Part shown: one piece after another, positions 1 to 45,914 of the stretch
Position numbering within the stretch: the first letter of the stretch is position 1
Layout: each line of letters opens with the position of its first letter
Assembly (NCBI GenBank): GCA_017462735.1
Contig: JAFTQO010000005.1
Coordinates: forward strand, 1-45,914
Origin: Clostridia bacterium
GTDB lineage: Bacteria; Bacillota; Clostridia; Christensenellales; Borkfalkiaceae
DNA length: 45,914 bases
Reading direction: 5' to 3'
Notes under the pieces: model-generated
What the model was told of the DNA's origin: nothing
Seen by the model: only the letters and a program-made list of their open reading frames with translations
Database searches by the model: none
Position numbers and translations under genes: made by a program

Positions 1-2
1 GC

Positions 3-143
3 CAAGGCGACAACGTAGGAGAGATTCCTACCTCCATGTTGGACGACTCTATGTACGTTACAGATGGCGCAGGAGGGTATTTCCTGTCTTTCCGTGTCGG
101 TGGTGCGTCAACAATTCGTATCGACAACGTCGTAGGGAAATAA
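3..143 (+). CDS. C-terminal end of a protein cut by the window edge
   Basis: An open frame enters from the left edge and ends at TAA 141-143, giving 46 residues that finish STIRIDNVVGK. The short alternating hydrophobic and polar stretches (GYFLSFRVGG, STIRIDNVV) look like the last beta strands of a jelly-roll, carbohydrate-binding-like domain of a secreted protein, but this is only a resemblance. A strong hairpin terminator follows 8 bases after the stop. No function can be given from this fragment. Confidence 0.6.
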   Translation, partial: QGDNVGEIPTSMLDDSMYVTDGAGGYFLSFRVGGASTIRIDNVVGK

Positions 144-150
144 GAAAACA

Positions 151-184
151 AAAAAACGGGCTGAATTATCAGTCCGTTTTTTAT
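151..184. terminator. Bidirectional rho-independent terminator
   Basis: Arms CGGGCTGA and TCAGTCCG (one G-T pair) around a 4-base loop, with an A run on the left and a T run on the right. It can therefore end both the plus-strand partial gene and the minus-strand gene that stops at 232. Confidence 0.85.
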
Positions 185-231
185 TGTTTGCAATAGGATA
201 CGAGGGGTAGTGCTTTTTTGCCCTTATGAAA

Positions 232-1182
232 TTAAAATTGTAAGCCGACGATTTGATTGGCGAAGAAGAGTTTACCGAAAATATATTTATTGGAGGCGCT
301 TTCCGTCAAAGTGATAACTTTGCCGTCCATATAGTCCAATCCTTCCGCCATAGCAGGGCCTTTTACGTCTCGTTTGCAGTCGCCTAAATAATACACGGAC
401 GTACCGTTAAACGTCTCTCCGCTTTCGTATGCGTCTGCTTCCCCGTAGACGTAGTAGTGGCTGTCCGTAAGTCCGTAAGAGGTAGACATGATCATCTTTC
501 CGTCGGGGGTCACACAAAAGCCTTGTACTTTATTGGGGATAGAGTATATCCTGTCGGGGGTTCCTTCGCCCGAAGAAGGGAATGTGGCGATGGCAAATCT
601 TTCGACGATGGCGTGATTGCCGTTGAATTCGTGCCCTTGGATATTGTACTTGCCGCCGTCGTGGAATTCGCCGACGTAGAGATACGTTTCGTCTGCATAG
701 ATAAAGGAAGCGGCGTTGTTGACGGTGACTTTGCTTGCAATCGTTACGCTGCCGCCGTCTTTGGCGGTGAGAATATCGGCAAGAGAGAGGATATGTACGG
801 CGTTGCCGTTTGCGACGTATACGGTATCGCCACAATAAGCGATGCCGCCTGCGTGCCCCGTGAAGTCGTTACCGTTTGTTTTTTTAATCGTCACGTAATA
901 ACTGTTGTCTTGTTTGTCCGTGACGTAAATGCGGCTGGCAGAATCATTCGTCATATACCCGCTGACGAGGATTTTTTCTTCTTCCTCGACGTACGTGATG
1001 CCTTGGCAGACGAAACCGTCGTTTAGCCCAGGATTGTCGCAGACGTCCGTTTTTATCGAGTAATATTCGGCATAGATACCGAACTTGGCAAGGTTAAGGC
1101 CTCCCCAAACGAGTACGAGGAGCCCGATAAGGCTCAAAAGTACGATGAGGGAAATTTTGCCGATTTTCTTCGCTATTTTCAT
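232..1182 (-). CDS. Membrane-anchored beta-propeller-like protein, function unknown
   Basis: 316 residues. The N-terminus has a basic stretch and one hydrophobic segment (about residues 9-30, ISLIVLLSLIGLLVLVWGG), so the rest is probably outside the membrane. The body has repeated short motifs such as GITYVEEEEKILVSGY, GGIAYCGDTVYVANG and GFCVTPDGKMIMSTS. These resemble blades of a WD40/NHL/YncE-type propeller, with a gap-strand-DGK-strand pattern. I do not recognise a named family. The start has an AAAGGA ribosome binding site 8 bases upstream and its own promoter at 1217-1245. The gene lies downstream of the MBL hydrolase on the same strand and ends at a shared terminator. A structural role or a sugar/lactonase-type role are both possible. 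Confidence 0.7.
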   Translation of the reverse strand: MKIAKKIGKISLIVLLSLIGLLVLVWGGLNLAKFGIYAEYYSIKTDVCDNPGLNDGFVCQGITYVEEEEKILVSGYMTNDSASRIYVTDKQDNSYYVTIKKTNGNDFTGHAGGIAYCGDTVYVANGNAVHILSLADILTAKDGGSVTIASKVTVNNAASFIYADETYLYVGEFHDGGKYNIQGHEFNGNHAIVERFAIATFPSSGEGTPDRIYSIPNKVQGFCVTPDGKMIMSTSYGLTDSHYYVYGEADAYESGETFNGTSVYYLGDCKRDVKGPAMAEGLDYMDGKVITLTESASNKYIFGKLFFANQIVGLQF

Positions 1183-1216
1183 AAGAGTGTCCTTTTCATA
1201 AGTTTTTAACGGTACT

Positions 1217-1245
1217 AGTATAGCATAGGCTAGGTTAAAAGTAAA
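1217..1245 (-). promoter_or_regulatory. Sigma-A type promoter for the propeller-like gene
   Basis: Read on the minus strand: TTTACT, 17 bases, TATACT, ending about 35 bases before the start codon. The -35 is weak and the -10 is good. It sits just after the stop codon of the upstream MBL gene, so the gene can be transcribed alone. Confidence 0.5.
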
Positions 1246-1250
1246 GTTTT

Positions 1251-1925
1251 TTATATTTCGATTTCCATACCGTCGTATGCGACGAGTACGTTTTCGTCTT
1301 TCAGGCTTTCTTCCGTTTGTTTTTGACTAGGGTGCAGGGTGCGCGCAAGATGGCTAATACAGAAACGTTTGACGAAGGGGGACAAAGTCTTTTTCATCTC
1401 CAGCACCATATGCAAGTCGTTGTGTTCAAAAATACGTTCGTCGCCGTCGACGAATCCTATCGTGCCGTCTAAGACGGCAAAATCGGGACGGTATTCTACG
1501 ATTTTTCTCCATTCTTCATAGGAAAGCCACGCCCCGTCCAATCCGTAAAACAAGGTCTTTTCGCCGTCGCGGATAAAAAAGTGTACGGCGCGTTTTGCCG
1601 TCCCGTGGTTGGCTTTTACCGCGGTTATCTCATACCTGCCCAGTCTTTTTTGCTTTCCTGCTTTGAGTTTAATTAAACGTGCGCCCGTCTTTTGCAGGGC
1701 TTTAACCGTCTCTTTGCAGTAGTGGTCGGCGTGGCGGTGGGTGTTGAGGATATAGCGGATTTTGCTTTGGTCTTTGTTACAGTCGGCAAGGGCGGAAAGC
1801 GCTTGCGGATTGGGGTCGATTAAAAGGATTTCGTCTATGAGCGCCGACGAGAAGCGACGGCGTTCTCCGTATTCGTTTTCTTGCGTCCAATCTGCTGCGC
1901 CTGTGCCTAAAAACAACAATTTCAT
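1251..1925 (-). CDS. MBL-fold (metallo-beta-lactamase superfamily) hydrolase
   Basis: 224 residues, a usual length for a single-domain MBL-fold protein. The N-terminus MKLLFLGTGAAD is the typical first strand. The metal-binding motif H-x-H-x-D-H is present as THRHADHY (near residue 63). Further ligand candidates are the H in ANHGT, the D in YGLDGAW and the H in ISHLARTLH. The layout resembles PhnP / RNase Z-like phosphodiesterases more than beta-lactamases, but the substrate cannot be read from the sequence. The start has an AAGGAG ribosome binding site 8 bases upstream and a near-consensus promoter. It is divergent from the MFS gene. Confidence 0.85.
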   Translation of the reverse strand: MKLLFLGTGAADWTQENEYGERRRFSSALIDEILLIDPNPQALSALADCNKDQSKIRYILNTHRHADHYCKETVKALQKTGARLIKLKAGKQKRLGRYEITAVKANHGTAKRAVHFFIRDGEKTLFYGLDGAWLSYEEWRKIVEYRPDFAVLDGTIGFVDGDERIFEHNDLHMVLEMKKTLSPFVKRFCISHLARTLHPSQKQTEESLKDENVLVAYDGMEIEI

Positions 1926-1945
1926 CGTGTGACTCCTTTTTTATC

Positions 1946-1974
1946 ATTATAATGAACGCGAGGAGAAAAGTCAA
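1946..1974 (-). promoter_or_regulatory. Sigma-A promoter of the MBL hydrolase gene
   Basis: Minus strand TTGACT, 17 bases, TATAAT (ATTATA at 1946-1951 and AGTCAA at 1969-1974 on the plus strand). Confidence 0.85.
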
Positions 1975-1995
1975 GACGAAAAACTTTCTTTGCTA

Positions 1996-2024
1996 TTGCA
2001 AACGGATAAAAAATATGATATAAT
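1996..2024 (+). promoter_or_regulatory. Sigma-A promoter of the MFS gene
   Basis: TTGCAA (1996-2001), 17 bases, TATAAT (2019-2024), followed by the ribosome binding site AAGGAGAAGG just before ATG 2052. It is about 20 bp from the divergent promoter of the MBL gene, so the two -35 regions are close enough for mutual influence. Confidence 0.8.
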
Positions 2025-2051
2025 ACGGATACTACGCGCAAGGAGAAGGAT

Positions 2052-3392
2052 ATGCAAACGAAGAGTTTTGGAAAGAGAAATTGGTGGATACTTGCTCTGT
2101 TTGGATTGATAGGCCAGATTGCTTGGTCGGTAGAGAATATGTACTTTAACCTGTTCGTGTTCGAGACCATATCCCCCAATCTTAACGCCGTCACGCTGAT
2201 GGTGCAACTGTCGGGCGTAGTGGCGACGGTGGCAACGCTGCTTGCGGGGACTCTGTCCGATAAGACGGGCAATAGGCGCTCGTTTATGGCTTGGGGATAC
2301 GTGATTTGGGGGGTGACGGTAGCGCTGTTCGGTACCCTCAACGTGCAGGGCACGCAAAAGATGTTTTCCCTTGATTTTTCCACGGCGGTAACCGTCACTT
2401 TGGTCGCCGTCGTCGCGGGGGATTGCGTGATGACTTTGTTTGGCTCGACGGCGAACGACGCCGCCTTCAACGCTTGGGTGACGGATAATACGGAAGAAAG
2501 TTTTAGAGGTAGGGTGGAAAGCGTCGTTGCGGTGCTTCCCCTTATTGCGATGCTGATTGTAGCGGGCGGATTTGGGATTTTGGTAGAGGCAGTTGGGTAT
2601 AGGACGCTGTTTTTCCTGCTTGGCGGCGTGATTACCGCCTGTGGGGTTGCGGGGCTTTTCGTCATTAAAGACAGCCCGTCTTTGCAAAAGAAAGGGACGC
2701 TGAAGGACGTCGTATACGGGTTTAAACCGAGCGTCGTCAAGCAAAATCCTTCCTTGTATCTTGCCCTTTGCGTTATGTGCGTGTACGGAGTTGCTTGCCA
2801 AATCTTTATGCCGTACTTGATTATTTATATGAAGACGTATCTCGGTTTTTCCGTGTTAGAATACAGTATCGTCTTTGGTGTGGCAATCGTCCTGGGTGCG
2901 GTGCTTAACCTAATTGTGGGCGGTGTCATCGATAAAATGGATAAGACGAATGCCCTTTACGTTGCGGCGGCGATTATGTCGGCGGGCTTGCTCGGTATGT
3001 ATTTTATGCGCTTTGAAAGTCATCTTGCGACGTTGATTTCGTTTGGTGTGGCTGGGTTCGTGATGATAGCGGGCTACATCTTTTTCTCGGCGGTGCTGGG
3101 GGCAATCGTGAGAGACTATACGCCGGAAAAGGACGCAGGAAAATTGCAAGGGGTGCGGATGATTTTTTACGTGCTGATCCCGATGTTATTGGGGCCGTTG
3201 ATCGGCAACGCGATTAACCAAGCGCGCAATATCCCGTTGCCCAACGCAGGCGCGGACGCGATGACGACTTCTTTTATCCCTGCGCCTGAAATCTTTTTGG
3301 TGGCGGCAATCGTGACTCTTTGTACTGTGGCGCTCATTCCTTTGTTGCAAAAGTCGGTAAAAAAGGCGCGGACAAAGACAGAGGATAATTAA
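2052..3392 (+). CDS. Major facilitator superfamily (MFS) transporter
   Basis: 446 residues with about 12 hydrophobic segments, the length and pattern of an MFS permease. After transmembrane segment 2 there is the MFS loop motif GTLSDKTGNRRSFMAWG (G-x-x-x-D-x-x-G-x-R-R). A cytoplasmic loop of about 30 residues around KDSPSLQKKGTLKDVVYGFKP separates the two six-helix halves, and a second GGVIDKMDKTN motif marks the start of the second half. The substrate is not evident; the family includes sugar and drug exporters. It starts at ATG 2052 with a strong ribosome binding site, is monocistronic and ends at a bidirectional terminator shared with the glycosyltransferase. Confidence 0.9.
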   Translation: MQTKSFGKRNWWILALFGLIGQIAWSVENMYFNLFVFETISPNLNAVTLMVQLSGVVATVATLLAGTLSDKTGNRRSFMAWGYVIWGVTVALFGTLNVQGTQKMFSLDFSTAVTVTLVAVVAGDCVMTLFGSTANDAAFNAWVTDNTEESFRGRVESVVAVLPLIAMLIVAGGFGILVEAVGYRTLFFLLGGVITACGVAGLFVIKDSPSLQKKGTLKDVVYGFKPSVVKQNPSLYLALCVMCVYGVACQIFMPYLIIYMKTYLGFSVLEYSIVFGVAIVLGAVLNLIVGGVIDKMDKTNALYVAAAIMSAGLLGMYFMRFESHLATLISFGVAGFVMIAGYIFFSAVLGAIVRDYTPEKDAGKLQGVRMIFYVLIPMLLGPLIGNAINQARNIPLPNAGADAMTTSFIPAPEIFLVAAIVTLCTVALIPLLQKSVKKARTKTEDN

Positions 3393-3414
3393 CGATAAAC
3401 TGGTTTAGCGAAGT

Positions 3415-3452
3415 AAAAAACACCCGTCCGTTTTCAGCGGACGGGCGTTTTT
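3415..3452. terminator. Bidirectional terminator between convergent genes
   Basis: Arms CCCGTCCG (3423-3430) and CGGACGGG (3438-3445), flanked by an A run on the left and a T run on the right. It serves the MFS gene (+) and the glycosyltransferase gene (-). Confidence 0.9.
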
Positions 3453-3456
3453 ACTT

Positions 3457-4860
3457 TTATTTGCTTGATTTTTTATCTTTGCTCTTTTTTTCTTTCTTTT
3501 GTTTCGCGTCTTTCGAGTGCGCTTCCGCTTGTTGTTTTTGCGCGGCTTCTATTTCTTCCATAGAGATGGTTTCGGTGTGCTGTATAGGGGTCCATTTCAC
3601 TTTCTTGAAAAGGGCGACGAAACAAATAGGGATATACGACGCCATAAAGATGGGAAAAGTAAAGATATAAAGAATCTTTTTAAAAGGATGGGCTAAAATC
3701 CTTTTCCATTCCGTAATGCACGTTAGTAGCGCGATTAGAAGCATCGAGCCGTACAAAGGGAGGAAGGAGAACGCTAAGGATTGTAGGGCAAGTAGGACGT
3801 TGGCTGTGTCTCCCATGCAAGCAGAAATTACCATACAGATGGGCAGGGTAATGGTGGAGATTAAGCCGATGAAGATAGCGGGCATCATACTCGTCAAGAT
3901 ATCCCAACAACTGAAATTGGTGAACGCCGACTTGACTAGCGACCAGCCTTTCATAGCAAACACCTGATAAAAGCCTTTTGCCCATCTTTCTCGTTGTTTC
4001 CAAGATTGCTTGAATTTGGTGGGCTGTTCGTCAAAGAACTCAGCCGTACTGCAATACCCCATTTTCTTACCGGAAAGGGCGTATTCGACGGAGCATTCTA
4101 CGTCCTCCGTCAGGGAGAAGAATTTCCAGTTGTCAAACTCCTTGACGACGTTGGTGCTAATTAAAAAGCCGGTGCCCATCATCGCGCAGGAGTTGTGGAA
4201 AAACATCCGTCCGTTGTTTAAGTGGCGAGAGTCGTGTAAAAACCAGTACGCATAACCGGAGGAAATCCAACTTTCTCCAAAGTTTTTAGAGTTTCGATAG
4301 GAGGAAACCATCTCGTAACCGCTATCAAACGCTTTGTTCATCTCCGTGATATAATTGGACGTTAACAGGTTGTCTGCGTCGACGACGATATAGGCGTCGG
4401 GGACGAGGTGTGCATACTCTTCTTCCGTGTGCAGTTTTGTAAAGAGATAATGGAGGGCAAATCCCTTGCCGATATGCTCTAAGTCGTTTCTTTCCACGAC
4501 GACGCAACCCATTTCCCGACAAACTTTCGCCGTATCGTCCGTACAGTTATCGGCGATGACGAAGATGGTGACAAGTTCCTTTGGATAATCGTTGGCTTGG
4601 ATACTCTTGATAAGGTTGGGCAAAACGTTTTGTTCGTTCCTTGCGGAGACGACGATGCCTATTTTATGTTGCGTAACTTCTGCCTTGGGTTTGATTTTCA
4701 CGTGTACGAAAACGCTGATGATGAGATAAATCACCTGATGAAAGTACATCAAGATGAAAAGTAGGCTGATGATTGCTGTAAACCAATATAGGAATCCTGC
4801 CATAAAATTGGGGAACAAGGGGAAGCCCTTTCCCAGAATTAAATCGAGTAAAAGGTTCAT
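3457..4860 (-). CDS. Processive GT2 family glycosyltransferase, membrane protein
   Basis: 467 residues from ATG 4858-4860. Two N-terminal membrane segments (about 20-55) precede a GT-A catalytic domain: SARNEQNVL (start of the nucleotide-sugar fold), ADNCTDDT, the metal-binding D-A-D at 161-163, TED at 251-253 and the QRERW motif at 289-293 (QxxRW of processive enzymes). Several C-terminal membrane segments and a Lys-rich cytoplasmic tail follow. The family includes hyaluronan, chitin and cellulose synthases and poly-GlcNAc synthase, so it probably makes a surface polysaccharide or glycolipid; the sugar is unknown. In-frame ATGs further upstream exist. The one at 4905 coincides with the predicted transcription start, and the one at 4950 lies upstream of the promoter and can be excluded. 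Confidence 0.88.
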   Translation of the reverse strand: MNLLLDLILGKGFPLFPNFMAGFLYWFTAIISLLFILMYFHQVIYLIISVFVHVKIKPKAEVTQHKIGIVVSARNEQNVLPNLIKSIQANDYPKELVTIFVIADNCTDDTAKVCREMGCVVVERNDLEHIGKGFALHYLFTKLHTEEEYAHLVPDAYIVVDADNLLTSNYITEMNKAFDSGYEMVSSYRNSKNFGESWISSGYAYWFLHDSRHLNNGRMFFHNSCAMMGTGFLISTNVVKEFDNWKFFSLTEDVECSVEYALSGKKMGYCSTAEFFDEQPTKFKQSWKQRERWAKGFYQVFAMKGWSLVKSAFTNFSCWDILTSMMPAIFIGLISTITLPICMVISACMGDTANVLLALQSLAFSFLPLYGSMLLIALLTCITEWKRILAHPFKKILYIFTFPIFMASYIPICFVALFKKVKWTPIQHTETISMEEIEAAQKQQAEAHSKDAKQKKEKKSKDKKSSK

Positions 4861-4888
4861 AAGCGTCTCTTTTGTGTTCTTTTTTTTA

Positions 4889-4903
4889 GATAGCAATGCT
4901 ATC
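4889..4903 (-). promoter_or_regulatory. Perfect palindrome in the 5' UTR of the glycosyltransferase gene
   Basis: Arms GATAGC and GCTATC with a 3-base centre, placed at about +2 to +16 of the predicted transcript. It could be a repressor operator or an RNA hairpin; nothing identifies a binding protein. Confidence 0.45.
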
Positions 4904-4911
4904 ATAAAAAA

Positions 4912-4940
4912 ATTATAGCATTGATTAAAGGGCTTGTCAA
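4912..4940 (-). promoter_or_regulatory. Consensus sigma-A promoter of the glycosyltransferase gene
   Basis: Minus strand TTGACA, 17 bases, TATAAT, a perfect match in both hexamers and spacing. The predicted start of transcription is near 4905. Confidence 0.9.
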
Positions 4941-5029
4941 GAGGTTGCAAGATGAAATTTTTGTGCGCGTGCTTAAAGACTCGATTTGAGGCTTGGCTTG
5001 CGCCAAAGAAAATGGCAATATCCGTGCCC

Positions 5030-5048
5030 GTGGCACGAGTTCAAATCT
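5030..5048 (+). repeat. Inverted 19-base copy of the tRNA-Ser T-arm
   Basis: The bases GTGGCACGAGTTCAAATCT repeat, in the opposite orientation, the variable-arm end and T-arm of the tRNA-Ser gene (complement at 5112-5130). The following bases (CTACCTCCTACA) no longer match the T-stem or acceptor, so this is a fragment and not a second tRNA gene. The rest of 4951-5060 shows no gene. Confidence 0.7.
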
Positions 5049-5060
5049 ACCTCCTACACA

Positions 5061-5097
5061 AAAAAATCCCAACACAGCAAAACTGTCTTGGGATTTT
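5061..5097 (-). terminator. Terminator of the tRNA-Ser gene
   Basis: Read on the minus strand: arms ATCCCAAGACAG and CTGTGTTGGGAT (one mismatch) with a TTTTG loop, followed by a T run. It directly follows the encoded CCA of the tRNA. Confidence 0.85.
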
Positions 5098-5188
5098 TGG
5101 CGCAGAAGACGAGATTTGAACTCGTGCCACCATTACTGATGCTACTCCCTTAGCAGGGGAGCCCCTTGAGCCACTTGGGTACTTCTGC
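5098..5188 (-). tRNA. tRNA-Ser (anticodon GCU)
   Basis: Folded by eye from the minus strand. The acceptor GCAGAAG pairs with CTTCTGC, followed by discriminator G and an encoded CCA (5098-5100). The anticodon arm is CTCCC-CTGCTAA-GGGAG, giving anticodon GCU (reads AGC/AGU). There is a long class II variable arm, as expected for serine, and a T-arm ACGAG-TTCAAAT-CTCGT. It has its own promoter and terminator, so it is a single-gene unit. Confidence 0.95.
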
Positions 5189-5207
5189 ATACCTCAAACG
5201 CTATATT

Positions 5208-5236
5208 ACTATACCACATTTTTTTAAGGTTGTCAA
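5208..5236 (-). promoter_or_regulatory. Promoter of the tRNA-Ser gene
   Basis: Minus strand TTGACA, 17 bases, TATAGT, ending about 20 bases before the mature tRNA 5' end. The remaining bases up to 5380 are AT-rich and show no gene. Confidence 0.8.
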
Positions 5237-5381
5237 AGTTTTTTGCGCTAAAAAATAAAAATGTTTTGCTTTTTTTGGCAAAGGGAACACAAAAAAACGG
5301 TTATTGCAAAAAATTTCGCAAACGTAACATAAAATACAACAAAAAAGTGATATTAAAAATTAAAAAACGGGGTTTACAGCC

Positions 5382-5410
5382 TTGCGAAAAGAAGGAAATT
5401 GTGATAAAAT
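5382..5410 (+). promoter_or_regulatory. Promoter of ppa
   Basis: TTGCGA (5382-5387), 17 bases, TAAAAT (5405-5410), with the ribosome binding site AAGGAG shortly before ATG 5451. Confidence 0.65.
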
Positions 5411-5450
5411 AATACAATCAAAGAAAAAACGGAACTTGTAAGGAGTTTTT

Positions 5451-6005
5451 ATGAATATTTGGCACGATATCAGCAAAGAGAGGATTACGGCGAAAAGTTT
5501 TGAAGCGCTCATCGAAATCCCAAAGGGATGTAAAGCGAAGTACGAGTTGGATAAGGAGACGGGGTTGCTCCGCTTGGATAGGGTGTTGTTCACGTCTACG
5601 GTATATCCTTCTAACTACGGATTTATCCCTCGTACGCTTGCCGACGACGGCGACCCTTTGGACGTTTTGGTGCTCTGTGGCGAGACGATTTATCCTATGA
5701 CGCTCGTTTCCTGTTATCCCATCGGGGTTATCAAGATGATTGACGGAGGGGATTTGGACGAAAAAATCATTGCGATTCCCTTTGGTGACCCGACCTATAA
5801 AAACTATTACGACGTGCACGAATTGCCCACGCACGTCTTTGACGAAATGATGCATTTCTTTGAGGTATATAAGTCTTTGGAGCACAAGCAAACGACGGTG
5901 AAGGAAATTTGCCATCGAGACGAAGCGGTGGACATTATCAACAAATGCGTTGCCGCCTATGAAAAAGAGTTTGGGAAAAAAGCGTCGAAAGGGTGCAAAA
6001 AATAA
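5451..6005 (+). CDS. ppa: Inorganic pyrophosphatase, family I
   Basis: 184 residues, the normal size for the soluble Mg2+-dependent family I enzyme, which hydrolyses pyrophosphate to two phosphates and so pulls biosynthetic reactions forward in the cytoplasm. The signature DGDPLDVLV is present, with active-site regions FEALIEIPKG, YPSNYGFIPRTLADDGDP and the conserved K/E pattern in LDEKIIAIPFGDP. The start has AAGGAG at the right distance. It is monocistronic between its own promoter and terminator. Confidence 0.96.
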   Translation: MNIWHDISKERITAKSFEALIEIPKGCKAKYELDKETGLLRLDRVLFTSTVYPSNYGFIPRTLADDGDPLDVLVLCGETIYPMTLVSCYPIGVIKMIDGGDLDEKIIAIPFGDPTYKNYYDVHELPTHVFDEMMHFFEVYKSLEHKQTTVKEICHRDEAVDIINKCVAAYEKEFGKKASKGCKK

Positions 6006-6039
6006 TCTTTTCGCCAAAAAATTACGCAAAAACAATTAA

Positions 6040-6066
6040 AAATCGCCTATAGGGGCGATTTTTTGT
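6040..6066 (+). terminator. Terminator after ppa
   Basis: Arms AATCGCC and GGCGATT with a TATAGG loop, then a run of T. Confidence 0.85.
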
Positions 6067-6122
6067 TTTTTTAAGTACTATAAAAATATTTTAAAAATAT
6101 TTTATAAAGTATCGGTTAGTTA

Positions 6123-6151
6123 TTGACAAAATTTTTTTACGGGGGTATAAT
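6123..6151 (+). promoter_or_regulatory. Consensus sigma-A promoter of the two-gene membrane module
   Basis: TTGACA (6123-6128), 17 bases, TATAAT (6146-6151). An AT-rich stretch with two AAAAATATTTT repeats lies just upstream (6079-6106) and could act as an UP element. A leader of about 75 bases precedes ATG 6231, which has the ribosome binding site GAGGAGG. Confidence 0.9.
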
Positions 6152-6230
6152 ATATACTAAGTAATAATAGGCGAACTATTTTTATGCGTGCCTGCAGGGA
6201 TAATTTAACGACATACGAGGAGGTTCTCGA

Positions 6231-7085
6231 ATGGATAAGAAAGAAAAAAAAGAGCAGAAAGTGAAAAAAGTCAAAAAGTCGGCAGGGAAGTTGCGCGGCT
6301 TCGTCGGCGTTGCAATTGCGTTCGTATTGATGGCTGGCGTCTATATGTGCGATATGATATCGACGGGTAGAGATCCTTTCTCTTTTGCGACGACGGGCGA
6401 TATCTTTGACAGATTTGATGAAGAAAAGGCGGAAGAGTCCAAAAACGAAACGGCAAAATTCTTCCTCCAAGCCTCCAATTTGTATGCACAAGATAGCGAG
6501 CAGCAATATACCTCTTATACGCTTAACTATCAAACGAACGTTGCGTTGAGCCCTGAATATAACGATTGGACGTATACCAACGCATGGAGAGACGTCACCG
6601 CTGCAGTAGATAAAAATTATACGGTTTGCACCGTTTCTGAAAGATATGCGGAAGGGTTGACCTACAGAAGAGAAGTCGTCGAATACGTTATCTGCAAAAC
6701 GGGTAGCAACGCTGGACAATCGTGGATTCGCAGAGGGTATGCGGATCAAGCGGTTTCCGACGTGGATATTTTAGAAAAAGCCGCTTGGACGCAAGTAAGC
6801 GGAATGCAAATCAACGAGATGTCGGTTGTAGCGGAAATGCTTGACTCTGCCGTGTTCGGAGATTACGATTTCCTCGAAGGGGAATTTGCGTTTACCTCGG
6901 TGATTCACGAAACGGTTGGGTGCGGCACTTTAAAATCGGGCGTGGAACCTAAGATAACCTTTTCGTACGACGCCAAAGGCGAGCGTAAGGAAAGGGCGTA
7001 TCACGAGTGGGTGTGTTCTAGCATTAACGCAACGAAAGCAATCGTTCCTCAATCGTTACTGGATATCATAGGAGATGCGGTATGA
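6231..7085 (+). CDS. Single-pass membrane protein of unknown function
   Basis: 284 residues. A very Lys/Glu-rich cytoplasmic N-terminus (residues 1-20) is followed by one hydrophobic segment (about 23-41, RGFVGVAIAFVLMAGVYMC) and an extracytoplasmic domain of about 240 residues. There is no lipobox and no catalytic motif I recognise. The domain has several Cys residues (for example TVCTV, YVICK, VGCGT, WVCSS), which could form disulfides. The next gene starts inside its last codons (ATGA overlap), so the two proteins are translationally coupled and probably act together. Expression should be strong, given the consensus promoter and ribosome binding site. Confidence 0.75.
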   Translation: MDKKEKKEQKVKKVKKSAGKLRGFVGVAIAFVLMAGVYMCDMISTGRDPFSFATTGDIFDRFDEEKAEESKNETAKFFLQASNLYAQDSEQQYTSYTLNYQTNVALSPEYNDWTYTNAWRDVTAAVDKNYTVCTVSERYAEGLTYRREVVEYVICKTGSNAGQSWIRRGYADQAVSDVDILEKAAWTQVSGMQINEMSVVAEMLDSAVFGDYDFLEGEFAFTSVIHETVGCGTLKSGVEPKITFSYDAKGERKERAYHEWVCSSINATKAIVPQSLLDIIGDAV

Positions 7086-8719
7086 AAAAACAACAAACCG
7101 AACAAACCGGTGAAGTGAAAGAAAAAATCACCGAACAAAAAAATACGGTAGAACAAAAAACGGCGGCGGAAGAAGTCGTCGATAAAAAGAAGTTAATGCA
7201 ACAGAGCATCAATCGGGCTTGCGGGAAACATCGTTTCGTCGGGATGTTGTATTTCATCGGCACCTTGATTTTGGCGTTTTCTTCCTTCTTCTCCCTCGTG
7301 GGCGGAGCGATCTTTACGGAGAGCGGTAAAATCAACGTTTTGAATTTCTGGACCCCGATTAGAGAAGTTTTCCATTTGAAGTATTCCTTCTTGCCTATCG
7401 GGATGAATTTCTTCGTTTCGCTGTTGTATGCGTTCACGATTATCTTTTGTTTCGTCAACGCTATGCGCGCGATTGCCGCGCTTGACGGGCTGTACATAAA
7501 AGGGAATAAGAAGATTGGGTTTAACCAAAACGCGATTGCGATGGATAAGTTGGGCAAAATTTTCTCCTCTACCTTCATATGTTTGGCGTATTGGATGTAC
7601 TTTACGCATATGTTCCTCGGGACGGAGCCGACTGCACTGTTCTATATCGTGACGGCTATCTTCCTTATCCTTCATTTTTGGGCAGGGGGCGTAGGTGCAG
7701 GCGCCAGCCGCTTCACGGCGCGCGACGGCATCCAAGAACTCCCTCGCACCAAAGGCAGAGTGGCGCCTTTCATCCGCAACGCGATGCAGTTCATTCTCAT
7801 CGGTTGTTTGATGGCGTTTATGTCCCGTGCAAACATTATCAACAATTTCTTGTATTTCTTCAACGGGGACGCTTGGGTAAGCGTATTTGGCAATTTCAAA
7901 GCGCACTTCGGTACCGTTATTGCGTATATGGTTAATCCGTTGTTGCAACTTTGCATCTGTCACTTTATGTTGGTACTCGTGGTACACGCTACGGGCACGA
8001 CGGAGTGGCACAGAGAGGGTAGCAAGGCGAAAGGGATGAAAATTTGTCGCGTGTTCAGCATGCTCATCCTTGCCTTTGCGGTTCTTTTCAACGTCGCGCA
8101 TCTTTATCTCAACGTCGCGCACGATCAAACGACGATGTCGCTACTGATGATTTTCGTCGCGGTGATTGCCTTGGCAATGTTTATTATGGAGTGCTGTATG
8201 GCGCACTTGCCTGGCGAAAAGAAGAAGGTGGAAAAAGCGGAAAAAGTCGACGCGCTGGAAGAAGAGACGGAAGAAGAAAAGCAGGAAGAGACGGCAACGG
8301 TATGCACTACTTGCCAATACAAGTTTGTCGACGGTCCTATGATCTTCTTACAACCTAACGGTCAACCTATTATGCTGATGCCGATGTTGCCGGTAGAAGA
8401 AGAGAAAGCGGAGACGGAAGAATCCGCACAAGCGGCGCCTGAAAAGAAAATGGCGACCCCTCTCGGTACCAACGCTTTGGCGCAAGAAGAGTACAAAAAA
8501 CAGGTAAAAGACAAGTGGCTGGCTAGGGCAACGGGCAATCCCGAAGAACAGGCTCAGCAAGAAGAAAAACCCATGAAGGAGCCTTCCAAAGAAGCGGATA
8601 ATTTGACGCTCGGCGAAGAAAAGAAGGTAAAATGCCCTCATTGCGGGAATATCGTCTTGGCGCAAGAAGGCGCACCTGCGTACTTGTGTCCCGAATGCGG
8701 CAAAAAATTTTCTTTCTAA
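7082..8719 (+). CDS. Multi-pass membrane protein with a C-terminal zinc ribbon, function unknown
   Basis: 545 residues. A charged Gln/Glu/Lys-rich N-terminus (1-45) leads to roughly 7-8 hydrophobic segments between about 52 and 375 (for example FVGMLYFIGTLILAFSSFFS and LLMIFVAVIALAMFIMECC). A long acidic, low-complexity cytoplasmic region (about 380-515) with a CTTC pair follows. The protein ends in a four-cysteine zinc ribbon (CPHCGNIVLAQ and YLCPECGKKF). I do not recognise the membrane domain. The start codon overlaps the stop of the upstream gene, and a strong terminator follows, so this is a closed two-gene operon. Zinc ribbons on membrane proteins often contact nucleic acid or partner proteins, but no role can be assigned. 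Confidence 0.75.
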   Translation: MKKQQTEQTGEVKEKITEQKNTVEQKTAAEEVVDKKKLMQQSINRACGKHRFVGMLYFIGTLILAFSSFFSLVGGAIFTESGKINVLNFWTPIREVFHLKYSFLPIGMNFFVSLLYAFTIIFCFVNAMRAIAALDGLYIKGNKKIGFNQNAIAMDKLGKIFSSTFICLAYWMYFTHMFLGTEPTALFYIVTAIFLILHFWAGGVGAGASRFTARDGIQELPRTKGRVAPFIRNAMQFILIGCLMAFMSRANIINNFLYFFNGDAWVSVFGNFKAHFGTVIAYMVNPLLQLCICHFMLVLVVHATGTTEWHREGSKAKGMKICRVFSMLILAFAVLFNVAHLYLNVAHDQTTMSLLMIFVAVIALAMFIMECCMAHLPGEKKKVEKAEKVDALEEETEEEKQEETATVCTTCQYKFVDGPMIFLQPNGQPIMLMPMLPVEEEKAETEESAQAAPEKKMATPLGTNALAQEEYKKQVKDKWLARATGNPEEQAQQEEKPMKEPSKEADNLTLGEEKKVKCPHCGNIVLAQEGAPAYLCPECGKKFSF

Positions 8720-8733
8720 AAAGCATCCATGAT

Positions 8734-8765
8734 AAAAACTCCCTGCTGTAACAGGGAGTTTTTTG
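8734..8765 (+). terminator. Terminator of the two-gene membrane module
   Basis: Arms ACTCCCTG and CAGGGAGT with a 6-base loop, flanked by A and T runs. Confidence 0.9.
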
Positions 8766-8787
8766 TTTTGTAAATAGAGTATATATG

Positions 8788-8813
8788 AAACCTCGGCTAT
8801 GCCGAGGTTTTTT
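8788..8813. terminator. Second terminator hairpin that overlaps the end of spoIIE
   Basis: Arms CCTCGGC and GCCGAGG with a 3-base loop, followed by TTTTTT on the plus strand. The last codons and the TAG stop of spoIIE (8797-8799, minus strand) lie inside this hairpin. On the minus strand the T run is short (TTTCATAT), so it is a better terminator for plus-strand transcripts. Confidence 0.75.
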
Positions 8814-11145
8814 CCACCTTTTCGGCGGGTTTAAACAGTCGTACGGCGACAACCGTCATATCGTCTTTGGGGACGCCTCCGTACTTTGCGAGGGCGGTGT
8901 CCAGAATCAGGTCGGCAAGCCCTTGCGGGTTGGCGGTAGGGACCTTTTTGAGAAGTTCGCAAAAGTCCGCCGTAGAGCCGAACGCACCGCTGATTCCGTC
9001 GCTGACAAAGAGGAGTAATTCGTTCTCCTGTAAGGTATACGTAGCGCAATCGGGGCGCAGGCTGTCTAAAATGCCCAAGGGCAGGGAATTGCTTTCCAAA
9101 ATTTGCAGACTCTTTTCGCTTAAAATAAACGCCGCAGGAGAGCCGATTTTGACAAGGTCGGCTTGTCCCGTATCTAAATTGACGATGCCGATATCTACGC
9201 AAGTAAAGGTCTCTTCTTTACCGAAACTGAGCAGTTTATTGACGGTGGAAAGGATGAGGGCTGGCGGCATTTTGGCACGGTAAAAACTTTCTAGCAAGGA
9301 TAGGGTGCAGGCGGATATTTTTTGGGCGTATTCTCCGCTGCCCATCCCGTCGGCAAGCGCTACCATAAACCTGCGCTCGTCTATTTTGACGACGGCGTAA
9401 GTGTCGCCGCAAGCCCGTTCTCCCTCTTTGGTTTTTGTGGCGACGCCGAAGGCGGCGTCAAAAAGGGGACGGCGACGGAAAATAAAGCAACTTTTTTCAC
9501 GATTCAAAGGGATGCGTTTGGATAGGATGAGGGGACTTTGCAGGACGTACTTTGCGACGTCGGTGAGTTTTTTTACGTCCGTTTTTCCGTAAGTAATCAA
9601 AGAGAGAGTGAAGTCCTCTTCCTCACCGAAAAGCATAATTTCCGTGCAGACGATGCCCGCTTTTAAAAAGGCGACGCAAAGTTCCTTTTCGGCTTTCGTT
9701 TGTATGGGTAGAGGTCGGCTTTGTTCCAAAGCGACGCTTTTTAAAATTTCGCTGACCCCCTGCGCCTGTGAGGCGAGTAGCGCCCTGCCCGAAGAGACGT
9801 TTTCCGCTTCCGTCATAAACCGCCGAAAATCGGTCAGTTGTCTGTTGACGGCGTATAATAGGTCGCTTTGTCTGTCGCAGGTATGCGCCATGTTTTCCGT
9901 CATATCGATGAGACTGACCCGTCCTTTTAAACAGCCGATTTCCACCAGTTTTTGCAAATCGCTCTTTAACGCGCGCGCCTGACAACTTTTAAAAGAGGGG
10001 CAGCCACGGCATTGTTCCTGCCAGACGGTATTGACGATAAAGGCGCAGGCATTTTTTTCGGCGCTGTCGTCGTCGAGCGCTGAAAAGGTGGTTTGGATTT
10101 CTTTAAACAGGGAGGACAACTCAAACAGTTGCCCGCCGACGGCGGCCCTGCCGAGGTTAACCGTGACGCGGGATAGGTGTTTTTCCCGATAAAAAATCAA
10201 TTCGTTTTCCAGTTTCCTTAAAATCCCGTTAGGGAGCAACAAGAAGAGGATACAGGGGCAAAGGGTGGTTAGCAAAGGGGGCACGGAGGCGACGGTGAAC
10301 GGGTATAGCACGCCGTCTAAAAAAGCAAAGGCTGCGCCAGTGCAAAGCAGGGCGAAACACAAGCCCCATTTGCCCGTGTGGCAAAAGAGGACGAGAGAGA
10401 CGGACAGGATGAAAAACCGTTCTATGCCGACGCCGCCTAAGAGGGCGCAAGGGATGCCTAAGACGAAGGCAAAGACAGCACCCGTGGCGTCTTTGGTGAC
10501 GTAGGAAAACAGCAGTAATAGAAAAAAAGAAGTGCCCAGATACGCGTTGAACCCAAAAAATCGGCAAAAACCTATCCCTGTCAGCAAATAGAGCAAGGCA
10601 GAGAAGAGGATTTCTTCGATCTGTAAGCGGCATTTTAAAAATTTATGTAGCAGCGCTTTGACGGCGATGGCAAAGACGGCGCTCAATAAAAACAGAAGAA
10701 AAGCAAAGATGATTTTTTGCGTAAAAGCGTCCGCCAAGACGGGGAAGACGTCGCCTATCGGGTAAGGGACAAAAGGGGCGACGAAGACAAAAGTGGAAAG
10801 CCCTGCTACAAGGCATAAAAAGGGAGGAAGGATTGTCCCGCGACGAAGGCGACTACCTGCGGCGTGGGCAGGTTGCAAGTATCCGCGTAAGAAAAAACCG
10901 AACGCGAGCAGAGCCGCCTGTAACAGGAATAGCAAAGATAGGGGGACGCTTGCCAAAAATAGAGAGGACAAAAAGTATTCCAGCCCGCAAATAATAGGGC
11001 TTAATCCTGCGTAGCACAGCCCGAAAAGAAGGGCTAGACCGAACGGCTCGGCGTTGTTGCCGACGTGGTTTAAACAAAGAAAAATAAAAAAAACGGGCAC
11101 GTACAAAAGCAAGGTAAAGATATCGGCGTTTTTTCGTTTTAGCAT
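8797..11145 (-). CDS. spoIIE: Stage II sporulation protein E (membrane PP2C phosphatase)
   Basis: 782 residues, close to the roughly 820 of Bacillus SpoIIE. The N-terminal third has about ten hydrophobic segments, the middle region a C-x2-C-x5-C cluster (CRGCPSFKSC), and the C-terminus a PPM/PP2C-type phosphatase domain. That domain has metal-binding acidic motifs VALADGMGSGEYA and LLLFVSDGISGAFG, plus DDMTVVAVRL at the end. In known systems SpoIIE works at the asymmetric septum and dephosphorylates SpoIIAA, which frees sigma-F in the forespore. Here it is a single gene with a GGAGG ribosome binding site and a promoter of Spo0A type. The spoIIAA/AB/sigF partners are not in this window. Confidence 0.96.
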   Translation of the reverse strand: MLKRKNADIFTLLLYVPVFFIFLCLNHVGNNAEPFGLALLFGLCYAGLSPIICGLEYFLSSLFLASVPLSLLFLLQAALLAFGFFLRGYLQPAHAAGSRLRRGTILPPFLCLVAGLSTFVFVAPFVPYPIGDVFPVLADAFTQKIIFAFLLFLLSAVFAIAVKALLHKFLKCRLQIEEILFSALLYLLTGIGFCRFFGFNAYLGTSFFLLLLFSYVTKDATGAVFAFVLGIPCALLGGVGIERFFILSVSLVLFCHTGKWGLCFALLCTGAAFAFLDGVLYPFTVASVPPLLTTLCPCILFLLLPNGILRKLENELIFYREKHLSRVTVNLGRAAVGGQLFELSSLFKEIQTTFSALDDDSAEKNACAFIVNTVWQEQCRGCPSFKSCQARALKSDLQKLVEIGCLKGRVSLIDMTENMAHTCDRQSDLLYAVNRQLTDFRRFMTEAENVSSGRALLASQAQGVSEILKSVALEQSRPLPIQTKAEKELCVAFLKAGIVCTEIMLFGEEEDFTLSLITYGKTDVKKLTDVAKYVLQSPLILSKRIPLNREKSCFIFRRRPLFDAAFGVATKTKEGERACGDTYAVVKIDERRFMVALADGMGSGEYAQKISACTLSLLESFYRAKMPPALILSTVNKLLSFGKEETFTCVDIGIVNLDTGQADLVKIGSPAAFILSEKSLQILESNSLPLGILDSLRPDCATYTLQENELLLFVSDGISGAFGSTADFCELLKKVPTANPQGLADLILDTALAKYGGVPKDDMTVVAVRLFKPAEKVEKTSA

Positions 11146-11169
11146 AAGAATCCTCCGCGCGTTTTTGAC

Positions 11170-11214
11170 AGTATATCAAAAGGCGGGAGAAATAATTTGA
11201 CTAACGGCGTCGAA
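11170..11214 (-). promoter_or_regulatory. Spo0A-type promoter of spoIIE
   Basis: Minus strand: 0A-box-like TTCGACG (11208-11214), then 10 bp further TTAGTCA (11198-11204), then 22 bases, then the -10 TATACT (11170-11175). Two boxes one helical turn apart with an over-long gap to the -10 is the layout of Spo0A-activated sigma-A promoters such as B. subtilis spoIIG and spoIIE. The box consensus is TTCGNCA, so both copies are one mismatch off. Confidence 0.7.
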
Positions 11215-11329
11215 AAATCGCTAAAAAAAGAGAAAGATATTGTCACGGGAGAGGAAGGCAAAGAGTTTAATTTTTGAAACAACGAGATTACTTTATGAAA
11301 AGAAAGCAAGGGGCAAATATGATAAGATA

Positions 11330-11351
11330 ATGATAATAAAATTATTATCAT
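11330..11351. promoter_or_regulatory. Perfect palindrome (candidate operator) upstream of the GH65 gene
   Basis: Arms ATGATAATAA and TTATTATCAT separated by AA. It lies just after a weak -10-like TATGAT (11318-11323) and 80 bases before the start codon. The half-site TGATAAT resembles Fur/PerR-family boxes, but the spacing differs from the usual 7-1-7 form, so a sugar-responsive or other repressor is equally possible. Confidence 0.6.
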
Positions 11352-11431
11352 CGGTTACTGCGCCTAAAAGGGAAAAGGATTCTCCAAAATGGCGTAAATA
11401 TAAACTCCGTGGTAGCAAAAGGAGCAGAAAA

Positions 11432-13750
11432 ATGAGAGACATCCACAAAAACGTACCCGTGCGTTTTAAGCCCTATGCATGGAAAGTAGTGGAAGAGGAT
11501 TGGCAAAGGGAAGATGCAAAAAACAACGAAACGATTTTCAGCGTTGCCAACGGGTATTTAGGGATTAGAGGCTTTTTTGAAGAAAGTTTTGACGGTGAAA
11601 AGCAATTTGCCGACCGTACGACGATGATCAACGGCGTGTACGAGTATTTCAATTATATCCACGTCGTATATCGTCCTGCTTTCCCCAAGCGTTGCCACGC
11701 AATCGTACCGCAGGCAAACGCCTTTGATATTGCGCTTCACGTGGACGGGGAACGGGTGGACGTGAGCAATAAAGAACAGGTCTCTGCCTACAGTCGTACG
11801 TTAGATTTTCAGGACGGTACGGTGACCCGTACTTTCGTGTATACGACCAAGACGGGCAAGCGCGTTAAATTTACTTTTAGCCGTTTCGCCTCGCAAGAAG
11901 ATAAACACTTGGCGATGGACAAGATGGTATGCGAAGCGCTTACCGACTGCGAAATCGTAGTGAAAACGGGATTGTACGCCCCTCAAGGATGCGAACAAAC
12001 GCCGGATAATTTGTATAGAGCAACCGCAGTATTCGATTTTCTGTCCGCGGACAAAAAATGCGGCGCGCAAACGGTGGCGTATAAGACCAAAGTGGCGCCT
12101 TTCCAAATTGCGGCGTCTGCCGTAGACGTCTTTGAACCCGCTGTGAAACCGACGACGAAAAAGGACGAAATTTCCGTCGCGGACGAATACGTTTTCCCGC
12201 TGAAAGCGGGCGAGAAGGTCAGCGGCGCAAGATATGTGGCGTATGCGACCAACCGTGATTTTGCCGATTATCAAAAAGCGACGCTGGACAAGGTCAAAGC
12301 GGCGGCGAAAAACGGCTTTGAAAAGGAACTTGCGCGTAGCAAAAAGCACCTTGACGAGTTTTGGAAGAATACCGACGTTCAGGTAGACGATGCGCTTATC
12401 CAACAAGGGCTTAGATTCTCCGCGTTCCAAATTTATCAATCGACGGGCAGGGACGGTATCACCAATATTTCGGCGAACGGGCTTTCTGGGACGGTATACA
12501 GCGGTCACACCTTCTGGGATACCGAAGTGTTTATTATGCCGATGTATATGTATTCGATGCCAGAGATGGCAAAGCCGCTCATTATGTACCGCTACAACAT
12601 CTTGGATAAGGCGAGAGAGCGTGCTAGCCAAATGGAGGACCACGGCGCCCTGTATAGTTGGAATAGTATCAACGGCGAAGAGTGCGGTACTATTTTTGAA
12701 GCGGTAACGGCGCAGTATCATATCAACAACGATATATTCTATTCCATTTACCGCTACTACGAAGCGACGAAAGACGAGCAATTTTTGGTGGACTATTGCG
12801 CGGAAATTTTGTTTGAAATTTCTAGGTGTATGGCGCATAGAGGGGCGTTTATTCCGACGAGGAACAATCAGTTCTGCATCAACGTCATTTGCGGCCCCGA
12901 CGAGTACAATCCTATCGTCGACAACAATATGTATACCAACGTCCTGACGCAAAAGCAGTTGTATTTTACGTTGAAAGTGGCGGATTTGCTCCAAGAAAAA
13001 TATCCTGAAAAATACGCTCAACTTTGCGAAAAATGTAAAGTGGACGAAGAGGAAAAGGCGCTTTGGAAGAGAGCCGCCGACAATATGTATATCCCGTACA
13101 GTAAAGAATTGGATATGTATATGCAGGACGATAACTTTATCTATAAAGATCCTATCGATATTGAAAGTATCCCCAAGGAAAGATTGCCTTTGCTTTCGCA
13201 CCTGCATCCCCTCAATTTGTGGAGATGTCAACTTTGCAAACAGGCGGATATCGTCCTTTTGACCTTTATTTGCAGCGATTATTTCACCAAGGAACAACGC
13301 AAAAAAATCTTTGAGTATTACGAGCCGAAGACGATACACGACAGTTCGTTGTCGGCGTCAATCCACTCCATCGTCGCCTGTGACGTAGGGGACAGAAGAG
13401 AGGCGTACGGATATCTTATGCAATCGGCGCGTATGGATCTTGACAACGTCAACGGTAACACCTACAACGGTTTGCACGCGGCGTGTATGGGCGCGGCGTG
13501 GATGATGATGGTCAACGGTTACGCAGGGCTGAGGGTATTCGACGGGGAATTGCATTTCCGTCCTTTTATCCACGAGGGTTGGAAAAATTACAGTTTCACC
13601 TTCCTCTTCCGCGGCACCAGACTTTCCGTCAACGTTACCACCGATTATACGGAGTATAAGGTAGTGGAGGGTAAGCCCATCAAAATCCAACATTTCGATG
13701 AGGAATACGTGGTGGACGGCGTCCTTCGTTTGTCTACGGAAAAAGAATAA
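11432..13750 (+). CDS. Glycoside hydrolase family 65 disaccharide phosphorylase
   Basis: 772 residues from ATG 11432, chosen because AAAGGAG stands 7-8 bases upstream and MRDIHKNVPVRFKPYAWKV is a natural family start. The open frame runs further up without a good start. GH65 layout: an N-terminal beta-sandwich (about 1-270), a linker, an (alpha/alpha)6 barrel (about 320-690) and a C-terminal beta sheet. Conserved pieces include SGHTFWDTEVF (357-367), NGEEC with the general-acid Glu (about 416-417) and the phosphate-site KQAD near 600. These enzymes split an alpha-glucosyl disaccharide (maltose, trehalose, kojibiose or nigerose) with phosphate to give beta-glucose 1-phosphate and glucose. Which sugar is used cannot be read here. 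The beta-phosphoglucomutase gene follows after 11 bases. Confidence 0.92.
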   Translation: MRDIHKNVPVRFKPYAWKVVEEDWQREDAKNNETIFSVANGYLGIRGFFEESFDGEKQFADRTTMINGVYEYFNYIHVVYRPAFPKRCHAIVPQANAFDIALHVDGERVDVSNKEQVSAYSRTLDFQDGTVTRTFVYTTKTGKRVKFTFSRFASQEDKHLAMDKMVCEALTDCEIVVKTGLYAPQGCEQTPDNLYRATAVFDFLSADKKCGAQTVAYKTKVAPFQIAASAVDVFEPAVKPTTKKDEISVADEYVFPLKAGEKVSGARYVAYATNRDFADYQKATLDKVKAAAKNGFEKELARSKKHLDEFWKNTDVQVDDALIQQGLRFSAFQIYQSTGRDGITNISANGLSGTVYSGHTFWDTEVFIMPMYMYSMPEMAKPLIMYRYNILDKARERASQMEDHGALYSWNSINGEECGTIFEAVTAQYHINNDIFYSIYRYYEATKDEQFLVDYCAEILFEISRCMAHRGAFIPTRNNQFCINVICGPDEYNPIVDNNMYTNVLTQKQLYFTLKVADLLQEKYPEKYAQLCEKCKVDEEEKALWKRAADNMYIPYSKELDMYMQDDNFIYKDPIDIESIPKERLPLLSHLHPLNLWRCQLCKQADIVLLTFICSDYFTKEQRKKIFEYYEPKTIHDSSLSASIHSIVACDVGDRREAYGYLMQSARMDLDNVNGNTYNGLHAACMGAAWMMMVNGYAGLRVFDGELHFRPFIHEGWKNYSFTFLFRGTRLSVNVTTDYTEYKVVEGKPIKIQHFDEEYVVDGVLRLSTEKE

Positions 13751-13761
13751 AAGAGGTAGTT

Positions 13762-14394
13762 ATGAAAGCGTTTATTTTTGACTTAGACGGCGTTATCGTC
13801 AGCACGGATAAGTATCATTATTTGGCTTGGAAACGGATGGCAGACGACGAAGGGATATACTTTGACGAAGTCATCAACGACAGACTCCGCGGCGTTTCCC
13901 GTATGCAGAGTTTAGAGATTATTTTGGAGAGGGCGACCAAGTCGTACACGGACGAAGAAAAGGTTGCCTTGGCAACGAAGAAAAACGATATCTATCGTGA
14001 ATCTCTTGCCTCCTTGACCCCTAACGACAGACTTGCGGGGGTAACGGAAACTTTGCAAAAACTGCGTGAAAAGGGGTATAAACTCGCCATCGGCAGTTCC
14101 AGCAAAAACACTCCCGTGATTTTGGATAAAATCGGCTATGCAGGCTATTTTGACGCCGTTTCGGACGGCAACAACATTACTCGTAGTAAGCCCGACCCCG
14201 AAGTCTTTTTGAAAGCGGCTGAATTCTTAGGTTTCACCCCTGAAGAATGTTACGTCGTAGAGGATGCGGAGGCAGGTGTGGACGCGGCGAAAGCCGGCGG
14301 TTTTACGGCAATCGGCGTCGGTGGCGCGGCAGGGTACGAAAAGACGGATTATCCCTTGTCCGGTATGGCGGATATCTTAAAAATCGTAAAGTAA
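13762..14394 (+). CDS. pgmB: Beta-phosphoglucomutase (HAD superfamily)
   Basis: 210 residues. The HAD motif FDLDGVI at the N-terminus has the nucleophile D7 and acid/base D9. The cap region has RLRGVSRMQSLEIIL, followed by IGSSSKN (motif II), KPDPEVF (motif III Lys) and VVEDAEAGVDAAKAGG (motif IV). It converts beta-glucose 1-phosphate to glucose 6-phosphate. That is the natural next step after the GH65 phosphorylase encoded just upstream, so the pair feeds disaccharides to glycolysis with one phosphate saved. The ribosome binding site is AAAGAGGTAG, and a terminator follows directly. Confidence 0.95.
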   Translation: MKAFIFDLDGVIVSTDKYHYLAWKRMADDEGIYFDEVINDRLRGVSRMQSLEIILERATKSYTDEEKVALATKKNDIYRESLASLTPNDRLAGVTETLQKLREKGYKLAIGSSSKNTPVILDKIGYAGYFDAVSDGNNITRSKPDPEVFLKAAEFLGFTPEECYVVEDAEAGVDAAKAGGFTAIGVGGAAGYEKTDYPLSGMADILKIVK

Positions 14395-14405
14395 AAACTA
14401 AAAAG

Positions 14406-14435
14406 GAAAAGACGGCTATTGCCGTCTTTTTTTTA
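14406..14435 (+). terminator. Terminator of the GH65-pgmB operon
   Basis: Arms AAAAGACGGC and GCCGTCTTTT with a TATT loop and eight T. It separates the sugar operon from the spoIIGA promoter 25 bases further on. Confidence 0.9.
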
Positions 14436-14458
14436 TGCCCGAAAAGGGAGAGCGCGCC

Positions 14459-14523
14459 TTCGACGACAATCGAGGGATTTCGACGGAATTCGTCAAGACT
14501 TGGCGTAAAAAAGGCGGTATAAT
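14459..14523 (+). promoter_or_regulatory. Spo0A-type promoter of spoIIGA-sigE
   Basis: Four box-like sequences start exactly 10 bp apart: TTCGACG (14459), ATCGAGG (14469), TTCGACG (14479) and TTCGTCA (14489). The last fits the 0A consensus TTCGNCA fully. After it come 22 bases and the -10 TATAAT (14518-14523). This matches the B. subtilis spoIIG promoter, where Spo0A boxes overlap the -35 and the -35/-10 gap is 22 bp. The -10 is only 7 bases before the start codon, so the transcript has almost no leader. Confidence 0.78.
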
Positions 14524-14530
14524 TGGGTGG

Positions 14531-15316
14531 ATGGATACGCAGGTCGTCTATATCGAATACGCACTTTTGGAGAACGCCTTCTTGGACGGGATATTGCTCT
14601 TTCTAGCCCTTCGATACAGCGGTTGTGAAAGGAGTTTTCGGCTATATCTTGCCGCAGGGCTGGGAGGGGTGTTGGCGCTCGTCTATCCCTTGCTGGTTTT
14701 ACCTGATTTTTGGGGGGCGGTATATAAGTTGGCAACGGGCGGATTGTTGCCAATTATGGCGCTAAAAAAAGAAAAAGGACGCAAAACTTTGCTGTGCGTT
14801 TCTCTCTTTTTTGCCTTTTCCTTTCTCGTAGCAGGCGGGGTGTTCGCCTTTTCGTCCTTTGTTTTTGTAAAAGGAGAATATTGGCTAGAAAAGTTGCCGT
14901 TGTCTTCGATACTCGCTCTTTTCCTTGCGGGCGTTTGTTTTGCTGCGGAGACGGCAAAGCGGGTCAAACGCCGTCGGGAACAGACGGAGTTCTTCGTCGA
15001 GTGCGCGTGGGAAGAAGAGGGCGTAGAGAAAAGGGCAAAAGGCTTTATCGACACGGGCAATCGGGTGCGGCATTTCGGGTCGCCCGTGTGTTTTGTGACG
15101 CCTGAGTTATTTGTTGGGCTACGGACGAAAAAAAGGGGATATACCCGCATAAAAACGGTGGCGGGGGAGAGAGAAATCCCCCTTATCAAAATTAAAAAAT
15201 TACGCATAACGCAGGGGGGACAAACTCATATAATAAACGGGGTGTACGTCTCCCCCAGCCCCGTCCTTTGCGACAGGGAATACGAGATATTGTTAGGGGC
15301 GTGGGCGTGCGCATAA
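14531..15316 (+). CDS. spoIIGA: SpoIIGA, membrane aspartic protease that processes pro-sigma-E
   Basis: 261 residues from ATG 14531. The N-terminus YIEYALLENAFLDGILLFLAL aligns with the first helix of Bacillus SpoIIGA. There are five hydrophobic segments up to about residue 140, then a soluble protease domain with the catalytic motif DTGN (D174 in GFIDTGN). SpoIIGA cuts the pro-sequence off sigma-E in the mother cell after a signal from SpoIIR. sigE follows after 12 bases in the same operon. No clear ribosome binding site is visible, and the predicted transcript starts at or within a base or two of the ATG, so translation may be leaderless. Confidence 0.92.
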   Translation: MDTQVVYIEYALLENAFLDGILLFLALRYSGCERSFRLYLAAGLGGVLALVYPLLVLPDFWGAVYKLATGGLLPIMALKKEKGRKTLLCVSLFFAFSFLVAGGVFAFSSFVFVKGEYWLEKLPLSSILALFLAGVCFAAETAKRVKRRREQTEFFVECAWEEEGVEKRAKGFIDTGNRVRHFGSPVCFVTPELFVGLRTKKRGYTRIKTVAGEREIPLIKIKKLRITQGGQTHIINGVYVSPSPVLCDREYEILLGAWACA

Positions 15317-15328
15317 AGAGGTGGAAAA

Positions 15329-16045
15329 ATGAAACTTTTGGAAGTGATGAAAATATTTTTGCAAAAGTTGGGCGGCGAGGACGCGGAAAACACGGTGGAT
15401 TACGTTTGCGGCGGAGGAGAGGCGTTACCGTTGCCTCTGTCACCCGAGGAGGAAACGGGGCTGTTGAAAGAAATGGAAGAGGGGGAAACGGAGAGGGCGA
15501 AGGCGTTGCTTATCCAGCACAATTTGCGCCTAGTCGTGTATATTGCGCGCAAGTTCGACAATACGGGCGTGGACAACGACGACCTCGTCTCTATCGGCAC
15601 GATAGGGCTGATTAAAGCGGTCAATTCCTTCCGCACGGATAAAAATATCAAACTGGCGACTTATGCCTCGCGCTGTATCGAAAACGAGATTTTGATGTAT
15701 TTGCGCCGTACCGCCCGCCTCAAAAGCGAGGTGTCTTTCGACGAACCGCTGAACACCGATTTCGAGGGAAACGAATTGCTTTTGTCGGACGTGCTGGGGA
15801 CGAGCGCGGAGAGCGTGTACGGCGAGATAGAATCGGGTGCGGAAAAGGAACTTCTAAAAGAGGCGCTTAAAAAATTGACGGACAGGGAGCGGAAAATTTT
15901 GTTTTTGCGCTTTGGACTTGGCGGAGGGGAAGAGATGACGCAAAAGGACGTCGCGGACAGCCTCGGCATCTCGCAAAGTTACATATCGAGATTGGAGAAA
16001 AAAATTATCACGAGACTGAGAAAAGAAATCTCCAAAATGGTGTAA
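15329..16045 (+). CDS. sigE: RNA polymerase sporulation sigma factor E (precursor)
   Basis: 238 residues, near the 239 of B. subtilis pro-sigma-E. The first roughly 30 residues ([20 protein letters not shown] region) are the amphipathic pro-sequence removed by SpoIIGA. Region 2 ([54 protein letters not shown]) and region 4 ([37 protein letters not shown]) are complete. Sigma-E directs mother-cell transcription after asymmetric division. The ribosome binding site is AGAGGTGG. Confidence 0.97.
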
Positions 16046-16049
16046 AAGG

Positions 16050-16079
16050 GTATAGCAGATTGCGCTTTTGCGCATACTA
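16050..16079 (+). promoter_or_regulatory. Sigma-G promoter upstream of sigG
   Basis: GTATA (16050-16054), 18 bases, CATACTA (16073-16079). It fits the B. subtilis sigma-G consensus GHATR-N18-CATWHTA at every position, pointing to positive autoregulation in the forespore. Transcripts would start about 50 bases before ATG 16138. Confidence 0.75.
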
Positions 16080-16137
16080 ACCTCGTCCCTGCCTGCCGCA
16101 TTTTTTGCATTACATACCAAAAAAAGGGGGTGTATGT

Positions 16138-16905
16138 ATGCGAAAAGTGGAGATTTGCGGGGTGGACACCTCGGGGTTACCGAAACTCACGCAAAAGGAA
16201 AACGAAGCGCTTATCTTGCGGGTAAAAGCGGGGGATAAACGGGCGAGAGAACAATTCATCGTCGGCAATATGCGATTGGTGCTTTCCCTCGTCAAGCGGT
16301 TTCGGGTAAAACATTTAGGGCTGGACGACGTCTTTCAGGCGGGGTGCGTAGGGCTGATTAAAGCGATAGATAATTTCGACGTCAGCGTCGGCGTCAAATT
16401 CTCGACGTATGCAGTACCGATGATTATGGGGGAGATAAAAAGGTATCTCCGCGACGGGAATTCTCTGCGGGTATCCAGAAGCATTCGCGACACCGCCTAT
16501 AAGGTGTTAAAAGCGCGGGAAGAGATAGAGCGGCGCGACGAGGAAGCGACGATAGAAAATATTGCACGGGAAATGCACGTCGCGGCAAGCGAGGTAGTGT
16601 ATGCCTTAGATGCCATTTCCGACCCCGTTTCGCTGTACGAACCCGTCTACAATAAAGGCGGGGATACCTTACTGCTTATGGATCAACTTTGCGACGATAA
16701 GTGTAGCGACGAAAGGTGGACGGAGCACGTTGCGCTCGGCGAAGCCTTTTCTAAATTGGGGGAAAGGGAAAAGAAAATTCTCTATCTTCGCTACTACGAG
16801 GGCAAGACGCAGACGGAGATATCGGGGGAAGTGGGGATAAGTCAAGCGCAAGTCTCACGTCTTGAAAAGACGGCTCTGCAAAATCTAAAATTCAGCATTT
16901 CTTAA
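16138..16905 (+). CDS. sigG: RNA polymerase sporulation sigma factor G
   Basis: 255 residues from ATG 16138 (ribosome binding site AAAAGGGGGTG). The family-typical N-terminus KVEICGVDTSGLPKL supports this start over an in-frame ATG 33 bases earlier. Region 2 (FIVGNMRLVLSLVKRF, DVFQAGCVGLIKAIDNFD, KFSTYAVPMIMGEIKRYLRD), region 3 and region 4 (LGEREKKILYLRYYEGKTQTEIS, SQAQVSRLEK) are complete. Sigma-G drives late forespore genes after engulfment. The order spoIIGA-sigE-sigG is the one conserved in Bacillus and Clostridia, and a sigma-G type promoter lies in the gap. Confidence 0.97.
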   Translation: MRKVEICGVDTSGLPKLTQKENEALILRVKAGDKRAREQFIVGNMRLVLSLVKRFRVKHLGLDDVFQAGCVGLIKAIDNFDVSVGVKFSTYAVPMIMGEIKRYLRDGNSLRVSRSIRDTAYKVLKAREEIERRDEEATIENIAREMHVAASEVVYALDAISDPVSLYEPVYNKGGDTLLLMDQLCDDKCSDERWTEHVALGEAFSKLGEREKKILYLRYYEGKTQTEISGEVGISQAQVSRLEKTALQNLKFSIS

Positions 16906-16982
16906 CGGCTTGTTGTGCCGTCGCCTTGAAAAAAGACACATTTTCTTTGCCGCTTGCATAGGATATAGGGTGGAGGCGGTAT

Positions 16983-17312
16983 ATGGAATTGAGTTTTAGC
17001 GATCTTCGTGCGAAAGAAGTGATAAACACACAGGACGGAAAAAGGCTGGGTAGAGTGTGCGATTTGGTCTTTTGTTATCCGGAAAACAAAATTCTCGGTA
17101 TCGTCGTGCCGGGCGGAAGAAGTTTTGCGTTTAAAAAGGAAGAGTTTTTTATCGATTTACGCAACGTCGTAAAAATTGGCGACGACGTCATTTTAGTCAA
17201 CGTATCGCCGATGCGGAAATGCCCGCCGACGAAGCAAACTCCTCACGCGTCCGTTTGCCCGCCTCCTCATCAAAGCGACGGTGGTAGACGTAGTTATGAG
17301 GAATATGAATAA
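16983..17312 (+). CDS. ylmC: YlmC/YmxH family sporulation protein (PRC-barrel)
   Basis: 109 residues. The first 80 form a PRC-barrel domain (LSFSDLRAKEVINTQDGKRLGRVCDLVF, GIVVPGGRSFAFKKEEFFIDLRNVVKIGDDVILV). This is the typical YlmC/YmxH sequence found next to sigG in Clostridia and Bacilli. The C-terminal tail (Cys/Pro/His-rich, MRKCPPTKQTPHASVCPPP) is not part of the usual domain and looks variable. The molecular role of this family is not settled. The ribosome binding site GGAGGCGG stands just before the ATG. A weak sigma-E-like -10 (CATAGGAT) lies near 16957 but does not fit well. Confidence 0.88.
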   Translation: MELSFSDLRAKEVINTQDGKRLGRVCDLVFCYPENKILGIVVPGGRSFAFKKEEFFIDLRNVVKIGDDVILVNVSPMRKCPPTKQTPHASVCPPPHQSDGGRRSYEEYE

Positions 17313-17318
17313 CTATTT

Positions 17319-17357
17319 TAAAAGAAAGACTTGTCTTTTATAGATAGGTCTTTTTTG
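17319..17357 (+). terminator. Possible terminator after ylmC
   Basis: Two alternative short stems can form (AAAGAC with GTCTTT, or with the later GGTCTTTT), and a TTTTTT run follows. The stem is weak, so this is tentative. Confidence 0.4.
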
Positions 17358-17431
17358 TTGCACAAAAGTCATTTTTACAAAAATAATAGATGATATTACA
17401 AAGAATTGGTAAATTTTTTGGTAAAGGGGTA

Positions 17432-17460
17432 TTGAAAAGAGATAAAAAATATGTTATAAT
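17432..17460 (+). promoter_or_regulatory. Sigma-A promoter of the repeat-bearing lipoprotein gene
   Basis: TTGAAA (17432-17437), 17 bases, TATAAT (17455-17460). Two direct TTGGTAAA copies (near 17405 and 17419) lie just upstream of the -35. Confidence 0.85.
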
Positions 17461-17494
17461 ATGCACATAAAAATAAAAAACGGAGGGATTCCCC

Positions 17495-20400
17495 GTGAAA
17501 AAAATCAAGAAAGGGATATTGGCGATACTTTGTGCGTTTACGGCGGCGTGTGCCGTAGGCGGATTTGCTGCGTGTGAAACGGAAGGCGACTTTACCTCTG
17601 GGGAAGTGCCCGTAGAAATCAGCGTGGACGGATATTGGGTCATCGACGGACTCAAAACAAAGTATAAAGCGGAAGAACACGACGGTTCGGCGCCTGTGAT
17701 TAGCATTAACGAAAGCGGATATTGGGTAGTCGACGGCGTATCGACGGGCAAAAAGGCGTTGGACGACAGCGGCGCTATCGAGTTTTACGTTAAGAACGGG
17801 CATTTGTACATACGCATGAGCGACGACGGGGAGGCGTTAGACTTAGGCGCGGTCTCCGAAGGCGCACCGTCTATCGTACAAAAGTACACCGTTTCGTTTG
17901 ATGCGGATAACGGGCAGACGATCCCCTCTCAAGAAATAGCGGAGGGACAAAAAGTACAAAATCCCGGCGACCCTGAAAAAGAAGACTATACCTTCCTCGG
18001 CTGGTATTATCAAGAGGAGAAATGGTCGTTTGTCGAAGACGTGGTAACTTGTGATATGACGTTGACGGCAAAATGGGAAAGAGACTTGCAAACGTATACC
18101 GTGACGCTGGATAAAAATATAGCGGAAGCAGGCATGGTAGAAGGTAACGGCAATTACGTGGAAGGGACGGAAGTGACGTTGCGTGCCCAGACGAACGAGG
18201 GGTATACCTTCCTCGGCTGGCACGACGGTAGTACTTTCGTATCGACGGACACAACGTATAAATTTACGCCGACTATTAGCGTAGAGATAGAAGCGAGATG
18301 GGAAAAGAAGACGTACACGGTGACGTTGCTTGCAGACCCTGCCAACGTAGGCACGGTCAGCGGTGGCGGAACTTGTGAGCACGGCGATAACGTGACTATT
18401 ACGGCAGAAACTACGGACAGCGATTACGTGTTTGTCGGTTGGTTTGACGAAGCAGGCGAGGAGTGGTCGAAAGAGGCTACTTGTACCCTTGAAAACGTGA
18501 CGGCGGGTATTACGCTGACGGCAAAGTGGGAAAAGAGTTTGGATACGTACGTGGTTACGCTGACGCAAAACTTGGCGGAAGGCGGCACGGTAACGGGCGG
18601 AGGCAACTATACGGAAGGGACGGAAGTGACGTTGCAAGCCCAGACGAACGAGGGGTATACCTTCCTCGGCTGGCACGACGGTAGTACTTTCGTATCGACG
18701 GACGCAACGTATAAATTTACGCCGACTAGCAGCGTAGAGATAGAAGCGAGATGGGAAAAGAAGACGTACACGGTAACGTTGATAGCAAGTCCTGAGGAAG
18801 CGGGTACAGTCAGCGGAGGCGGAACGTGGCAACACGGCGAAAGCGGCACGCTGATAGCGACGACGACGGACAGCAACTATATCTTCAAGGGCTGGTACGA
18901 CGCGCAAGACAATTTGAAGTCGAGTGAACCTTCCTATACTCTGGACGACGTCACGGCAAACGTTACGTTGACGGCCAAGTGGGAGTTAAGACAGGTAGAA
19001 CTGACCCTTGCGAGCGACTTTGACATCGCAGGCACCTTGACTGGCGAGGGCACCTATTCGTATAACGAATCGGTACAACTTGTGGCGACGGCAAATACCA
19101 ATTATACCTTCCTTGGCTGGTATGACGGAGACACCTTGCTCTCCAATTCGCCGACGTTTAGTTATCAAGTAAAAGACGATAAAACCATTACGGCGCATTG
19201 GCAGGACGATTGGAAAGAGATTGAGGGCTACGCGTATTGGACGATGCCTCAGCACGGTAACGACGTGATGCCTATCGTTGGGTTTACCGACCCTAGCGCT
19301 TCGACGGATGATATGGGCAGGACGGAAGGGTTTGAGTCGCAAATCACGGAGAAAAACTGGAAGATTCTGGCGGACAGCGGCGTCAATACCGTCGTTAGTT
19401 GGTGGAACGACTGGACGAACGCTAACCTGCACGACGATATCTTGTTGGCAATGGATTTTGCGGAAAAATACGGCGTTTCCTATATCGTCAACAACCGCGA
19501 GGCAATGTCTTTGACTACAAGTGGGCAGGTGGATGCGCATGCTGAATATGTGTCTAAACCCGCCTACGGTGGTACCATTTTGATTGACGAGCCGGGCGCG
19601 GTGAACTTTGCGGACATCGCAAGCGCAACGCGTGCGTGGGAAACGAGTAATTATAGCGATACGCTTGCCTACGTCAATATGTTGCCTAACTATGCGGCGC
19701 AATGGCAATTAGAAGATTGCCAAGGCACGGGCGGTACGTACGAAGGTGCGTTTAGTAACTATGAAGAATGGGTAAAATTGTATCTTGATACGGTAAAACC
19801 TCAAGTATTCTCTTACGACCATTATCCGTACTTGTTTACCAAACCTAACTATTTCCGTGACGGCTGGTACACCAACTTAAGTAACGTGCGTTACTATACG
19901 GCAAAGGCGGGCGTTCCTTATTGGGTATACGGACAACTCGGCGGCTGGCCAGAATATGGGCAAACCATTGACTCGAGCACTTTGCACTTGACCTACGGAC
20001 ATACGGCGCTCCAATTTAACAGTATGCTTTCCTACGGCGCAAAGGGTATCCAGTACTACAACTACTTTATGCCGCCCAACTATGCGAGTGCGGGCAACTA
20101 CACTTCGGCAACGATGGCAGACGGTACGCCTACCCCTTACTATGAGCATATCCAAAAGATTAACAAGCAAGTGGCGGCAATCGACCACGTATTGCTCCGT
20201 TGTGCGTGGAAAGGGATTATCCAACTTAACTCTTCGCCTTCTACCATTCCTGGCGGCGATAAAGTAGCCACTTACGGTGCGCTGAGTAATACCCCCGTGA
20301 CGGGCAGTGGCAACGCCATCGTGGGTTGCTTTGAGTACCGTGACCTCGGGTATGCGTATTACGTAACGACTAACGACGTGTATAATGCGTCCACGGTAAC

Positions 20401-20530
20401 CCTTAACTTTAACAATTCGTATAACCTGACGAAGATACAAGAAGGGGTGGAAAGTAAGACCTCGGGTAGCAGCATTACGCTGAATATCCCTGCCGGTGAA
20501 GGCGTATTGGTGGTCGTACCTCATAACTAA
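17495..20530 (+). CDS. Large lipoprotein with InlB/Listeria-Bacteroides repeats and a glycosidase-like C-terminal domain
   Basis: 1011 residues from GTG 17495 (ribosome binding site GGAGGG 8 bases upstream). A signal peptide ends in a lipobox-like GFAAC, so C27 may be lipidated. Residues about 40-80 hold two copies of a GYWVIDG / GYWVVDG motif. Residues about 128-570 hold seven copies of the Flg_new/InlB_B-type repeat (YTFLGWYY...MTLTAKWE). Within these a unit of about 151 residues is duplicated. Residues about 570-1011 form a domain that reads like a (beta/alpha)8 glycoside hydrolase (VNTVVSWWNDW, GTILIDEPG, YDHYPYLF, GAKGIQYYNYF) followed by a small beta domain. The family is not recognised, and the acidic residues in ILIDEPG are only candidates. 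It is expected on the cell surface. Confidence 0.8.
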   Translation: MKKIKKGILAILCAFTAACAVGGFAACETEGDFTSGEVPVEISVDGYWVIDGLKTKYKAEEHDGSAPVISINESGYWVVDGVSTGKKALDDSGAIEFYVKNGHLYIRMSDDGEALDLGAVSEGAPSIVQKYTVSFDADNGQTIPSQEIAEGQKVQNPGDPEKEDYTFLGWYYQEEKWSFVEDVVTCDMTLTAKWERDLQTYTVTLDKNIAEAGMVEGNGNYVEGTEVTLRAQTNEGYTFLGWHDGSTFVSTDTTYKFTPTISVEIEARWEKKTYTVTLLADPANVGTVSGGGTCEHGDNVTITAETTDSDYVFVGWFDEAGEEWSKEATCTLENVTAGITLTAKWEKSLDTYVVTLTQNLAEGGTVTGGGNYTEGTEVTLQAQTNEGYTFLGWHDGSTFVSTDATYKFTPTSSVEIEARWEKKTYTVTLIASPEEAGTVSGGGTWQHGESGTLIATTTDSNYIFKGWYDAQDNLKSSEPSYTLDDVTANVTLTAKWELRQVELTLASDFDIAGTLTGEGTYSYNESVQLVATANTNYTFLGWYDGDTLLSNSPTFSYQVKDDKTITAHWQDDWKEIEGYAYWTMPQHGNDVMPIVGFTDPSASTDDMGRTEGFESQITEKNWKILADSGVNTVVSWWNDWTNANLHDDILLAMDFAEKYGVSYIVNNREAMSLTTSGQVDAHAEYVSKPAYGGTILIDEPGAVNFADIASATRAWETSNYSDTLAYVNMLPNYAAQWQLEDCQGTGGTYEGAFSNYEEWVKLYLDTVKPQVFSYDHYPYLFTKPNYFRDGWYTNLSNVRYYTAKAGVPYWVYGQLGGWPEYGQTIDSSTLHLTYGHTALQFNSMLSYGAKGIQYYNYFMPPNYASAGNYTSATMADGTPTPYYEHIQKINKQVAAIDHVLLRCAWKGIIQLNSSPSTIPGGDKVATYGALSNTPVTGSGNAIVGCFEYRDLGYAYYVTTNDVYNASTVTLNFNNSYNLTKIQEGVESKTSGSSITLNIPAGEGVLVVVPHN
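18154..18763 (+). repeat. Near-identical internal duplication in the lipoprotein gene
   Basis: 18154-18310 and 18607-18763 are almost the same, shifted by 453 bp (151 codons). Only scattered bases differ. They encode the repeat EGTEVTL.AQTNEGYTFLGWHDGSTFVSTD. Such high identity at DNA level points to a recent duplication or gene conversion. Confidence 0.85.
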
Positions 20531-20542
20531 TTTATATACAGG

Positions 20543-20577
20543 CAAAAGTCTTGCGAGTTTTTCGCAAGACTTTTTGT
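20543..20577 (+). terminator. Terminator of the lipoprotein gene
   Basis: Arms AAAGTCTTGCGA and TCGCAAGACTTT with a GTTTT-type loop and a T run. Confidence 0.9.
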
Positions 20578-20610
20578 TTATAGTAAAGGCGTGACTTGTC
20601 GGCTATGGAA

Positions 20611-20780
20611 GCCTCGCCTGCTAAGGACAAGACAGTATCCACACGCCTCGCCTGCTAAGGAGAGGTGTCACGTAAGTGACGGAGAGGTTTATATACCTTT
20701 TCACTCTTCGCTTTTACCTATTACTTTTTCAACCTCTCTGTCGCTTTCAGCGACATCTCCCCTATCAGGGGAGACATAGG
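20611..20780. repeat. Palindromic intergenic repeat, family 1, copy 1
   Basis: Two hairpin halves face each other. The left half (AGGAGAGGTGTCAC...GTGACGGAGAGGTT, 20656-20689) and the right half (AACCTCTCTGTCGC...GCGACATCTCCCC, 20730-20762) are imperfect inverted copies. They are flanked by GCCTCGCCTGCTAAGGA (20611 and 20645) and CTCCCCTATCAGGGGAG. A second copy in the opposite orientation is at 40152-40276. It has no open frame and resembles a MITE or REP element. Confidence 0.75.
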
Positions 20781-20840
20781 GGAAGGTGGCGTATGTTTTG
20801 TCACGGGTGTGGCAAAGATTTTTTTCGAATTGTGAAAAAA

Positions 20841-20859
20841 TTCACACAGTTTTCACACA
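20841..20859 (+). promoter_or_regulatory. Tandem 11-bp direct repeats, candidate response-regulator site
   Basis: TTCACACA at 20841-20848 and again at 20852-20859, an 11-bp period, ending 6 bases before the -35 of the promoter for the OmpR-type regulator gene. OmpR/PhoB-family regulators bind direct repeats of about this period, so autoregulation is a reasonable inference. Confidence 0.5.
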
Positions 20860-20865
20860 ATCTTG

Positions 20866-20894
20866 TTGCAATTACCATAAAAGAGGTTTATAAA
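20866..20894 (+). promoter_or_regulatory. Promoter of the two-component system
   Basis: TTGCAA (20866-20871), 17 bases, TATAAA (20889-20894), followed by a leader of about 50 bases with repeated GGAGAAAA before ATG 20952. Confidence 0.6.
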
Positions 20895-20951
20895 TAAGGT
20901 ATACGAGTAAAAGGCTGTTTAAAAGCACAAAAGGAGAAAAGGAGAAAAGGG

Positions 20952-21614
20952 ATGAAGATTTTGGTCGTAGACGACGAAGAGATGATTAGAGAGGTTTTAA
21001 AGGAATATTTACAGGCGGACGGACACGAAGTGGACGAGGCGACAGACGGATGCGAGGCGGTGGAAAAATGCCGCTATGCTTCTTTCGACTTGTTGATTAT
21101 GGACGTGATGATGCCCAAGATGGACGGCTTTTCGGCGGTGAGAGAAATCCGCAAAGAAAAAGACGTTCCTGTAATTATGCTATCGGCTCGCGGGGAGGAA
21201 TACGACAAACTTTTCGCCTTTCAATTAGGGGCGGACGACTACGTGACCAAGCCTTTTTCCCCGAGGGAACTGATGGCGCGCGTCGGTGCCGTTGCGAAGC
21301 GCAGCGGCTTAGGCGTAGAGAGAGAAAAACAAAAATTCGAAGGGTTAGAAATTGATATGGCGGGGCGTAACGTCTACGTGGACGGTGAAAAAATTACCCT
21401 GACCCCCAAGGAATACGAATTGCTTTTTTACCTTGTTAAAAACAAGGGGATTGCTTTGACTAGAGAAAAACTCCTTTACGAGGTTTGGGGGTTTGATTTT
21501 TACGGCGACGACAGGACGGTGGATACCCACGTAAAGACGCTGAGAAGCGCGTTGAAAGAGTATAGAAAATTTATCGTCACTTTGCGTGGATTAGGGTATA
21601 AATTCGATGCGTGA
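20952..21614 (+). CDS. OmpR/PhoB-family response regulator
   Basis: 220 residues. The receiver domain has acidic pocket D7/D8, phospho-acceptor D51 (LLIMDVMMPKMDG), S78 and K100 (YVTKPFSP). The C-terminal winged-helix DNA-binding domain (about 125-218) has KEYELLFYLVKNKGIALTREKLLYEVWG and RTVDTHVKTLRSAL. It is phosphorylated by the histidine kinase encoded next, whose start overlaps its end by 8 bases. The target genes are unknown; a tandem repeat in its own promoter region may be a binding site. Confidence 0.95.
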   Translation: MKILVVDDEEMIREVLKEYLQADGHEVDEATDGCEAVEKCRYASFDLLIMDVMMPKMDGFSAVREIRKEKDVPVIMLSARGEEYDKLFAFQLGADDYVTKPFSPRELMARVGAVAKRSGLGVEREKQKFEGLEIDMAGRNVYVDGEKITLTPKEYELLFYLVKNKGIALTREKLLYEVWGFDFYGDDRTVDTHVKTLRSALKEYRKFIVTLRGLGYKFDA

Positions 21615-23082
21615 GGAAAAGAAGAAAGGCAAAAAAATCAAAGAGAAACTCAGGGCGCGGTATACGCAGAGAGTTTCTTCGACCAGTCTGTTCTTTTGGG
21701 TTTTAGGGGCGATTAGCGGCGTTTGTTTGCTGATGGTGCTCCTTTTCGGCGTTTCGCAATGGTTTGTGCTGAAAAATACCGTCCAGCAACAGATGTCGCA
21801 GGATTTGTCGGTGCGAGGTCAAACGATTAAAGAGAGGTTGTTGCCCGGGCTTCCGCCGCAGTTTGCGGATGAGGAAGAACACGCAAGGCACTTGTCTGCT
21901 ACTTACGGGGTCAACGTGACCGTGTTGGACGGCGAAGGGCGGGTCTTATATTCTTCGGCGTTAGAGGCAGATTCCTTTGTCAGCGACGTTGCAAAGATAA
22001 AAGCGGAGTTGGGCGAAGGGACGGAGGTGGATAGAGACTTTTCCGTCTATCAGCAAGGGAACGACGGCGTGTACGTATGCCGATTAGAGGACGCACAAAC
22101 GGGCGCAAACGCGTACCTGTACGTGACGAAAGACGTCTCGTATATGGGCATCGTGTTGGGCGAAATGTCGATACGTATCTTATTTAGCGCGTTGTTCGTG
22201 TTCGTGTTGGCGTTCGTGGTGGCGGCGATTGTCTCGGGCTTTATCACCAAGCCGATTGACGAGATGAAAGACAAGGCAAAATTGTTGGCGAGGGGAGATT
22301 TCTCCGTCAATTTCCACGGCAAAGATTACGGCAGAGAGATGGCGGAACTTGCGGAAAGTTTGAACTTTGCCCGCGACGAATTGTCCAAGACGGACGGGAT
22401 GCAAAAGGAATTGATTGCCAACGTCTCGCACGACTTTAAGACGCCGCTCACGATGATTAAGGCGTATGCTTCGATGATTGTCGAGATCTCGGGGGAAGAC
22501 AAAAAGAAACGGGAAAAACACGCCACGGTAATCATTGAAGAGGCGGATAGACTTACCTCTTTGGTGGGAGATTTATTGGATTTGTCCAAGCTGCAAAGCG
22601 GGATAGCAGCGCTGTCGAAAGAGGAATTCGACTTGTCCGCGTACACCCGTCAAGCGGTGGAAAAATTCGGCTATTTGCAAGAGACGCACGGATACCAGTT
22701 TATCGTGGATATCGACGACGGCGCAATCGTATCGGCGGATAAAGGCAAAATAGGACAGGTGTTGCATAATTTAATCGGCAACGCCGTAAACTATACGGGC
22801 GACGATAAAAAGGTGTATATCAGCCTAAAAAGGGGAGAAACTAGTGCGTATTTCTCCGTGCGCGATACGGGGAAAGGAATTTCGAAAGAGGCGTTGAACG
22901 ATATTTGGGATAGATATTATCGCTCGAAAGAGACGCATAAACGCCCGATACAGGGTACGGGATTGGGTTTATCTATCGTGCGTCGGGTATTGGAGATGCA
23001 CAATCTTAAATTTGGGGTGGAAAGCGACCTTGGCAAGGGTAGCGTATTCTACGTAGATTTTCCCTGTGTAAGCGAGGGCTAA
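21607..23082 (+). CDS. Sensor histidine kinase
   Basis: 491 residues. Membrane segments at about 27-52 and 188-213 enclose an extracytoplasmic sensor domain of about 135 residues. Then come HAMP (about 214-262), the dimerisation domain with phospho-acceptor H275 (ANVSHDFKTPL), and the ATP-binding domain with N box (HNLIGNAVNY, 387-396), G1 (DTGKGI, 420-425) and G2 (GTGLGLSI, 450-457). All catalytic motifs are intact. The sensed signal is unknown. It is translationally coupled to the response regulator. An inverted repeat follows the gene and also carries the promoter of the next one. Confidence 0.95.
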   Translation: MREEKKKGKKIKEKLRARYTQRVSSTSLFFWVLGAISGVCLLMVLLFGVSQWFVLKNTVQQQMSQDLSVRGQTIKERLLPGLPPQFADEEEHARHLSATYGVNVTVLDGEGRVLYSSALEADSFVSDVAKIKAELGEGTEVDRDFSVYQQGNDGVYVCRLEDAQTGANAYLYVTKDVSYMGIVLGEMSIRILFSALFVFVLAFVVAAIVSGFITKPIDEMKDKAKLLARGDFSVNFHGKDYGREMAELAESLNFARDELSKTDGMQKELIANVSHDFKTPLTMIKAYASMIVEISGEDKKKREKHATVIIEEADRLTSLVGDLLDLSKLQSGIAALSKEEFDLSAYTRQAVEKFGYLQETHGYQFIVDIDDGAIVSADKGKIGQVLHNLIGNAVNYTGDDKKVYISLKRGETSAYFSVRDTGKGISKEALNDIWDRYYRSKETHKRPIQGTGLGLSIVRRVLEMHNLKFGVESDLGKGSVFYVDFPCVSEG

Positions 23083-23095
23083 TCATAAAAAAGCA

Positions 23096-23124
23096 TTGAC
23101 AAAAAAAACCGTTCTTGATATAAT
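23096..23124 (+). promoter_or_regulatory. Perfect-consensus sigma-A promoter
   Basis: TTGACA (23096-23101), 17 bases, TATAAT (23119-23124), beginning 14 bases after the kinase stop codon. It drives the gene at 23159. Confidence 0.92.
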
Positions 23125-23142
23125 GAGAGCAAGAACGGTTTT
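23105..23142. promoter_or_regulatory. 13-bp perfect inverted repeat spanning the -10 and start site
   Basis: Arms AAAACCGTTCTTG (23105-23117) and CAAGAACGGTTTT (23130-23142) with 12 bases between them that contain the -10 TATAAT. As DNA it could be a repressor operator; as RNA of the upstream operon it could be a terminator with a short T run. Confidence 0.75.
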
Positions 23143-23158
23143 CAACTGTGGAGGCAAT

Positions 23159-24286
23159 ATGGCAAAAAAACAATCTACAGCGACGAAAGTTGCGACGGCA
23201 AAACCCGTTGAAAAGAAAGAAGAACCTGCCGTGGCGGTAGAAAAGCAAGAAAAAGAAGCGGTGGCAATGCCTGCTAAAGCGGTGACGGCGACGCAAACCG
23301 AGTCTCAGACGGTGGCGCCCGAAACAGCGCAACTCAGCGCGCGTACGGCGAAAAATTTCACGGCGTATTTATTGCCAGAGGTCGTATACGGCGACGAGGC
23401 GGCGTTGGACGTATTGCGCCAAAAATTGCGCGCTTATAAGGAAATTCATCCCGGCTTTTTGGCGAAGACGGAAGATAAAGACGCTTTTGTTTGCAAGCGT
23501 GAATATTTACCCGTATACCGTCAAAGCGCGGTGGTGGACTATTCTTGGACGCTGAAAAATAAGGGCGCGGCAACCGACCATACCGAGCGTCGCGAGGTTT
23601 CCTGCCGTCAACACAGCGCCCCTGCGTTTTTCCGTGCCGATTCCTTCCCTGCGGACGTCAAGACGATTGCATTGGCGAGTCCCAAACAAGCGGAGGAATT
23701 GTATCCTTGTAAGCACAAGACCTTTTCTGCGTGCGTGACGGCGCTCAAAAACGAAGCGAAAGCATACGCACCGCAAAAGTCGGCGAAGATGCAACTGTAC
23801 AATCGCGCTTACGAAATTTTCTACGTGCCTGTCTTAAAAGCGACCTGCACCTTTGACGGCAAGGAATACGTCGCGTACGTCAACTTGCTCAACGGCGAGT
23901 GCGACGCGCAGTATTTGGTTAGCGACAAACTGATTAAAAAGGCGGATAAAGTGATGGCTGGGGTAAGGACTTGCCGTAGATTGATTATTTTTACCCTCCT
24001 TTATGCGTTGACGTTTGCGGGCTTGGGCTGGTATTATGCTTACGTCACGGCTACGATGAAGCCGTTGATGGTGCAACTCATCTGTATGTCGGCGGCGACG
24101 GCGTTGCCTTTGATTTGCTATCTGTTCTGTTTTTCGTACAAACGTAACAAGTTCATTTTACAGGCGGTGCAGACGGGTAAATTGCCTAGGGCGATATTGC
24201 CGCGCGTATTTGCTTTGTTGTGCGTGCTCATTGCCTTGGCAGAGATGCTCGTATTCGCTTTGTATATCTTAAGGTATACCATATAA
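23159..24286 (+). CDS. Membrane protein with a low-complexity N-terminus, function unknown
   Basis: 375 residues from ATG 23159 (ribosome binding site GGAGG 5 bases upstream; the open frame extends further up but through the promoter). Residues 1-60 are an Ala/Lys/Glu/Val-rich, probably disordered stretch. Residues about 60-255 form a soluble domain with a few Cys and Tyr/Phe-rich motifs (YEIFYVPVLKATCTFDGKEYVAYVNLLNGEC). Residues about 275-372 have three hydrophobic segments. I do not recognise the family. It resembles the 7082-8719 protein in style (charged low-complexity part plus membrane helices) but shares no clear motif with it. Its promoter is strong and set in an inverted repeat. Confidence 0.7.
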   Translation: MAKKQSTATKVATAKPVEKKEEPAVAVEKQEKEAVAMPAKAVTATQTESQTVAPETAQLSARTAKNFTAYLLPEVVYGDEAALDVLRQKLRAYKEIHPGFLAKTEDKDAFVCKREYLPVYRQSAVVDYSWTLKNKGAATDHTERREVSCRQHSAPAFFRADSFPADVKTIALASPKQAEELYPCKHKTFSACVTALKNEAKAYAPQKSAKMQLYNRAYEIFYVPVLKATCTFDGKEYVAYVNLLNGECDAQYLVSDKLIKKADKVMAGVRTCRRLIIFTLLYALTFAGLGWYYAYVTATMKPLMVQLICMSAATALPLICYLFCFSYKRNKFILQAVQTGKLPRAILPRVFALLCVLIALAEMLVFALYILRYTI

Positions 24287-24287
24287 A
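24260..24287 (+). promoter_or_regulatory. Likely promoter of the FMN riboswitch-ribU transcript
   Basis: TTGTAT (24260-24265), 16 bases, TATAAA (24282-24287), lying over the end of the upstream gene and about 10 bases before the riboswitch. Confidence 0.45.
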
Positions 24288-24302
24288 AACTGACAATAAA
24301 AA

Positions 24303-24422
24303 TATCTTTGGGGCGGAGTGAGATTCTCCACCGGCAGTACAGTCTGCGAAGGAAACGGTAAGTTTCCCCGAGTTGGTGAAATTCCAACACCGACGGTTAA
24401 AGTCCGGATGGGAAAAGAAAGG
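24303..24422 (+). promoter_or_regulatory. FMN riboswitch (RFN element)
   Basis: The RFN blocks are readable in order: GGGGCGGAGTGAGATTCTCC, ACCGGCAGTACAGTCTGCGA, GGTGAAATTCCAACACCGAC and GGTTAAAGTCCGGATGGGA, with closing pairs CTTT/AAAG. It binds flavin mononucleotide and controls the riboflavin transporter gene just downstream. With FMN bound, the terminator at 24452-24477 should form and stop transcription. Confidence 0.95.
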
Positions 24423-24451
24423 CGTAATTTCGCCTTGCTTTCTACAATCAC

Positions 24452-24477
24452 GCCCCGCAAAAGCGGGGCTTTTTTTG
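24452..24477 (+). terminator. Expression-platform terminator of the FMN riboswitch
   Basis: Arms GCCCCGC and GCGGGGC with an AAAA loop and seven T. The ribosome binding site GAGGTGG of ribU follows at once, so control is probably by premature termination. Confidence 0.9.
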
Positions 24478-24486
24478 AGGTGGATT

Positions 24487-25131
24487 ATGCAAGAAAATGT
24501 GCAAAACGAAGGGGCAGGTGTGCCTATAAACGAAAAGAAGGGGGGCGTGGGCGACTTTTTTAAGCGTCGTTTCAGCGCAAAGCGGCTTGCCGTGATAGCG
24601 GTCTTTTGCGCCCTTGCTTACGCCGTGTCTTTGTGGGAGATTCCTTTGCCGCTTTTTGGCGCGACCTTTTTAAAACTGGATTTTGGCAACGTATTTATCT
24701 TACTTATTTCCTTCTTGTTGGGTCCCTTAGAGGGGACGCTGGTCTGCCTTTTCAAAGAGGGGTTGCGCTGTTTGACTTCCTCCTCTCTTTGCGCGGGCGA
24801 ACTTGCTAATTTTTTAATTACCAGTACTTATCTTTTGCTCCCTGCTATCGCCTATCACTATCGCCGTACGTTAAAGACGGTCTTGATTAGTTTAAGCGTG
24901 TCTTGCGTGATAGCAACGGGGGTGGGACTTCTTGCCAACCGTTTCATCATCTTTCCTACGTACGCCTTTTTGTTCGGGGGGAGTATTTTCGGGATGACGG
25001 TAGAAGAGGCGTTTTCGACGTTTTTTTTGGCGGTATTGCTGTTTAATCTTATCAAGACGGTGTCGGTAGGGTTAGCAACTTTACTCGTCTACAAACGCCT
25101 GTCTAACTTTTTTAAAAAGTGGAAAATTTAA
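24487..25131 (+). CDS. ribU: RibU, riboflavin-specific S component of an ECF transporter
   Basis: 214 residues from ATG 24487 (GAGGTGG upstream). After about 35 charged residues there are six hydrophobic segments. RibU-type features are present: KRLAVIAVFCALAYAVSLWEIPLP, LKLDFGNVFILLISFLLGPLEG and TSSSLCAGELANFLITST. It captures riboflavin and needs the shared EcfT/EcfA module, which is not in this window. The FMN riboswitch directly upstream confirms the substrate. No riboflavin synthesis genes are nearby. Confidence 0.94.
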   Translation: MQENVQNEGAGVPINEKKGGVGDFFKRRFSAKRLAVIAVFCALAYAVSLWEIPLPLFGATFLKLDFGNVFILLISFLLGPLEGTLVCLFKEGLRCLTSSSLCAGELANFLITSTYLLLPAIAYHYRRTLKTVLISLSVSCVIATGVGLLANRFIIFPTYAFLFGGSIFGMTVEEAFSTFFLAVLLFNLIKTVSVGLATLLVYKRLSNFFKKWKI

Positions 25132-25144
25132 CGGCTTGATTTTC

Positions 25145-25173
25145 TTGCAAAAATCAAGAGTAACAGGTATAAT
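25145..25173 (+). promoter_or_regulatory. Promoter of the tsaE operon
   Basis: TTGCAA (25145-25150), 17 bases, TATAAT (25168-25173). The expected transcription start falls on or next to ATG 25180. A 9-bp inverted repeat (CTTGATTTT at 25135 / AAAATCAAG at 25150) overlaps the -35. Confidence 0.6.
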
Positions 25174-25179
25174 AGAATT

Positions 25180-25581
25180 ATGGCAAAATTTATTTCTACA
25201 AGCCGCGAGGAGACGGAAGCGTTTGCGGCAGAATACGCAAAGACCTTGCGCGGCGGTGACGTCGTTTTGCTTGACGGCGAGATGGGGGCGGGAAAGACCG
25301 TCTTTTGTAAGGGGCTGGCTAAGGGACTTGGCATTGTCGAAGAGGTGACGAGCACTACCTATTCGTATATGAACGATTACGACGGTAGGCTCTTTCACTA
25401 CGATTGTTACCGCATCGAAAGCGTAGTCCAAGCGGAAAATTTAGGGCTTGCCGACTATTTCGATATGGGTGGCATTTGCGTCGTCGAGTGGTCGCAAAAT
25501 ATCGCGCCTTTACTTCCCGACGGTTGCAAAAGGGTAGCGATTAAAAAATTGAGCGAAACGGAAAGAGAGATAGACTATTGA
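25180..25581 (+). CDS. tsaE: tRNA t6A37 synthesis ATPase TsaE
   Basis: 133 residues with the Walker A motif GEMGAGKT (33-40), TSTTYSYMNDY and HYDCYRIE, which define the TsaE/YjeE family. With TsaB and TsaD it transfers the threonylcarbamoyl group to A37 of ANN-decoding tRNAs. The start has no good ribosome binding site (only AGG 11 bases upstream), and the promoter -10 lies only 7 bases before it. The next gene starts with TTG inside its stop codon. Confidence 0.94.
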   Translation: MAKFISTSREETEAFAAEYAKTLRGGDVVLLDGEMGAGKTVFCKGLAKGLGIVEEVTSTTYSYMNDYDGRLFHYDCYRIESVVQAENLGLADYFDMGGICVVEWSQNIAPLLPDGCKRVAIKKLSETEREIDY

Positions 25582-26198
25582 AAAATTATTTGGCGATTGA
25601 TACGGCAAACGAATATTTATCCGTCGTGGCGAAAGTGGACGAGAAAAGGTACGTCCGCTATTTGCCCGATTGCGCGATGAAGCACTCCTCTACGCTAATG
25701 ACGGCGGTGGACAAATTGTTAAAGGAAGAGGGCTTGACGCTGTCTCAGTTTGATTTTTTTGCGGCGGTAGTGGGCGCAGGTTCCTTTACGGGGATACGTA
25801 TCGGTATTGCCACCGTCAAGGGATTTGCGCTGGCGACGGGCAAACCGACCCTTGCTATCACCTCTTTCGACGCCTTGGCATATAATGGCGTAGACGGCAA
25901 AACCCTCTGCCTTATCGACGCGTTGAGGGGGAACTATTACGTCTGCGGTTACGATAAAGAGGGGGTGTGCTTTGCCCCTGCTTATTTAGGCGAAAAGGCG
26001 GTGCTGGATTTGCAATCGCAAGGCTATGCCTTGCGCTCTCATAAAAAGTTGCCTGTCGAGACGGAAATCGTCGACCCTTCCGTGGGGTTGCTAGCGGCGG
26101 TGGAGAGGCTGAGCAAAGACGAGAAAAATTTTGGGGAACTGTCGGCGCTGTATCTTAGGAAAAGTTCGGCGGAACTCAATTTGGAGCAAAAAGTATGA
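25578..26198 (+). CDS. tsaB: TsaB, partner of TsaD in t6A synthesis
   Basis: 206 residues starting at TTG 25578, whose bases overlap the TGA of tsaE (TTGA). ASKHA-fold features: LAIDTANEYLSVV, MKHSSTLMTAVDKLL and VVGAGSFTGIRIGIATVKGFAL. TsaB has lost catalysis in this family and serves as the scaffold for TsaD and TsaE. The order tsaE-tsaB-rimI is the usual Gram-positive one. The tsaD gene that often follows is absent here. Confidence 0.93.
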   Translation: MKNYLAIDTANEYLSVVAKVDEKRYVRYLPDCAMKHSSTLMTAVDKLLKEEGLTLSQFDFFAAVVGAGSFTGIRIGIATVKGFALATGKPTLAITSFDALAYNGVDGKTLCLIDALRGNYYVCGYDKEGVCFAPAYLGEKAVLDLQSQGYALRSHKKLPVETEIVDPSVGLLAAVERLSKDEKNFGELSALYLRKSSAELNLEQKV

Positions 26199-26623
26199 TA
26201 CGGGCAATGCGGGCTGACGATTTACCCCAAGTTGCACTTATCGAACGGGCGAGTTTTACCGACCCTTGGACGGAAGAGATGTTTGCGACGGGGCTGGATT
26301 TGCCTGTGGCGCTGCATTACGTCTACGAAGAGGCGGGGGAGGTCGTCGGGTATTTGATTGGCACCGCGTTGTTTGAACAAGCGGAAATTGCCAACGTGGC
26401 AACCCACCCCTCGCATCGAAAAAAGGGTCTGGCAAAAGCCCTGATGGACGTCTTTGAGAGGGAAGTAAAAACGCGCGGCGCAGAGGAGTGTTTTTTGGAA
26501 GTGCGGGTAGGCAATCTGCCAGCGCTTGCCTTATATCACGGCAACGGCTACGAAAAAGTGTCCGTTCGTAAAAAATACTATCCCGACGGCGAAGACGCGT
26601 TCGTGATGAAAAAAACGCTGTAA
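26195..26623 (+). CDS. rimI: RimI-type ribosomal protein S18 alanine N-acetyltransferase
   Basis: 142 residues, start overlapping the tsaB stop (ATGA). GNAT fold: IRAMRADDLPQVALIERASFTDPWTEEMF, the acetyl-CoA loop HPSHRKKGLAKALM and the LEVRVGNLPALALYHGNGYEKVSVRKKYY ending typical for RimI. The conserved link with tsaB makes RimI the best name, though its real protein target here is not shown. Confidence 0.92.
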   Translation: MIRAMRADDLPQVALIERASFTDPWTEEMFATGLDLPVALHYVYEEAGEVVGYLIGTALFEQAEIANVATHPSHRKKGLAKALMDVFEREVKTRGAEECFLEVRVGNLPALALYHGNGYEKVSVRKKYYPDGEDAFVMKKTL

Positions 26624-26635
26624 AGGAGTAAAAAA

Positions 26636-27370
26636 ACGGAAAGGACAGAGCAAAGTCAGGTTTCGTTTTTACAAAAGGGGAAAGGGAAAGATTTGCTGTT
26701 TTTGCACGGCTATCTTTCTTCCAAGGAAGCGTTTACGGCACAGACGCGCTATTTTTCCCGTTTTTATAGGGTGACGGCAATTGATTTTTTAGGGTTTGGC
26801 GAAAGCCCGCCTTTGACAGCCCCCTTTTCCGTAAAAGATTATGCCGATTGGCTGTACGCGCTGATGACGGATTTAGGGCTGAAAAAGCCGCACGTTATCG
26901 CGCACTCGTTTGGATGCAGGGTAGCGGTGAAAACGGCAAAAGAATACGGGCAGGTGTTCGATAAAATCGTTTTGACGGGCGCGGCTGGGGTGAGATTGCC
27001 CAAAGGACTTGGGTACAAAATCAAAGTGAAAGGGTATCGGCTGTGCAAAAAAATCGCGCCTCGCTTTGCCGAAAGAAGGTTTGGCAGTAAGGAGTATCGC
27101 ACCCTTTCGCCCGTGATGAAAGAAAGTTATAAAAAAATCGTAAACGAGGATTTGCGAGGGGACGCGATGCTGGTGACTAACCCCGTGCTGTTGTTGCAAG
27201 GGGATAAGGACAAAGTGACCCCGAAAAAAGAGGCGCTTGCCTATCTTGCCTCCTTTCCCAATGCGGTTTTGAAAGAAATAGACGGCGGGCACTTCGCGTT
27301 TGTCGACAGTCCCGTCCCCTTTAATTTAACGGTGGAGGAATTTTTAAACGATGATGGATTCCCTGATTAA
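26636..27370 (+). CDS. Alpha/beta hydrolase, apparent ACG start codon
   Basis: About 244 residues if it begins at ACG 26636. It has LLFLHGYLSSKEAF (oxyanion region), FLGFGESPP, the nucleophile elbow AHSFGCRV (Ser), a late Asp in LLQGDKDKVTP and the His in DGGHFAFVDSP, so the triad is complete. There is no ATG, GTG or TTG between the rimI stop and codon 20. The first usable one is TTG 26693, which would remove the first strand. AGGAG stands 7 bases before the ACG, exactly where a start is expected. The substrate is unknown. Its end overlaps the start of murF by 20 bases. Confidence 0.82.
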   Translation, partial: TERTEQSQVSFLQKGKGKDLLFLHGYLSSKEAFTAQTRYFSRFYRVTAIDFLGFGESPPLTAPFSVKDYADWLYALMTDLGLKKPHVIAHSFGCRVAVKTAKEYGQVFDKIVLTGAAGVRLPKGLGYKIKVKGYRLCKKIAPRFAERRFGSKEYRTLSPVMKESYKKIVNEDLRGDAMLVTNPVLLLQGDKDKVTPKKEALAYLASFPNAVLKEIDGGHFAFVDSPVPFNLTVEEFLNDDGFPD

Positions 27371-28982
27371 AGTGATAGCGGCGCTCGTGTGCGCCTGTTT
27401 CTTCTTCGTCGGCACGTTTAAGACGCTCGGCGTGATGCAACAGGCTGGCTACAAGACGGGCGGGTTTTGGCGCTGGACGACCAAAAAAGAGAATACGCTG
27501 GGGCTTCGGTTGTGTTGCTGGGGGCTGTTGCTCCTCTTCTCGGTGGGCATCGTCTCTTTGTGCTTTTCCTTTGCGGGGACGGAAGTTGCGCTTTGCTTGA
27601 CCGCCGTGCCTTTTTTGGGACTCTCCCTGCTCTATTGCTATGCGGATAGAAAACACGCCCTGAAAGTGCCTCTTAAAGGCACGGGCAGGGTGAAACGTTT
27701 GGCAGCGGTGTATTTCTTCTTGCTTGCTTGCTTGACTTACGGTGTGATTGCACTTAGCGCCTTCTTTTACCAATGGGCGGCGGCAGACGGCGCACCGATC
27801 GTCTATGCGTTGTGGCAATATTTACCCGTGACGCTGTTGCCTTGGTTGACCCCTTTCGTGTTGACGTTGGCCAATTGGCTTACGGCACCTTTTGAAAATT
27901 TGCGCAACCGCCTCTACGTCAAAAAAGCGGCGAAAAAGATAGCGGAAAAAGAGGGGAAGACGGTAGCGGTGGTCGGCAGTTACGGCAAGACTTCCGTCAA
28001 ACGCATTTTGACGACCTTGCTCTCTCAAAAATACGCCGTTTGTGCGACGCCCGCCTCTTTTAATACCCCGATGGGGCTTGCCAAAACGGCTATGAGCGAA
28101 GAGTTCGATAAAGCGGAAGTTTTCATCGCCGAAATGGGGGCAAGACGGATTGGCGATATCGCGGAACTTTGCAAGATTGCCTCTCCCGACTACGCGCTGT
28201 TTACGGGCGTTTGCGCACAGCATATCGCTTCGTTCGGCTCCTTGGATAAGGTAAAACAAGAAAAATGCACCGTCTTTAAAAGCGGCGCGAAAAGTATCGT
28301 TTGTGCCCTTTCCTTAAAAGAGGACGTCAAAGAAATTTTCGAGGGGTTGACGGACGAAGAGAAGGGAAAAATCACCTTCTTGACGGGCGAGGAAATCGAG
28401 GATTTGAAACTGTGTTTCAACGCTACGAAATTCACCTTGTCTTTTGGAGAAGAATCTTGGGCGGTAGACGTACCGTTGCTCGGCAAACACTCGGCGGAAA
28501 ATATTGCGCTTTGCGTATGTCTTGCAAAACAAATGGGGCTTAGCCGTGAGGAAATCGCAAAGGGGCTTGCTGCATTGCAACCGATTGAACACCGTTTGCA
28601 ACTTTTAGAAAGTAACGGCGTGTATATCTTGGACGACGCCTATAACGCAAACGAACGGGGCGCGGCGGAAGCCGTTGAGGCGCTTACCCGTTTTGAGGGC
28701 AGAAAAACCGTCGTGACGCCCGGACTTGTCGAGGCGGGGACGTTGGAAAAGGAATTGGGAGAAAAACTTGGAAAAATTTTGGCGGAAGCGAATCTCGACC
28801 AAGTGATTTTGGTGGGGGATACGCAGGTGGCGCCCGTTAAAAACGGGTACCTTGCCGCAGGCGGTGATAAAGAAAAAATCCGCCTTTGTTTCTCGTTGGA
28901 TAAGGCAAAGGAAGCGTTGCAAGGCACCTTACAGGCGGGAGACGCCGTGCTCTTTTTAAACGATTTACCCGATGTTTATTGA
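27351..28982 (+). CDS. murF: MurF-type Mur ligase with an N-terminal membrane domain
   Basis: 543 residues. The first about 180 residues contain five hydrophobic segments, which classic soluble MurF lacks. From about 200 on it is a Mur ligase: P-loop VVGSYGKTSVK (207-217), TPASFNTPMGLAKT, the AEMGARRIGDI motif, LGKHSAENIALCVCLAK, EHRLQLLESNGVYILDDAYNAN and TVVTPGLVEAG. MurF adds D-Ala-D-Ala to UDP-MurNAc-tripeptide, and ddl, which makes that dipeptide, is the next gene. That context favours MurF over other Mur ligases. The membrane domain may tether the enzyme near MraY. Confidence 0.88.
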   Translation: MMDSLIKVIAALVCACFFFVGTFKTLGVMQQAGYKTGGFWRWTTKKENTLGLRLCCWGLLLLFSVGIVSLCFSFAGTEVALCLTAVPFLGLSLLYCYADRKHALKVPLKGTGRVKRLAAVYFFLLACLTYGVIALSAFFYQWAAADGAPIVYALWQYLPVTLLPWLTPFVLTLANWLTAPFENLRNRLYVKKAAKKIAEKEGKTVAVVGSYGKTSVKRILTTLLSQKYAVCATPASFNTPMGLAKTAMSEEFDKAEVFIAEMGARRIGDIAELCKIASPDYALFTGVCAQHIASFGSLDKVKQEKCTVFKSGAKSIVCALSLKEDVKEIFEGLTDEEKGKITFLTGEEIEDLKLCFNATKFTLSFGEESWAVDVPLLGKHSAENIALCVCLAKQMGLSREEIAKGLAALQPIEHRLQLLESNGVYILDDAYNANERGAAEAVEALTRFEGRKTVVTPGLVEAGTLEKELGEKLGKILAEANLDQVILVGDTQVAPVKNGYLAAGGDKEKIRLCFSLDKAKEALQGTLQAGDAVLFLNDLPDVY

Positions 28983-29004
28983 TAGCGCAAGAAAAATAAA
29001 TAAG

Positions 29005-29044
29005 AAACACCAAAGCGAAAAATACGAAGCGGAGGTGTTTTTTT
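29005..29044 (+). terminator. Terminator-like hairpin that contains the ddl ribosome binding site
   Basis: AAACACC (29005-29011) can pair with GGTGTTT (29034-29040), and T continues to 29044. The ribosome binding site GGAGG (29031-29035) overlaps the 3' arm, and the T run forms the spacer to ATG 29045. The structure could act as an attenuator or hide the ribosome binding site. Confidence 0.55.
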
Positions 29045-30157
29045 ATGCGCAAAGTGGCGGTCTTTTTCGGCGGAAAGTCAAGCGAACGGGAAATTTCCGT
29101 GCTGACGGGGGTGTTTGCGCTCAACGTACTGGGCAAGGATACGTACGATATTTTACCTGTGTACGTGGGCGAGGACGGCAATTTTTATACGGCGGAAAAA
29201 ATGGTTGATTTGGCTGTTTTTAAGGGCAAAGAACAAAATTTTTCGCAGGTGTTTTTTGATAGCGGAAAGGGGTATTGTTGGGATAAAAAAAGAAAGCACG
29301 CGCGCTGTTTGGGCACAATCGACGTGGCGCTCAACTGCTGTCACGGCGGTATCTTAGAAGGGGGCGGCGTCAGCGCGTTGATGACGATGCAAGGGGTGGC
29401 GGTTGCCTCGCCCGACCTTGCCTCTAGCAGCATATTTATGGACAAAACGCTGACCAAACTGTTTGCAAAAAGTTTGGGGATTCCCGTCGTTGATTACGTG
29501 CGGGTGGAGGAAAAAGATTACCGAAAGCGGGGCAAGTATCTTTTAAAAACGGTCTCTTTGCGGCTCAAATACCCCGTTGTTGTCAAACCTGCCAGGCAGG
29601 GGTCGTCTATCGGCGTATGCGTGGCAAACGACGAAGGGCAGTTGCAAAAGGCGTTGGAGACGGCGTTTTCGTTAGACACCCTTGCCGTAGTGGAAAAATA
29701 TCTGCCCAAAAAGAAAGACGTTAATTGCGCGGCATATAGGTTGCAAGGGGAAATTATCCTGTCGGAGGCGGAGGTCGCCAACAGCGACGACGGGGTGTAC
29801 GACTTCTCCAAAAAGTATCTAAAAGAGGGCGGGGATTTCTTAAAAGGCGGGGGCAGGGTCACGTTAGAAGGGAAATTACGGGACAAAATCCGCCATTATA
29901 CCAAACTTTTATACAAGCGGCTTGGCGTCAGCGGGGTTGTCCGCGCCGACTTCTTGATCGGCGGAGAGGGGGAGGTGTATCTTAGCGAAGTCAACGCCGT
30001 GCCGGGTAGCCTTGCCTATTATTTGTTTTGCGAGAGATTGACGGACGCAAAAGAGTTTTTTTGCGACCTTATCGAAGAGGGGATATTGGAACAGGAAAGG
30101 CGGCAAAAGCAAATCCCTGAGACGGGGGTGTTGACAGGGATAACTTTGCGTAAATAA
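29045..30157 (+). CDS. ddl: D-alanine--D-alanine ligase
   Basis: 370 residues, ATP-grasp fold. It starts with VAVFFGGKSSEREISVLTG and has CHGGILEGGGVSALM (the usual HGxxGEDG is altered), PVVVKPARQGSSIGV, VYDFSKKYLKEGG, GVVRADFLIGGEGEVYLSEVNAVPG. The K-Y pair in the YDFSKKY loop matches the Lys-Tyr of D-Ala-D-Ala ligases. In D-lactate ligases the Tyr is replaced, so a vancomycin-type depsipeptide product is unlikely. It makes the dipeptide used by MurF upstream. The ribosome binding site sits within a terminator-like hairpin. Confidence 0.93.
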   Translation: MRKVAVFFGGKSSEREISVLTGVFALNVLGKDTYDILPVYVGEDGNFYTAEKMVDLAVFKGKEQNFSQVFFDSGKGYCWDKKRKHARCLGTIDVALNCCHGGILEGGGVSALMTMQGVAVASPDLASSSIFMDKTLTKLFAKSLGIPVVDYVRVEEKDYRKRGKYLLKTVSLRLKYPVVVKPARQGSSIGVCVANDEGQLQKALETAFSLDTLAVVEKYLPKKKDVNCAAYRLQGEIILSEAEVANSDDGVYDFSKKYLKEGGDFLKGGGRVTLEGKLRDKIRHYTKLLYKRLGVSGVVRADFLIGGEGEVYLSEVNAVPGSLAYYLFCERLTDAKEFFCDLIEEGILEQERRQKQIPETGVLTGITLRK

Positions 30158-30200
30158 TGGTAGTTAAGGGAAAAAGTTGCAAACTTGCGCGTGGAAAAGA

Positions 30201-30229
30201 TTGCATTTTTCCCTTTTCTTTGTTATACT
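30201..30229 (+). promoter_or_regulatory. Promoter of obgE
   Basis: TTGCAT (30201-30206), 17 bases, TATACT (30224-30229). The leader carries a short hairpin (CCGTTT/AAACGG, 30245-30259) right before the ribosome binding site GAGAGG. Confidence 0.65.
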
Positions 30230-30271
30230 TGTATCGAAAAAAGTCCGTTTACAAAACGGAGAGAGGTTTTT

Positions 30272-31552
30272 ATGGCAAATGCAGAATTTACCGATAAAGT
30301 GAAAATCGTCATCAAAGCGGGCGACGGCGGCGACGGGATGAACTCCTTCAAAGCCTTCAAAGGCAAGCCTGCTTGCGGCCCCGACGGCGGGGACGGAGGC
30401 AAGGGCGGCGACGTATATTTTGTCGGCGACAAGGATATGACCGACTTGTTTTCCTTCCGCTTTACCTCCAAGTTTTTTGCCGAAGACGGCGAAAGAGGGG
30501 GCTCTAACAAGTGTTTTGGTAGGGGGGGCAAGGATACCTTTATTAAGGTGCCTTTGGGTACCTTGGTGCGCGACGTGGAGACGGGCAGGCTGATTTGCGA
30601 CGTCTTTGAAGACGGCGAGACGGTTTTGGTAGCAAAGGGCGGCAACGGCGGTAAGGGAAACGTCCGCTTTACGACGGCAAGACGTCACGCCCCCAACTTT
30701 GCCCAAAAAGGGGAAAAGGTCAAGCCTCACGAGATTATTTTGGAGATGAAAGTCATAGCGGACGTTGGTTTGGTGGGCTTTCCCAACGTCGGGAAAAGCA
30801 CGTTGCTGTCTAAAATTTCGGCGGCAAAACCCAAGATTGCCAACTACCATTTCACCACCCTTTCTCCCAACCTCGGCGTGGTAAGATACTACGAAAAGTC
30901 CTTCGTGGCGGCGGATATCCCTGGCCTTATCGAGGGCGCGGCGCAGGGCGCAGGTTTAGGACACGATTTCTTACGCCATATCGAACGTACCCGTATGCTC
31001 TGTCACGTGGTCGATATTTCGGGTTGTGAAGGGCGCGACCCCATTGAAGATTTCCAAAAAATAAACGCCGAACTCAAAGAGTACAGCGAAGTGCTGGCAG
31101 GTCTTCCCCAAGTCGTCGTTTGCAATAAGTGCGACGTGTTTGGGGCAGAGGACAACCTCAAAGCCTTTAAGAAAAAGTACGGCAGAAAGTATAAGATTTT
31201 GCCTATTACGGCGGTGACGGGCGAGGGGACGAGAGAACTTATCGAAAAACTCTTGGAAGTGCTTGACACCCTGCCTCCCGTAGAACCTATCCGTCCCGAG
31301 GAAGAATTTACTTACGCGGGCGAAGGGGATTTGAATTTTGAGATTTTTCAAGACGAGGACGGCGTGTACGTGGTTGTCGGCGGGCTTGTGGATATGCTTT
31401 GCCGCAACGTAGTGCTTTCCAATCCCGATTCTATGCAGTATTTCCAAAAGGTTTTGCGCCTGCGCGGCGTCATTAAGGAACTGTCAAAAATGGGCTGTAA
31501 AGAGGGGGACACGGTGTCTATCGGCGACGTAGAATTTGATTTTGTGTTGTAG
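30272..31552 (+). CDS. obgE: Obg/CgtA GTPase
   Basis: 426 residues from ATG 30272 (the open frame extends upstream, but the family start MANAEFTDKVKI and ribosome binding site fix this one). Glycine-rich Obg domain (1-158: AGDGGDGMNSF, GPDGGDGGKGGDV, GGNGGKGN), G domain with GFPNVGKST, DIPGLIEGA, NKCD and TAVTGEG, and a C-terminal OCT domain (GEGDLNFEIFQDEDGVYVVVGG). It is an essential GTPase tied to 50S ribosome assembly and, in Bacillus, to stress and sporulation entry. yhbY, another 50S assembly factor, follows. Confidence 0.97.
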   Translation: MANAEFTDKVKIVIKAGDGGDGMNSFKAFKGKPACGPDGGDGGKGGDVYFVGDKDMTDLFSFRFTSKFFAEDGERGGSNKCFGRGGKDTFIKVPLGTLVRDVETGRLICDVFEDGETVLVAKGGNGGKGNVRFTTARRHAPNFAQKGEKVKPHEIILEMKVIADVGLVGFPNVGKSTLLSKISAAKPKIANYHFTTLSPNLGVVRYYEKSFVAADIPGLIEGAAQGAGLGHDFLRHIERTRMLCHVVDISGCEGRDPIEDFQKINAELKEYSEVLAGLPQVVVCNKCDVFGAEDNLKAFKKKYGRKYKILPITAVTGEGTRELIEKLLEVLDTLPPVEPIRPEEEFTYAGEGDLNFEIFQDEDGVYVVVGGLVDMLCRNVVLSNPDSMQYFQKVLRLRGVIKELSKMGCKEGDTVSIGDVEFDFVL

Positions 31553-31591
31553 GCTCCGCCTCGTCGCCGTTATCTAAAAAAGGAAATAAAA

Positions 31592-31900
31592 ATGATTACG
31601 AGAGATACGATTACCAGTAAACAAAGAAGTAAATTAAAATCCCTTGCCTCGACCATGCAACCTATCGGTCAAATCGGCAAAGGGGGCGTGACGGATAACC
31701 TTTTAAAAATGCTCTCCGACGCGTTGGAAGCAAGAGAACTTATCAAAATCAACATTTTGCCCAACAGCGAGGACGACGCCGTCAACTTGGCGGAAAATGT
31801 CGCGGATTTATTGGACGCTATCCCCGTTGCGGTAATTGGAAGAAAGGCGATTTTTTACCGCCGTTCTTCCCGCGAAAATTTTGCGCATTTAGAGGTTTAA
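31592..31900 (+). CDS. yhbY: YhbY-family RNA-binding protein (CRM domain)
   Basis: 102 residues, the whole being a CRM domain: TSKQRSKLKSLASTMQPIGQIGKGGVTDNLLKMLSDALEARELIKINIL, then VAVIGRKAIFYRRS. The GxxG loop (GKGG) for RNA contact is intact. YhbY binds pre-50S particles. The ribosome binding site is AAGGAAA, and co-transcription with obgE is likely (39-base gap). Confidence 0.94.
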   Translation: MITRDTITSKQRSKLKSLASTMQPIGQIGKGGVTDNLLKMLSDALEARELIKINILPNSEDDAVNLAENVADLLDAIPVAVIGRKAIFYRRSSRENFAHLEV

Positions 31901-31950
31901 AAGGCGGAAAATTGCGTTATATATAGACAAACGCTCAAAGCAGGTGAAAG

Positions 31951-32493
31951 ATGGAAGAAGAAGTAAAAGTGCCCGAAGAAGGGCAAGAAATCAAAGAAGA
32001 AAAGGCGCAAAAGCCCGAAAAGAAAAGCAAAAAAAGCCAGACGGAAGCCTTGAAAGAAGAAATCGCCGCGTTGCAGGCGGAAAAGGATGAGGTCGTCCGT
32101 AAGTGGTACGCTGTCACGGCAGAATACGAAAATTATCGTCGTCGTACGCAAAACCAATCGGCGCAGCGTTATAACGACGGTAGGAACGACGTAATCTCTG
32201 CACTCTTTCCCATCGGTGATAATTTAGAGCGCGCGCTCGCCTCTTGCAAGGACGAAAATACAAAGCAAGGGATCGATATGATTTTCAAGGCATTCCAAAA
32301 GGTATTGGAGGGAGAAGGGGTGGAAGTAATCGACCCCGTTGGACAACCTTTCGACGCAAGTCTTGCCGAAGCGATTATGGCTATGCCCGCAGAAGAGGGC
32401 GAAGAAAGCGGACTTGTCAAGCAAGTCTACGTAAAGGGCTATAAAAAGGGAGAGAAAGTATTGCGCTACGCCCAAGTCATCGTAACGCAATAA
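31951..32493 (+). CDS. grpE: GrpE, nucleotide exchange factor of DnaK
   Basis: 180 residues. An acidic/Lys-rich N-terminus and a long coiled coil (about 25-75) are followed by the GrpE signature region NYRRRTQNQSAQRYNDGRNDVISALFPIGDNLERAL and the C-terminal beta wing with GVEVIDPVGQPFDASLAEAIM and KGYKKGEKVLRYAQVIV. It releases ADP from DnaK. The usual hrcA gene does not precede it. A repeat element starts directly at its stop codon and separates it from dnaK. Confidence 0.96.
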   Translation: MEEEVKVPEEGQEIKEEKAQKPEKKSKKSQTEALKEEIAALQAEKDEVVRKWYAVTAEYENYRRRTQNQSAQRYNDGRNDVISALFPIGDNLERALASCKDENTKQGIDMIFKAFQKVLEGEGVEVIDPVGQPFDASLAEAIMAMPAEEGEESGLVKQVYVKGYKKGEKVLRYAQVIVTQ

Positions 32494-32677
32494 AAAACGT
32501 ATATGCGTCGCAATACGGTGTCGCGGTGCGCTTGCGTACTACTCGGTACGCGCGCTTACCGCTCCTTGTCTTGCTCGCATCTCCGTTTTTTACACATAAT
32601 ACGGTGTCGTGGTGCGCTTGCGTACTACTCGGTACGCGCGCTTACCGCTCCTTGTCTTGCTTGCATCTCCGCCTTTT
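32490..32677 (+). repeat. Intergenic repeat, family 2, with an 86-bp tandem duplication
   Basis: It starts at the grpE stop (AAAAAACGTATATGCG) and ends with the near-inverted CATCTCCGCCTTTTTT. Inside, a unit of about 74 bp occurs twice (32512-32585 and 32598-32671, period 86). Each unit has a hairpin GCGTAC-TACTCG-GTACGC extended by GCGC/GCGC. A related single element is at 39945-40067, also directly after a stop codon. The final T run could help end the grpE transcript. Confidence 0.75.
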
Positions 32678-32680
32678 TTG

Positions 32681-32696
32681 ATGCATAGCGCATAGT
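32681..32696 (+). repeat. Intergenic repeat, family 3, partial copy
   Basis: ATGCATAGCGCATAGT is identical to 39334-39349. The following AT-rich bases are also loosely similar, but the TGCA-rich right end seen at 39379-39411 is missing here. Confidence 0.65.
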
Positions 32697-32723
32697 GAAG
32701 GAAAAATTAAAATAAGTCCGCAT

Positions 32724-32759
32724 AAAACGCAGTATGGCGTGTACTGCGTTTTCTTTTTT
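32724..32759 (+). terminator. Terminator between grpE and dnaK
   Basis: Arms AAAACGCAGTA and TACTGCGTTTT with a 7-base loop and a T-rich tail. It makes read-through from grpE into dnaK unlikely. Confidence 0.88.
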
Positions 32760-32847
32760 TAAAGAGTCAAAGAAAAATAAAAATTTTTGCGTTTTTTGTT
32801 TAAATGCGGTTTTAGACGTTTACATATAAACTGAAAATTAAAAGCAA

Positions 32848-32863
32848 GCCGCGTTCTCGCGGC
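32848..32863 (+). promoter_or_regulatory. Hairpin just before the dnaK ribosome binding site
   Basis: GCCGCG-TTCT-CGCGGC lies 4 bases upstream of the ribosome binding site AAAAGGAG. It may affect mRNA stability or translation. No CIRCE element (TTAGCACTC-N9-GAGTGCTAA) is visible in 32494-32879, and no clear -35/-10 pair was found. Confidence 0.55.
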
Positions 32864-32879
32864 GAAAAGGAGAAAAATT

Positions 32880-34685
32880 ATGGCAGGAAAAGTTATCGGT
32901 ATCGACCTTGGCACGACCAACTCGTGCGTGGCGGTTATGGAAGGCGGCGAGCCCGTCGTTATCACGAACGCTGAGGGCGCAAGAACGACCCCCTCCGTCG
33001 TATCTTTCCAAAAGGACGGCAGCCGTGTCGTAGGGCAAGTGGCTAAGCGTCAAGCGGTGGCTAACCCCGACAAAACGGTTATTTCTATCAAGAGACATAT
33101 GGGTAGCGACTATAAAGTTACCATCGACGACAAGGGGTATTCCCCCCAAGAAATCTCTGCAATGACCCTTGCAAAACTTAAAGCGGACGCAGAGGCATAT
33201 CTTGGTCAAAAGGTTACGGAGGCGGTTATTACCTGTCCCGCGTACTTCTCGGATAGCCAACGTCAAGCGACGAAAGACGCAGGTAAAATTGCAGGGCTCA
33301 ACGTCCTTCGTATCATCAACGAACCTACGGCGGCGGCGCTTGCATACGGTCTTGACAAAGACAAGGGCGGCAAGGTTATGATTTACGACCTTGGCGGCGG
33401 TACCTTCGACGTCTCTATTTTGGAGATTTCTGACGGCGTATTTGAAGTTTTGGCTACCAACGGCGACACCAAACTCGGCGGCGACGACTGGGATAATAAG
33501 ATTATCGAATATTTGGTAGACGAATTCAAGAAAGACAAGGGCATTGACCTTTCCAAAGATAAGATGGCAATGCAACGTCTTAAAGAAGCGGCGGAAAAGG
33601 CAAAGATCGAACTTTCCGGTATGGCTTCCACCAACGTTAACCTTCCCTTTATTTCCATGAGCGCGGACGGTCCTCAACACCTTGACGTGACCATCACCAA
33701 GCAAAAATTCGAGGCGATGAGTGCAGACTTGCTCGCTCGTACGGTAGGTCCTATGAAAGCGGCGATGAAAGACGCAGGGCTTTCGTATAGCGATATCGAC
33801 AAGGTCATCTTGGTCGGCGGCTCGACCCGTATGCCCGCAGTAGTGGAAAAGGTACGCGAAGTGACGGGTAAAGAGCCTTTCAAAGGCATCAACCCTGACG
33901 AATGCGTGGCTATCGGTGCGGCGGTACAAGGCGGCGTTTTGACGGGCGAAGTTAAAGACGTGCTCCTTCTTGACGTTACCCCTCTTTCCTTGGGTATCGA
34001 GACCCTGGGTGGGGTATTTACGAGAATTATCGAAAGAAATACGACCATCCCCGCGAAGAAAAGCCAAGTCTTCTCGACGGCGGCTGACAACCAAACGAGC
34101 GTGGGTATCCACGTCTTGCAAGGGGAAAGAGAATTCTGCAAAGACAACAAAACTTTGGGCAACTTTATGCTGAACGGCATTGCACCCGCTCCCCGTGGCA
34201 TTCCGCAAATCGAAGTTACCTTTGATATCGACGCCAACGGTATCGTGCACGTAACGGCACAAGACAAGGGTACGGGCAAATCGACGGATATCACCATTAC
34301 CTCTTCGACCAACCTTAGTGAAGAAGAAATCGAAAAGGCGGTAAAAGAAGCAGAGCAATTTGCCGAAGAAGACAAGAAACGTAAAGAAAAAGTCGACAAC
34401 AGAAACAAACTCGACGGGATGATCTTCTCCGTAGAGCAAACGATGAAAGAAGCGGGCGACAAACTCGGCGAAGAAGATAAGAAGACGTTGCAAGACGCTG
34501 TCGACGCGGCTAAGAAAGAACTGGAAAGCGAAGACGACGACCGTATCAAAGCAGGCTACGACAATCTTATGAACGCCGTGCAACCCGTCTTTGCAAAGAT
34601 GTATCAAGCGGCTGGTGCGGCGGCAGGAGCAGACGGCGCTGACGCAGGCAACGCGGGCGACGGCGATACGGAATTCCATCAGTAA
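32880..34685 (+). CDS. dnaK: Chaperone DnaK (Hsp70)
   Basis: 601 residues, near the 605-615 usual for Clostridia. ATPase domain motifs: [64 protein letters not shown] and [13 protein letters not shown]. The substrate-binding domain ([27 protein letters not shown]) and helical lid follow, ending in a Gly/Ala/Asp tail. It folds and protects client proteins with DnaJ and GrpE. It is separated from grpE by repeats and a terminator, so it must have its own promoter. dnaJ follows after a hairpin. Confidence 0.98.
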
Positions 34686-34699
34686 TAATTAAAACGTAA

Positions 34700-34725
34700 T
34701 CGGGTTTGGCATATGCCAAGCCCGA
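34700..34725 (+). promoter_or_regulatory. Strong hairpin between dnaK and dnaJ
   Basis: TCGGGTTTGGCA pairs with TGCCAAGCCCGA (one G-T pair) around a 2-base loop. No T run follows, so it is more likely an mRNA processing or stabilising element than a terminator. Confidence 0.75.
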
Positions 34726-34747
34726 AAGGCGTATAAAGGCAGTAACT

Positions 34748-35890
34748 ATGGCAGATAAGAAAAACTATTACGAAATCCTCGGCGTTGATAAAAAAGCGAC
34801 GGCGGACGAAATAAAATCGGCGTACCGAAAACTCGCGATGAAATACCACCCTGACAGAAATCAGGGCAATGCGGAGGCAGCGGAAAAATTTAAAGAAATC
34901 AACGAGGCGCACGAGACTTTGAGCGATCAGCAAAAGCGCGCGGCGTACGACTATGAACTCGAACATCCCGGTATGGGCGGTATGGGCGGCGGCTTCGGCG
35001 GCTTTGAAGGTGGCTTTGGCGATTTTGGCGATATTTTCAGTAGCATTTTCGGCGGTGGCTTCGGTGGCGGGGCTAGGGCGCAACGCTCGGCAGTCGGCGA
35101 GGATATCCAAAGAATTATGACCCTGTCCTTTATGGATGCGGCAAAGGGCTGTACCAAGACTTTTGCGTATACGAGAAACGAGCCGTGCGCAAAATGCGAC
35201 GGCACGGGCGCAAAAGACGGTACGGCGTTCTCCTCTTGTAACCGTTGCGGCGGAAAAGGGGTAGTGCAAACGGTACGCAATACGATGTTCGGGCGGACGA
35301 TCCAACAAAGCGTATGCCCCGATTGCGCAGGGCAAGGCAAAATCATTAAAGAAAAATGTCCCGATTGTAAAGGCAAGGGCACGCAGAAAAAGGATACGGA
35401 AATTACCATCAATATCCCTGCTGGCGTAGACAAGGGCAGTTACATCAAAAAACGCGGCTTTGGTCAGGCGGTGCAGGGTGGCGAGCCTGGAGATTTGTTA
35501 ATCTCTTTCCGTATCGAGCCGCATAGGATCTTCAAGCGCGAGGGGTTTGATTTGTTTGTAGAACTCCCCATTTCCTACAAGACGGCGGCGCTCGGCGGTA
35601 CGGTCAAAGTGCCTACTTTGGACGATACCTTTGATTTCAACGTGCCGGAGGGCACGCAGACGGGCGCGACGTTCACCTTCCGCGGCAAGGGTATCAAGTC
35701 GGCGAGAAACGGCGTGGGAAATCTCGTCGTGAGGGTGCTGGTGGAAGTCCCGACCAAACTTTCAAAAGAACAGCGCAAAATTATCGAGAGTATGGACGGC
35801 GGGTTGGATTTGAAGCAATGCGAGCGGATGAAAAAATACGCGGACAACGTCGAAAGTTTGTACGGCGATAAGCCTTACACGAAAGCGTAA
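34748..35890 (+). CDS. dnaJ: Co-chaperone DnaJ (Hsp40, type I)
   Basis: 380 residues from ATG 34748 (an earlier in-frame ATG lies in the hairpin region and lacks a ribosome binding site). J domain with HPD at 34-36. Gly/Phe-rich linker (about 75-115). Four zinc-finger repeats [24 protein letters not shown] and CPDCKGKG. C-terminal substrate domains ([31 protein letters not shown]). It delivers substrates to DnaK and triggers ATP hydrolysis. A terminator follows. Confidence 0.97.
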
Positions 35891-35903
35891 AAACGATAAA
35901 AAG

Positions 35904-35930
35904 AAAAGGTGGCTATTAGCCGCCTTTTTT
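35904..35930 (+). terminator. Terminator of dnaK-dnaJ
   Basis: Arms GGTGGCT and AGCCGCC (one G-T pair) with an ATT loop, an A run before and TTTTTT after. Confidence 0.85.
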
Positions 35931-35964
35931 GTGTGAAAATAGGGGTTGAAATTGTGCAAAAGGG

Positions 35965-35993
35965 TTGAAAAAATTTTGTATAGATGCTATAAT
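35965..35993 (+). promoter_or_regulatory. Promoter of the prmA-rsmE-mtaB-HIT operon
   Basis: TTGAAA (35965-35970), 17 bases, TATAAT (35988-35993). The transcript starts about 10 bases before ATG 36010, leaving room only for the ribosome binding site GAGGT. Confidence 0.85.
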
Positions 35994-36009
35994 AACCAAA
36001 GAGGTAGTT

Positions 36010-36960
36010 ATGAAATATATAGAACTTACGATACATACGACGGGCGAGGCGAGCGAGATTATCGCCGATATTATGTGGGGATATACCGATTTTGGCGTGA
36101 CAATCTGCGATGCGGCAGATATTATTTCCTTGCAAAAAGGGGTAGGCGGCGCTTATTGGGACTATATCGACGAAAGCGTGACGGAGAGCGCGCCCACCGA
36201 CGTGCTGGTTAAGTGTTATTTAGAAAAGGACAGCGCACAAGAGACGACGAAAAGCATTTTGGCGGATATCGAAAACGCGAAAGAAATGTCGGGCGGTTGT
36301 ATCCCGTTCGGTACGCTGGAAGATACCAAGCGTGAAGTGGACGGGGACGATTGGATTGAGGTCTGGAAAAAGCATTTCCGTCCTATACACCTTGGCAAAA
36401 TCGTCGTCGTGCCGGAGTGGATTGACTACACCCCGCAAGAGGACGAAAGGATAGTGCTCTTAGACTCCAATATGGCGTTTGGTACGGGCGAACACGAAAC
36501 GACTTCTTCGTGCGTAGAACTCATGCAAGATTATTTGCGTCCCGACAGCGTCTGTATCGACGTCGGTTGCGGCAGCGGTATCTTGGGAATTTCGGCTTTG
36601 AAATTGGGCGCAAAAAAGGCGTACCTTACCGATATCGACGAGATTGCGGTAACCTCTTCCTTGCACAACGCCGCCCTCAACGGCGTGGCGGGAAACGCCG
36701 TGGTCGCCCATAGCAATCTTTTGGACGATACGGATATCCAAGGGGATATCGTACTTGCCAACATCACGGGCGAAATCCTCGTTTTATTGGCGCCGTCTAT
36801 GCCCAAAAACCTCAAAAAGACGGGTGTGCTTATCCTTAGCGGTATCATTGAAAGCCGTTTGCAAATGGTCAAAGAGGCTTACGAAAAGGTGGGGCTGGAA
36901 GTAATAAGAGAAAGACAAAAGGGCGAGTGGTTTGCGCTCGTGTTAAGACATAGACCGTAA
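36010..36960 (+). CDS. prmA: Ribosomal protein L11 methyltransferase
   Basis: 316 residues from ATG 36010. An N-terminal L11-recognition domain is followed by the SAM-binding domain: DSNMAFGTGEHETTSSCVELMQ, IDVGCGSGILGISALKLGAKKAYLTDID and VLANITGEILVLLAPS (NxxG catalytic-site region), the hallmark order of PrmA. It methylates ribosomal protein L11. The first gene of an operon with rsmE, mtaB and a HIT protein, an arrangement common in Clostridia after dnaK-dnaJ. Confidence 0.95.
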   Translation: MKYIELTIHTTGEASEIIADIMWGYTDFGVTICDAADIISLQKGVGGAYWDYIDESVTESAPTDVLVKCYLEKDSAQETTKSILADIENAKEMSGGCIPFGTLEDTKREVDGDDWIEVWKKHFRPIHLGKIVVVPEWIDYTPQEDERIVLLDSNMAFGTGEHETTSSCVELMQDYLRPDSVCIDVGCGSGILGISALKLGAKKAYLTDIDEIAVTSSLHNAALNGVAGNAVVAHSNLLDDTDIQGDIVLANITGEILVLLAPSMPKNLKKTGVLILSGIIESRLQMVKEAYEKVGLEVIRERQKGEWFALVLRHRP

Positions 36961-36982
36961 AAAAGTGTAAAAAGGGGCTACC

Positions 36983-37711
36983 GTGGCTACGTTGAAGAGA
37001 TTTTTTGTGGAAAATATAGGGGAGACTTGTATCCTTCAAGGCGAAGAGTTTGAGCACGCGAAAAACGTGCTCCGTCTTGGCGTGGGAGACGAAGTGGAAC
37101 TTTTGGACAACAGCGGCAAAAAGTACGTCGCCGTCATTTGTGAGGTGCAAAAGCGACAAATGACCCTCAACGTCTTATCGGTGGCAGACGGGGACAAGGA
37201 GGCAAAGACGGCGGTTGCGCTTGCCTTCGGGTATCTCAAAAACGCTGACAAAAACGAATTTATCGTCCAAAAAGGGGTGGAACTCGGCGTACAAAAATTA
37301 ATCGCTTTTTCCTCTAACTTTTCGTCGGCGTATATGAGCGAAAATAAGTTGGAGCGGCTCAACAAGGTCTCCAAAGAAAGCGCAAAACAATGTCTGCGGG
37401 ATAGGTATCCCGCCGTGGAATATGCAGACAGTCTTGCAAAAACGCTGGATGAGTTGAGCGAGTATGAAAACAAGTTGTTTGCTTGCGAGTTTGCGGAAAG
37501 TAGCGAAGCGGATATTGCCGCATTGCAAGGCTCGACGGCAATCGTCATAGGCAGCGAGGGCGGTTTTTCTAGAGAAGAGGCGGAGATGGCAGAAGAGAAA
37601 GGCTTTGCGCTCGTGTCCTTAGGGAAACGCATTTTGCGCGCAGAAACAGCCGCCGTGGCGCTCACTTCCGTCGTGATGTTTTCTTTGGGCGAATTGGGGG
37701 ATAGAGGATGA
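36983..37711 (+). CDS. rsmE: 16S rRNA m3U1498 methyltransferase RsmE
   Basis: 242 residues starting at GTG 36983. N-terminal PUA-like domain (LKRFFVENIGETCILQGEEFEHAKNVLRLGVGDEVELLD) and a C-terminal SPOUT knot with IVIGSEGGFSREEAEMAEEKGFALVSLGKRILRAETAAVAL. This is the family signature that forms the SAM pocket. It modifies U1498 near the decoding centre. It overlaps mtaB by 4 bases (ATGA). Confidence 0.95.
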   Translation: MATLKRFFVENIGETCILQGEEFEHAKNVLRLGVGDEVELLDNSGKKYVAVICEVQKRQMTLNVLSVADGDKEAKTAVALAFGYLKNADKNEFIVQKGVELGVQKLIAFSSNFSSAYMSENKLERLNKVSKESAKQCLRDRYPAVEYADSLAKTLDELSEYENKLFACEFAESSEADIAALQGSTAIVIGSEGGFSREEAEMAEEKGFALVSLGKRILRAETAAVALTSVVMFSLGELGDRG

Positions 37712-38964
37712 AAGCGGTTGTGTATACCCTCGGTTGTAAAGTCAACGACGTGGAAAGCGGGTCGCTGATTACAGGCTTAGAAGAGATGGGGTACGAGGTA
37801 ACAAGAGAACTTGCCCCTGCCGATCTTGTCATCGTCAACACCTGCGCCGTTACCGCAGAGGCAGAAAGGAAAAGTCGGCAACTTGTCGGGCGTGCGTGTA
37901 AGATTGCCCCCGAGGCAAAAGTCATCGTCTGCGGTTGCGCTTCGCAAAAAACTCCGCGAGCGTTTTTAGAGAAAAACGAGGGCGTAGTTTTGGTGACGGG
38001 CGCGCAAGCAAAGGGGAAGATTTTAGAGGCAATCGCGCGAGGCTTAGCGGATCGAAAAATGGCAATCGAAGAGGCAAAATCGGGCGTATACGAGGACATG
38101 CCCTTGCCAAAATGCTCAAAAACGCGGGATTTTGTTAAAATTCAAGACGGTTGCAATCGGTTTTGCTCCTATTGTATTATCCCCTATCTTCGCGGTAGAA
38201 GCCGTAGTAGGGATATGGACGAGATTGTTGCCGAGGTAAAGAATGGGACGGCGAAAGAGGTCGTTTTGACGGGGATTGACGTGTCGGCGTACCGCGACGA
38301 AAAGGGCAGAGATTTTTCGCGACTGCTTACCGCGCTCAAAGACGTGGACAAGCGTATTCGTATTGGGTCGATGGAGGTAAGCCTTATCGCCGACGAGTTT
38401 TTGTCGGCGGCAAAAGGGATGAAAAATTTTGCGCCCCATTTCCACTTGTCTTTGCAAAGCGGTAGCGATAAGGTGCTGAAAAGTATGAATAGGCACTATA
38501 CGCGTGCGGAGTATTTGTCGGCGTGCCAAAAGATATACGCCGCTTTTGAAAAAGCCTCGATTACGACGGATATTATCGTCGGTTTCCCCACGGAAGAGGA
38601 AGAAGATTTTTTAGACAGCGTGCGTATAGTAGAAGAGGCGGGCTTTGCCCAAATCCACGCTTTTCCCTATTCTCCAAGAGAGGGTACGGTTGCCTATAAA
38701 AAATATAAGGAACTGCCCAATGCCGTCAAAAAGGCGAGAGTGGAAAAAATCCTTGCCGTAGGCAAATCGCAAAAGGAAAAATATTTGCAAAAGTACGTGG
38801 GGCGGGTTTTGGAGATGATTCCTGAAAGGTTCGACGGCAAGTTTACGGACGGATACAGCGAAAATTACATCAGGCTGTACTTACCCGAAGAGGTAGGCAA
38901 AGAACCGTTAAAAGTGCGCGCGATTGCGCTCTTTGAAGACGGCTTACAAGTAGAAAAAGTATAA
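37708..38964 (+). CDS. mtaB: tRNA t6A37 methylthiotransferase MtaB
   Basis: 418 residues. N-terminal UPF0004 domain with cluster cysteines C10 (YTLGCKVN), C46 (VNTCAVT) and C75/C77 (VIVCGCAS). Radical-SAM motif CNRFCSYC (C149, C153, C156). C-terminal TRAM-like region. The TLGCKVN start and the GCASQ motif match MtaB (YqeV) rather than MiaB or RimO. It converts t6A37 to ms2t6A37, so it acts on the product of the TsaE/TsaB pathway also encoded in this window. Confidence 0.94.
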   Translation: MKAVVYTLGCKVNDVESGSLITGLEEMGYEVTRELAPADLVIVNTCAVTAEAERKSRQLVGRACKIAPEAKVIVCGCASQKTPRAFLEKNEGVVLVTGAQAKGKILEAIARGLADRKMAIEEAKSGVYEDMPLPKCSKTRDFVKIQDGCNRFCSYCIIPYLRGRSRSRDMDEIVAEVKNGTAKEVVLTGIDVSAYRDEKGRDFSRLLTALKDVDKRIRIGSMEVSLIADEFLSAAKGMKNFAPHFHLSLQSGSDKVLKSMNRHYTRAEYLSACQKIYAAFEKASITTDIIVGFPTEEEEDFLDSVRIVEEAGFAQIHAFPYSPREGTVAYKKYKELPNAVKKARVEKILAVGKSQKEKYLQKYVGRVLEMIPERFDGKFTDGYSENYIRLYLPEEVGKEPLKVRAIALFEDGLQVEKV

Positions 38965-38975
38965 GGAGAAAAGTG

Positions 38976-39311
38976 ATGGAAAATTGTATTTTTTGTAAGA
39001 TTATCAAAGGGGATATTCCCTCTAAAAGGGTGTACGAAGACGAGGAAATGATCATCATTCACGACGTCGCGCCCAAGGCAAAATTGCATTATCTTTGCAT
39101 CCCCAAGACGCATTTTGCGCTGCTGAAAGAGATGGACGACGAAAGGGCGGCAATCGTGGCGAGATGTCTCCAAAAAGTTTCTTCATTAGAAGAAACTTTG
39201 GGTTTGGGGGAAGGCTACCGCGTCATCATCAACCAAGGCAAAAACGGCGGTCAAACGGTGCATCATCTGCATATCCACTTGCTTGGCGGCGAAGAACTTG
39301 GAGATTTCTAA
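38976..39311 (+). CDS. HIT family protein (histidine triad hydrolase)
   Basis: 111 residues from ATG 38976, 7 bases after AAGGAG (a GTG one codon earlier is possible). CIFCKIIKGDIPSKRVYEDEEMIIIHDVAPKAKLHYLCIPK is the normal start with two zinc-type Cys. The triad HHLHIHLLGG lies near the end. Members hydrolyse AMP-lysine-like or dinucleotide substrates (Hint type). It is the last gene of the prmA operon, with no clear terminator after it. Confidence 0.94.
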   Translation: MENCIFCKIIKGDIPSKRVYEDEEMIIIHDVAPKAKLHYLCIPKTHFALLKEMDDERAAIVARCLQKVSSLEETLGLGEGYRVIINQGKNGGQTVHHLHIHLLGGEELGDF

Positions 39312-39331
39312 AAAGACGGATATACTTTGTT

Positions 39332-39411
39332 TAATGCATAGCGCATAGTAGCGGTAAGAATAAAAAATAATTCCACAATTATGCACTTTGCATTTTGCAT
39401 GATGCACTAAC
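39332..39411 (+). repeat. Intergenic repeat, family 3, fuller copy
   Basis: It starts TTAATGCATAGCGCATAGT and ends with several TGCA steps (TATGCACTTTGCATTTTGCA) and GATGCACTAA. The ends TTAATGCAT and ATGCACTAA are roughly inverted. It shares 16 identical bases with 32681-32696. It has no coding capacity. Confidence 0.6.
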
Positions 39412-39451
39412 AAAACAGGATTGTTTAAAAACAAAAAATTTGGTCAATACT

Positions 39452-39481
39452 CCCTTCCGTGAAAAACGGGAGGGCTTTTTT
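39452..39481 (+). terminator. Terminator whose 3' arm holds the ribosome binding site of the next gene
   Basis: CCCTTCCGT (39452-39460) pairs with ACGGGAGGG (39466-39474; one T-G pair) around GAAAA. Then comes CTTTTTTT running straight into ATG 39482. GGGAGGG is both stem and ribosome binding site, and the T run is the spacer. Confidence 0.7.
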
Positions 39482-39946
39482 ATGGTTTGGACGCTGAAAA
39501 GTTTTTGTCTGCGCTTGTTTGCCGTATGCGTGGCGGTGGCGGTAGTCGGCGTCCTTTTTTTGTGCCGTTTTTCGGCGTTGCAAAGCGACTTGGCGGGTTG
39601 CTTAGAGGGTCGGGGTGCGGATAGTTCGTCTTACTTTATCCATTCGCCTACTTGTTTTGCGCGGGAAAAGGAGCAGTTGTCTCTATTCGATTTGCCTTTT
39701 ATCCAAGGGGAGAAGGTAGTGTATCTATTGAAAAAGGGGGAAACGGGTACGGCGGAAACGATTCTTGCCGCCTTTGACGCCTACGACGTATGGACGGAAG
39801 AGATTGACGGCACGACGTCTTACTATGCCGCCAGCGAAAAATTGCCCAAAAAGGTTACCGTCGGCGGGCGTACCGTCAATTTGCATATCGCCGTCAAAGC
39901 GGATAGGGTGGTGGTGGGGACTCCCATCATCTTCGGTGGGTATTAA
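39482..39946 (+). CDS. YwmB-like membrane-anchored protein
   Basis: 154 residues from ATG 39482. One N-terminal hydrophobic segment (about 10-32) is followed by an extracytoplasmic domain. The C-terminal half (KKGETGTAETILAAFDAYDVW, then LPKKVTVGGRTVNLHIAVKADRVVVGTPIIFGGY) resembles, from memory, the C-terminus of Firmicute YwmB (TATA-box-like fold), including the NL-x-A and G-x-PII endings. In Bacillus, ywmB lies close to spoIID and spoIIQ. Here a SpoIIQ-type gene follows, which supports the idea. It is shorter than YwmB (about 240), so the match covers only part of that family. Confidence 0.5.
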   Translation: MVWTLKSFCLRLFAVCVAVAVVGVLFLCRFSALQSDLAGCLEGRGADSSSYFIHSPTCFAREKEQLSLFDLPFIQGEKVVYLLKKGETGTAETILAAFDAYDVWTEEIDGTTSYYAASEKLPKKVTVGGRTVNLHIAVKADRVVVGTPIIFGGY

Positions 39947-40067
39947 AAAAGACGTATATACGTCGCAATACTTTGTCGCGCTGTGGCAACCTTCGGTCAC
40001 GTACGTCTATGTACGCTCCTTCAGGTTTTCCTCGCGCTTCTCGTCTTGCTCGTATCTACGCCTTTTT
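39945..40067 (+). repeat. Intergenic repeat, family 2, single copy
   Basis: It starts at the stop codon of the YwmB-like gene. The left end AAAAAAGACGTATATACG and the right end CGTATCTACGCCTTTTTT are inverted repeats with few mismatches. The left contains the perfect palindrome GACGTATATACGTC. It shares CGTCGCAATAC and CTTGCTCG-ATCT-CGCCTTTTTT with the element after grpE (32490-32677). Confidence 0.75.
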
Positions 40068-40151
40068 TGCAGCGTTGAAGGAGTTGGTGAAAAACTTCCC
40101 TCCTCGTCTTGTACCAAGTCTTCGTCTTTATATTTATTGGTCGTCCCTATT

Positions 40152-40276
40152 TCTCCCCTAGGAGGGGAGATGTCGCAATGGCGACAGAGAGGTTAAAACA
40201 AGAGGGGAAACGCTCGATTAAAACCTCTCCGTCAAAGCCTTAAGACTTTGCCACCTCTCCTTGGCAGGAGAGGCGT
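40152..40276. repeat. Palindromic intergenic repeat, family 1, copy 2
   Basis: The left half CTCCCCTAGGAGGGGAGATGTCGC...GCGACAGAGAGGTT and the right half AACCTCTCCGTC...CACCTCTCC-TTGGCA-GGAGAGGCG match the two halves of 20611-20780, but in swapped order. The two copies are therefore inverted relative to each other. The remaining bases to 40413 hold no gene and no convincing promoter. Confidence 0.75.
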
Positions 40277-40413
40277 ATGGTTGCCTTTGTTATCTTTTTT
40301 GTGGCCTTTCGTCCCATGCGTAAGGTAAAACGAATAAAAAATCATTCCGCTATGTATAAAAAGAAAAAAACTTGTCAAAAACACAAATACAACGATATTT
40401 TTGGAGGCAAAAA

Positions 40414-41025
40414 ATGAAGGACGAAAAGGAAAAGAAATCTGCGCCTAAAAAAGGGCAGAATAAATACGCAAGATTTTATGCGGTAATCGGGATTGCTTCG
40501 CTGGTGCTTGCAGTCTCTATCGTGGCGACGGCAACGGCGCTCGGCAATAGGAATTCGACGACGGTGGGCGGGATCCCCGAAATCGACCAGCCCGTACAAG
40601 AAGAAGTGGACGATACGATGACAATGCCCGTTTTGCAAGTTTCCCTCTCCACCGAACACGGCTTTTTTTACAGCCAAACTCTTGGCTACTACGGACATCA
40701 CGACGGGGTGGACTTTAAGGCGGAAGCAGGCACGGACGTCTTTTGCGTGAAAGACGGGGTGGTGGAAAGCGTCTATAAAGGGGATAAACTGTCGGGTACG
40801 GAAATTATCGTAGACCACGGCGACGGGTTGAAGACTCTCTATCGCTTCGTGGAGGAGGTAGAGGGCTTGAAAAAGGGCGTTAAAGTCCAAAAAGGGCAAA
40901 AGATAGCGACGGTTGCCGAAGCAAACGGCGGAGAATATAAAGAGGGCGCGCATTTGCACTTCGAGGTGTTAAAAGACGGCAAGAGTATCGACCCTGCGGG
41001 CTATCTCCCCTTGGGAGATAAATAA
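40414..41025 (+). CDS. spoIIQ: SpoIIQ-like M23/LytM peptidase
   Basis: 203 residues from ATG 40414 (GGAGG 7 bases upstream). A Lys-rich cytoplasmic N-terminus, one membrane segment (about 20-43) and a LytM domain. The zinc ligands H96 and D100 (GHHDGVD) and the HLHFE motif (H180, H182) are all present, so the enzyme could be active, as in Clostridioides difficile. In B. subtilis SpoIIQ the first His is lost. SpoIIQ joins SpoIIIAH across the intermembrane space during engulfment. Size, topology and the YwmB-like neighbour fit SpoIIQ, but a general cell-wall M23 protein is possible. A sigma-F promoter was not found with confidence. Confidence 0.78.
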   Translation: MKDEKEKKSAPKKGQNKYARFYAVIGIASLVLAVSIVATATALGNRNSTTVGGIPEIDQPVQEEVDDTMTMPVLQVSLSTEHGFFYSQTLGYYGHHDGVDFKAEAGTDVFCVKDGVVESVYKGDKLSGTEIIVDHGDGLKTLYRFVEEVEGLKKGVKVQKGQKIATVAEANGGEYKEGAHLHFEVLKDGKSIDPAGYLPLGDK

Positions 41026-41027
41026 GA

Positions 41028-41056
41028 AAAACCGACCTTTTAGGGTCGGTTTTTTG
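41028..41056 (+). terminator. Terminator after spoIIQ
   Basis: AAAACCGACC / GGTCGGTTTT with TTTTAG between and a T run. It is almost identical to the terminator at 42462-42489. Confidence 0.9.
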
Positions 41057-41071
41057 TTTTGCACTTATCCG

Positions 41072-41281
41072 TTAAAAATCTTTTATTCCCAGCAAATAGT
41101 CGACGGAGACGTCGAAGAATTTTGCCATCTCGGCAAGGACGGAAAGGGGCGGCTCCCTTTGCGATTTTTCGTAGTGTAAATAGGTCACGCTATGCAGCAA
41201 CAATGCCTGCGCCACTTGACTTTGCGTAAGCCCCCGTTCTTCTCTCAATTCTTTCAATCGTTTCCCGAGCAAAATTTCCAT
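41072..41281 (-). CDS. XRE-family (Cro/C1-type) repressor
   Basis: 69 residues, essentially one helix-turn-helix domain: LGKRLKELREERGLTQSQVAQALLLHSVTYLHYEKSQREPPLSVLAEMAKFFDVSVDYLLG. It has no sensor domain, so it may respond by stability or partner binding. The ribosome binding site on the minus strand is AAGGAAG, about 8 bases before the ATG. It is divergent from the 41378 gene, with two matching palindromes in the shared 96-bp region, so it very probably represses that gene. Confidence 0.92.
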   Translation of the reverse strand: MEILLGKRLKELREERGLTQSQVAQALLLHSVTYLHYEKSQREPPLSVLAEMAKFFDVSVDYLLGIKDF

Positions 41282-41300
41282 ATTTTTTCTTCCTTTTCAC

Positions 41301-41329
41301 TTGACATATTACCAAATTGGTAGTATAAT
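41301..41329 (+). promoter_or_regulatory. Consensus sigma-A promoter with an operator in its spacer
   Basis: TTGACA (41301-41306), 17 bases, TATAAT (41324-41329). The spacer contains the palindrome TACCA-AAT-TGGTA (41310-41322), so a bound repressor would block polymerase directly. Confidence 0.92.
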
Positions 41330-41339
41330 ACAAATAAAA

Positions 41340-41356
41340 ACTACCAAAATGGTAGT
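41340..41356. promoter_or_regulatory. Second operator for the XRE repressor
   Basis: ACTACCA-AAA-TGGTAGT, a perfect 7-bp palindrome just after the expected transcription start, 32 bp (three helical turns) centre to centre from the first operator. Paired sites at this distance suit cooperative binding. Confidence 0.8.
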
Positions 41357-41377
41357 ATTTGAAAAAGGGGACTGGTT

Positions 41378-42445
41378 ATGCAAAAAGTAGGAAAGGATGG
41401 GAAAGAAAATACGTGGAAGCAGTTGATTTTTACGTGGGCGATGCGTTTGGTAGCAACCGCTTTAACGGCGCTTGCCATTGTGTTTTTAATCCTTTGTTCC
41501 ATGCAAGTGCCTGTGGTAAAGGCGATTGAAAAAGATTACAATGCAATAAACCCCACGTATAACGTATTGGCTTCGCAGGATAAGGAATTGCAGGATTTTA
41601 AAGAAAAATTGACGGCGGAGCGGGAAGCGTTGGCGTTTGAAAGTGCGCTTGCGGAATTTGGTTTGGTAAAAGCGGACGTTACCTACGCGCAATTTGAGGA
41701 CGCGGCGGTAAAAGCGCTGTTTGACAAAGAGATAGACGAGACGACCTTTAACGGATTGCTTGCAAAGGTTAGAGGGACGGAAGAGTTGACGGATGCGGAC
41801 GCGATTGTCTTAAAAGAGTTTTTGGAGACGTATTCTTTGTCCGATAGGATAACCTATACGAACTTTAAAAAAGAGGTAGCAAAGGCAAAACTCGGCTATG
41901 CGGCGGACGAAGCGAAATTCGGGACGTTGAAAACGTATGCGTTTGTCGGCGCGTCGTTGGCGCCGCAATTAACGTCTAAACTGGAATCGCACTTAAAAAA
42001 GATAAAAGAGCAAGAAGGGACGGTAAAGACGCTCAAAGAAGAGTACGGCTTAGAGTGTGATTTGGAGGGGATTAAATCCTTGATCAATAACACCCTTGCG
42101 GTGGCGAAAGAGTATCAGGGCGACGTGACGTCTGTCTCAAAAATCACAGTATTGATTGCCACGATTCACGGGCACAAATTGGAGTTGTATGCCTGCTCGG
42201 CGCCTATACAGATAGAACACGCTTCGTTGGCGAAAGAATTGCAAGAAGAGAAAGGTTGGTATAGCACGTATCTTTGGATTTGGCTGATTAGTGAAATCTT
42301 GGCGATTTTAGCAAGTTCCGCGTTATTGACGATGGGGGATATGTTCGCAGGGAATACGAAACTTAGCCGTATCCTCGGCGGCGTGTTGTTTATCTTGTCG
42401 GCGGTGCAGTTGCTTTTGTTCTTACATATCGGGTTGATGAAATAA
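41378..42445 (+). CDS. Membrane protein with a large extracytoplasmic helical domain, function unknown
   Basis: 355 residues. One membrane segment near the N-terminus (about 20-42), a soluble, strongly helical region of about 240 residues (LASQDKELQDFKEKLTAEREALAFESALAEF, HLKKIKEQEGTVKTLKEEYGL), then two membrane segments at the end (about 288-312 and 325-350). The pattern suggests a coiled-coil loop outside the cell or between two membrane anchors. I know no family for it. It is controlled by the divergent XRE repressor through two operators and a consensus promoter, so it is likely kept off and switched on strongly. Confidence 0.75.
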   Translation: MQKVGKDGKENTWKQLIFTWAMRLVATALTALAIVFLILCSMQVPVVKAIEKDYNAINPTYNVLASQDKELQDFKEKLTAEREALAFESALAEFGLVKADVTYAQFEDAAVKALFDKEIDETTFNGLLAKVRGTEELTDADAIVLKEFLETYSLSDRITYTNFKKEVAKAKLGYAADEAKFGTLKTYAFVGASLAPQLTSKLESHLKKIKEQEGTVKTLKEEYGLECDLEGIKSLINNTLAVAKEYQGDVTSVSKITVLIATIHGHKLELYACSAPIQIEHASLAKELQEEKGWYSTYLWIWLISEILAILASSALLTMGDMFAGNTKLSRILGGVLFILSAVQLLLFLHIGLMK

Positions 42446-42461
42446 AGAAAAGTGCAATAAG

Positions 42462-42489
42462 AAAAACCGACCTAATAGGTCGGTTTTTT
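42462..42489 (+). terminator. Terminator after the XRE-controlled gene
   Basis: AAAAACCGACCT / AGGTCGGTTTTT with AATA-type loop and T run; near-copy of the one at 41028-41056. Confidence 0.9.
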
Positions 42490-42495
42490 GTTTGT

Positions 42496-42524
42496 TCATA
42501 TTCCCCGTTTTAAACGCATAAAAT
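42496..42524 (+). promoter_or_regulatory. Sigma-E promoter of the M1-type lipoprotein gene
   Basis: TCATATT (42496-42502), 14 bases, CATAAAAT (42517-42524). It fits the B. subtilis sigma-E pattern (KMATATT, 14-15 bases, CATANAHT) at every position. No sigma-A hexamers are evident in this gap. Confidence 0.65.
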
Positions 42525-42550
42525 AAAGATATCTTAAAGGGGGGGAGTAT

Positions 42551-43999
42551 ATGAAGAGATTTTTAGCCGTTGTTTTGGCGTTTTGTTGTTTGCCTATCGT
42601 CGTGTGTTTCGCTAGTTGCGACGAAGAGGTGGATAGCGGTATATCCTATGAAATCACGGCGGAATATATCCCCGAAAGCCGTTCGCTTTTTGCCACTATG
42701 AAAGTGACGTACGAGCAAAAGACGGACGCCGTCAAGGAAGACTTACGCTTTCAACTGCCTCCTAACGCTTACCGAAAAGGGGCGCTCTATCCCGCGGTGT
42801 CTTCGACTTATCACGCCAGCGCCTATTACGAGGGGGACAGTTACGGGGAAATCGTCATTACCAGCGTCGTTGGCGGGAAGGGGTGGCAGGTATGCGGCGA
42901 CGATAACAACGTTCTCGTGGTGGACTTGGAAACACCCGTAGAGCAGGGGGGTAAAGTGGTGCTCGATATCGGTTTCGTCACTCGGCTGGCGCAGGTCAAT
43001 CACCGTACGGGCGTTAGTGAAAAGGCCGTCAATTTAGGCAATTTTTTCCCGATACTGTGCGCGGACTTGGGGCAAGGGTTCGTGGAGACTCCGTACTATT
43101 GCGTCGGCGATCCTTTTTTGTCCGAGTGCGCCGATTATACCGTGCGGATAAAAGCCCCTAAGGGATACGTAGTGGCGGCGACGGGGAGATTGCAGGAAGA
43201 ACAGGTTTTAGAAAGCAAAAAACAATCCGTGTTCGAGGCGGAGAACGTACGGGATTTTGCGATGGCGTTGTCGGAGGACTTTCAGGTACTAGAAAAACGG
43301 ATTGGCAAGACGACGGCACAGTATTACTATATCGACGATCATAAAGCGAAGGAGCGTTTGGCGCTGATAGGCGAGGCGCTCACCTGTTTTTCTTCTGCGT
43401 TCGGCGAATATGCGTACGATACGTACAGCGTCGTGCAGACGGGTTTTTGTATGGGCGGGATGGAATATCCCGGGTTGACGTTCGTGGCGGCGGGCTTGGA
43501 CGAAAAAAGCACGTTGCAGGCAATCGTACACGAAACGGCGCACCAATGGTGGTATGCGGCGGTAGGCAGCGACCAAGTCCACGAGGCGTGGCAGGACGAA
43601 GGGCTGACGGAATACTCCACGATATACTTTTTTGAAAAGTCGCCTAAGTACGGGTTGAGTAAAGAAAAATTAGTGGAGGGTAGTTTAACGGCGTGTCGGG
43701 CATATCGTGAGGTGTACGGCAGTATTTTTGGAGAAGACGGGAAGATGTCGAGACGGTTAGACGAGTACGTCAGCGAATATGCTTATCGGGTACTTGCCTA
43801 CGACAAAGGGGTGGTACTCTTTGATAATTTACGCCGCAGTATAGGGGATAAAAAATTCTTTTCCGCGTTAAAAAAATATTATACGGCAGGGAAATACGAT
43901 TTGGTGTCCGTCGGGACGTTAAAAGGCGCGTTTGAGAAAGCGGGCGTCGACGTATCGGGGCTAATCGATTCTTTTTTGGAGGGGAAGGTGATTATCTAG
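42551..43999 (+). CDS. M1-family (gluzincin) peptidase lipoprotein
   Basis: 482 residues. A signal peptide ends in a lipobox-like CFASC, so C23 is probably lipidated. An N-terminal beta domain (about 30-250) is followed by a peptidase domain with GGMEYPG (302-308, the counterpart of the GAMEN exopeptidase motif) and the zinc site HETAHQWW (H327, E328, H331) with E350 in DEGLTEY, that is HExxH-x18-E. A Tyr in the ALVYEKG-like stretch (VLAYDKGVVLF) fits M1 enzymes. The GxMEN Asn is replaced by Tyr, so classical aminopeptidase activity is uncertain. The gene lies next to spoIIQ with a sigma-E type promoter, which suggests a role in the mother-cell envelope during sporulation. Confidence 0.88.
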   Translation: MKRFLAVVLAFCCLPIVVCFASCDEEVDSGISYEITAEYIPESRSLFATMKVTYEQKTDAVKEDLRFQLPPNAYRKGALYPAVSSTYHASAYYEGDSYGEIVITSVVGGKGWQVCGDDNNVLVVDLETPVEQGGKVVLDIGFVTRLAQVNHRTGVSEKAVNLGNFFPILCADLGQGFVETPYYCVGDPFLSECADYTVRIKAPKGYVVAATGRLQEEQVLESKKQSVFEAENVRDFAMALSEDFQVLEKRIGKTTAQYYYIDDHKAKERLALIGEALTCFSSAFGEYAYDTYSVVQTGFCMGGMEYPGLTFVAAGLDEKSTLQAIVHETAHQWWYAAVGSDQVHEAWQDEGLTEYSTIYFFEKSPKYGLSKEKLVEGSLTACRAYREVYGSIFGEDGKMSRRLDEYVSEYAYRVLAYDKGVVLFDNLRRSIGDKKFFSALKKYYTAGKYDLVSVGTLKGAFEKAGVDVSGLIDSFLEGKVII

Positions 44000-44062
44000 C
44001 CTAAAAAAGCCCAAAAAGCGAAAAAAACTTGTCTAGGGCGGTAATTTTTTATGAAAAAATAC

Positions 44063-44091
44063 TTGCCAAATGAAATTCCTGGGGGTATAAT
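44063..44091 (+). promoter_or_regulatory. Promoter of the corA leader
   Basis: TTGCCA (44063-44068), 17 bases, TATAAT (44086-44091). Transcription should start near 44098, about 250 bases before corA. Confidence 0.88.
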
Positions 44092-44151
44092 AGAAAGGTA
44101 GCGACCCGTTGCCGAAGGGTAAATTAAGCGCGTCGCGACAAGGAGCACATT

Positions 44152-44211
44152 ATGGACGCTGTCCCTGACAACCGAAGTAGTATGTTTAACTTGATAAACC
44201 TCCCGCAGTGA
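44152..44211 (+). CDS. Putative 19-residue leader peptide of corA
   Basis: ATG 44152 follows AAGGAG by 6 bases and opens a 19-codon frame, MDAVPDNRSSMFNLINLPQ, ended by TGA TAG. It lies inside the structured leader and before the terminator. The acidic/proline start (M-D-A-V-P-D) recalls MgtL of Salmonella (MEPDP...), where such residues make ribosomes fall apart at low Mg2+ and so turn on a Mg2+ transporter gene. That mechanism here is inference. Whether the peptide is conserved is unknown to me. Confidence 0.5.
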   Translation: MDAVPDNRSSMFNLINLPQ

Positions 44212-44242
44212 TAGGTAAGTTGTAGTCAATACGACGATACGG

Positions 44243-44274
44243 ACGCACGGGCGGTTTTTCCCGTGCGTTTTTTG
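44243..44274 (+). terminator. Terminator at the end of the corA leader
   Basis: ACGCACGGG (44243-44251) and CCCGTGCGT (44260-44268) with an 8-base loop and six T. It lies 75 bases before corA, in the right place for attenuation. Confidence 0.92.
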
Positions 44275-44348
44275 TTTTGATTTTCCGTTTTTTGTGGATA
44301 AAGCAGGCAAAAACGCTTTAGCAAAATCCCACGAAAGGCGGTGATAGT

Positions 44349-45335
44349 ATGTTGAAAATTTATAAGAGTGAAAACCTCCGCGTACAACCCTTGGAAGATT
44401 TTGAGACTCGTTGCTGGATTGACCTTGTCAACCCGACGGACGACGAAGTCGATACGGTTTTAGAGTGGTCGGGTATGCCCGAAGAGTTCTTAAAAGCCGC
44501 ACTCGACGAAGAAGAATCGGCGCGTGTGGAGTCTGACGAAGGGACGACGATGTACATCCTCGACAGTCCTATGCTCGTCGACGCAGAAGAAGGGGACAAG
44601 TATTCGACGATACCCGTGGCGATTGTGTATAACAACCGCTGTATCGTCACCGTATCCTTGCAGTCCAATCCCGTTTTTGCGGGGTTCCGTTCCAACCGTA
44701 GCAAGGTGTCTACCTCCAAACCTTTGGACTTTATCTTGAACTTCATGTTGGAAAACGCAAAGCGTTTCTCTGCGTTGCTCCGTCAAATCGATAAAAAATC
44801 CTTGCGTTTGCAGGCGGAATTGCATAAGTCCATGCGTAATCAGGAACTCATTGAACTGTTGGAATTGCAAAATTCCCTCGTCTATTTCTCGACGTCGCTT
44901 TCCGCCAACACCTCCGTATACGGTAGGTTGTCGCGCGTTTCGCAGTCTAGCGAAGAGTATCAAGACTTGTTTGAAGACGTGCAGATTGAGACTCGTCAGG
45001 CAACCGAGATGTGTTCGATATATAGAGATATTTTAAAGACGACGATGGACGCGTTCAGTTCGGTCATTTCCAACAACGTGAATAACGTCGTAAAAAGATT
45101 GACGATTATCACGATTTTGGTAGCGATTCCTACGCTGATTGCCGGGCTTTTGGGTATGAACGTAAAACTGCCTTGGGGAATGAGCGGGGAAACGGGTAGT
45201 CCGTTTGAGTTTTGGATAATTCTCGGCGTATGTATCTTGCTGACGACTGTTTGTTCGATATTGCTGGTGCGTATGACGGACAAGGTTCGTATCCGTACCC
45301 CTAAGGAAGTCAAGAAGAAGAGGAGAAAAGACTGA
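44349..45335 (+). CDS. corA: CorA family Mg2+/divalent metal channel
   Basis: 328 residues. A cytoplasmic alpha/beta domain (1-130), a long helical stalk (130-250) and two C-terminal membrane segments (about 250-268 and 287-307). The pore signature GMN is at 269-271 (LLGMNVKLPWG), followed by a periplasmic loop and a basic C-terminal tail (RIRTPKEVKKKRRKD). It forms pentameric channels that let Mg2+ (or Co2+/Ni2+) in. The ribosome binding site is GGCGGTGAT. Transcription must pass through the structured leader and terminator, so expression is probably conditional. The FmdB-like gene overlaps its stop by one base. Confidence 0.95.
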   Translation: MLKIYKSENLRVQPLEDFETRCWIDLVNPTDDEVDTVLEWSGMPEEFLKAALDEEESARVESDEGTTMYILDSPMLVDAEEGDKYSTIPVAIVYNNRCIVTVSLQSNPVFAGFRSNRSKVSTSKPLDFILNFMLENAKRFSALLRQIDKKSLRLQAELHKSMRNQELIELLELQNSLVYFSTSLSANTSVYGRLSRVSQSSEEYQDLFEDVQIETRQATEMCSIYRDILKTTMDAFSSVISNNVNNVVKRLTIITILVAIPTLIAGLLGMNVKLPWGMSGETGSPFEFWIILGVCILLTTVCSILLVRMTDKVRIRTPKEVKKKRRKD

Positions 45336-45529
45336 TGCCTTTTTTGCAATATAAGTGTCCTAAATGCGGCAAAAATTTTGACGAACTGGTCAAATCGCAC
45401 TTGGACGAAGTTAAGTGCCCGACTTGCGGAGAAAAAGCGGTACGTTCGTACAGCGGCGAGATGCTTTCTTCGACGGGAAAACCCGTCAAAAAATGCACGG
45501 GCAATTGCAAAACCTGTAGCGGTTGTTAA
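45335..45529 (+). CDS. FmdB-like zinc-ribbon protein
   Basis: 64 residues. FmdB/CxxC ribbon: FLQYKCPKCGKNFDELVKSHLDEVKCPTCGEKAVRSYSG, with four zinc Cys in two CxxC pairs, and an added Cys-rich tail (KKCTGNCKTCSGC). The family role is unclear; some members are called regulatory proteins. It starts within the corA stop codon (TGATG), so it is translationally coupled to corA. Confidence 0.85.
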   Translation: MPFLQYKCPKCGKNFDELVKSHLDEVKCPTCGEKAVRSYSGEMLSSTGKPVKKCTGNCKTCSGC

Positions 45530-45535
45530 AAAGTG

Positions 45536-45568
45536 AAAAGAGAGACGCGAAAAAGCGCCTCTTTTTTG
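45536..45568 (+). terminator. Terminator of the corA operon
   Basis: AAGAGAGACGC / GCGCCTCTT with a GAAAAA loop (imperfect stem) and a T run. Confidence 0.8.
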
Positions 45569-45619
45569 TCCTATATACGCGCGCGACAATAACTTATATT
45601 TTTCTTGTATTTTTCTTCC

Positions 45620-45723
45620 AAAAAAGGGAAAAAATAAAGTAGAGAAAAAAATTGAAAAAAAGCAAAAAAATCGAAAAATCATGGAAAAAAACGCTTGACT
45701 TTATTTTTTCTAGATGTTATTAT
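45620..45723 (+). promoter_or_regulatory. Strong rRNA-type promoter with A-tract upstream region
   Basis: TTGACT (45695-45700), 17 bases, TATTAT (45718-45723). Upstream, seven A-runs of 5-7 bases are centred near 45622, 45631, 45648, 45658, 45667, 45676 and 45688, mostly 9-10 bp apart. This suits an UP element and bent DNA, typical of rRNA promoters. Confidence 0.75.
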
Positions 45724-45730
45724 AGTTAGG

Positions 45731-45887
45731 CTGTCGCGTAAAAAGGACGGCAAGAAGCACTCTGATGAGTGTGAGAGAAGAGAAGATTAACAACTGCATA
45801 GCAAAGAAAACAAGTTTTTCTTATGGAAGATAAGAAAGACGAGTACGAAAGGCAAAATTTTTCATATTAAGAAAAAGTAAAGCTAAT
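45731..45887 (+). other. Leader (precursor) region before 23S rRNA
   Basis: No open frame. It contains a boxB-like hairpin CACTC-TGAT-GAGTG (45759-45772) followed by a purine-rich stretch and TTAACAACTGCATAGC, which resembles the boxA-type and spacer sequences found before 23S genes. The assignment rests on resemblance only. Confidence 0.5.
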
Positions 45888-45914
45888 TGGTTAATAAGCA
45901 AAATTACGAAGGGC
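45888..45914 (+). rRNA. Probable 5' end of a 23S rRNA gene, cut by the window end
   Basis: The last bases, GGTTAATAAGC then AAAATTACGAAGGGC, match the start of bacterial 23S rRNA (GGTTAAG...TAC-AAGGGC-GCACGGTGGATGCC in many Firmicutes). Only about 27 bases are present, so the call depends on this short match, the strong promoter and the leader. Confidence 0.6.

Follow-up and report, generated by a model that had tools for sequence, protein, structure and literature searches.

We analysed a window of 45,914 nucleotides, near the end of which a leader region lies between a gene for an M1-family peptidase (42551-43999) and corA (44349-45335, + strand). The product of corA is a CorA-type divalent cation (Mg2+) channel (PF01544, 192 bits, E 1.6e-56). 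Solved CorA chains are among its relatives (E 1.6e-26), and its score against the NCBIfam corA equivalog TIGR00383 (120.7) is below the cut-off of 200.75. The gene directly 3' of corA (45335-45529), which adjoins corA in 13 other loci of the genus as well, encodes an FmdB-type zinc-ribbon protein of 64 aa. The end of the window (45683-45914) has a promoter-like stretch (TTGACT...) and then a purine-rich region without a listed ORF of 60 codons. Also identified in the window were an FMN riboswitch aptamer (RF00050, 102 bits; 24300-24423, + strand) and a tRNA gene (RF00005; 5101-5188, - strand).

Leader layout and conservation in the genus

All features of the leader are on the + strand. The leader, for which the transcription start is a predicted one, has the promoter TTGCCA-N17-TATAAT (44063-44091), with 11 of 12 consensus matches. 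A Shine-Dalgarno (SD) sequence (AAGGAG, 44140-44145) precedes an ORF of 19 codons, MDAVPDNRSSMFNLINLPQ (44152-44211, or to 44214 with the second stop), that ends in a double stop (TGA then TAG, 44209-44214). Codons 2 to 6 (44155-44169) encode D-A-V-P-D, the putative acidic/proline sensor segment, which gives the peptide D2, P5 and D6. The rare codons CGA AGT follow (44173-44178). The candidate 5' strand of an antiterminator, AAACCTCCCGCAGTGA (about 44196-44211), comprises the ORF tail and the first stop, and CCGCAGTG is the putative pairing partner of the terminator arm in this leader. The intrinsic terminator (44242-44273) has a stem formed by 44242-44251 with 44260-44269, a loop at 44252-44259 and then a T tract, and it overlaps the candidate 3' strand of the antiterminator (about 44244-44258). 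The SD sequence of corA is AGGCGGT (44336-44342).

One terminator-like site occurs in 43700-44600, where shuffles give 0.9, so the terminator alone is not beyond chance. The stability of the single-sequence fold of the leader is also unremarkable (z -0.65). The leader is above chance because its promoter, SD sequence, ORF, ORF-tail element and terminator recur 5' of corA in 13 further genus members, which were identified by a DNA search of 57 genus genomes. In each of the 13 the match is flanked by the M1-peptidase gene and corA and the FmdB-type gene follows, and synteny with corA holds in 14 of the 14 genus loci compared. A fifteenth genus locus (L053, from genome G007) was recovered by protein search. 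TATAAT is present in 13/13 leaders, preceded at 17 nt by TTGCCA or TTGCAA in 12/13 (the exception is L053, where the script picked a different TATAAT).

In an alignment of 14 genus leaders the promoter, SD sequence and ATGGA are conserved and CGAAGT is invariant. The 14 leaders also share a CCGC-N-G-Y-G element, a terminator with hardly any variation (GCACGGGCGGTTTTTCCCGTGC) and AGGCGGT, the SD sequence of corA, which is identical in all of them. The 5' part of the RNA and the stretch between ORF and terminator are variable. Leader ORFs of the genus are 19 to 33 codons long, and encode D2 in 14/14 members and P5 in 12/14 (S in L018, H in L013).

An earlier note on this DNA, made from the letters alone, had claimed the promoter, the 19-codon ORF with AAGGAG and a double stop (44140-44214), and a terminator before corA (44242-44269 plus T tract). 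All three were confirmed and are conserved in the genus. The note had named lack of conservation of the ORF while the stems covary as an outcome that would refute its reading, and this is excluded by the conservation of the ORF.

Acidic-proline ORFs and their codons upstream of corA

Related ORFs were identified 5' of corA at every level from genus to phylum. We examined 232 corA upstream regions retrieved after CorA searches of the family, order, class and phylum, where the phylum is that assigned by the genome classification used. They comprise all 49 corA loci of 201 family genomes, and 66 of 130 order, 69 of 96 class and 48 of 66 phylum places (one locus, L066, is truncated by a contig end, yet was counted). 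A loose motif was defined as a short ORF preceded by an SD sequence, with an acidic residue at position 2 and Pro at 3-5, and a strict motif as acid, at most one residue, acid, Pro. The loose motif was found in 114 of the 232 regions; dinucleotide shuffles gave 4.75 and reverse complements 2. The strict motif was found in 58 (0.2 and 1, respectively). These and all other motif and locus counts were taken without correction for relatedness, which inflates them.

By level, the loose motif occurs in 10/11 genus, 32/38 family, 41/66 order, 13/69 class and 18/48 phylum loci. Thus, many corA genes lack it, especially at class and phylum level. In the window's own clades the strict motif is nearly absent (genus 0/11, family 1/38); the second acid before Pro is missing in the genus. 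The peptide expressions were fixed after the loci L057-L217 had been viewed, and the fair test is therefore that on 60 later loci (L218-L277), where the loose motif was found in 12 (0.98 expected) and the strict motif in 11 (0.04 expected). Among the starts of ordinary ORFs, a control that includes ten loci fetched for starting MDxDP, 4 of 350 have the loose motif.

The widespread form of the peptide is M-D-x-D-P-x-S, and typical examples are MDADPYSC, MDPDPYSRNC, VDGDPRS, MDCDPGGS and MEDPYS. An SD sequence followed by MDxDP (ATG start only) occurs 10 times in 151 order genomes. Only two of these ORFs have fewer than 50 codons, and both lie 5' of corA (G366, G358); the remaining eight are 96 codons or longer. 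A pattern scan of genome contigs gave 18 stretches, 7 of them 5' of corA, all on contigs already in the set; the 11 without corA in the available DNA were taken as chance matches. A similar ORF was found in 2 of 28 mgtE upstream regions (L299, L301), in L299 behind an M-box. In 112 order genomes, 55 have CorA, 51 have MgtE and 7 have both (Fisher p 2e-12). This alternation is consistent with CorA being a main Mg2+ importer where the leader occurs. Searches of the open-licence PMC literature turned up no account of the leader in this phylum or otherwise outside Gammaproteobacteria, and a report elsewhere may exist.

Codon choice differs between the motif and the codons that follow it. Pro codons in 115 non-redundant ORFs are CCT (50), CCA (32), CCG (21) and CCC (12), and the acidic codons GAC, GAT, GAA and GAG are all used in leader ORFs. 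This free choice of Asp, Glu and Pro codons implies that the N-terminus is selected as a peptide. Ser at codons 5-9, in contrast, is AGT in 97/116 cases after de-duplication (window family 35/43, order 37/42, class and phylum 25/31). Arg at these codons is CGA in 23/26, 17/30 and 7/14 cases in the same three groups, also de-duplicated. In leader ORFs from outside the window family, CGA accounts for 24 of 44 Arg codons at 5-9 but for only 4 of 31 at 10-13 (not de-duplicated). In corA itself AGT makes up 5-16% of Ser codons and CGA 4-9% of Arg codons, and among the early codons of ordinary ORFs they account for 15/105 Ser and 7/74 Arg. AGT is found in frame at codons 6-9 in 97 cases, vs 3 and 1 in the other frames, and its flanking bases are not fixed, which points to decoding more than to RNA structure. 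By a general measure (not de-duplicated), rare codons are enriched at codon 3 and codons 5 to 13 in the window family and mainly at codons 6-8 in the order, and show no enrichment in class and phylum. The codons just after the acidic-proline motif look to be selected themselves. Both AGT and CGA are read by wobble and are taken as slow; in E. coli they are read by tRNAs carrying 2-thiocytidine 32.

The over-use of AGT and CGA at codons 5-9 relative to the control ORFs, and the frame bias of AGT, would be expected if the ribosome stalled stably at these codons, with the supply or modification of the cognate tRNAs as the signal and the acidic-proline part only helping. However, the target gene encodes an Mg2+ transporter and is no Ser or Arg gene, and strong conservation of the acidic residue 2 and of the Pro is seen at the amino-acid level, with free choice of codons. 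We therefore consider attenuation by codon or tRNA to be unlikely.

Antiterminator pairing, ribosome position and other outputs

To evaluate the antiterminator, 60 nt from codon 7 onward were paired with the terminator 5' arm and loop, and partners were swapped among loci (5000 permutations). In the window family (13 genus and 29 family loci, n=42) the mean energy was -14.23 kcal/mol with own partners and -11.15 kcal/mol with swapped ones (0/5000). Shuffling the ORF stretch gave -9.06 kcal/mol, and z was below -1 in 37/42 loci. The order gave a similar result (own -14.34, swapped -10.56, shuffled -9.96 kcal/mol; 0/5000; z below -1 in 18/26), with 26 of 31 terminator-bearing loci passing the filters. 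Family loci alone differ clearly (-12.51 own vs -9.56 swapped, 0/5000), and genus loci alone only weakly (-18.08 vs -17.10, 97/5000). When only the genus is considered, 85.5% of cells retain the pairing, compared with at most 64.0% for slid versions, and covariation by pair counts is not above shuffles (124/500). The strong antiterminator signal stems from the wider family and the order, where clade composition may contribute. Thus, mutually exclusive terminator and antiterminator pairings are predicted for the window family and the order, and are weak within the genus. By eye, the ORF tail often mimics the terminator 3' arm (e.g., CTGTACG in L057).

The earlier note had proposed competing stems in which the terminator 5' arm pairs alternatively with CCCGTTGC at the start of the RNA. 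The competition between terminator and antiterminator is borne out, but this partner is not. Of 12 genus leaders captured to the 5' end, only that of the window has the sequence, and the 11 others lack it (L053 was not captured that far and was left out). Pairing of the RNA start with the terminator arm is no better with own than with swapped partners (-12.57 vs -13.04, with 4281/5000 permutations at least as good, n=12), and we rejected an antiterminator at the RNA start. The partner supported by the pairing comparisons is probably the ORF tail instead.

The antiterminator strand is positioned by its distance from the start codon. It begins at a median of +42 from the A of ATG (IQR 40-45, SD 7.3, n=42), whereas stop codons are spread from +30 to +102 (SD 19.5). 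With the ribosome footprint set to -14 to +17 around the P-site codon, a ribosome at codon 5 leaves the whole strand free on its 3' side in 41 of the 42 loci, and one that moves from codon 10 through to the last codon covers half of the strand or more in 37. Folding was also masked by the ribosome and evaluated for RNA that still lacks the 3' arm. On average, the share of the 5' arm engaged in antiterminator pairs was 0.66 without a ribosome and 0.71 with one at codon 5, and dropped to 0.20 (codon 16) and 0.28 (last codon). For the complete RNA at equilibrium, the mean pair probability of the terminator was 0.78 with no ribosome, 0.72 at codon 5, 0.90 at codon 16 and 0.91 at the last codon. 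The geometry and the masked folding thus agree with switching by ribosome position, while the full-length equilibrium favours the terminator throughout. As the terminator is favoured at equilibrium in every state, the switch must act during transcription, and a kinetic advantage of the antiterminator is assumed.

A permissive scan of ORF-bearing loci, which were chosen by an ORF rule that missed two genus ORFs without Pro5, detected a terminator in 13/13 genus, 29/33 family, 31/49 order, 6/18 class and 7/23 phylum loci. These counts bear on the possibility that a fixed terminator releases a stand-alone small RNA, with corA expressed by unregulated read-through. The almost invariant terminator stem-loop of the genus would fit such an RNA, but synteny with corA in 14/14 loci and the covariation of the antiterminator do not, and in distant relatives the ORF is often retained although no terminator was detected. 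We find it hardly credible that this is the function of the leader.

In four loci of the window's family (L072, L075, L102, L106) no terminator was found, and a hairpin is present in its place. The ORF tail still pairs with the 5' arm of that hairpin (e.g., CCTTTCCGCAT with ATGCGGAGAGG in L075), and these hairpins are perhaps a translational version of the switch. Some loci that lack a strong terminator have the potential to sequester the corA SD sequence (e.g., AACCCTCA with AGAGGGTG in L171). The comparison covered 52 of the 56 eligible loci of this kind, and own pairing (-10.05) was stronger than swapped pairing (-8.67; 0/5000). The effect is weak to moderate (mean z -0.73, with z below -1 in only 18/52). 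Sequestration is likely real for some lineages only.

An Rfam search of the window leader, a check that the earlier note had suggested against known riboswitches, identified no family at the gathering score. Four hits up to E 5 are to eukaryotic microRNA and snoRNA families and to GP20-b, all far below the cut-off, and the M-box aptamer (RF00380) has no match in the window leader. M-boxes were absent from the 13 genus, family and order loci scanned. At class and phylum level an M-box lies 5' of the candidate ORF in 17 of 47 loci scanned, some of which were admitted by a loose rule (e.g., without an acid at position 2); its position 5' of the ORF or corA was determined by motif in 16 of the 17 and by coordinates for L272. 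M-boxes were also found in 4/20 corA loci without a detected ORF and in 3/20 mgtE loci. There is no clear enrichment, and we regard the co-occurrence of M-box and ORF as context. Where an M-box is followed by a peptide-type leader before corA (L164, L240, L258 and others), two putative Mg2+ controls are arranged in series. A fluoride riboswitch (36.5 bits) was identified near corA in one class-level locus (L172:1384-1455).

These M-boxes would be in keeping with a leader that is itself a metal-binding riboswitch, with an ORF that plays no part in it. However, the window leader and the 13 genus, family and order loci scanned lack them, and they also occur at corA loci without a detected ORF. 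The 5' region of the RNA is variable even within the genus, the fold of the leader is unremarkable, and conservation tracks the reading frame and codons. We consider a metal-binding riboswitch very unlikely here.

Proposed mechanism and comparison with known leaders

We propose, as the probable function of the leader, a translation-coupled attenuator in which the ribosome on the leader peptide is the Mg2+ sensor that controls corA transcription. With enough Mg2+, the ribosome would run through the ORF and cover codons of about 13-19, which hold the antiterminator 5' strand. With that strand covered, the terminator would form and corA would be off. At low Mg2+ the ribosome would be destabilised or held on the acidic-proline N-terminus, its failure perhaps assisted by the rare codons CGA and AGT after the motif, and would drop off or stall short of about codon 10. 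This would leave the antiterminator strand (about +42 to +56 relative to the ATG) free to capture the emerging terminator 5' arm, so that corA would be transcribed. Four steps of this scheme are inferred: translation of the ORF, Mg2+ as the signal, drop-off of the ribosome as opposed to stable arrest, and read-through by RNA polymerase. Computation gave the conservation of the ORF, the covariation and geometry of the antiterminator and the codon signature, and a conserved corA-linked leader-ORF attenuator very probably exists. That Mg2+ is sensed via ribosome instability appears fairly probable from the sequences.

In E. coli, low Mg2+ favours dissociation of the ribosome on the EPDP start of MgtL, and mgtA is transcribed (PMC11282234). 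According to the same source, replacement of Glu2 and Asp4 of MgtL brought an mgtL fusion in an ettA mutant back to the wild-type level and made expression of an mgtA fusion undetectable. The mgtL leader of Salmonella and E. coli resembles the one described here in being a short ORF with an acidic/proline N-terminus before an Mg2+ transporter gene (PMC11282234, PMC11552253), and the widespread M-D-x-D-P-x-S resembles EPDP. The predicted signals of a short ORF 5' of a regulated gene (SD sequence, frame, and conservation of amino acids and codons) are present in our leader, and two apparent hallmarks of MgtL-type leaders, acidic/proline residues at the very N-terminus and a location 5' of an Mg2+ transporter gene, were also found. 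In these respects the earlier note's reading of an MgtL-like attenuator is supported, the leader ORF being most conserved at its acidic/proline N-terminus.

Unlike the present leader, mgtL belongs to Gammaproteobacteria, acts by Rho-dependent termination and controls mgtA. Here an intrinsic terminator is present instead of the Rho-dependent termination of gammaproteobacterial mgtL and corL, and forms a terminator/antiterminator pair in the window family, with the antiterminator strand at the ORF tail and with AGT and CGA favoured. By analogy, the leader would work like MgtL with a different output, which sets it apart from the Rho-dependent gammaproteobacterial leaders.

Other known leaders are similar in part. 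In E. coli, translation of corL controls corA and Rho takes part (PMC11552253). The corL of Salmonella and E. coli is likewise a short ORF 5' of corA, with translation that is inverse to corA expression and Mg2+-dependent, but as presented in that report it is Rho-dependent, starts with UUG and has few acidic/proline residues (PMC11552253). The corA motif (Stav et al., 2019) is also directly 5' of corA. However, its 325 representatives are given as all from Gammaproteobacteria or metagenomes, and it was proposed as a riboswitch candidate (PMC6429828). The M-box (ykoK) riboswitch shares the Mg2+ control of transporter genes and is found 5' of candidate ORFs in distant relatives, but it is an aptamer without a peptide and is absent from the window leader. 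In mycobacteria, a conserved short ORF with a conserved N-terminal Pro (rv1805A) lies between an M-box and the Mg2+-related pe20 operon (PMC12810186). The same source calls this peptide mycobacteria-specific, and it differs in having Pro at position 7, in being Rho-dependent and in lying 5' of pe20 rather than corA (PMC12810186).

The same attenuator could respond to another stress on the ribosome, such as Co2+ or Mn2+, the loss of an ABC-F or EF-P factor, or a ribosome antibiotic. E. coli corA also responds to Mn2+ according to PMC11552253, and EttA alters the translation of MgtL (PMC11282234). The alternation of CorA and MgtE, however, points indirectly to Mg2+ supply, and we think a signal other than Mg2+ quite unlikely.

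Beyond the attenuator proposed for corA in the window, and more tentatively, the leaders could form a phylum-wide class of Mg2+-sensing leader peptides of the form M-D-x-D-P-x-S. These would combine a destabilising start with slow codons at 5-9, nearly obligatory there (AGU for Ser, and CGA for Arg), as a dwell timer. Their outputs could be the antiterminator in the window's order, SD sequestration in some other lineages, and stacking behind M-boxes. To our knowledge, Mg2+ sensing by ribosome instability has so far been found in gammaproteobacterial leaders, namely mgtL and perhaps corL. If such a class exists, this form of sensing would be in general use at corA in another phylum as well, perhaps through convergent evolution. 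The leaders would then be a rich natural collection of destabilising N-termini and would point to selection for certain codons inside these, so that the reason why ribosomes fall off at acidic-proline starts and AGU/CGA codons could be tested directly. They would also be short, portable leaders that may respond to Mg2+.
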